The position numbers and the translations under genes were made by a program. Shown here one piece after another: positions 1 to 31,852 of a DNA stretch of 31,852 nt. Under the pieces are notes generated by a model. The model saw only the letters and a program-made list of their open reading frames with translations. It searched no databases and had not been told where the DNA came from. Source of the stretch: a virus; IMG/VR virus record IMGVR_UViG_3300027668_000058, positions 1-31,852 of that record; one strand, given 5' to 3'. How positions within the stretch are numbered: position 1 is the stretch's first letter; each line of letters opens with the position of its first letter.

Positions 1-53
1 GACCAGCATACGACCGAAGACTAGACCTAAGAAGTTATGAGGGTATCGTGTGA

Positions 54-242
54 GACGGGGTTATTCGATAGTTAATGTTAGCGCATTTGGTAGCGAATCA
101 ATCCGAAAGACATGACCAAAAACAACTGCCCTTGGGCGATTGTGGTTACGTTTTACCGCCTCACTCGACTTTTATAAATCACGCTAACGTCGTTAGCAAC
201 AACAACTTTCGGGCAGGTGCCCGAATACAAATGGAGACTACT
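54..242 (+). promoter_or_regulatory. Leader region before the first rightward gene, with two adjacent palindromes
   Basis: I see no convincing gene in 1-242. A short open stretch at 3-53 (ending in a TGA) could be the tail of a gene from outside the window, but it is too short to judge. The leader contains a perfect 15-bp palindrome at 183-197 (GCTAACG-T-CGTTAGC) and an 18-bp palindrome at 208-225 that recurs at two other places. A TATAAA lies at 173-178 without a good -35 box. An ATG at 75 is in frame with the first gene, but it has no ribosome binding site and the intervening sequence carries the palindromes, so I treat this stretch as non-coding and regulatory. Inferred role: operator and/or RNA hairpins controlling the early operon. 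Confidence 0.45.
208..225. repeat. Palindromic element copy 1 (TTCGGGCAGGTGCCCGAA)
   Basis: Perfect 8-bp arms around a GG centre, 18 nt before the ATG at 243. As RNA it can form a 7-bp stem with an AGGT loop. An identical copy lies at 1401-1418 and a copy with a GT centre at 6320-6337. No T-run follows, so it is not a classical terminator. It may be an operator or an mRNA-processing or stability hairpin. Confidence 0.7.
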
Positions 243-1151
243 ATGGGATACGATCACAAAAGAGTACCTGCACTTATAGCAGCGTCTAACGAACGGCACC
301 AACTCAACGGAGAGCGAATTATATATGAACTAAAAAACTTCTGCCATGTTTTAGAAGGTTCGATGCGTGGAGTTAAAACAGTTATGCGGACCGCGAACAC
401 TGCGTGGGTCTACATGGAAGGCGAAGACATGGCGATGGGGTGGGTAGGCTACGGTGACTTCCAGACCAGCCGAACCGCAAGGGATAACAAGTACGCCGTG
501 TATGCACGAGGTATACGCAACATGAAGTACAACGACATGAACGAGCAGCACTTCATGCGTGTGGCCCTGAAGATAAATGTGGCCCTGAAACATGCTAAGG
601 CGTACTTAATTAACTACTCTACATCCGAGACTGCGCAAGCCCTAAGCGTACCCGTGAGAAGAGATGTTGATGAGGTACGCAAAGCAGCGCAACGTGCGTA
701 TCAAGTTGCTTTAGAGACTGTTGGCATAGAGGCAAGTAAGTACACTAACAAAACTGGTCCACTCTTACAGGAGCTAGGTTACATGGTGCTGAGTGGGCAT
801 ACCTTTACAAGCCCTGAGTTGGGCGCAAACATTCAAGACATGCTCAACAAGAAGAAGGTAAGCGCCCGTTTCAAAAACGACGCTGTTGTGCCTATGGACT
901 TCGTGCGCGTGTACACAACGAGCTACGGCGAACAACGTGTGGACACTGTTCGGATAAAAGACATAACACATTACAGGCGTGAGATAGACACAGACCACAA
1001 CCGAACGTGGCTTGCCAAAGAACTACCCGAAGAACTTATGGGTAAGATCGCGGTCATGGCTATGTGTCAAGACGATGAGTTCGTAGAGGACGTGGGCTTC
1101 AAGGTAAGCGACAATATGTTCTACCTCTATGTAGAAGATGTTACCACGTGA
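243..1151 (+). CDS. Conserved-looking phage protein of unknown function, 302 aa
   Basis: First gene of the rightward operon. I do not recognise a family. The product is mixed alpha/beta and soluble, with no signal peptide or membrane segment. It is rich in Met, Tyr and Arg in the first half, which includes a Trp/Tyr-rich stretch around residues 50-70. I chose ATG 243 rather than the in-frame ATGs at 75 or 231 because GGAG at 233-236 lies 6 nt before it, and the same arrangement (ATGGAGAxTACTATG) recurs at the nuclease gene at 1472. The palindromes at 183-225 lie upstream of this start. It ends in a 4-nt overlap (GTGA) with the next gene, so the two are translationally coupled. Its position suggests an early gene for host takeover or replication, but nothing in the sequence shows the activity. 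Confidence 0.75.
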   Translation: MGYDHKRVPALIAASNERHQLNGERIIYELKNFCHVLEGSMRGVKTVMRTANTAWVYMEGEDMAMGWVGYGDFQTSRTARDNKYAVYARGIRNMKYNDMNEQHFMRVALKINVALKHAKAYLINYSTSETAQALSVPVRRDVDEVRKAAQRAYQVALETVGIEASKYTNKTGPLLQELGYMVLSGHTFTSPELGANIQDMLNKKKVSARFKNDAVVPMDFVRVYTTSYGEQRVDTVRIKDITHYRREIDTDHNRTWLAKELPEELMGKIAVMAMCQDDEFVEDVGFKVSDNMFYLYVEDVTT

Positions 1152-1399
1152 GTACGTCAGACGATAGCACATACCGAGTAATCCTATCAAACGAGACTAA
1201 AACTGTCTCCGTGGAATGCTTTGGTATGTACCCGCTTGACAGAAGTGTTGACGGTACTTATGCTTCTGTGGACGAGCTACCCGAATGGATACAATCTAAG
1301 CTGGCTGTATTGTCTATGCTGGATGTCCCACCACCACTAAGTGATGTGGAAGGTGTGGGCAGTAAGCTAAGTCCTTATCTATATTGGGTGTACCCTTAA
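1148..1399 (+). CDS. Small phage protein of unknown function, 83 aa, GTG start
   Basis: Starts with GTG inside the stop region of the preceding gene (GTGA overlap). The product is acidic and has no recognisable domain; residues 1-30 look beta-rich and the C-terminal part is rich in Pro, Leu and Val. Support comes from the tight coupling, the downstream palindrome and the lack of a better frame. A candidate sigma70 promoter (1236-1264) lies inside it and would serve the next gene. Confidence 0.6.
   Translation: MSTSDDSTYRVILSNETKTVSVECFGMYPLDRSVDGTYASVDELPEWIQSKLAVLSMLDVPPPLSDVEGVGSKLSPYLYWVYP
1236..1264 (+). promoter_or_regulatory. Candidate internal sigma70 promoter
   Basis: A perfect -35 box TTGACA at 1236-1241 is separated by 17 nt from TATGCT at 1259-1264. 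It lies inside the 83-aa gene and would start transcription near 1271, upstream of the VRR-NUC gene. A chance match inside coding sequence cannot be excluded. Confidence 0.35.
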
Positions 1400-1400
1400 A

Positions 1401-1418
1401 TTCGGGCAGGTGCCCGAA
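1401..1418. repeat. Palindromic element copy 2
   Basis: Exact copy of the 18-bp palindrome at 208-225, placed directly after the TAA of the 83-aa gene and 53 nt before the start of the VRR-NUC gene. It is followed 8 nt later by another hairpin (1426-1445). Confidence 0.7.
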
Positions 1419-1425
1419 ACTCAAC

Positions 1426-1445
1426 GGGGTGGTTAGCGCCACCCC
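1426..1445 (+). promoter_or_regulatory. GC-rich hairpin in the leader of the VRR-NUC gene
   Basis: GGGGTGG (1426-1432) pairs with CCACCCC (1439-1445) around TTAGCG. There is no T-run, so it is not a standard terminator. With the palindrome just before it, the 72-nt gap holds two tandem hairpins, as does the leader at 183-225. A role in transcription attenuation or mRNA stability is possible. Confidence 0.4.
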
Positions 1446-1471
1446 CACAACTGGTATCGATGGAGATTACT

Positions 1472-1768
1472 ATGACCCCCGAAGCAAAAGTTAAGAAGGT
1501 TGTTGTCAAACAACTAAAAGAATTAGGTGCGTATTATTTTTACCCTGCCACTGGCGGCTACGGCAAGAGCGGTGTGCCTGACATAGTAGGGTGTTACAAA
1601 GGGTTCTTCTTTGGGTTTGAGTGCAAGGCAGGTAAGAACACAGCCACACCTCTGCAAGAGAAGAACTTAAAAGAAATCAACCATGCAGGTGGGCTTGACC
1701 TAATAGTGAATGAAGAAAATATGGACTCTGTTACAAGAGTTCTATCACGCTGGTCTGTATCCAAATAA
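1472..1768 (+). CDS. VRR-NUC domain nuclease, 98 aa
   Basis: Single-domain VRR-NUC protein (virus-type replication-repair nuclease, PD-(D/E)XK superfamily). Visible motifs: a Gly-rich segment followed by G34-V-P-D37, then F-E50-C-K52, then Q62. D37, E50 and K52 form the expected metal-binding and catalytic set. Stand-alone phage VRR-NUC proteins of about 90-110 aa can act as structure-specific or Holliday-junction-type nucleases that resolve replication or recombination intermediates; the specific substrate here is not shown. ATG 1472 is preferred over ATG 1460 because GGAG at 1462-1465 lies 6 nt before it. The two hairpins at 1401-1445 precede it. It sits in a DNA metabolism operon with polymerase and helicase genes, which fits a replication or recombination role. 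Confidence 0.88.
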   Translation: MTPEAKVKKVVVKQLKELGAYYFYPATGGYGKSGVPDIVGCYKGFFFGFECKAGKNTATPLQEKNLKEINHAGGLDLIVNEENMDSVTRVLSRWSVSK

Positions 1769-1789
1769 TAGTAACACTAAGGCTAAGTT

Positions 1790-1897
1790 GTGAGAGGCCA
1801 GTTCATAGTAGAAAATATCCGCAACAGTATGGGCAAGTCTCCTAGTGCGTTGGCGTACAACATTGTGACCATACCGGAGAAACCACGAGACGGTTAG
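1790..1897 (+). CDS. Possible small protein, 35 aa, GTG start
   Basis: A short open frame filling most of the 175-nt gap between the VRR-NUC gene and the next small gene. It starts with GTG at 1790, with a weak AAGG 7 nt upstream, and ends at TAG 1895-1897. The peptide (starting MRGQFIVENIRNSMGKSP) has a plausible composition for a small soluble phage protein but no recognised motif. It is tentative; the alternative is untranslated leader. Confidence 0.35.
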   Translation: MRGQFIVENIRNSMGKSPSALAYNIVTIPEKPRDG

Positions 1898-1943
1898 TCC
1901 CTGCCTTGTAGGGTGGGGCACCTAACAACTGAGGAGGAGTAGC

Positions 1944-2132
1944 ATGGAAGGTGGGGAATTAAACCCGTTCCAACAGAGCGAACTGAAATACCTGAGACAA
2001 CAGGTGGATACTCTACAAGAGGAAGAACACCGTAGAGATGCGCGGCCCAACGTACAAAAAGACTTATGGGTTGCACGTGAGGAATTAGATAGGTTCGTGA
2101 GGAGCCTACGAGCAGCGGGATTAAACATATGA
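1944..2132 (+). CDS. Small charged helical protein, 62 aa
   Basis: A strong ribosome binding site (GAGGAGGAG at 1931-1939) precedes the ATG. The product is almost wholly charged and predicted helical: residues 10-30 and 38-58 look like two amphipathic helices able to form a coiled-coil hairpin. No family is recognised. The stop overlaps the next start as ATGA, indicating translational coupling with the following small gene. Confidence 0.65.
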   Translation: MEGGELNPFQQSELKYLRQQVDTLQEEEHRRDARPNVQKDLWVAREELDRFVRSLRAAGLNI

Positions 2133-2365
2133 ATAAAATAGACCTTATAGGTGTGGCTAACAAAGATGCGTTTAGCGATGCCCTAAGAACGACCAAGCAA
2201 GGTGACACTATAAACTATCACATTGGTCAGTACGCAGGGGGGTTGTTTAAGAACGATGCTCTCACGGCAGCAGAAGCGAGATTGGTAAACCTCGTGCAAA
2301 AGAAGTTAGGTACAGGATTGTTCCAGTACATAGCACAACGGACTAAGAAAAAATTTAAAAAGTAA
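2129..2365 (+). CDS. Small phage protein of unknown function, 78 aa
   Basis: Starts in an ATGA overlap with the preceding gene. The C-terminus is very basic (R-T-K-K-K-F-K-K), which suggests nucleic-acid contact. The central part includes a G-x-Y-A-G-G-L-F segment and an Ala/Glu-rich helix. Not recognised. It probably forms a coupled pair with the 62-aa protein. Confidence 0.65.
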   Translation: MNKIDLIGVANKDAFSDALRTTKQGDTINYHIGQYAGGLFKNDALTAAEARLVNLVQKKLGTGLFQYIAQRTKKKFKK

Positions 2366-2381
2366 TCGTTAGGAGAACGAC

Positions 2382-2846
2382 ATGGCTAAACGTAGCAAAA
2401 AATTAAAAGCAGAACGGATTTGGACTTACAAACTGGAATACCCAGAAGCTACTGTAAGTGAGATATCCAAAGCCACCAAGACGTCCTACGGGTACGTGTA
2501 CAAACTGATGCAGAAGATCGGTACACCTACAGCGGTGTTATTAAAACCTGTAGTTACGTCCGAATCGCCGGGGCCACGTTCATACTCACGTGGTGACGTG
2601 TTAGACACAGCCAAGCAATACGTGACTAAAGATCGAGCGGCTGACCACGGTGACATGGAAGATAACTTTCAACGCATTGCAGAATTTTGGTCGGTCCACC
2701 TAGACCAACTCATCGACGCCCATGATGTAGCGGTGATGATGACCTTGCTAAAGGTAGCGCGTATCAAATCCAATCCCCACCATATGGATAACTTCATCGA
2801 CGGTGCGGGTTATCTAGCCTGTGGTGGTGAGCTTGTGAGTAAGTAA
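2382..2846 (+). CDS. DUF6378-type phage protein with N-terminal HTH-like region, 154 aa
   Basis: Residues 1-50 are basic and look like a helix-turn-helix of the kind that reads 'VSEISKATKTSYGYVYKLM'. Residues about 75-150 match the pattern I know as DUF6378: a V-T-K-D-R-A segment, then N-F-x-x-I-A-x-x-W, then D-V-A-V-M-M-x-L-L-K-x-A-R, then N-P-H-H-x-D-N-x-I-D-G-A-G-Y. The domain is common in phages and its biochemical role is not established. The strong site AGGAGAACGAC immediately precedes the ATG. The stop TAA shares its last base with the polymerase start (TAATG), so expression is coupled to the polymerase. Confidence 0.75.
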   Translation: MAKRSKKLKAERIWTYKLEYPEATVSEISKATKTSYGYVYKLMQKIGTPTAVLLKPVVTSESPGPRSYSRGDVLDTAKQYVTKDRAADHGDMEDNFQRIAEFWSVHLDQLIDAHDVAVMMTLLKVARIKSNPHHMDNFIDGAGYLACGGELVSK

Positions 2847-4675
2847 TGGACCTTATAACCTTAGACTTTGAAACATTTTACGACAAAGATTATTCTCTGC
2901 GTAAGATGACAACAGAAGCCTACGTCCGTGATCCTCGTTTTGAGGTGATCGGCGTGGCTGTAAGAGTAAACAACGGAGAAACGGAGTGGGCTAGTGGCAC
3001 GCATGAACAGATTAAAAAGTACCTCAAGACCTTCGACTGGGGCAAAGCTATGTTACTTTGTCATAATACTATGTTTGATGGTGCCATTCTTAATTGGCGT
3101 TTTGATATTCGTCCTCGCATGTATACCGATACTTTGTGTATTGCCCGTGCCCTTCATGGGACTGAAGCTCGCGCAAATCTCGGGGCGTTATCTGAAAGGT
3201 ACGATATCGGCGTTAAAGGGACAGAAGTCTTGGACGCACTTGGAAAGCGGCGTGGAGATTTTGGACCCGAAGAACTAGGTGCGTACGGGGACTACTGTAT
3301 CAATGACGTGATCCTAACCTATAAGTTGTTTAGTATTATGGCACGTAAGTTCCCTAAGTCGGAGCTACAGTTGATCGACCTCACCCTGCGTATGTACACT
3401 GAGCCTACGTTAGAGTTGGACGACGCCCTGTTAACCTCACACCTCGACGACATCAAAGAGCGTAAGAGTAAGCTGTTAGTAGATGCAGGTGTGACGGACA
3501 AGAAAGAGCTTATGTCTAACCCCAAGTTCGCTGAGTTGCTAAAGGGGTTTGGTGTTGAGCCACCTATGAAGATTAGCCTGACGACAGACAAGGAGACGTT
3601 CGCGTTTGCCAAGTCAGACGAAGGGTTCAAAGCGTTACTCAACCACGAGAACGAGAAGGTACAATCTCTAGTAGCTGCACGCCTCGGCAGTAAAAGTACC
3701 TTGGAAGAAACGCGCACGCAAAGGTTCATAGACATCTCCGCGCGTGGCCTTCTACCCGTACCTGTAAGATATTATGCAGCACACACTGGACGTTGGGGCG
3801 GGGACGATAAGATCAACCTGCAAAACCTACCTAGCCGTGGGCCGAACGGTAAGAAACTAAAGAGTAGCATTGTGGCTCCCGAAGGGTATTCTCTGATTGA
3901 CTGTGACAGTTCGCAGATCGAAGCGCGTGTGTTGGCATGGCTGGCAGGGCAAGATGATTTGACTAGCGCCTTCGCCAAGGGTGACGATGTGTATAAGCAC
4001 ATGGCGTCCAGTATATATAACGTGCCAGTAGATGGGGTGAGCAAGGACCAAAGGTTCGTGGGTAAGACTACAATTCTCGGTGCTGGCTACGGTATGGGTG
4101 CGGTCAAGTTCCAACTACAGTTGCAAGGTATGGGTGTATACATAGAGCTTGAAGAAGCGCGACGTATCATTGACATCTACCGCAGTACCAACGGAGCTAT
4201 TAGTCAGTTATGGCGTGACGCCAACAACATGGTGCAGTACATGGCCCGTGGCGATAGCGTACAGTTTGGCAAGTCAGGTGTCTTGCAAGTAGATGCACGC
4301 AAGAACGCCATCATGTTACCTTCTGGTCTACCCATGTTCTATCATGGCCTAGCCGCAGAGAAATCCGAACGTGGCTATGAGTACACCTACCGAACCCGCA
4401 AAGGACCAAACAGAATATACGGCGGCAAAGTTGTCGAGAACGTGTGCCAAGCTGTTGCACGTTGTATCATAGGGCACCAAATGATACTCCTTGCTAAGAA
4501 GTACAAGGCTGTGCTAACTGTACATGACTCAATAATCACATGTGTACGTGACGAAGAACTAGATGAAGCACAAGCGTACATGGAAGAGTGCATGAGCCAG
4601 ACGCCCGATTGGGCCGAAGGATTACCTATAACCTGTGAGAGTGGCACGGGCAAATCATATGGGGAGTGTGAGTGA
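2846..4675 (+). CDS. polA: Family A DNA polymerase with 3'-5' exonuclease, 609 aa
   Basis: Replicative phage polymerase of the Pol I family. The exonuclease domain is intact: Exo I D7-F-E9-T, Exo II N74-T-M-F-D78, Exo III Y150-x3-D154. The polymerase domain shows motif A with D354-S-S-Q-I-E, motif B R402-x3-K407 region followed by L411-G-A-G-Y-G, and motif C V-H560-D561-S, where cellular Pol I has V-H-D-E. There is no 5'-3' exonuclease domain, as is normal for phage forms of this length. Residue 411 aligns with E. coli Phe762 and is leucine, a variant known from marine phages and linked in virome studies to slower replication and temperate-like lifestyles. The start overlaps the upstream stop by 1 nt, and the end overlaps the GIY-YIG gene. 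Confidence 0.96.
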   Translation: MDLITLDFETFYDKDYSLRKMTTEAYVRDPRFEVIGVAVRVNNGETEWASGTHEQIKKYLKTFDWGKAMLLCHNTMFDGAILNWRFDIRPRMYTDTLCIARALHGTEARANLGALSERYDIGVKGTEVLDALGKRRGDFGPEELGAYGDYCINDVILTYKLFSIMARKFPKSELQLIDLTLRMYTEPTLELDDALLTSHLDDIKERKSKLLVDAGVTDKKELMSNPKFAELLKGFGVEPPMKISLTTDKETFAFAKSDEGFKALLNHENEKVQSLVAARLGSKSTLEETRTQRFIDISARGLLPVPVRYYAAHTGRWGGDDKINLQNLPSRGPNGKKLKSSIVAPEGYSLIDCDSSQIEARVLAWLAGQDDLTSAFAKGDDVYKHMASSIYNVPVDGVSKDQRFVGKTTILGAGYGMGAVKFQLQLQGMGVYIELEEARRIIDIYRSTNGAISQLWRDANNMVQYMARGDSVQFGKSGVLQVDARKNAIMLPSGLPMFYHGLAAEKSERGYEYTYRTRKGPNRIYGGKVVENVCQAVARCIIGHQMILLAKKYKAVLTVHDSIITCVRDEELDEAQAYMEECMSQTPDWAEGLPITCESGTGKSYGECE

Positions 4676-5400
4676 TGGGAGCAAGACCAGATTTTATACC
4701 GACTGAAGTGTTTAGGCAGTACCTATCGACTACACAACTGAACAAATATTTTCAGGTCAGTGATATGCAGGCAAGCAGCTATGTAGCGCGGTGCGCCCGT
4801 CTTGGTAAACCTATAAAAGCAGTGTGTAAAAACAAGTTACTCGCAAGATACCGCCCAATAGATGTTATCGCTAGGGCACGGGCAGAAGCGCGAGAGATAA
4901 CGCGGACTGAAGAAGACAAAATAGTTTTTACCCACGCAATGTATGTCGCCAAGGCGCTGAAACTAAAAGAGGAGATAGCGGAGTTAGAAGCTCGTAAAAC
5001 CCGTACAACTCACACGTTATCCCTAGACATTATTAGTAACCGAATAACCTCGCGAGATATGCTGTTAGAAGAAGAGATAGTAGCAGGCAGTCATGGGCAT
5101 AAATTTTCTTGCGGGGTGTATTTTCTGGTACATGCGGGAGCCGTTGTGTATGTTGGGCAGTCCGTTAACGTGTACGCTAGGGTACATTACCACGAACAGT
5201 CGGGTAGGGTATTTGATTCTTTCGCATTTACTCTCTGCGAGAGAGAAGAGTTAGATATGTTAGAAAGTCTTTATATCCATGCGTTGTGCCCGTCTGGGCA
5301 GGGGCGTAGTACGCACGGGAATTTAGCCGCGCCGTACAGTATGCGACAAATGATTGCGTTGGGTAAGCGCGAGAAATACACAAGGAACCAACGACTATGA
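4675..5400 (+). CDS. GIY-YIG family nuclease-like protein, 241 aa
   Basis: The C-terminal half carries a GIY-YIG fold. Numbered from the alternative GTG at 4672, G148-V-Y150-F-L and V159-Y-V-G162-Q-S replace the GIY and YIG motifs. Arg170 follows, then E198 in an L-E-S-L-Y helix and N217, which are the expected catalytic and metal-binding positions. The N-terminal 100 residues are helical and basic, with an HTH-like stretch at about 12-50 that may bind DNA. GIY-YIG proteins in phages can be homing-type nucleases or repair/host-DNA nucleases; insertion within a tight replication operon with 4-nt overlaps on both sides argues for a resident function. The start is ATG 4675 (GGGGAG 8 nt upstream) or GTG 4672. 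It ends in an ATGA overlap with the next nuclease gene. Confidence 0.8.
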   Translation: MGARPDFIPTEVFRQYLSTTQLNKYFQVSDMQASSYVARCARLGKPIKAVCKNKLLARYRPIDVIARARAEAREITRTEEDKIVFTHAMYVAKALKLKEEIAELEARKTRTTHTLSLDIISNRITSRDMLLEEEIVAGSHGHKFSCGVYFLVHAGAVVYVGQSVNVYARVHYHEQSGRVFDSFAFTLCEREELDMLESLYIHALCPSGQGRSTHGNLAAPYSMRQMIALGKREKYTRNQRL

Positions 5401-6065
5401 CTAAAGTATCGCCATGGTCTTTCAGTAAGATCAAAGCATTTGAGCAATGTCCTAAGCAGTTCTACCATGAGAAGATACTCAAGGAGTTTCCGTTTAAACA
5501 GACTGAAGCTATCTTGTATGGCTCCGCGTTCCATAAGATGGCCGAGGACTTCATAGGTGCGGACGTACCTGTGCCTAAGAAGTTTGCCTTTGCAGAGAAG
5601 GGACTGGTATCGCTGAAGAACCGCAAGGGCAAAAAGCTATGCGAGATAAAGCTGGGTGTAACAGAGAACCTAGAAGTCACAGACTTTTACGCTAAGGACG
5701 TTTGGTTCCGTGGTATCGCGGACTTAGTAATACTTGACGACGATCTTGCGTGGGTGGTGGACTACAAGACAAGCAAGTCTGCGAAGTATGCAGACAAGGG
5801 TCAGCTAGAGTTGATGGCCTTGGGGTTGTTTGCAAAGTACCCGCAAATTAAAACCGTACGTGCAGGGTTATTGTTCGTTGTGTGTAATGCCTTGGTAAAA
5901 GACACCTACATGGAGTATGATAAGGGCAAGCTGTGGGAAAAATGGTTGGGCAAGTACGCTCAGATGCAGACTGCGGCAGACGATGATATGTGGAACGCAC
6001 GGCCTAACGGGTTATGTAGACGCCACTGCCCTGTAATCGAATGTGTTCACAATGGAGCAAACTAA
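5397..6065 (+). CDS. Cas4/RecB-like PD-(D/E)XK exonuclease with probable Fe-S cluster, 222 aa
   Basis: RecB-family nuclease. The N-terminal S-x-S-K-x-x-x-F-E-x-C18-P segment is typical, followed by G-x-x-x-H46 and then the core G-I-A-D109 ... V-D122-Y-K124-T, with Q136 in the QhxxY-like position. Cys18 together with C207, C211 and C216 near the C-terminus gives the four-cysteine pattern of the 4Fe-4S clusters in Cas4 and AddB nucleases. There is no CRISPR array or cas1/cas2 nearby, so the likely role is phage recombination or end processing with the neighbouring SNF2-type helicase and GIY-YIG protein. The start overlaps the preceding stop as ATGA, and the stop TAA overlaps the next ATG. Confidence 0.9.
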   Translation: MTKVSPWSFSKIKAFEQCPKQFYHEKILKEFPFKQTEAILYGSAFHKMAEDFIGADVPVPKKFAFAEKGLVSLKNRKGKKLCEIKLGVTENLEVTDFYAKDVWFRGIADLVILDDDLAWVVDYKTSKSAKYADKGQLELMALGLFAKYPQIKTVRAGLLFVVCNALVKDTYMEYDKGKLWEKWLGKYAQMQTAADDDMWNARPNGLCRRHCPVIECVHNGAN

Positions 6066-6319
6066 TGAGGAAACGTAAAAAGCAAGTCAACGCACCTGTA
6101 GGTAGTAAGACGTTTGAGGCACGTATGGAACGTCAGCGTGCCCGGCGCAAGGTTGATAAAGAAGGTGCAGATCGCAACGGCAATGGTAAGGCCGACAAGC
6201 GTGAAGGCAAAGATGTTAGTCACAAGAAAGCCTTGTCCAAAGGCGGCACTAACAAGGATGGCGTGACCATAGAAAGTTCAAGTAAGAACCGCGCACGTAA
6301 CTACAAGAAGAAAAAATAA
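6065..6319 (+). CDS. Small Lys/Arg-rich protein with EF-hand-like loop and HNH-like core, 84 aa
   Basis: Very basic throughout, ending in four lysines. Residues 36-47 read D-R-N-G-N-G-K-A-D-K-R-E, which fits the 12-residue EF-hand/dockerin calcium loop at positions 1, 3, 5, 6, 9 and 12. Immediately after, D50-V-S-H53 ... G60-G-T-N63 ... N75 resembles the core of small phage HNH-like proteins (D-H ... G-G-x-N ... N), but without zinc-binding cysteines. I prefer the ATG at 6065 (GGAG 7 nt upstream, TAATG overlap) to the in-frame ATG at 6041. It could be a DNA-binding or degenerate HNH protein; activity is uncertain. Confidence 0.7.
   Translation: MRKRKKQVNAPVGSKTFEARMERQRARRKVDKEGADRNGNGKADKREGKDVSHKKALSKGGTNKDGVTIESSSKNRARNYKKKK
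6170..6205 (+). other. EF-hand-like calcium loop inside the basic protein
   Basis: Codons for D-R-N-G-N-G-K-A-D-K-R-E, with oxygen ligands at positions 1, 3, 5, 9 and 12 and Gly at 6. The match is by pattern only; calcium binding is inferred. Confidence 0.45.
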
Positions 6320-6337
6320 TTCGGGCAGTTGCCCGAA
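6320..6337. repeat. Palindromic element copy 3 (centre GT)
   Basis: TTCGGGCAGTTGCCCGAA, with the same 8-bp arms as the copies at 208 and 1401 but the centre GT instead of GG. It begins at the TAA of the basic protein and runs directly into the AAAGGAG ribosome binding site of the helicase gene, so folding or protein binding there would affect helicase translation. Confidence 0.7.
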
Positions 6338-6348
6338 AGGAGAACTAA

Positions 6349-7884
6349 ATGCAGATTATAGGTGGTAAGGCGTTGCTGTTAAAGTTACGCAATCCAAAAC
6401 GTGTCACTGAAACAGTGTCCAAAAGCAAAGAGATGCCCGACAACGAGGTTCTAGTTAACTGGGGTCTCGACGAGATGCACACACTAAAGAAGCTCAACAT
6501 CAATGTCCCCTCGCCTATCCAAGGGCAGTACAAGTGGACGGGTAAGTATGTGCCGTTCGACCACCAGAAGAAGACCGCCGCGTTCTTTACGATGAACCGC
6601 AAGTCTTTCTGCTTCAACGAGCAGGGTACAGGCAAGACAGCCAGTGCCATATGGGCCGCAGACTTCCTACTCAATCAAGGCAAGATCAAACGCGTCCTAG
6701 TTATATGCCCCCTATCAATCATGGACTCAGCATGGCGCGAAGACCTGTTTTCCTTTGCCCCGCATCGCAGTGTAGACATAGCCTACGGAGCATCTAAGAA
6801 ACGTAAGGCAATCATAGAGCAGGGTGCAGACTTTGTGATAATAAACTATGACGGTGTAGAGATTGTATCCGAGGAGATTGCCAACGGTGGGTTTGATCTC
6901 ATCATCGTAGACGAGGCAACACACTACAAGAACGCGCAGTCGAAACGGTGGAAGACACTAAACAAACTTATCAAGGACGATACGTGGCTGTGGCTAATGA
7001 CGGGTACTCCCGCCGCACAGTCTCCGCTTGATGCTTACGGGTTAGCTAAGATGATTAACCCCCTCAACGTGCCAAGGTTCTTTGGGTCGTTTAGAGATAT
7101 GGTCATGCGCAAGGTTACGCAGTTTAGGTGGATCATCAAACCAGAAGCAACCGACCTTGTGTTTAACGTGTTACAACCTGCCATCCGCTTCACCAAAGAA
7201 CAGTGCCTTGACTTGCCAGCTATGACCTATGTCAAACGTAAGGTAGAGTTGACGCGCCAGCAGCAGAAGTATTACGACATGCTGAAGAAGAAACTTGTTA
7301 TGACAGTGGGTGACGACGAAGTATCCGCAGTGAACGCCGCCGTCATTATGAACAAGCTGCTGCAGATTTCCGCTGGTGCTGTGTACACTGACGAGGGCGA
7401 CACCTTAGAGTTTGACATCAAGCATCGGTATAAAGTGTTAAGAGAAGTGATCGACGAGAGCAGCCAGAAGGTTCTCATCTTCGTGCCATTCAAGCACACC
7501 ATTGACATACTGACAGATAAGTTGCGTACTGATGGGATCACCACAGAAGTTATACGCGGTGACGTGCCTGTAGCTAGGCGCACGGATATATTTAAACGAT
7601 TCCAAACGACCGATAACCCACGTGTTCTGGTTATCCAACCGCAGTCTGCGGCACACGGTGTTACGTTAACCGCTGCCAATACAGTTGTCTGGTGGGGTCC
7701 AACACCGTCCTTAGAGACCTACGCGCAAGCAAACGCACGGGTACATCGGTCAGGTCAGACGCATCCGTGTACTGTCGTACAGCTTCAAGGCTCTGCTGTA
7801 GAAAAGCGTGTTTACGCACTTCTCGACAATAGAATTAACGTACACACAAAAATGATAGATTTATACAAAGAAATACTTGACTAG
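6349..7884 (+). CDS. SNF2-type superfamily 2 helicase, 511 aa
   Basis: DNA-dependent ATPase with both RecA-like lobes. Lobe 1 has the Q/I motif region with G93-T-G-K96-T (Walker A), V-I-C-P for motif Ia, I-I-N-Y, D188-E-A-T191 (motif II), and T-G-T-P (motif III). Lobe 2 has K-V-L-I-F-V-P-F (motif IV region), G-V-T-L-T-A-A-N (motif V) and Q-A-N-A-R-V-H-R-S-G-Q near residues 462-472 (motif VI), the hallmark of the SNF2 family. Phage SNF2-type proteins of about 450-550 aa are common in replication modules and are thought to remodel replication or recombination structures. AAAGGAG lies 8-9 nt before the ATG and abuts the third palindrome. A promoter overlaps its 3' end. Confidence 0.95.
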   Translation: MQIIGGKALLLKLRNPKRVTETVSKSKEMPDNEVLVNWGLDEMHTLKKLNINVPSPIQGQYKWTGKYVPFDHQKKTAAFFTMNRKSFCFNEQGTGKTASAIWAADFLLNQGKIKRVLVICPLSIMDSAWREDLFSFAPHRSVDIAYGASKKRKAIIEQGADFVIINYDGVEIVSEEIANGGFDLIIVDEATHYKNAQSKRWKTLNKLIKDDTWLWLMTGTPAAQSPLDAYGLAKMINPLNVPRFFGSFRDMVMRKVTQFRWIIKPEATDLVFNVLQPAIRFTKEQCLDLPAMTYVKRKVELTRQQQKYYDMLKKKLVMTVGDDEVSAVNAAVIMNKLLQISAGAVYTDEGDTLEFDIKHRYKVLREVIDESSQKVLIFVPFKHTIDILTDKLRTDGITTEVIRGDVPVARRTDIFKRFQTTDNPRVLVIQPQSAAHGVTLTAANTVVWWGPTPSLETYAQANARVHRSGQTHPCTVVQLQGSAVEKRVYALLDNRINVHTKMIDLYKEILD

Positions 7885-7905
7885 CCTATCGCTCGGTACT
7901 ACAGT
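7877..7905 (+). promoter_or_regulatory. Strong sigma70-type promoter
   Basis: TTGACT at 7877-7882, then a 17-nt spacer, then TACAGT at 7900-7905. The same TTGAC...TACAGT pairing is found in strong consensus-like bacterial promoters. It overlaps the helicase stop codon and lies in the 50-nt gap before the next gene, giving a start near 7912 and a short leader. It implies use of host sigma70 RNA polymerase for the ssDNA-binding protein and primase genes. Confidence 0.6.
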
Positions 7906-7934
7906 GTAATTCTCGTTAGTGCAGGAGAGTTGAT

Positions 7935-8336
7935 ATGAGCGATAATGGAGACGTACCTGCGGACAAACTTACTAAGGCTTACATTAAGATAAGGTCAGAG
8001 AGAGCGTTGTTGTCTGCAAAATTTAAGGAGGAAGACGGATCGTTGGTTCGCCAACAGGATGTCGTGAAGAAAGCGTTACTAGACTATTGTGATACTCACA
8101 ATGTCGAAAGCGTACGAACATCTGAGGGTTTATTTTTCAGGTCTACGAAAACGAAATACTGGACGGGAGATTGGGAATCCATGTACGAGTTCATAAAAGA
8201 ACATGACATGCCCGAGTTCTTGGATCGGCGTTTGAACCAGACTAACGTCAAACAATTCTTAGAAGAGAACCCAGATGTTATGCCAAAAGGGCTTAACATT
8301 GATAACGAATACGTAATCTCAGTTAGGAAAAAGTAA
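7935..8336 (+). CDS. Conserved phage protein of unknown function, 133 aa
   Basis: I recognise the pattern from phage replication regions: an N-terminal K-A-Y-I-K-I-R-x-E-R-A helix, a central S-V-R-T-x-x-G-L-F-F-R-x-T-K-T-K-Y-W segment, then D-W-E-S-M-Y-E-F-I-K-E-H-D and a C-terminal Q-F-L-E-E-N-P-D ... G-L-N-I-D-x-E-Y-V. The function is not established. Residues 1-55 look helical and possibly coiled-coil, and the rest mixed alpha/beta. AGGAG lies 7 nt before the ATG, just downstream of the promoter at 7877. It overlaps the next gene (TAATG), so it is coupled to the small HTH protein. Confidence 0.8.
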   Translation: MSDNGDVPADKLTKAYIKIRSERALLSAKFKEEDGSLVRQQDVVKKALLDYCDTHNVESVRTSEGLFFRSTKTKYWTGDWESMYEFIKEHDMPEFLDRRLNQTNVKQFLEENPDVMPKGLNIDNEYVISVRKK

Positions 8337-8578
8337 TGGCAGAACCATTTGTACCAATAGAGAACTTGGCAAAGCATTTTTCTGTGTCAATCTCTACAAT
8401 CCGAGCGTGGGTTCGGCAGGGTCACATCCCTAAAACCACGTATATTAAGATAGGCAATACCTACCGGTTTAATAAAACTTCTGCGACTGAAGCACTTACA
8501 AAGAGTGCGCAGGATGTAGATGAAACACCGATTGAAGAACAGTTAGAGTTCGATTTCGGTACAGACGAAGACGTATAA
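8336..8578 (+). CDS. MerR/excisionase-like HTH protein, 80 aa
   Basis: Residues 5-50 form a winged HTH of the HTH_17/excisionase type: L-A-K-H-F-S-V-S-x-S-T-I-R-A-W-V-R-Q-G-H-I-P, followed by the wing G-N-T-Y-R-F-N. The remaining 30 residues are acidic (ending D-E-D-V). Proteins of this kind bind DNA as excision or regulatory factors. No integrase is present in the window, so a regulator or replication accessory is as likely as an excisionase. The start overlaps the preceding stop. Confidence 0.8.
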   Translation: MAEPFVPIENLAKHFSVSISTIRAWVRQGHIPKTTYIKIGNTYRFNKTSATEALTKSAQDVDETPIEEQLEFDFGTDEDV

Positions 8579-8597
8579 CGCCAGAAGGAGAACGACA

Positions 8598-9311
8598 TTG
8601 GCTGAACAATATATTATCGAAAACGTAGAAGCACTATGGCCTAAGATCGACAAGACGTATGTCTTCGATCAGAAGGTAAAACGTAGTGTACCATGTAGTC
8701 CACGAGACACAGGCGCTGAGTTTTCAGTTGCATTTCGTATGGATGGCGCTACAGCAAAAGCCTTATTCCTGCAGATGAAAGCAGCGTATGACGCCAGCAA
8801 AGAACCTAAGTGGGAACAGAAGTTGGCTAATCCGTTTGTTAAAGCTGACGACGGTACATACACTCACAAGGCAAACCTAAAAGGTGCCTACAAAGGTGAG
8901 ATTACTACTAAGCCGTTACAGGTTGACAGCCAAGGCACACCGTTGCCAGATGACTTTCAGCTAACTACGGGTAGCACAGTCGGTATAGCTGTGCAGCTTA
9001 TACCTTATGACTTTGGTGGTAAGCAGAACGTGTCCTTACGGTTAAAAGCTGTACAGGTTATCAAGTACGTTCCGATGGAAGTACGTAATCCGTTCGGTGC
9101 AGTAGACGGGGGGTTTGTATTAGAAGACGCTAACCCGTTTGCAAAAGCCACGGTTGCACCAGCCCCAGCCCCTAAAAGCAATAACGTGCTAGAGGCAGAC
9201 GATGGGTTTGACGAAGAAGCTCCGGTAAAAAGAACTGCTAAAAAAGCAGACGACCCTGCTCCTTCCGGTGAAGGTGATTTAGACGACATCCTTGATAAGT
9301 GGGACGACTAA
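8598..9311 (+). CDS. T7 gp2.5-like single-stranded DNA-binding protein, 237 aa, TTG start
   Basis: Beta-rich OB-type body (residues 1-170) with a conserved N-P-F-G-A region, followed by a disordered Ala/Pro/Lys linker and a strongly acidic C-terminus (D-L-D-D-I-L-D-K-W-D-D). The acidic tail ending next to an aromatic residue is the feature by which gp2.5-like and bacterial SSBs recruit polymerase and helicase partners. The start is TTG at 8598: AAGGAG at 8585-8590 lies 7 nt upstream in the motif AGGAGAACGACA, which also precedes the DUF6378 gene. The gene is followed by the hairpin at 9322. It probably coats ssDNA at the phage fork alongside the polymerase and primase-helicase. Confidence 0.82.
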   Translation: MAEQYIIENVEALWPKIDKTYVFDQKVKRSVPCSPRDTGAEFSVAFRMDGATAKALFLQMKAAYDASKEPKWEQKLANPFVKADDGTYTHKANLKGAYKGEITTKPLQVDSQGTPLPDDFQLTTGSTVGIAVQLIPYDFGGKQNVSLRLKAVQVIKYVPMEVRNPFGAVDGGFVLEDANPFAKATVAPAPAPKSNNVLEADDGFDEEAPVKRTAKKADDPAPSGEGDLDDILDKWDD

Positions 9312-9321
9312 CGATCCCCTG

Positions 9322-9345
9322 CCACGGCTATTAATTTAGCCGTGG
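9322..9345 (+). terminator. Hairpin after the ssDNA-binding protein gene
   Basis: CCACGGCTA (9322-9330) and TAGCCGTGG (9337-9345) form a perfect 9-bp stem with a TTAATT loop. No T-run follows, so it would be an inefficient terminator or an mRNA-stabilising structure that sets the ratio of ssDNA-binding protein to primase. Confidence 0.5.
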
Positions 9346-9372
9346 TTAACCTTACAATGGCGAGTGGTGGCT

Positions 9373-12177
9373 ATGGAAACGAAAAGATTTTTAGATTTAG
9401 TATTAGGCTCTGAGGGCTATTACTGTGTGTGGGCTAATAACCCTGCTAAACAAATACAACAAAAGTTCTATACTTCTGTAGAAGAAGTTATAAGCGCGGC
9501 GCATGACCTTAGCGATCATGGTTGGAACGCGTTCTACGCACTAGGAACTTATGAGAAGGCTGGCTCCCGTGTAGCGGATAACGTCATGCGGATGAAGTCA
9601 TTCTTCTTAGACCTAGACTGTGGGCCTACCAAAGAATTTGCAGACCAAGAAACTGCCATCGCAGAGTTGCGAGCTTTCTGTACGCAGCACAGTCTACCTA
9701 CCCCTACACTTATTAACTCAGGGCGTGGCATACACGTGTACTGGATTTTAACCGACGCTGTTGCGCGGGACGATTGGTGGCCAGTAGCTGAACGCCTCAA
9801 GAACCTATGCACAGCTAGTGGTTTTAAGGCTGATCCCTCGGTTACTTCTGACGCGGCACGTATCTTACGTGTACCTTCTACCTACAACTACAAGTATGAT
9901 CCTCCACTACCTGTTACGTTTTATGGTATAGAAGCTCCTACCACTGTGGGGTTTGAAGATTTCTCTGCCCTGCTTGGTGGTGACCCGATACCAGTACCAA
10001 CCAAGTACACGGCCAGCACCACCAGTGCGTTCCAAGATGCGATAAACGAAAACCAAAAAGGTAGCTTCAAGCGTCTTCTGGTTAAGACTGGCAAAGGTAC
10101 TGGGTGTGGACAGATACACCACATTATAAAGAACCAGAAAACAGTATCACATGATCTATGGCGGTCGGGGTTGTCTATTGCAAACGTATGTAAAGACGGG
10201 GACAAAGCGGCAGCGCTTATGTCAAGTGAACACGAGGACTACAACCTAGAAGCTACACTGCATAAGATGGCAGACACAGGCGGTCCACATTTCTGTTCGA
10301 CGTTTGAGTTACACAACCCTGAGATATGTGCCGCCTGCCCTAACAAGGGTAAGATATCCACCCCTGCTATGCTTACGAAAGAGATACGGGCAGCGGCACC
10401 AGAGGATAACACTGTAACAGACATGACTAAGGATATTCCACAGATATACCAAATACCGACATTCCCTAACCCATATTTCCGAGGTCAGAACGGTGGGGTG
10501 TATATACGTGGCGAGAACGCAGATGGTGACCCAGAAGAAGTTTGCGTGTACCACCACGATTTTTACGTCACTCGCAGGTTACATGATGTGGAGTTAGGGG
10601 AAGTCATAGCGTTTGCACTTCACTTGCCAAGAGATGGGGTACGAGATTTTGTTGTGCCACTAGCTGCAGTTACTTCAAGGGAAGAGTTCCGTAAAAATAT
10701 GTCTATGCACGGCGTAGTCACTTTTGGGAAGGATATAGATAAACTAATGACCTATACAGCAGCATGGATAAAAGAGCTACAGCAGACCACCACAGCTAGT
10801 GAAGCACACCAACAGTTTGGCTGGGTTGACGATACTAAGATGGATGAGTTTGTGTTGGGTGACCAACTAATTACTGCCAAAGGTGTCGAGTATAACCCAC
10901 CCTCCGCAAAAACTTCAGGGTACATAGAGAAGTTTAAACCTAAAGGTACGCAAGAACGTAGTAGAGAGATACTGGATTGGTACAACCGTGATGGTATGGA
11001 ACTACATCAATTTACTGTATGTGGTGGTTTCGGTACTATACTCATGCCCTTTACAGGTCTGTACAGTCTAGGCGTACATCTGTTCGGTAAAACAGGTGGC
11101 GGAAAAACAACTGCTATGTACGCAGGGTCGTCTATATGGGGTGACCCATTTGGGCTAACGGGTACTACTGGAGATACACTCAACTCAAAAATGAACGCTG
11201 CGGAGCTTATGCACAATCTGATGTTAAACACAGACGAGATGACAAACCTCGTTGGTAAGGAAGCATCTCAGTACGCATATCAGTTGTCTGAAGGGAAGCA
11301 GAAAAACAGGATGGCAGGTGGGGGTAACCACGAACGTGTTAGGGGTAAACCTTGGCGATTACTGGCTTTCTCTACGGGTAACGTGAGCATGTACGCGCAA
11401 ATGGCTATGTTTAAAGGCGACACTAGAGCAGAAATGCAGCGTTTACTAGAGCTTAGAGTAGACGAGATGCCTCGTGTTGAAGTTAACCAGCAGGAAGCAG
11501 ATGCACAGCTTACGGACGTGCAGCTTAATTACGGCCACTTCGCGCCTATATACGTGCAATATGTTATAAACAATAAAGAAAAAATAGCCGCGCTATACAA
11601 AGACATTAAGGCGAAGCTGGATAAGAAAGCTGGGTTGAATAACGTCAACCGTTTCTGGTCTGGCGGTTGTGCGGTTATACTTACTGGGGCTTATATAGCT
11701 AAAGAAGTAGGCATAATAGATTATGACTTGAAGAAGTTGTACCAATGGGTCGCAAAAATGTTGGTTACGGTGAAATCATTTGTAGACGACAGCACCGCTT
11801 CCGTTCAGACACTCGTCACTGATTTTATGACTGAGAACTGGACAAACATACTGAAGATAAAGAGTACGCAGACTTCCGCAGGGCAGGATGGTATATCTAC
11901 TATGGTTATACCCGAACAGAACCCACGTAACATGTTTGTGGCACGGTTCGAGACAGATACACAAATGCTGTTCATCGTGCAGAAGCATTTCCAGAAGTGG
12001 CTTGGTGAGCAGAAGATAGACTACACCAGCACAATCGAGGAGATGACGAAACAGATGGGCGCTAAGAAAGTTAAGAAGCGTATCAGTAAGGGCACTAACT
12101 TTAACCTACCTGCTTCATGGACGATATCTGTGAAACTAGAGGGGGCAGACGTTGTACCAAAACCCACTGAAGACTGA
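9373..12177 (+). CDS. Primase-helicase fusion: AEP-type primase plus DUF927-like SF3-type ATPase, 934 aa
   Basis: N-terminal archaeo-eukaryotic primase core: F-L-D80-L-D82 is motif I, S-G-R-G-I-H121-V-Y-W is motif II, and the D-P-S-V-T-S-D-A-A-R-I-L-R segment near 155-170 is motif III. A C308/H314/C319/C322 cluster (C-x5-H-x4-C-x2-C) looks like a small zinc-binding element. The C-terminal half is a helicase ATPase with G572-K-T-G-G-G-K578-T (Walker A) and N-T-D621-E622 (Walker B), typical of the DUF927 family. The single polypeptide thus supplies priming and fork unwinding. I prefer ATG 9373; GTG 9364 is an in-frame alternative, and neither has a strong ribosome binding site. The 3' end overlaps the next small gene by 26 nt. 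Confidence 0.9.
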   Translation: METKRFLDLVLGSEGYYCVWANNPAKQIQQKFYTSVEEVISAAHDLSDHGWNAFYALGTYEKAGSRVADNVMRMKSFFLDLDCGPTKEFADQETAIAELRAFCTQHSLPTPTLINSGRGIHVYWILTDAVARDDWWPVAERLKNLCTASGFKADPSVTSDAARILRVPSTYNYKYDPPLPVTFYGIEAPTTVGFEDFSALLGGDPIPVPTKYTASTTSAFQDAINENQKGSFKRLLVKTGKGTGCGQIHHIIKNQKTVSHDLWRSGLSIANVCKDGDKAAALMSSEHEDYNLEATLHKMADTGGPHFCSTFELHNPEICAACPNKGKISTPAMLTKEIRAAAPEDNTVTDMTKDIPQIYQIPTFPNPYFRGQNGGVYIRGENADGDPEEVCVYHHDFYVTRRLHDVELGEVIAFALHLPRDGVRDFVVPLAAVTSREEFRKNMSMHGVVTFGKDIDKLMTYTAAWIKELQQTTTASEAHQQFGWVDDTKMDEFVLGDQLITAKGVEYNPPSAKTSGYIEKFKPKGTQERSREILDWYNRDGMELHQFTVCGGFGTILMPFTGLYSLGVHLFGKTGGGKTTAMYAGSSIWGDPFGLTGTTGDTLNSKMNAAELMHNLMLNTDEMTNLVGKEASQYAYQLSEGKQKNRMAGGGNHERVRGKPWRLLAFSTGNVSMYAQMAMFKGDTRAEMQRLLELRVDEMPRVEVNQQEADAQLTDVQLNYGHFAPIYVQYVINNKEKIAALYKDIKAKLDKKAGLNNVNRFWSGGCAVILTGAYIAKEVGIIDYDLKKLYQWVAKMLVTVKSFVDDSTASVQTLVTDFMTENWTNILKIKSTQTSAGQDGISTMVIPEQNPRNMFVARFETDTQMLFIVQKHFQKWLGEQKIDYTSTIEEMTKQMGAKKVKKRISKGTNFNLPASWTISVKLEGADVVPKPTED

Positions 12178-12379
12178 CGATATAAACCCTGACACTGTTA
12201 AGATTATAATTCAGTGGGATAAGATGGTTGTTGGTGCATCGGTGTTTGTCCCTTGCATTGACACTGAAAAAGCCAAGCAGCAACTGGAAAAAGTCGCAGA
12301 GTTAAAATCATGGCAAGTAGCAATGCGGGTCAGAATAGAAAGCGAAATGTTTGGGGTTCGCATATGGAGAACTGTGTGA
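12152..12379 (+). CDS. Small protein of unknown function, 75 aa, TTG start
   Basis: Last rightward gene. It starts with TTG inside the end of the primase-helicase gene (26-nt overlap), with GGGGG 7 nt upstream. The composition is that of a folded alpha/beta protein: a beta strand V-K-I-I-I-Q-W, then a helix around residues 37-52, then strands ending V-R-I-W. No family is recognised. A later start is possible (ATG codons at 12223 and beyond would remove much of the domain). The operon terminator follows 50 nt downstream. Confidence 0.6.
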   Translation: MYQNPLKTDDINPDTVKIIIQWDKMVVGASVFVPCIDTEKAKQQLEKVAELKSWQVAMRVRIESEMFGVRIWRTV

Positions 12380-12428
12380 TAGCCTACCTTTGACAGGTTC
12401 GGACACACTTGTCGTTCTCCTTACTATG

Positions 12429-12455
12429 CCCCCGCCTTACCAGCGGGGGTTTTTT
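12429..12455 (+). terminator. Rho-independent terminator at the convergence point
   Basis: CCCCCGC (12429-12435), loop CTTACCA, GCGGGGG (12443-12449), then six T (12450-12455). It ends the rightward transcript. On the other strand there is no T-run after the hairpin, so it is one-sided; the T-run overlaps the stop codon of the leftward 2253-aa gene. Confidence 0.9.
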
Positions 12456-15400
12456 AGTTGAAGAGTTGTATTCCTTGGTCGTACTCTTCCAAGCTACTGC
12501 GCATTAATGGTGTGTACTCAATACCACCTATCATCTTACCTGTTCGTGTATCGAATGCCTTGCGAGACCGTTCGATTGTCTTTGGAAGGATAAGGTTTTT
12601 AGTTCGTGCAGCACGCGGCAACCCACTGTTGTACTCTTTTATATCCCTAAGTGCCTGTCTGTAGCCTTCCCGATCTCCGTTTGACGCCGCTAAGTTTGCT
12701 TGGCGTAGCAGAGATGTACGTTTTTTACCGAGGTAAGTATTCTTCCGCCGTTCGTTCTTGTTTATGTCATATTGTCTATTGACATCAGCGTTAGCGAAGC
12801 CGCCAGCTTGAGCGAGTATCTGAGCAATACCTATGTCTTCAACAACGGCGTCACCTCTGCGAGTTTGTACCTCACCTGTAGCTATCTGCTCACCACTCTT
12901 TAGCACGTTGCGCACCGCAGCGGGGGCTATAGCTTTAACAGCCCTTGCATACTCGCCCTTTGCAGCATCTTTAAAACCACGTTCAACACTTAGCCCGATA
13001 CCTACAACGGGACCGCCGAATTGTTCTATAAGAGTGTAGAATGCTGATTGGTCTTTATCAATAATTGGTGGGCGGTATAGCAGACTGTTCATACCGATAC
13101 GGCTGGCAACATCTACACCCAGAGCCGCGTTTATGGCCCCGCCATACAACCCTTCGCCAACGACCTTGCGAAGCATAGAATCAAAGTCATCCTCATCCTC
13201 GTCCTTGAAGAAGATGTTAAAGATTTGCCCTGCCGCACCTAACAACGGCATACCGGCAACACCGGCAAACAGCCCAGTAGATATCAGAAAACGCGCCAAC
13301 TGCCCCTGCGCTATTTTGCGGTTTGCTACGGTATCTGCATCGCCTCCTGCTTGGAACGCTTCGTTCGTCATAGTTGCCATCATGTGGTATTTACTAATAG
13401 CAAACCGCTTAAACAACATAGCGACGTTGCCCACCGCTGTCTGCGAATACACAGGGCGTCCTGCGGATGCTGTTGCACCCAGAGTAAATTCTGTTTCTTT
13501 AACGGCAACTGCAGCGGCTTCACGTTTTTCGAGGTCTGTAAGTGCGCTGCCTTTCTTTGCTTTCATACGGTCTACTTCAAGCATGTAGTTAGCAGTCATT
13601 GCAACTTCGCGGTTGTAACGCTCGGAATGGTGGAACAAGAAACTTGTCCAAGAGTTTATCTTCTCTAAAACATCTTTAGCGTTGTTCATATCCAGTTCTT
13701 CTTGGTTCAAGGACTGGTTTATCTGTGCGTTCTCTGTAGCAACTTCAGCTAGTATTTCTAAGTCTTTTATTCTGGGGTCAAGGTTAGGGTCAGTGTAGTC
13801 GTAGTTGCCTATAGAAAACCCTGCCATCCCAGTGTTAACTTTGCGTTTGGTCATGTTGCCATTTTCGTCCATGACGGCGACCATTTTAGTTTTTGGGCTT
13901 CTCGCTAGAATAGATGTAGCCGCACCCATAGCTCTGAAAGTAGCCTTGTCACCGTACCGACCCATGAGGCGTGGAGCCGTACTCATAAGTACGTCGAAGG
14001 TGGTAATAGCAGCGGAAGACAAGTTCCAACCCATAGTCCATGCGTACCCTGCAGCCGTGAGTGATTGAGACCACCGTGGAATATTAGGACTCTTGGCGAA
14101 GATAACAATCTTATCCAGCCTGTCTCGGTACAACATCGTAGTAGGGTCTGTTCTCTTTGCGTCTAGTCCTAAGACATCGCGTTGGAATATTTCTAGCTTG
14201 GCACCATACTCCATTTGCACAAGTTGACGGTTGTAATCACGTCCTTTGGTCTGAACCATATCTATAAGGTCGTATGCCTCTGCGGCCATGCCTGTAGGAG
14301 TAACATCTCCTAAGAAACCACGAACGTCTTTACGTTTTTGAAACGACTGCATGAACGAACGCTCTGGCATAGAGTCAATGGCAAGGTTTACAACACGCTC
14401 AACTGTTGCCTTGTCCGCACCCTGCGCGTTTAATATTTGAAGTACCTCGTAAACAAACGAGGTTGGCGGTGCTTTGCTAAAGTCTCGTACTTCAGAGGCA
14501 GTACCTGAAGACATCCCCACAGGGTTGCCATCCTTATCAACGATATACGCCCGTCTTGGGTCGTTTGCGGCGAGTTTAGCTAATGAACTTTTGTTGTATT
14601 CTAAAACTTTTACTTTGGCTTTCTCTCGCTGCCTCATTGTTTTAAAATATTCTACAAATAATTCAGGTTGACCTGTTTCAGGGTCAAGGGCGTTGTACTC
14701 CAGACGGTGTGGCCCAAAGCGGGTGAGTGGCGCAAACGGTTTAATGGTCCCACGTTCTCGGTTTAAAAGTTCGGCCAATTTGTCTCTTGCCTTCTTCCGC
14801 GCCGTAACGTCCCCTATGGTGGCCGCTAAGTTTGTTTCTATTGCGCCCATGACGTCGTTCAGAGATTTCTCAAAGTTGTTGGTTATAATTTTGTACAGCT
14901 TCTGTCCTTCTGGACCCATAGCCTCGTAGTCTTTACGTAGTTTTTTGTGGACTTCTCTAGCTCTGACTGGATCATACCTATCACCATCGCTTTTATCGCG
15001 TCCGTAAGCTTTTTCAAAATTAGCTTCACGAGGGTCAATGCGTTCTTTAGATGCGTTAGGCACCATAGATTGCAGGGTGGTGTACAGCTTTGGCGATTCT
15101 TTTCTAAAGGCTCTTAGATCGTTAACAATCGGGTCTAGTGATTCATTTCTACCACGCAAGGCCGCACTCATATTGTTTATTATGGTGTTAAGTCCTTCAG
15201 CGCCTTTGATGCGTGATTCCGACAAGGTTGTTAAAATGTTAACAGGTTGTAGGTTCAACCATACTTTTTTAGCGGTTAAGGGTATGTTACTACCCATAAA
15301 ACCTCTCCCCTCTTGCAAGTAGTCTAACATGCCCTTTTTGGTGGTAACGTCAACAGCCCCGGGCGCAGTGCCTATATCGTTTACAACTTCCGCCGCTCCT

Positions 15401-18400
15401 GCAGGATTTTTAATCTTCATGTATATTTTAGTAGCCGCTCGCCCATCGTAGCTTGGAGAGATTAACTCTTGCACCAAGTTGTCTACCGCGTCGAACGTAG
15501 AAGTTTCGGATACAGCAGGGCGTCCTAACAAAGTACGTACAAAGTTAGCTATAGCACGGGTCATTTGTTGCCACGGGTTGCGACCGTTTACTGTAGTGGT
15601 TTTTAGCTGTGTCTGGAAGTCAGGGTTCGCCATAGCCTCTGCAACGAACTCGTCTAGGGATGTGATCCCGTACTCTCCTGCCAACTGCTCCTTAGAACCT
15701 TCGTAGATTTTAGTGAGCTTCTTGGTCAGTGGGTGTGACTTGTTAGCTATTGTAGCGGATGTAACTGCGTGCAGCATCTCGTGTAGGACTGTATGCTGTG
15801 ACGTGCCCGTTTTTTCATCCAGCGTTATAGTGTTAGTCTCGGGGTCAAAGAAACCCGATACCAGTCCACCGTCATCAGCTTTAAGATTTTTACGTACCTC
15901 AATCGTGGTATTGCCTACGTTTGCCGCTAACCTCTTAGCCAGTGTGGCAACCTGCGTGTCCATGGCAGTAGCTGCGAGTGCTTCTAATGTGGCTTTCAGA
16001 TCGCCACTCTTTGCAGCGGTAACTACGCTGTCGTCTACGGGGAGGTCTAATGTGACCCCAGCGGGGAGCTTAAACTTCTCGCCCTTTAATTTTGCAATGT
16101 TTTCGATTTCGTTAAGTGATTTCCCAATTCCCTCTTGGTCAAATTTATATCCTCGCGCACTTACAACATAATCTAACAGCGCACCTTTATCCGCTTCTGT
16201 CTTTTTGGTTTTGGTAAAGAACTCTGTAACTCGTTGTCTAATAGACGTATTAAGTTCCGCAGCGCTTCTACCTTCTGCCGCAGCTTTTAACCCTTCTGCC
16301 GTAGATTTATCCGACGGTACTGACCCTTTACCAAGAGCTTCTCTAGCTTTTCTCTCTGTTTTTAGCTTGACAGTTTTTTCTTTGGCTTCTCTAGCCTGTA
16401 TTTCTGCACGTGTCTCACTTCCTAATGAACTTGGCTTTGCTCCTGCTGTTCTTGCAGCATTTCTAGCGACCAACTCAGGGCTTCCCACTCCGCTATCTCC
16501 AGATGCTGCAGGTTTTTTGGTACTTGCTGTGGTATCGGCAGGGCTAGAAACTCCGTCTTTGGGTTTCTTTGCCACATTTTGTCTAACAGAAGAAACGCCT
16601 TTTCCACTTGTTTTTGGTTTAGTTTCTGTAGTTTTGACATTGGTTTTCTCCTTTGCCTTTGTCCTTGTTTTAGCAAACGGTAAGTCTAATTGTGCTTCGG
16701 GGGTAGCTTGAAGTTCTCGGTTTATATTTGTTTTTGCTGTAGGAGAAGTATTCTTGTTCCCTGCTAGTGTAGCAAACTGCTGCCGTACGTCTGTATCGTT
16801 AAAGTCCTTACCCATAACACGTTTACGGATAGGGGCAGACGGTGGTACGCCCAGCTTGTCAAACAACGCAACGTCTACAATCTTCGGTTTTACAGTTGGC
16901 TCTGCTGCAGCAAAAGTATCTTGGCCGGGACGTTGAGGTGGAGTACCTACGTCTGCCTTACGCCCTAAATTAGTGAGTGATGGTTGGCTTTCTTTTACAG
17001 GTTTAGGAGAAACCCTTTCGTCCATAGCCTTCTGTCGAGGGTCTTTTAATGCCTCTACTTGCGTAGACACAACGGGGTCTACAAGAGGTGTAATACCTTT
17101 AGGAGTTTTAGCACGTATAACGTCTGACGCTTTGGCTATACTGGCAATTTCGGCAGGTGTAGCTGTGGCTTTTCCTATACCCGCTTTAGTTAATGCGGAT
17201 TCAAATGCACGCTGCAGGGCTGCTGGCTGTCGTTTATCCCCAGCGTTAGCCACGGTGTCTTGTAATATCTTTGTGCGTGTAGCCTCAGACTGCTTTGCCC
17301 GATCAGTATCGCGCTGGCCTTCCACTGTTTCTAGTGCGGATGCTTTCTGCAAGTCAGTTCGAGCCTGAGTACGTGTGTCGCTGCCAGTTCGATCAAGCTC
17401 TGCTATGAGGCTGTCTGTACCGGCATCTAACTCGTCCGCTTTTGTTTTACGCAACCTAGCGCTAGTGTCTTGCGTTTGTTCCAAAGCAAGTTCTGATTCA
17501 ATCTCGGCCTCTTGTTTCCCTGCTAGAGCGCCAAGCCCACTTTTTTGGTTTGCTACAGCTTTAGCCAAACGTTCTTTATCTTGTACATTAGTAGGTGCAG
17601 GTTTTTTTGCAGCCATCTCAGCGTTCTGAGTGATAGCCCCGCCAAACCTTGTTGGACCTGAAACTGCGTTTGCAGGGTCAAATTTTGTTTCTTCTAAAAC
17701 TTTACTTATAGAGTTTGCAGGTAGCCCAATGGTGCGGAAACGTCCTGCAGTTGCCGAAGATACTTCACCGGTAGCACGTATCTCGGCACGCGCTTTTTCT
17801 ACTAAGGCCATAGCTAGGCCACGACGTTCAATCTTACGTTCTGTTGGTGTTTTAGCGCCGGTGGTAGCAACACCTTTTGAATCTATTTCTATTGGGCGAG
17901 GTTTGTCTGGGTTTTCAAGCAGTAACTGCTCCATACGGTCGATTAAGTTAGGTTCGGTGTCTGCCTCTTGTGCTGCTGCACGTGCTTCACCCTCACGTGT
18001 TACGGCGTCGGAAGCTACTGGATCAAGGAAGTCAAACTCCGCTTGACGGGCGTCTGCACGTTCTGGTGCTGTACCCGCACCACCTCTAAGGTCAAACTCA
18101 CCTTGTTCGCCTTCGTAGTTAGTACGTAGCCCTGCGCCACGAGTACGATCTCTCTTCAGTGAACCACCCTCAAGGTCCATCTCAAACTGTTCACCCACCG
18201 CTGGGAGGGCACCTGCTTCTGGCTCTGCTTCTGGACCGGCGGTACGTCTAGCTGCTCCACCGATACCACCAAGACCACCACCTAGTAGACCCGCAGCTAA
18301 ACCAGCTTCGCCATACTCTCGTATAGCTTCTGCACTTGTTAAAGAAAGACCCGCTTGCGCACGTTCAAGAACGGCCTGCCCGATCTCTGTGGGTATTTCC

Positions 18401-19215
18401 GTAGCAGCACCGACGCCAGCGCCTTTTACAGAACGCGTAAGTAATCCTTGAGCCGCAGGTGCAGCTTTTGCCAGTGGGCCAAGAACATATTTTGCGCCCA
18501 ACATGGTAAAAATAGAATCCGCGAGTGCCTGTGGTATAGCTGTGAGCGCCGCCACGCCTTCGTTGACCCCAGTACGGTCCCCACCAGCGGCCGATATTTG
18601 CCGTTCTCGGTTTCCACCAAAGAACAAAGGGATTGCAGCTAATGCGCCACCAACAACAGCACCTATGGCCGCACCGGGGGCCGCTCCAATACCGAAGAAA
18701 GCCGCTCCACCAGCACCACCATAAGCAGCACCAGCGGCGGCACCAGCGGCAACCTGCGCCATCTGTGGAGCCGACTCACCTACTAACTCCCCCGCTGCGC
18801 TCAAACCACGACCTACACCGTCAACATCACCTAACCTTGTAGCGAAGCGTTCGGCGCGTTGCAGTTCAGCTTCATTAGAAAGAGCAACCTCGGAACCAAA
18901 TTTCTCAAGACCTTCAAGCCCTAAAACACTACCTATACCTTCTGTTGCAGACCCAAGGTTTTGTTGTAGAGAGTCGATACCACGACCAATACCACGACCG
19001 ATTGCAGTTTTGCCCCCTCTGCCACCTACAATTTCAGCGGAAGCGCGGTCTTCTAGTACAGCCTGTCTAGCTTGCTGCCGATCCAAAAGGCCACTTTTAT
19101 TACCTTCAAGACGTTGTTGAGTGGCTAACGTCAAAAGTTCCCGTAAAGGAGTATCTTTTGGGGCTTCTACTGTAACTTGAGAACCATCGTCGAGGTCTAG
19201 CGTATAAATGCCCAT
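12454..19215 (-). CDS. Giant virion/polyvalent-type protein with zincin metallopeptidase motif, 2253 aa
   Basis: Last gene of the leftward operon. Regions in order: residues 1-35 a small beta-grasp-like start; 149-200 a long glycine-zipper hydrophobic stretch ending A-I-P-L-F-F-G-G, suited to membrane insertion; about 330-1000 low-complexity, charged, Ala/Lys/Thr-rich sequence; about 1010-1230 a zincin-like domain with H1145-E-M-L-H1149 and a downstream S-L-D-E-F-V-A-E-A-M segment that could give the third ligand; 1230-2253 a helical region typical of large phage polyvalent or internal virion proteins, with a hydrophobic segment near 1970-2000. Such proteins can be packaged and ejected into the host. 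The peptidase may process virion proteins or act on host targets; activity is inferred. No lytic transglycosylase motif was seen. Confidence 0.85.
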   Translation of the reverse strand: MGIYTLDLDDGSQVTVEAPKDTPLRELLTLATQQRLEGNKSGLLDRQQARQAVLEDRASAEIVGGRGGKTAIGRGIGRGIDSLQQNLGSATEGIGSVLGLEGLEKFGSEVALSNEAELQRAERFATRLGDVDGVGRGLSAAGELVGESAPQMAQVAAGAAAGAAYGGAGGAAFFGIGAAPGAAIGAVVGGALAAIPLFFGGNRERQISAAGGDRTGVNEGVAALTAIPQALADSIFTMLGAKYVLGPLAKAAPAAQGLLTRSVKGAGVGAATEIPTEIGQAVLERAQAGLSLTSAEAIREYGEAGLAAGLLGGGLGGIGGAARRTAGPEAEPEAGALPAVGEQFEMDLEGGSLKRDRTRGAGLRTNYEGEQGEFDLRGGAGTAPERADARQAEFDFLDPVASDAVTREGEARAAAQEADTEPNLIDRMEQLLLENPDKPRPIEIDSKGVATTGAKTPTERKIERRGLAMALVEKARAEIRATGEVSSATAGRFRTIGLPANSISKVLEETKFDPANAVSGPTRFGGAITQNAEMAAKKPAPTNVQDKERLAKAVANQKSGLGALAGKQEAEIESELALEQTQDTSARLRKTKADELDAGTDSLIAELDRTGSDTRTQARTDLQKASALETVEGQRDTDRAKQSEATRTKILQDTVANAGDKRQPAALQRAFESALTKAGIGKATATPAEIASIAKASDVIRAKTPKGITPLVDPVVSTQVEALKDPRQKAMDERVSPKPVKESQPSLTNLGRKADVGTPPQRPGQDTFAAAEPTVKPKIVDVALFDKLGVPPSAPIRKRVMGKDFNDTDVRQQFATLAGNKNTSPTAKTNINRELQATPEAQLDLPFAKTRTKAKEKTNVKTTETKPKTSGKGVSSVRQNVAKKPKDGVSSPADTTASTKKPAASGDSGVGSPELVARNAARTAGAKPSSLGSETRAEIQAREAKEKTVKLKTERKAREALGKGSVPSDKSTAEGLKAAAEGRSAAELNTSIRQRVTEFFTKTKKTEADKGALLDYVVSARGYKFDQEGIGKSLNEIENIAKLKGEKFKLPAGVTLDLPVDDSVVTAAKSGDLKATLEALAATAMDTQVATLAKRLAANVGNTTIEVRKNLKADDGGLVSGFFDPETNTITLDEKTGTSQHTVLHEMLHAVTSATIANKSHPLTKKLTKIYEGSKEQLAGEYGITSLDEFVAEAMANPDFQTQLKTTTVNGRNPWQQMTRAIANFVRTLLGRPAVSETSTFDAVDNLVQELISPSYDGRAATKIYMKIKNPAGAAEVVNDIGTAPGAVDVTTKKGMLDYLQEGRGFMGSNIPLTAKKVWLNLQPVNILTTLSESRIKGAEGLNTIINNMSAALRGRNESLDPIVNDLRAFRKESPKLYTTLQSMVPNASKERIDPREANFEKAYGRDKSDGDRYDPVRAREVHKKLRKDYEAMGPEGQKLYKIITNNFEKSLNDVMGAIETNLAATIGDVTARKKARDKLAELLNRERGTIKPFAPLTRFGPHRLEYNALDPETGQPELFVEYFKTMRQREKAKVKVLEYNKSSLAKLAANDPRRAYIVDKDGNPVGMSSGTASEVRDFSKAPPTSFVYEVLQILNAQGADKATVERVVNLAIDSMPERSFMQSFQKRKDVRGFLGDVTPTGMAAEAYDLIDMVQTKGRDYNRQLVQMEYGAKLEIFQRDVLGLDAKRTDPTTMLYRDRLDKIVIFAKSPNIPRWSQSLTAAGYAWTMGWNLSSAAITTFDVLMSTAPRLMGRYGDKATFRAMGAATSILARSPKTKMVAVMDENGNMTKRKVNTGMAGFSIGNYDYTDPNLDPRIKDLEILAEVATENAQINQSLNQEELDMNNAKDVLEKINSWTSFLFHHSERYNREVAMTANYMLEVDRMKAKKGSALTDLEKREAAAVAVKETEFTLGATASAGRPVYSQTAVGNVAMLFKRFAISKYHMMATMTNEAFQAGGDADTVANRKIAQGQLARFLISTGLFAGVAGMPLLGAAGQIFNIFFKDEDEDDFDSMLRKVVGEGLYGGAINAALGVDVASRIGMNSLLYRPPIIDKDQSAFYTLIEQFGGPVVGIGLSVERGFKDAAKGEYARAVKAIAPAAVRNVLKSGEQIATGEVQTRRGDAVVEDIGIAQILAQAGGFANADVNRQYDINKNERRKNTYLGKKRTSLLRQANLAASNGDREGYRQALRDIKEYNSGLPRAARTKNLILPKTIERSRKAFDTRTGKMIGGIEYTPLMRSSLEEYDQGIQLFN
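15768..15783 (-). other. HExxH zinc-peptidase motif in the 2253-aa protein
   Basis: Codons for H1145-E1146-M-L-H1149, preceded by hydrophobic T-V-L and followed by A-V-T-S, matching the active-site helix of zincins. A conserved-looking D-E-F-V-A-E-A-M lies about 50 residues later, where many phage zincin domains have their third ligand. Confidence 0.7.
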
Positions 19216-19227
19216 ATTAGTTGTTCT

Positions 19228-21129
19228 CTACTCTGTAAAACTGTTTATGGAACCCGTCATGGTTAACGTATCCGCAAAAACATCGTTGGCTAAACTCTCA
19301 AGTTCAAGTCGGTTTTGACCATCTGCGTTAGGTGTGTTTAACACGTTTTCTACCGCAAAGACAATTTTAGCTCTAATAGCCGCAACTTCTGCTTCGGCAC
19401 CGGTAATACGGTTTGGGTTTCCGTCTTCAATCGCTGCCGCTAATTCATCGCCTGCGTTTAAAAGCGCCTCAGAATACGGCCCAGTTGCTTCCTCCTGCAA
19501 ACGTAACGCGTCGCGTGTATTGGCAACTTCGGTCAGGATTTTTGTAGCTGCTACTTGTTTTATTTCAGTAGTTTGGTTTCGCACTTGCAGAAGACTAATG
19601 TCTCTTTGTAATTTTCTATCACTAGAGATAAGCAAAGCCTCGTCTCTCTTTGCAATTCTATCCGCATCCGCTCTTGCAATGTCCATCTGTTTCATAGTCA
19701 TCTGAGACGTAATTGTTCTTATGTTACGTTCGTTTGCGTTGGCGTCTGCACTCATCTGCGTACCTAGCACAAGACCCGCTTTTCCAAGCCCCGCGTCCAT
19801 ATCCATACGGTCTGTTTCCATAAGGAACTCGTCTACCATACGGTTACGGCGGTTTGTTCTACTCTTATCCATAGCGGCTTTGCCGCCTTTCATGGCCGCG
19901 CCCATAGAACCTGTGCCGCCCATACCGATTAAGAAGTTGTTAAGGTCTTCGTTCGGGCTGTAGTTCTCTTTGTCAAACGCTGCCATACGAGCTTGCATAT
20001 CCTCGAAAGATTGGTTTTTCTCATCACGTTTCAAGTAATCATCTGCAAAAGCTGTACCTTTGCGCAGTGCGACATCGCCAGAAATATCATTGACTGTACC
20101 CATAGTAGCTGCATCTACTTTACCAAGAGTTTGTTCCGATTCGGGCATAGTGCTTACGAGTGGCTCACCCACAAGTGTACGCGGGTCTGTCGCAGTGGGG
20201 TCAACTATTGGATCAACGACTGGATCAACGGCTGGATCAACGGCTGGAGGTATTGCAGGTGGATCAACGACTGGATTAATAGCAGGGGGAGTGTTGCTTG
20301 GTATTACTTCAGGACGTACCATATCGGTCGGTTCAGGAATCTCTGGATTAGCCAAACGTAACGGATCAAACACAGGTTTAGATGCAACAACGGGATCACC
20401 TAAAAGTGTAGAAATTTCCTGACGTGTATCGGCCCCTGCTGACAAAGGCCCAAGTGTACCTGCCTCAATTTGATTTATAAGTCTATCAGCCGAACCACCA
20501 AATTTTTGCCGTAGTTTAAATTTTTGCGCGTCTGTAAGCTGCCGTTTACCTGACAAACCTGTCTGATCGTCAAGACCGCCTACTTGGTTGTTCCCGTCGT
20601 CACCAGCAAAACCAACAATGCCACCTCCAGCCATACGACGTACGGGACCACCTTGAGCGGCCTGCATCATACGTGCGTTTGGAAGTCCTGCAGCTTGTGG
20701 TCCACCCTGTGGTGGCATAGGAGGTTTAGCACCGCCGCCCATTAGCCCAGCAATACCACCAGCTTGTTGTGGCGGTTTCCCAGCGGACTGCGCTATTTTA
20801 TTCATGCCCTTGCCCTGCATCTTCTGCTTCTGGTCAAGCGTATCTTTTGTTTTTGCTTGTAGCTGGCCGAGCGTACCCGCTTGCTCTTGCTTTACTAGCT
20901 CTAGGGCTTCTGCTTCGCGCTGTTCGGCAATGGTTCCCGGTTGCTGCTCTTGTTCAAGCTGCATGGCCCGTGCGGTTTGTTCTTTTTCAGTTTTTAATTT
21001 CTGCAGAGCCAACAAGTCCATAAGCTCTTTGTTCTGCCCATAACGCTTCTGCAGTTGTTGTGGATTACCTCGGTAGGCGTCCATGCGTTGTTCTACTTGT
21101 GCGTCTAAACCGCCGTCACCTAAAGACAT
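19228..21129 (-). CDS. Virion-associated protein with VDP repeats, 633 aa
   Basis: Predicted structural protein in the tail/internal-virion block. Residues 1-110 are a Gln/Glu/Lys-rich helical or coiled-coil region. Residues 115-165 are Gly/Pro/Gln-rich, ending in R-R-M-A-G-G-G-I-V-G-F-A-G, a short motif related to ones in the two virion proteins encoded just upstream in the operon. The middle holds a Pro/Val/Asp repeat (V-D-P-A-V-D-P-V-V-D-P-I-V-D-P) coded by 12-bp tandem DNA repeats. The C-terminal 250 residues are Ala/Asp/Met-rich helices, including M-G-G-T-G-S-M-G-A-A-M-K-G-G-K. No enzymatic motif is seen. The start overlaps the upstream stop as TAATG. Similar proteins occur in marine phages, but I know no defined function. 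Confidence 0.75.
   Translation of the reverse strand: MSLGDGGLDAQVEQRMDAYRGNPQQLQKRYGQNKELMDLLALQKLKTEKEQTARAMQLEQEQQPGTIAEQREAEALELVKQEQAGTLGQLQAKTKDTLDQKQKMQGKGMNKIAQSAGKPPQQAGGIAGLMGGGAKPPMPPQGGPQAAGLPNARMMQAAQGGPVRRMAGGGIVGFAGDDGNNQVGGLDDQTGLSGKRQLTDAQKFKLRQKFGGSADRLINQIEAGTLGPLSAGADTRQEISTLLGDPVVASKPVFDPLRLANPEIPEPTDMVRPEVIPSNTPPAINPVVDPPAIPPAVDPAVDPVVDPIVDPTATDPRTLVGEPLVSTMPESEQTLGKVDAATMGTVNDISGDVALRKGTAFADDYLKRDEKNQSFEDMQARMAAFDKENYSPNEDLNNFLIGMGGTGSMGAAMKGGKAAMDKSRTNRRNRMVDEFLMETDRMDMDAGLGKAGLVLGTQMSADANANERNIRTITSQMTMKQMDIARADADRIAKRDEALLISSDRKLQRDISLLQVRNQTTEIKQVAATKILTEVANTRDALRLQEEATGPYSEALLNAGDELAAAIEDGNPNRITGAEAEVAAIRAKIVFAVENVLNTPNADGQNRLELESLANDVFADTLTMTGSINSFTE
20198..20284 (-). 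repeat. 12-bp tandem coding repeat (V-D-P units)
   Basis: Successive units close to GGATCAACGGCT (plus-strand reading), with identical copies at 20222-20233 and 20234-20245 and diverged copies on both sides. They code for a Val-Asp-Pro/Ala series, probably an extended linker. In-frame units suggest length variation by slippage or recombination. Confidence 0.75.
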
Positions 21130-22016
21130 TATTTTGCCACCTCCGCTGCGTCGCCACCAAAGATTTTGTCATATAGTGATCCAAGCCCACCCGTGCCTGA
21201 CAAAATCTCTGACAACTTACTAGGTTTTGCGTAGTTTACAGACTGCGACTCAATAGGTAGCCCCTGCAAAAGCGACTGCATGTACTGAACCTGTTTGTAT
21301 GGGAAGTCACGTTCTTCCTCAAACTGCATACGGTCTGCTTGAACGCCTTCAGATTCAATACCGCGTTGTACAGCACCCATATCCGCAAGTCCTTGAATAC
21401 CGGTGCTACCGTACAAATTGATGCTGTCTTGGTTTGATGCAGCGCGTCCTCGTTCGGTGTTGAACTGGTTCATAGCTTGGCTGTACGCATCGGCGTACCC
21501 TTGACCAGTAATACCTGCTAGATTTCTCTGCAAGTTTCCTTGGTTCTGTGCGTCCATAACAGCCTGACGTGACCCGCCAAACGACCCTGCTTGTGTCATA
21601 CGTGACGCATTGTTAACGCGGTCAATCTCAGACTGCCTACGCGCTTCCGCAATTTGTGGGTCTAGTGAAGCTTGCAGGTAGGGGTTCATGTACTGCTGTG
21701 CGATATCCCCAGTAAATGTCTGGTCTTGATACCCACTAACACCCATCTGATCTGTTGGAATAGAAAGCCCACCGATACCTTCAAACGCTTGAGTTTGTAA
21801 ATCTGACGGCCCCGCAGTGAGCGGTCCCATGTAAGCATTATAACCTTGTTCACCCAGCGCTTTACCTTGGCCGAGCATGTCGGTGACGTAATCACCCGCC
21901 CAGTTAGATAGGTTAGATTCTTTTCCCGTTACGTTGCCAACAATATCAGTGTTACCACCCATAGTGTCCTGTGTAACTGTGGAAGCTGTATTCGTCGTTG
22001 CAAGTTCGTTTGCCAT
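21129..22016 (-). CDS. Conserved marine-phage virion protein, 295 aa
   Basis: The pattern is familiar from marine phage structural regions: N-P-Y-L-Q-A-S-L-D-P-Q-I-A-E-A-R-R-Q, then N-N-A-S-R-M-T-Q-A-G-S-F-G-G-S-R-Q-A in the middle, followed by a Gln/Asn-rich helical region and a C-terminal S-G-T-G-G-L-G-S-L-Y-D-K-I. It is helical, without membrane segments or an enzymatic motif. It is likely a tail or internal-virion component encoded between two other virion proteins. GAGGTAG serves as ribosome binding site for the ATG at 22016. The stop overlaps the start of the 633-aa gene. Confidence 0.78.
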   Translation of the reverse strand: MANELATTNTASTVTQDTMGGNTDIVGNVTGKESNLSNWAGDYVTDMLGQGKALGEQGYNAYMGPLTAGPSDLQTQAFEGIGGLSIPTDQMGVSGYQDQTFTGDIAQQYMNPYLQASLDPQIAEARRQSEIDRVNNASRMTQAGSFGGSRQAVMDAQNQGNLQRNLAGITGQGYADAYSQAMNQFNTERGRAASNQDSINLYGSTGIQGLADMGAVQRGIESEGVQADRMQFEEERDFPYKQVQYMQSLLQGLPIESQSVNYAKPSKLSEILSGTGGLGSLYDKIFGGDAAEVAK

Positions 22017-22024
22017 AATCTACC

Positions 22025-22696
22025 TCACGCTGGTAAGAATTTTTTAGGGTCAATTTCTTTGCCCTGTTTTTCGTTCCCCGTACGAACTTTACGTACGCGG
22101 CTCATCATTTCTTTTAATACTTTTGCACCTGCATCGGAGTTACCGTTGCCGAGGTGGCTTACTACATCAGCAGGAATAACGAACTCGCCGTCACTCAGCC
22201 GCGCTTCTTGGTCACCTTCAATCCGTGCAGGTATTTTGTCAGCCATACCGTCTGTTGCGCCGTTGAGATACTGACCCTTTTTAAGCTGCGCGATACCGCC
22301 AGCAGCCATGCCTTGTACGGCGGGGTTTAAAGGTACACGTGGCCCACCGGGGCGTCTTTGTTGTGCGGGGTTAGCTGCGTTTAGAGCCTGTAGACCCTCG
22401 GCAGACATCGGCGCGGCGGGAGTTGCGCTCTTAGGTTGGAACTGCGTATCGGTAAAATACCGTTGTCCACCACTTCCTGCGCGTCTATTGGGGTCATATG
22501 TACCCTGCACTACGTCGCGCTGTGCCTCGTATTCTGGTATTTTACCTTGGTAGCCTGTCTGTGGTATTTCAGCATCGAAAAGCCCTGAACTGTCCAGCAA
22601 GGCGCTACCACCAGTGGTAACAAGTCCTTTTAACAAGTCAGTGTCGCCATCAGACCCTGTAAAATTCTTAATTAACCCATCTAACCAGCTTGCCAT
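22025..22696 (-). CDS. Conserved phage virion-associated protein, 223 aa
   Basis: Residues 1-45 are helical, and 60-125 are a Gly/Pro/Arg-rich flexible section. The most conserved-looking block is residues 129-223: G-M-A-A-G-G-I-A-Q-L, then G-M-A-D-K-I-P-A-R-I, then L-S-D-G-E-F-V-I-P-A-D-V-V-S-H-L-G-N-G and a basic K-Q-G-K-E-I-D-P-K-K-F-L tail. I have seen this block in marine phage structural regions without an assigned function; it reads like a small beta/alpha domain. GGAG lies upstream and the start overlaps the stop of the 2053-aa gene (TAATG), so both are probably made together and may interact. Confidence 0.78.
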   Translation of the reverse strand: MASWLDGLIKNFTGSDGDTDLLKGLVTTGGSALLDSSGLFDAEIPQTGYQGKIPEYEAQRDVVQGTYDPNRRAGSGGQRYFTDTQFQPKSATPAAPMSAEGLQALNAANPAQQRRPGGPRVPLNPAVQGMAAGGIAQLKKGQYLNGATDGMADKIPARIEGDQEARLSDGEFVIPADVVSHLGNGNSDAGAKVLKEMMSRVRKVRTGNEKQGKEIDPKKFLPA

Positions 22697-25600
22697 TACA
22701 ATTCTCCAAGTAATCTTAGTAGTCTATCATTTTCGTCTTCAACTTGTCCACCCTGTGCGAAGCCACTAGCACGTGCCATTGGACCCATAGGGTTGTTAGC
22801 CGGTTGTGGTTGAACACGTCTTGTACCGTATGGGCTTGCGAACAGCCCCGCTTGTTGCTCAGTAGCAAATATGTTGTCCCCACCGATGTCGTACAGATAA
22901 TCTATCTGCGCTTTCTCTCCCGGTGTAGTCGTTACTTGTTGTCCGTATAAGTCGTCAGCCCCTGCTAACATTTCAGCAAGTTGGTTTACGTTTTGCGTCT
23001 TTGTTTGCGTGTCAATCTGCGTGTTAATATCGGTTTGTACGTCAGTGATAGCGTCTAGCGTAGTCTGCGTGTCTTGTTCTTGCTTTAAGAATAAACCAGT
23101 GGCAGGGTCAAATATAGACGTATCCGCAAGGGTAGTGTCAGTAGTACCCTGTAGTGTATCGGTTAACAGATTTTGGTCCGCTATGTCAACAATACCGTCT
23201 CCAGTAACATCATACTGCAGTGTTAACTCTTCACTAACGTTTTCTTGCGCTATTAAGTCAGTTACAAAATCAATGTCAGTCTGTGTCACCTCACGTGCAG
23301 GTTTGCCAACAAATTGCGCTACCGTATCAAGGTCAACACCAAGGGCTGTTATATCTCCTGTAAGTGCAGTCTCAACACCCTCAATCTCTTCTGTAAGCGT
23401 AGTTTCAGTCTCGCCAATAGCCGCTAACAAATCTGTTTTTGAAGTGCCCAATGCAGTAGAAACTTCGTCTATAGCTTTCTGCAGTGCGGTATCACGGTCA
23501 AACCCTGCGTCCTCGTAGGCTTTTATAGTGGCAAACAAGCCAGTAGCATCTTTAGATTCGTCTGTTAATTCAGTAGTTGGGTCATCTTCTACTCCAGCAG
23601 TGCCTAGTATATCTGCTAGGTCTCCTACGTCTTCTTTAACTTCTCCTACTTCTTCTTTAACTTCTGTTACGTCTTCTTTGACGTCCGCGACGTCTTTAGC
23701 AACAACATCAATTTCGTCACTAAGTTCGTCTTTGGTTATGCCAAGTTGGTCTAGTAGTGCGTCTTCAGTAAGGCCGAGGTCCGTAGTCAGTTTAGCAAGG
23801 GCGGCTTCCAACGCTTCATCTCTTGTCGCGCCATCTTCTAGCTCTCGGTAAATGCCTGTAGCATCTTTGGACTCATCGACATCGGTGTCAGGATTATCCT
23901 CAACAGACGGTGACCCTATGATACCTCTGATTATGTTAGTAGTTGCTACAGGAGCGTATTCTCTAACCGCTTCTAACTGAGTTTCCTCGTCAAACTGCCC
24001 AACAAACCTGTCAATATCTGCTTGCTCTACGTCCACAAGCCCAAGCTCTTCGTAAGCTGCGCGTATTTCGCCTGCGTCAACGTATCGTGGGTCTACGTAC
24101 TCGTCTATAGCAGCCTTTTGTGTTGTTTGGTAAGTTGCGTCGTTTAATTGTCCAGTAAACCTTGCAATTTCATCGGCATCGGGGTTGTACCCAATCTCGC
24201 TAAGAAACGCTTCAGCTTCTTCTGCTGTCATCTGTCGTGGGTCTACGTACCCACCAATAGCGCTCTTTTGTATTTCTTCAGTTTTAGAGGCAACGAAGTT
24301 TGCAATCTCTTCTGGCGTAGCTGTATAGTCTGTAGCAGCAAAGAAAGCCGCAGCCTCGTCTTCTGTAGTTGCTAAAGGATCATACTCTGTACGGGCACCC
24401 GCTAGTTTATCAGCAGCATAATTATCTGCTACGCCCTGACCTACATAAGTAGCAGCAAGGGCATCTGTTAACGTCAGCCCCTCTTCGTCGGCTATAGCCT
24501 GCACCTCATCACGTGTTACCTGTCGAGGGTCTACGTATTTTGCAACTACGCCAGCTTGTTCTGTCTCTGATACTTGCGCAACAAATTGCGCAACTTGTTC
24601 ATCTGTTGGGTTCTCGTACCCAAGGTCAGCGAAGAACTGCCGCGCTTCTGCGTCGGACACCATACGGGGGTCTACATACGCGCCAATATCCGTTTCTGTT
24701 TTTGTAGCAAAGTTATCGTTGCCTTGCCCCACACGGTTTAAAATCTCTTCGTTAGTACCCACGTAGCCTGTGGCCTCAAAGAACGCACGAGATTCCGCTT
24801 CAGTAACTTGCCGTGGATTTACATACTCTTCAATGGCTATTTTCTGATCTGCGTCAGGAGTTGCACCCACACGATCCAAAATCTCTTGCTCACTAGGTGT
24901 GTAGCCAAGGTCTGCGTAAAACTGCTCTGCTTCAGTACGAGAAGTGTGGCTGTCGTCGTACTTTTCTATTATTGTATCTTCTAAATCTTCTTCAGGCTTA
25001 GTTCCTACTAAGTCGTCTACTTGTTCCTCTGTAAGCGTAACACCTTCTTTCTCTGCGGCTTCTTTAGCTTCCTCACGAGTAACGTAGAAAGGGTCAAGAT
25101 ACTGTTCTGTTAGCCGCTCAATATCGGATTCTTTAGTCTCTCCAACTAATTCTTTATACGCGCCTTCCGCAATCTCATCAGTAAATTCTAACTCTGGGTT
25201 AACAAGTTTTACGTATTCTTTTACTTCTTCTTTGGTAACAATTTCAGTGTCGTGGTTGATATTTAGTAACTCAGTAGTAGTAGCCACGTCTATGTTGTTT
25301 TTTTCTGCGGCGGCTTTCATTTCTTCTATTGTTGGTTTGGGTTTAACCTGTCCGCTAGTTTTGTCGTAAGTAAACGCACCTCCAAACCCATTCCCAAGAC
25401 CTGTTATGTCAAAGAATACATCTGGTTGTGTAAGCGCCATAGCAGTCGCAACGGTACTGCCTGCCTGCACTATATCAGCACCAATTTTTATACTACCTGC
25501 AGTGGGGCCACCCGCCATAGCGCCGAGCAGTGCTGCGGCTGTAATGTTACCCGACACATCTCTAGTGGGGTCTATAAGGGATAATCGACCTTCAATAAAC

Positions 25601-28600
25601 GCGGAGATACCACCTTCTTCGACTAGACCCTCGGAAGCGGATTCTTTGGCTACAATCTCAGCGTACCCTTTTAGTTGGTCAATAAACCCATCGGGAGCTT
25701 TTCTATCCCCAAACAGAGCTTTCTCTAAAGCCATGTTGTCTATAGGAGACTTCGCCGCTAGACCCGCAGTTACGAGTGCTATACCTCCCCCGATTAACCC
25801 AGCCATCATGGCTAAGTCTGAGGCGTACTTTTCTGCTTTTTCAAGGTGTGCGGGGCTTTCTATTACAGCTTTTGCTTCTCCGTAAGCTAACCCTTGTTTA
25901 AGTAAACCTTTGATAGTGACGTCGTTGTAAGTAGCAAGACCCTTGTCATAACCGTCCCCCGCGCCACCACCAAAACCTTCAGCTATGTTCCCTGCTGTAC
26001 CACCAGCCACTGCGCCGTATAGACCAGCACGTTTTAGTGCAGTCTCCGTAAATTCTTTGCCTAGTAACGACGCACCGCCTTTTACCCCAAGTCTAGCGAC
26101 TAACGACGTGCCACCAGTAGCAACTAATAAAGGTAGTTCTTGGAAAAGTTCACTGACTATATATTCTGAAACAAACGCAGTGGGGTTGTTCCACGCCGTA
26201 CTCATAATTGCGCCAGTGGTGCCCCAAAAACCTTCAGTCTCTGACATAGCTGTAGCCATATCTTCGTTTAGTTTAGCTACTTTAGCTTTATACTCGTCAG
26301 TTTGAATACCTTTACCCGCATCACTGAGAACTTCACCAAACGAGCTTAACCATGTATCCTCTGCGGCCGTGTCGGTTAGTCCCGCAGCGTTGGATAAAAT
26401 AACTGCGTAACTAAAAGTTTGCGCAAGTTGCCCAATAGCGTCTAATCCAAGCCCTGCAGTGTTGGAAAGAAAATCAGTTACTCCATCGGTTTCTCCTAGC
26501 CGCAGGGCTTCGGCAATAGCGATGTCGTCAGCGTTTTCCATAAAATTGTATTTGCCAACAGGATCGCCGTCGCTATCAACACCTTCGTCAAGAAGATCAA
26601 TATAATCTCTAAAAGCAACCAAATCGGTAAGGCTAGAGTTGTCAGAAAATTTACTGTTGCTGTTTAACACTTCACCTATAGGCGCAGTTTCTGCAGCGCG
26701 AACTGCTGCGTCTTCATCAGACATCCCTGTAGATTTCCAATAACCTATAACGTCGTTATGTATGGCCTCGGTAGTGACTGTATAACCTGCAAAATCAATG
26801 GCGGAACCTGTTGGTTCTGGTTTTTTATAGTTTGAACCTAACCTAGCGCGTTCTTGCATGTGATTTGCTAAGATGTCGTCGTAAGATTGGTCACCGTTTA
26901 TTGTTTCTCCAGTAAATTTATCTTTAAACGCGGTAACGTTGTACCCAGCGTCTTTTAATTTTTTAAAGTCATTGAGCGTAATTATCTGGCCTTGTCGGCT
27001 TGCATCTCCCGCTACAGAAGCCATGTCGTAAGTTAACCGCCCACCAAGTGCTACAGGATCAGCAACCTTTTTCCGGTAGTCCTGCATGGACCACACGCCG
27101 TCATTAAAGTCCCGAGGGTCACCGCCTCGACCACCACCAACACCTTCAAGGTATGGGTCAACTTTCTTTTTACCGTCGGGAGTATCTAAAAGATATACAA
27201 CATCGCCAAACTCGTCGTACGAGGCCGTATACCCTTCACCGTATAGATTGCCCCCTGCTTCCTTGTTTAAGTCTGCAGGATCAAATACTTGGGCTGTACC
27301 TATGTTACTTAGATAGTGAGCATATACGTCCTCTCCTGCTTCTAAGCCGTTAAGCTCACGATACTTGTCCGCGTCAATTCCGGGCCGCATAGTAGTTGCT
27401 ATGGTCTTCTGCACACCAGTCAACATAGGCTTTAGAGCCGCGTCTAAGTCTTCTATGTCCTGCATTACATACTTGGATTCTTCGTCGTATGCGGCTTGTA
27501 GACCCTCAATAGTAGGTTCGTATTTGTCGTACGTGGCTTGATACGCGTCTAACTGTTTCTTAATATTTGGGTAGTCATCACCCAATGAATTAGCGTGATT
27601 ATTAAAGTCTGCAGAGGCTATGTTAGCCGCGTCCTGAGTTGCTTGTGTAGGGTTAGCGTTATGTGCAGCCAGCGCGGTATTGTACACTCCTTTGAGCCGT
27701 TCCTGCTCGGCAATCCTGCCATTTAGGTCTTTACTCAACGCGTTAAACGCAGAAGTGGCCTCGGTTGTCTCTCGCATTGCTATGTTAAGAGGTTCTGCGG
27801 CAGCCCTTGCTTTTGCGGAATTGCCTGTAATACCGTCTATCGCTTCGTCAATAGGATCACTGAGCGTGTCAATAAGGTCTTCGTATGCTTCTTCTTGCAT
27901 TTTGCCAAAGAATGCTTCGCCTGATAGGTCAGGGTTACCCATTTTAGCGGAGTTCCACGCAGCGCCAACGGCGTCGGACAGGATTTTTACCTGTACGTCA
28001 GATAAGTTTTCTCCCAACGAATCTTTAGCGTCGGCTATGAGGCCGTCCATAAAACCAGCAAGAGGGACGTACTTGTCCACAAGGTTAGACACGTAACCTT
28101 CTTTATCTAACGCAGCGAGTATATCTTGTGGAGACAAATCTTGCCCAGTAAGTTCCGCAGCGACACTAGCATATATAGATTCTTTTACACCTGCTGATAA
28201 GTCGTTAACAGATTTACCTAAATCTGAGTCTAAGAAAGACTGCTCAATCCCTCCCATTACGGCGTCGGTAGCGGCCTCTAACCCTGCGTTAACCCCCCCA
28301 AGAGCCACTGCGTTTGTAAACGCTTTAAAAGCAGCTTTTGGATCGCCCCCACTGGCAACAAATGTTTTAGTAGCAGATTTAGTTCCCGCCTCTAAAACAT
28401 TTGCAACGGTGGTCGCCAACTGCGTGCTTTTTATAGCCGAGCTAGTAACTTGTTGGATAGTTGGAGAAGTGAGTTTGGCGACTGCGCCCGTTGCATAAGT
28501 ACCAGCAAAACTAATTGCCGCAGACTTTACGGCGTCTCCAAGACTACCTCCATTGATAAGTGTTTGTGTACCACTGGCAAGAGGGATAACCCACTTAGCC

Positions 28601-28857
28601 GCTGCAGTTAACGTCGCGGCGGTAGTTCCAATAAACGGAGCCAGATATGGCGCACCGATAGTAACCGCTAAAGTTGCAAGAGCCTCAATAGGATTGTCAA
28701 GCGCGTAATCAATAACGTCAACAACACCCTTAACAACAGGTTCTACAATCTCGTCTACGACCCAATCAACGACATCGACTACAACGTCAATAATCGTACC
28801 AACGACGTCGGTTACAACGTCAACTACGTCTTCAATAACTTTAACAACTGCGGGCAT
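22696..28857 (-). CDS. Giant repeat-containing virion protein, probably internal/ejection protein, 2053 aa
   Basis: Regions in order: residues 1-50 an unusual Val/Asp amphipathic stretch (V-V-D-V-V-T-D-V-V and similar); 55-130 hydrophobic segments; several further glycine-rich hydrophobic stretches near 905-930 and 1010-1035; about nine degenerate 47-residue repeats at 1205-1635 with the core D-P-R-x-V-T-x-x-E-A-x-x-F; a duplicated module flanking a heptad coiled coil at 1720-1745; a dockerin-like loop at 1883-1894; and a C-terminus containing G-F-A-Q-G-G-Q-V, related to motifs in the next two virion proteins. The size, membrane-active-looking segments and location support an internal virion protein ejected with DNA. 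It starts 4 nt after the GNAT-like gene, with a weak AAAGG site. No enzymatic motif was found. Confidence 0.82.
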   Translation of the reverse strand: MPAVVKVIEDVVDVVTDVVGTIIDVVVDVVDWVVDEIVEPVVKGVVDVIDYALDNPIEALATLAVTIGAPYLAPFIGTTAATLTAAAKWVIPLASGTQTLINGGSLGDAVKSAAISFAGTYATGAVAKLTSPTIQQVTSSAIKSTQLATTVANVLEAGTKSATKTFVASGGDPKAAFKAFTNAVALGGVNAGLEAATDAVMGGIEQSFLDSDLGKSVNDLSAGVKESIYASVAAELTGQDLSPQDILAALDKEGYVSNLVDKYVPLAGFMDGLIADAKDSLGENLSDVQVKILSDAVGAAWNSAKMGNPDLSGEAFFGKMQEEAYEDLIDTLSDPIDEAIDGITGNSAKARAAAEPLNIAMRETTEATSAFNALSKDLNGRIAEQERLKGVYNTALAAHNANPTQATQDAANIASADFNNHANSLGDDYPNIKKQLDAYQATYDKYEPTIEGLQAAYDEESKYVMQDIEDLDAALKPMLTGVQKTIATTMRPGIDADKYRELNGLEAGEDVYAHYLSNIGTAQVFDPADLNKEAGGNLYGEGYTASYDEFGDVVYLLDTPDGKKKVDPYLEGVGGGRGGDPRDFNDGVWSMQDYRKKVADPVALGGRLTYDMASVAGDASRQGQIITLNDFKKLKDAGYNVTAFKDKFTGETINGDQSYDDILANHMQERARLGSNYKKPEPTGSAIDFAGYTVTTEAIHNDVIGYWKSTGMSDEDAAVRAAETAPIGEVLNSNSKFSDNSSLTDLVAFRDYIDLLDEGVDSDGDPVGKYNFMENADDIAIAEALRLGETDGVTDFLSNTAGLGLDAIGQLAQTFSYAVILSNAAGLTDTAAEDTWLSSFGEVLSDAGKGIQTDEYKAKVAKLNEDMATAMSETEGFWGTTGAIMSTAWNNPTAFVSEYIVSELFQELPLLVATGGTSLVARLGVKGGASLLGKEFTETALKRAGLYGAVAGGTAGNIAEGFGGGAGDGYDKGLATYNDVTIKGLLKQGLAYGEAKAVIESPAHLEKAEKYASDLAMMAGLIGGGIALVTAGLAAKSPIDNMALEKALFGDRKAPDGFIDQLKGYAEIVAKESASEGLVEEGGISAFIEGRLSLIDPTRDVSGNITAAALLGAMAGGPTAGSIKIGADIVQAGSTVATAMALTQPDVFFDITGLGNGFGGAFTYDKTSGQVKPKPTIEEMKAAAEKNNIDVATTTELLNINHDTEIVTKEEVKEYVKLVNPELEFTDEIAEGAYKELVGETKESDIERLTEQYLDPFYVTREEAKEAAEKEGVTLTEEQVDDLVGTKPEEDLEDTIIEKYDDSHTSRTEAEQFYADLGYTPSEQEILDRVGATPDADQKIAIEEYVNPRQVTEAESRAFFEATGYVGTNEEILNRVGQGNDNFATKTETDIGAYVDPRMVSDAEARQFFADLGYENPTDEQVAQFVAQVSETEQAGVVAKYVDPRQVTRDEVQAIADEEGLTLTDALAATYVGQGVADNYAADKLAGARTEYDPLATTEDEAAAFFAATDYTATPEEIANFVASKTEEIQKSAIGGYVDPRQMTAEEAEAFLSEIGYNPDADEIARFTGQLNDATYQTTQKAAIDEYVDPRYVDAGEIRAAYEELGLVDVEQADIDRFVGQFDEETQLEAVREYAPVATTNIIRGIIGSPSVEDNPDTDVDESKDATGIYRELEDGATRDEALEAALAKLTTDLGLTEDALLDQLGITKDELSDEIDVVAKDVADVKEDVTEVKEEVGEVKEDVGDLADILGTAGVEDDPTTELTDESKDATGLFATIKAYEDAGFDRDTALQKAIDEVSTALGTSKTDLLAAIGETETTLTEEIEGVETALTGDITALGVDLDTVAQFVGKPAREVTQTDIDFVTDLIAQENVSEELTLQYDVTGDGIVDIADQNLLTDTLQGTTDTTLADTSIFDPATGLFLKQEQDTQTTLDAITDVQTDINTQIDTQTKTQNVNQLAEMLAGADDLYGQQVTTTPGEKAQIDYLYDIGGDNIFATEQQAGLFASPYGTRRVQPQPANNPMGPMARASGFAQGGQVEDENDRLLRLLGEL
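23176..23211 (-). other. Dockerin/EF-hand-like calcium loop in the 2053-aa protein
   Basis: Residues 1883-1894 read D-V-T-G-D-G-I-V-D-I-A-D, followed by Q-N-L-L, the pattern of a type I dockerin half (D-x-N/T-x-D-G-x-V-x-x-x-D). Only one clear loop is seen, so it may be a single calcium-stabilised turn. Confidence 0.6.
23417..23916 (-). repeat. Duplicated coding module flanking a coiled coil
   Basis: Two copies of a module of about 55-62 residues share V-E-D-[ND]-P, D-E-S-K-D-A-T-G and a following D-[EL]-A-L-[EQ]-[AK]-A helix ending in L-x-x-[AQ]-[IL]-G. The first copy is coded at about 23740-23916, the second at about 23417-23595, with the heptad region between them. Confidence 0.7.
23624..23700 (-). 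repeat. 21-bp tandem repeats coding heptads
   Basis: Three full 21-bp units (23624-23644, 23645-23665, 23666-23686) and a diverged fourth. Each codes one heptad of the type D-V-x-E-V-K-E, giving an in-register coiled coil of about four heptads. Confidence 0.8.
23952..25248 (-). repeat. About nine degenerate repeats of ~47 residues in the 2053-aa protein
   Basis: Each unit begins near D-P-R-x-V-T, continues E-A-x-x-F-F-A-x-x-G-Y-x-x-T-x-x-E-I-x-x-F-V-G and ends in an acidic helix before x-Y-V. Individual units are 45-50 residues (about 140 bp) and diverged at DNA level, so this is an old protein repeat rather than a recent DNA amplification. Confidence 0.82.
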
Positions 28858-28861
28858 GCTA

Positions 28862-29320
28862 CTACGTTGCCTTTGCTAAAGAAACATACGCTTGAGAATT
28901 ACCGTTAGCCAACCTGCCTACCGCAATTTTAGTTCCTGCGTTGTCTTTATCAGCTTGACGTTTCCACACTTCAAACGCCTTATCGTATATTGGCCCGTCG
29001 TACTGAGTTATATAATTGGTAATGCCTAACTCCTTTAGATGGTCAAAGAATTTAAACCCTGCTGACACAAAATTTTGCGCTGTATCGACGGTAAGCCCAC
29101 GACCAACCATCTTGTGTTTGTCCTTGCCCTTACCACGATGCCCAATAAATGCCGTGTTTCCGAACTGTACTAGGTCAGTATCGGGCATTGTAATTTCTTT
29201 CATTATCGAAGCTAGAACAACTTCTGTTGGATATTCCGTAGAATTGTAATTACCCGCAAACTCTGTAATAATTTGCGCAGGTTCTAACTGAGTGACTTTA
29301 CTATCAATTACAGTAGACAT
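28862..29320 (-). CDS. Small podoviral-type protein, possibly GNAT-like acyltransferase fold, 152 aa
   Basis: The pattern N-T-A-F-I-G-H-R-G-K-G ... L-T-V-D-T-A-Q-N-F ... F-K-F-F-D-H-L-K-E-L-G-I-T-N-Y-I-T-Q-Y-D resembles small phage proteins that are sometimes annotated as GNAT-like acetyltransferases and encoded near internal virion proteins. I recall this family rather than prove it. A strand-loop-helix with glycines and basic residues at about 54-80 could be the acyl-donor binding part. GGAGGTG lies 6 nt before the ATG, inside the end of the ketoacyl synthase gene, and the 2053-aa virion gene starts 4 nt after its stop. This places it between an ACP/ketoacyl synthase pair and a giant virion protein. 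Acyl transfer is inference; a purely structural role is equally possible. Confidence 0.5.
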   Translation of the reverse strand: MSTVIDSKVTQLEPAQIITEFAGNYNSTEYPTEVVLASIMKEITMPDTDLVQFGNTAFIGHRGKGKDKHKMVGRGLTVDTAQNFVSAGFKFFDHLKELGITNYITQYDGPIYDKAFEVWKRQADKDNAGTKIAVGRLANGNSQAYVSLAKAT

Positions 29321-29321
29321 C

Positions 29322-30431
29322 CTACACCTCCGTCGAAAATATTGCCGCCGCGTAGGTGTTACCCATACCCGCAGCCAGACTCATAAATGGCCCCTTGTCA
29401 GGAGCAGACGCATCGTAGGACAGAAACACGTCGTCATGTTCGGTCCTATTGAGGATTTTTGGTACAATACCGCGTTTTAAGTCATTAAGCAACAGCCCTG
29501 TCTCCATAAGCCCACTTGCGCTAAGTGTGTGCCCAATAGAAGGTTTGTACGCAGTAGCTATAAACTCTGGTAACACGCTCGTTAAAGCCGCACGTTCGGA
29601 CAGGTTGTTCATCTTTGTTCCCGTCCCATGAGCCTTGACCAGCTTAACATCTTTAGGTGCTACTTTAGCTACTTCTAAAGCTCCTGTAACTGCTTTTGCG
29701 TACCCATTGCCATCAGGGCGTTGTCCTAGTGGGTTAGTGCTATCCTCAGACGCAGCATATGCGCCCATAAACTTACACAGTGGCTCCGCCATACCCTTAT
29801 GTTCACGCTCAAATACTGCTAGGGCCGCACCCTGCCCAACGTGGAACCCGTAGTTTTCACTGTCAAACGCAGAGGGCACACGAGGCGAGTCCAGAGGTAT
29901 GTGTGCGTTAGCTTCCCCAAAGAACTCTAAGGTTTGTATAGACGTAGCATCTTCTCCTGCCATCACAATAACACGGTCAAAGCCGTACAGATGAAACAAG
30001 TGTTGCATATCCATAAGCACTTTTATTCCTGAAGCACACGCGCTTGCGTCGGTACTAACGTGGTCCGCTACGTGAAAGATGCTCGCAATGCGTCCTGCAT
30101 AGATATTAGACAGAGTAATAAACGGTATCTTGCATTTGCTGTGCAGCTTTGCGTCAGGGTTACGGTCATATTTACCCGTGTTCCAACCCCAGCCTTGGCT
30201 ACCCGCAGCGAAAATAAAAGCCGTCTTACCCTCAACAGGGTTGTTAAGCACATAATCAATTACGTCTTGTTTTATAACACGGTCAAACGCCTTATGAGGT
30301 GGGTAGGATATACCGCTTTTGGCTCGTTTGTATGTGTCCATAATCACATTAACTTTTTGCGGATGTACTATGTCGTCGATGTCAACAATCTCTGTTGTAC
30401 AAAGTGTGGCGCATTGGGTCATGTATATCAT
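29322..30431 (-). CDS. Beta-ketoacyl-ACP synthase (KAS I/II type), 369 aa
   Basis: Condensing enzyme of fatty-acid synthesis that elongates acyl-ACP with malonyl-ACP. The thiolase-fold motifs are complete: nucleophile C132 in D-A-S-A-C-A-S-G, H268 in K-A-H-G-T-G-T, and H301 in K296-P-S-I-G-H-T-L-S-A-S-G. K296 has the spacing seen in FabF (Lys335/His340), and G-M-G-N-T near the C-terminus corresponds to G-F-G-G-T-N. At 369 aa it is shorter than FabF (about 410), mainly through a reduced N-terminus, and the FabF gate phenylalanine is replaced by Met. The start overlaps the ACP stop as ATGA. No fabD, fabG, fabZ or fabI is present, so it must use host malonyl-ACP and reductases, or make a one-step product. 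Confidence 0.95.
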   Translation of the reverse strand: MIYMTQCATLCTTEIVDIDDIVHPQKVNVIMDTYKRAKSGISYPPHKAFDRVIKQDVIDYVLNNPVEGKTAFIFAAGSQGWGWNTGKYDRNPDAKLHSKCKIPFITLSNIYAGRIASIFHVADHVSTDASACASGIKVLMDMQHLFHLYGFDRVIVMAGEDATSIQTLEFFGEANAHIPLDSPRVPSAFDSENYGFHVGQGAALAVFEREHKGMAEPLCKFMGAYAASEDSTNPLGQRPDGNGYAKAVTGALEVAKVAPKDVKLVKAHGTGTKMNNLSERAALTSVLPEFIATAYKPSIGHTLSASGLMETGLLLNDLKRGIVPKILNRTEHDDVFLSYDASAPDKGPFMSLAAGMGNTYAAAIFSTEV

Positions 30432-30715
30432 GTAACAGACTCCATAGCGGCTTCTACAGAATCAAATTCTCTAGTTTTATTGGCTTGCATGTATTCTTGC
30501 ATAGCGCCTAAAGACTCCGTGGGTACGTTAAAATCCTCAGTGTCAGGTATGCCGTATACCTCCATTAATAGCACCATAGTAAGCGTCACATCCAAGCTAT
30601 CCAGCCCGATATCTTCTTCTGACAGAGATGTTTCTAAAGATGTTGGTTTTGTGTATTTGTCTGGACGCGGATTGGTTTCAATTACGCACGCGTCGAAAAG
30701 TTCTATAAAGTCCAT
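30428..30715 (-). CDS. acpP-like: Acyl carrier protein, 95 aa
   Basis: Small acidic protein with the 4'-phosphopantetheine attachment motif G37-L-D39-S40-L-D42 and a following helix (V-T-L-T-M-V-L-L-M-E-V-Y-G-I) as in helix II of bacterial ACP. Ser40 is the attachment site, and a host AcpS-type transferase would be needed because none is encoded in the window. Helix II is less acidic than in E. coli ACP, which could narrow partner choice. It is translationally coupled to the ketoacyl synthase by an ATGA overlap, strongly suggesting a dedicated pair. The ribosome binding site is weak (AGGTG). A 58-nt gap separates it from the upstream virion gene; I see no clear promoter or terminator there. 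Confidence 0.92.
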   Translation of the reverse strand: MDFIELFDACVIETNPRPDKYTKPTSLETSLSEEDIGLDSLDVTLTMVLLMEVYGIPDTEDFNVPTESLGAMQEYMQANKTREFDSVEAAMESVT

Positions 30716-30773
30716 TTTGCACCTATCTGTTAAGGGTGCGGCTACGCTACGACATTTCTACACCAATGGCTAG

Positions 30774-31094
30774 TTAAGTTACTTCAAGAATACTCGCTAC
30801 TACGTGTAACCTGTTAGCAGTAGCCGCTGTTACTTTTAGTATCTCACTAGCGCCTACAACAAGGGGAGCGGTTAGTAATTCTACGGTGCCGTTAGCCCCG
30901 ACTGCTGCGGTTTTAAACAGGCTAAACACAGACGTTCCGTTGGTCAGGGTAACCGTTATTGTGTCTGCGTTGCCCGTATCTTCTGACACTATGATAGACT
31001 TTATTATGCCTGTTGTTAGTGCAGCGCAGGTGTACAACGTGGTCACGTTAGTGGTCGTGAGGTCTTTTTTAGCGTTTACATATACATTTCCCAT
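30774..31094 (-). CDS. Predicted beta-rich virion protein, 106 aa
   Basis: Thr/Val/Ala-rich protein with alternating hydrophobic and polar residues and glycine turns throughout, typical of a small beta-sandwich used for head or tail decoration. I chose the ATG at 31094, which overlaps the upstream stop (TAATG), over an in-frame start 15 nt earlier. No enzymatic motif or signal peptide is visible. Location among tail genes supports a virion role; the exact part is unknown. Confidence 0.7.
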   Translation of the reverse strand: MGNVYVNAKKDLTTTNVTTLYTCAALTTGIIKSIIVSEDTGNADTITVTLTNGTSVFSLFKTAAVGANGTVELLTAPLVVGASEILKVTAATANRLHVVASILEVT

Positions 31095-31282
31095 TAGCCG
31101 ATAAACCACCCTATAGCTTCAGATTGTTTCGCTAAAGAATTGTTTCGCAACGCGCTGTCTAACTGATTAAAATACAATCGCAGAACTTTATTAGCTTCTT
31201 CAAACTGAAACGGTTCGTATTCTTTAGGTGGGTATGGCAGCGCTGGCGCACGAAACCCTATGACATGATCGTTATTAGCCAT
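31094..31282 (-). CDS. Small conserved virion-module protein, 62 aa
   Basis: Contains P-P-K-E-Y-x-P-x-Q-F-E-E-A-N-K-V-L-R-L-Y-F-N-Q-L-D, a pattern I have seen in small proteins next to tail genes in marine phages. The core is one long helix (about 27-50). Both ends overlap neighbouring genes in TAATG, so it is part of a tightly coupled tail operon. Function unknown. Confidence 0.72.
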   Translation of the reverse strand: MANNDHVIGFRAPALPYPPKEYEPFQFEEANKVLRLYFNQLDSALRNNSLAKQSEAIGWFIG

Positions 31283-31852
31283 TACCGTCTCCCATCAGGG
31301 CGCATGTCAAGTCTAGGCGAACCTAGCTGCCATTGTACGCCTACAGTGGAGGACTCTATTTTCATAGACATTTGCCTACCTCTTACGCGAGTGTGTATTT
31401 GACTTGTGTATACATCAACAGGAGAACTAGCAGTGCGTATCACCGTCCCTGTGTTTACACCACTTTCAGAAACAGGTGAGTTAAACCCCGACCCCGAAGA
31501 GTTTAAAGGTTGTAATGTCATGTTTATAGTCGGGCTGTTGCCTGTAGACCCCTCAAAAGACACATCTGGTATCATCCTAGACACAAGCGCAAACTGGTGG
31601 CCGTCTTCAAGATCAAATTCAGCAGAGGTTATAAACGCAGATATAGCGGCAGGTGTAGCTGTCTCGTTGTCGTCAATACCCTTTTCGTGTTCTACAACCA
31701 CGCCGTTGTATGTAGTTGCGAGTGGGAAAGCCCGAAGTCCTGAGTCCAACCAAGCAGATCGTGCCATAGACCCATAATACCATATGTTATCGACATAGTT
31801 GTAAACTACGTAGCTGTCCGCAGTATCCACATCCGCAGAGCAATAGAACCAC
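31282..31852 (-). CDS. P22 gp10-like tail/DNA-stabilisation protein, 5' end cut by window edge
   Basis: The reading frame stays open to the window edge (upstream residues W-F-Y-C-S-A-D), so the 190 residues seen are the C-terminal part; the GTG at 31830 is not the true start. The visible part matches a phage stabilisation or tail-needle-associated family: Y-N-Y-V-D-N-I-W-Y-Y-G, then A-x-x-x-W-L-D-S-G-L-R, then a Ser/Gly/Asn-rich section and the ending R-V-R-G-R-Q-M ... V-Q-W-Q-L-G-S-P-R ... R-P-D-G-R-R. Such proteins close the portal channel and join head to tail in short-tailed phages. This supports a podovirus-like virion. The stop overlaps the next start (TAATG). Confidence 0.78.
   Translation of the reverse strand, partial: WFYCSADVDTADSYVVYNYVDNIWYYGSMARSAWLDSGLRAFPLATTYNGVVVEHEKGIDDNETATPAAISAFITSAEFDLEDGHQFALVSRMIPDVSFEGSTGNSPTINMTLQPLNSSGSGFNSPVSESGVNTGTVIRTASSPVDVYTSQIHTRVRGRQMSMKIESSTVGVQWQLGSPRLDMRPDGRR

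Follow-up and report, generated by a model that had tools for sequence, protein, structure and literature searches.

The stretch of DNA analysed here (the window: 31,852 nucleotides, positions 1 to 31,852 of IMG/VR virus record IMGVR_UViG_3300027668_000058) encodes an acyl carrier protein (ACP) and a β-ketoacyl-ACP synthase (KAS) in overlapping genes, and the two belong to a large phage family, hundreds of uncultured water phages, that carries them as a tightly coupled pair. On the collected evidence we consider it probable, with some reservation, that the pair constitutes a mobile, dedicated acyl-elongation cassette by which host fatty-acid synthesis is redirected, and the results suggest that pair-bearing viruses use machinery of their own to make or alter fatty acyl chains during infection. 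The idea of a dedicated two-gene acyl unit, put forward in an earlier note on this DNA, is strongly supported by active sites that are intact and invariant, by the conserved coupling of the pair, by purifying selection and by the presence of the activating enzyme AcpS in some relatives; the mobility of the pair lends further support to the cassette. Phage genes of fatty-acid synthesis have so far been reported mostly as isolated annotations. What emerges here is a virus-only condensing enzyme with its own carrier, the catalytic residues intact in hundreds of phages, in a pair that sits together among early or late genes, has been lost in some phages, and is sometimes joined by the phage's own AcpS. 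Phage steering of acyl-chain chemistry becomes directly testable with two small proteins.

The ACP and KAS genes of the window family

Both open reading frames, their ATGA overlap, the G-L-D-S-L-D site of the ACP with Ser40 and the Cys132-His268-His301 triad of the KAS with Lys296, all recorded in the earlier note, are read in the sequence at the positions collected in Table 1. The overlap likely reflects translational coupling of KAS to ACP. A search of viral metagenomes with mapping of gene neighbourhoods, as the earlier note had advised, returned 8 relatives in the first IMG/VR scan, and 221 and then at least 563 loci encoding the viral KAS in the profile-led scans, and it resolved two genomic positions of the pair; from each scan the 80 loci with the best scores were examined, and the IMG/VR records are possibly fragmentary. 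ACP lies directly upstream of 144 of the 146 distinct KAS genes, the remaining two being located at contig ends, and an in-frame ATGA or GTGA overlap of four bases is found in 129 of these 144 pairs. ACP without KAS was not seen among the loci examined. Closely related pairs give a dN of ∼0.07 versus a dS of ∼1.0, and the pair is understood to be under purifying selection; between the window KAS and those of L004 and L006, dS is saturated.

Table 1. Positions of the pair, its neighbours and related features in the window and in other loci
Feature	Position	Strand	Basis or remark
Tail/stabilization protein, C-terminal part (cut by window end)	31282..31851	(-)	phrog_3287, 1.3e-13; left border of slot
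Two small genes (30774-31109 and 31094-31282)	30774..31282	(-)	between tail protein and ACP
ACP, 95 aa	30428..30715	(-)	phosphopantetheine site Ser40 in GLDSLD
ATGA overlap	30428..30431	(-)	ACP stop TGA inside KAS start ATGA
β-Ketoacyl-ACP synthase, 369 aa	29322..30431	(-)	Cys132-His268-His301 and Lys296
GNAT-fold protein, 152 aa	28862..29320	(-)	model pLDDT 93, Z 11.8 to RimI; T7 gp13 position, adjoins pair
Presumed internal virion/ejection protein, 2053 aa	22696..28857	(-)	position and conserved synteny; right module border
T4-like ACP/KAS regions	L334 5684-7922; L335 3373-5611; L336 601-7167; L328 1620-7760		
Phage AcpS	L250 1519-1884; L310 8084-8449; L251 742-1065		few kb from pair

Assignment of the upstream product as an ACP is founded on the site together with the family profile, and its phosphopantetheinylation is predicted. 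The Asp-Ser of the site is invariant in all 79 viral ACPs aligned, and the following Leu is present in 71 of them. Searched against the PDB, the profile of the ACP family (41 relatives) gave a top match with an E value of 1.4e-6, and the listed top matches are all ACPs. PF00550 was matched at E 0.1 or better by 11 of the 41 family members (best, 1.1e-5); the window ACP by itself has weak scores and, queried singly against Pfam, finds no match.

The downstream product is assigned to the KAS superfamily (KAS I/II type), with predicted condensing activity. The N- and C-terminal KAS domains of Pfam are both passed, with 29.9 and 70.2 bits against a cut-off of 20.8 (E 2e-19 for Ketoacyl-synt_C, 5.6e-7 for the other domain). 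The AlphaFold model (pLDDT 92) comprises the complete thiolase-type fold of a KAS, its residues 1-369 superposing on FabF with a Z of 41 and an rmsd of 2.6-3.0. Cys132, His268, Lys296 and His301 align with Cys163, His303, Lys335 and His340 of FabF and are invariant in 80 of 80 viral KAS. The viral pair thus shares with the bacterial FabF and FabB (KAS II and KAS I) and their AcpP the whole KAS fold, the Cys-His-His triad plus Lys, and a partner ACP with the DSL site. It is distinguished from them by a KAS identity of ∼20%, a shorter N-terminal part and a changed gate: Met356 replaces the gate Phe400 of FabF in 80 of 80 viral KAS, Asn276 replaces Asp311 in all those aligned, and the gate loop is of a GMGN(V/T)Y type as opposed to GFGGTN in FabF. 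Given the exchanges at Phe400 and Asp311, the substrate and the reaction of the viral KAS may differ, and a KAS with so unusual a gate is an enzyme worth study. In NCBIfam, the window KAS reaches 96.2 bits for the FabF equivalog TIGR03150, far below the threshold of 493.75. The invariant gate changes, the short N-terminal part and the missed cut-off therefore indicate a member of the KAS superfamily that is no FabF equivalog, and the latter identity is rejected. The NCBIfam score for FabF nearly equals those for an aryl-polyene-type KAS model and for AmcF, an acyltransferase; the near-tie of the first two does not discriminate between them.

Regarding origin, the KAS was placed, as the earlier note had proposed, in a tree that took in E. 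coli FabF, FabB and several kinds of Bacteroidota KAS. The podovirus-type KAS, that of the window family, forms one group, supported at 100/100, whose branch is several changes per site long. Since sampling of the cellular KAS was limited and led by patterns taken from the viral enzyme, this separation holds relative to the cellular KAS sampled, and it is in this sense that the viral KAS is described as a virus-only lineage on a very long branch. A scan of bacterial genomes gave one match at 47%, on a contig of phage-like character from a Balneolaceae MAG, and the KAS of this contig nests inside the podovirus-type group; the other matches listed are Bacteroidota KAS, ∼26-34% identical. Neither a bacterial origin by genome scan nor, considering the long branch from all sampled cellular KAS, a recent capture of a host fabF is supported.

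Genomic positions and the GNAT-fold neighbour

In the window and in most relatives of the first scan, the genes follow one another in the order of stabilization/tail protein, one or two small genes, ACP, KAS, a protein of ∼150 aa, and large presumed ejection proteins. The counterpart of the left border gene in MW202545 is annotated as phage stabilization protein. The right border protein has no clear family match, and from its location it is taken to be a presumed ejection protein. Together with a protein of 2253 aa (12454-19215), it is one of two very large virion-module proteins in the window. Pelagiphages with a related tail protein have a glycosyltransferase in the corresponding region and the relatives lacking the pair retain the neighbouring virion genes, which argues that the slot takes cargo. 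In L200 and L202, a decayed KAS stretch (KTSYKAKIGFTMGSSGLL; 5883-5984 in L202), with the catalytic His changed to Phe, is situated just before the GNAT gene, indicating that the pair was lost there and that its absence is secondary.

The second position is in a replication module. In ∼50 loci the pair is flanked by an SNF2-type helicase on one side and a conserved protein of ∼101 aa on the other, and the surrounding genes are of replication type. These helicase-linked loci correspond essentially to one clade of the KAS tree, plus L040, whose placement on a long branch is unsure. The ∼101-aa protein after KAS (L222-L273; e.g., L250 6826-7131) has no Pfam match and is possibly DNA-binding or sigma-like. 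In 6 of the 13 helicase-linked records searched, the GNAT is present elsewhere, in the structural module and without the pair. Every record in which KAS is matched in full has a single copy of it, and from the two positions in combination with the single copy, the pair is understood as mobile and moving as a unit. Its location in the replication module in one clade implies that the company of virion genes is no general property. A role in the virion, which the earlier note had derived from late expression, is thus weakly founded: a large related clade has the pair among replication genes, and the structural slot keeps its virion genes when the pair is absent or, in the pelagiphages, has a glycosyltransferase in the region.

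The gene adjoining the pair in the structural module encodes a protein without convincing match in family searches. The fold matches listed for its model are GNATs, RimI being the best; one 'Internal virion protein A' also occurs among fold matches. GNATs bind the CoA pyrophosphate at a loop of R/Q-x-x-G-x-G/A. This motif is absent in the viral family, which has N-x-D-x-x-x-N at the junction of strand 4 and helix 3, with an invariant Asp79 at the position of the CoA-pyrophosphate loop. Scanning of new contigs for the GNAT revealed all three genes, ACP, KAS and GNAT, in 40 loci; a further locus, cut at its edge, has KAS and GNAT, and 10 have GNAT and no adjoining pair, the conserved GNAT residues being retained in the latter. 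An obligate trio of ACP, KAS and GNAT is weakened by these 10 contigs as well as by the helicase-linked pairs, and the GNAT-only contigs together with the exchange of cargo in the slot show that the GNAT belongs to the core genes and can do without the pair. A GNAT is annotated at the corresponding site of roseophage CRP-902, and the authors of the cobavirus study equate such a GNAT with T7 gp13 (PMC6775973). The likeness concerns the neighbour gene only and consists in the same position between tail and ejection genes; no ACP-KAS precedes the gene in T7 or CRP-902, and a profile alignment of the GNAT family with T7 gp13 (single sequence) or CRP-902 gp35 detected no sequence relation.

T4-like phages and database relatives

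A parallel case is presented by T4-like phages, the loci of which were reached through relatives of AcpS. L328, L334 and L336 encode AcpS, an ACP-like protein and a KAS of canonical length, with ACP and KAS overlapping by four bases; the L335 stretch contains ACP and KAS with the same overlap and ends short of AcpS. A fatty-acid desaturase directly follows KAS in L334 and L335, and in L328 a late-transcription coactivator gene, which marks the phage as T4-like, adjoins KAS. The T4-like KAS falls outside the podovirus-type clade and joins FabF/FabB (100/98); by this placement it represents an independent acquisition. Two unrelated phage groups have thus converged on ACP plus KAS. Both groups sometimes add AcpS, and the T4-like group sometimes adds the desaturase, an enzyme of acyl-chain chemistry.

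The earlier note was aware of no characterised phage precedent. For the pair and its lineage this view stands: in the open-licence literature searched, no description of a phage ACP-KAS pair, a virus-specific KAS lineage or a phage AcpS was found. It does not extend to fabF as such, which has been reported in phages (PMC7029224, PMC8224337). The first of these reports (PMC7029224) describes fabF along with a stearoyl-CoA desaturase in freshwater pelagimyophages, and the loci L328 and L334-L336 are probably of the same kind. Alike in having a phage KAS, these loci exhibit the four-base ACP/KAS overlap and, in three of the four stretches, AcpS; they differ from the window family in a KAS that goes with the cellular FabF/FabB instead of being podovirus-type, and in the desaturase of two of them. 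Predicted prophages of Rhodobacteraceae involve acpP, fabF and fabG (PMC8224337); alike in the ACP and KAS genes, they are set apart by their description, with the genes in the host order fabG-acpP-fabF.

The only close relative in the phage record collection is MW202545, the others there being distant KAS matches of ≤∼30% identity, and a library of viral-protein folds contained one close member, one distant ketosynthase and two type III polyketide synthases. Two entries known from automatic database annotation only, UniProt A0A6J7X0R1 and MW202545.1 (ctpbd312, Manatee Spring), belong to the family, with a KAS ∼49% identical to that of the window, and in MW202545 the order of ACP, KAS and GNAT-fold gene matches that of the window. 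A scan for tRNA genes found a run of six in MW202545 (L010; 36842-37417) and none in the window or in the remaining loci covered.

Proposed function and its alternatives

In the mechanism proposed, a phosphopantetheinyl transferase would convert the ACP to its holo form; in most phages this is probably the AcpS of the host, and in a few an AcpS of their own. The KAS, whose synthesis is tied to that of the ACP through translational coupling, would take the acyl group on Cys132 and condense it with a malonyl unit to give β-ketoacyl-ACP. Host FabD (malonyl loading) and FabG, FabZ and FabI (reduction, dehydration) would supply the missing steps, and during infection the product would go into membrane lipid or into a special acyl compound. 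Holo conversion and condensation may be expected from the protein families; we infer that the Fab enzymes of the host work with the phage ACP and that the acyl chain ends up in lipid.

A phage AcpS, its protein passing the cut-off of the phosphopantetheinyl transferase domain, occurs in four pair-bearing contigs (G002, G003, G032/L251, L250), on the same strand as the pair and a few kb off. It is present in 1 of 15 and 2 of 38 records searched, most being without. Two further contigs, both fragments, encode AcpS (L318 687-1070, L320 7569-7952) along with the SNF2 helicase and the ∼101/102-aa protein, with no ACP-KAS between the last two. Enzymes of the FabD, FabG-like and FabA/Z families had no match in 15 related records, and none of 20 podovirus-type records has a desaturase; the remaining steps of the cycle must therefore come from the host or do not take place.

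That no downstream enzyme is encoded in these 15 records would also fit ACP and KAS serving mainly as a sink or competitor, which slows host fatty-acid synthesis through trapping of phosphopantetheine, malonyl or acyl groups instead of yielding a useful product. The pair is small and mobile, as befits such interference, and its replication-module position in one clade would suit an early takeover of the host. The condensing triad is invariant, although a sink could do without an intact one; some phages moreover invest in AcpS, and the T4-like phages join the same functions to a desaturase. We regard interference as unlikely.

Quite unlikely, and less likely than the elongation cassette, is a relay in which the pair makes acyl-ACP and the GNAT acylates an internal virion/ejection protein with a special chain, aiding membrane passage. 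If true, the phage would make acylated injection proteins, that is, it would have a pathway of virion lipidation. Acyl-ACP is the donor used by HlyC, LuxI and FeeM; KAS and GNAT adjoin in most loci of the first scan, and a clear GNAT fold in which the CoA motif is missing and Asp79 is invariant is permissible for a user of acyl-ACP. A lost CoA motif is, however, just as compatible with an inactive structural GNAT; the 10 contigs without adjoining pair retain the GNAT together with its conserved residues, and in a whole clade the pair is far off in the replication module.

The unusual gate residues of the KAS and its near-equal scores to FabF, the aryl-polyene-type KAS model and AmcF could point to a dedicated ketosynthase or acyltransferase for a signalling or defensive small molecule, as opposed to ordinary lipid; with no tailoring, ligase or thioesterase gene conserved beside the pair, we consider such a specialised product improbable.

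Chance reading frames are rejected on the Pfam match of 2e-19, the Z of 41 to FabF and the ACP profile E of 1.4e-6. An assembly artefact or host contamination, which the earlier note had allowed for, found no support and has practically no probability, in that records with different metagenome numbers (L002, L003) bear identical genes with identical neighbours, the viral KAS forms a virus-only clade, and the arrangement of the pair is kept in many diverged records and in one circular phage genome of 57 kb.
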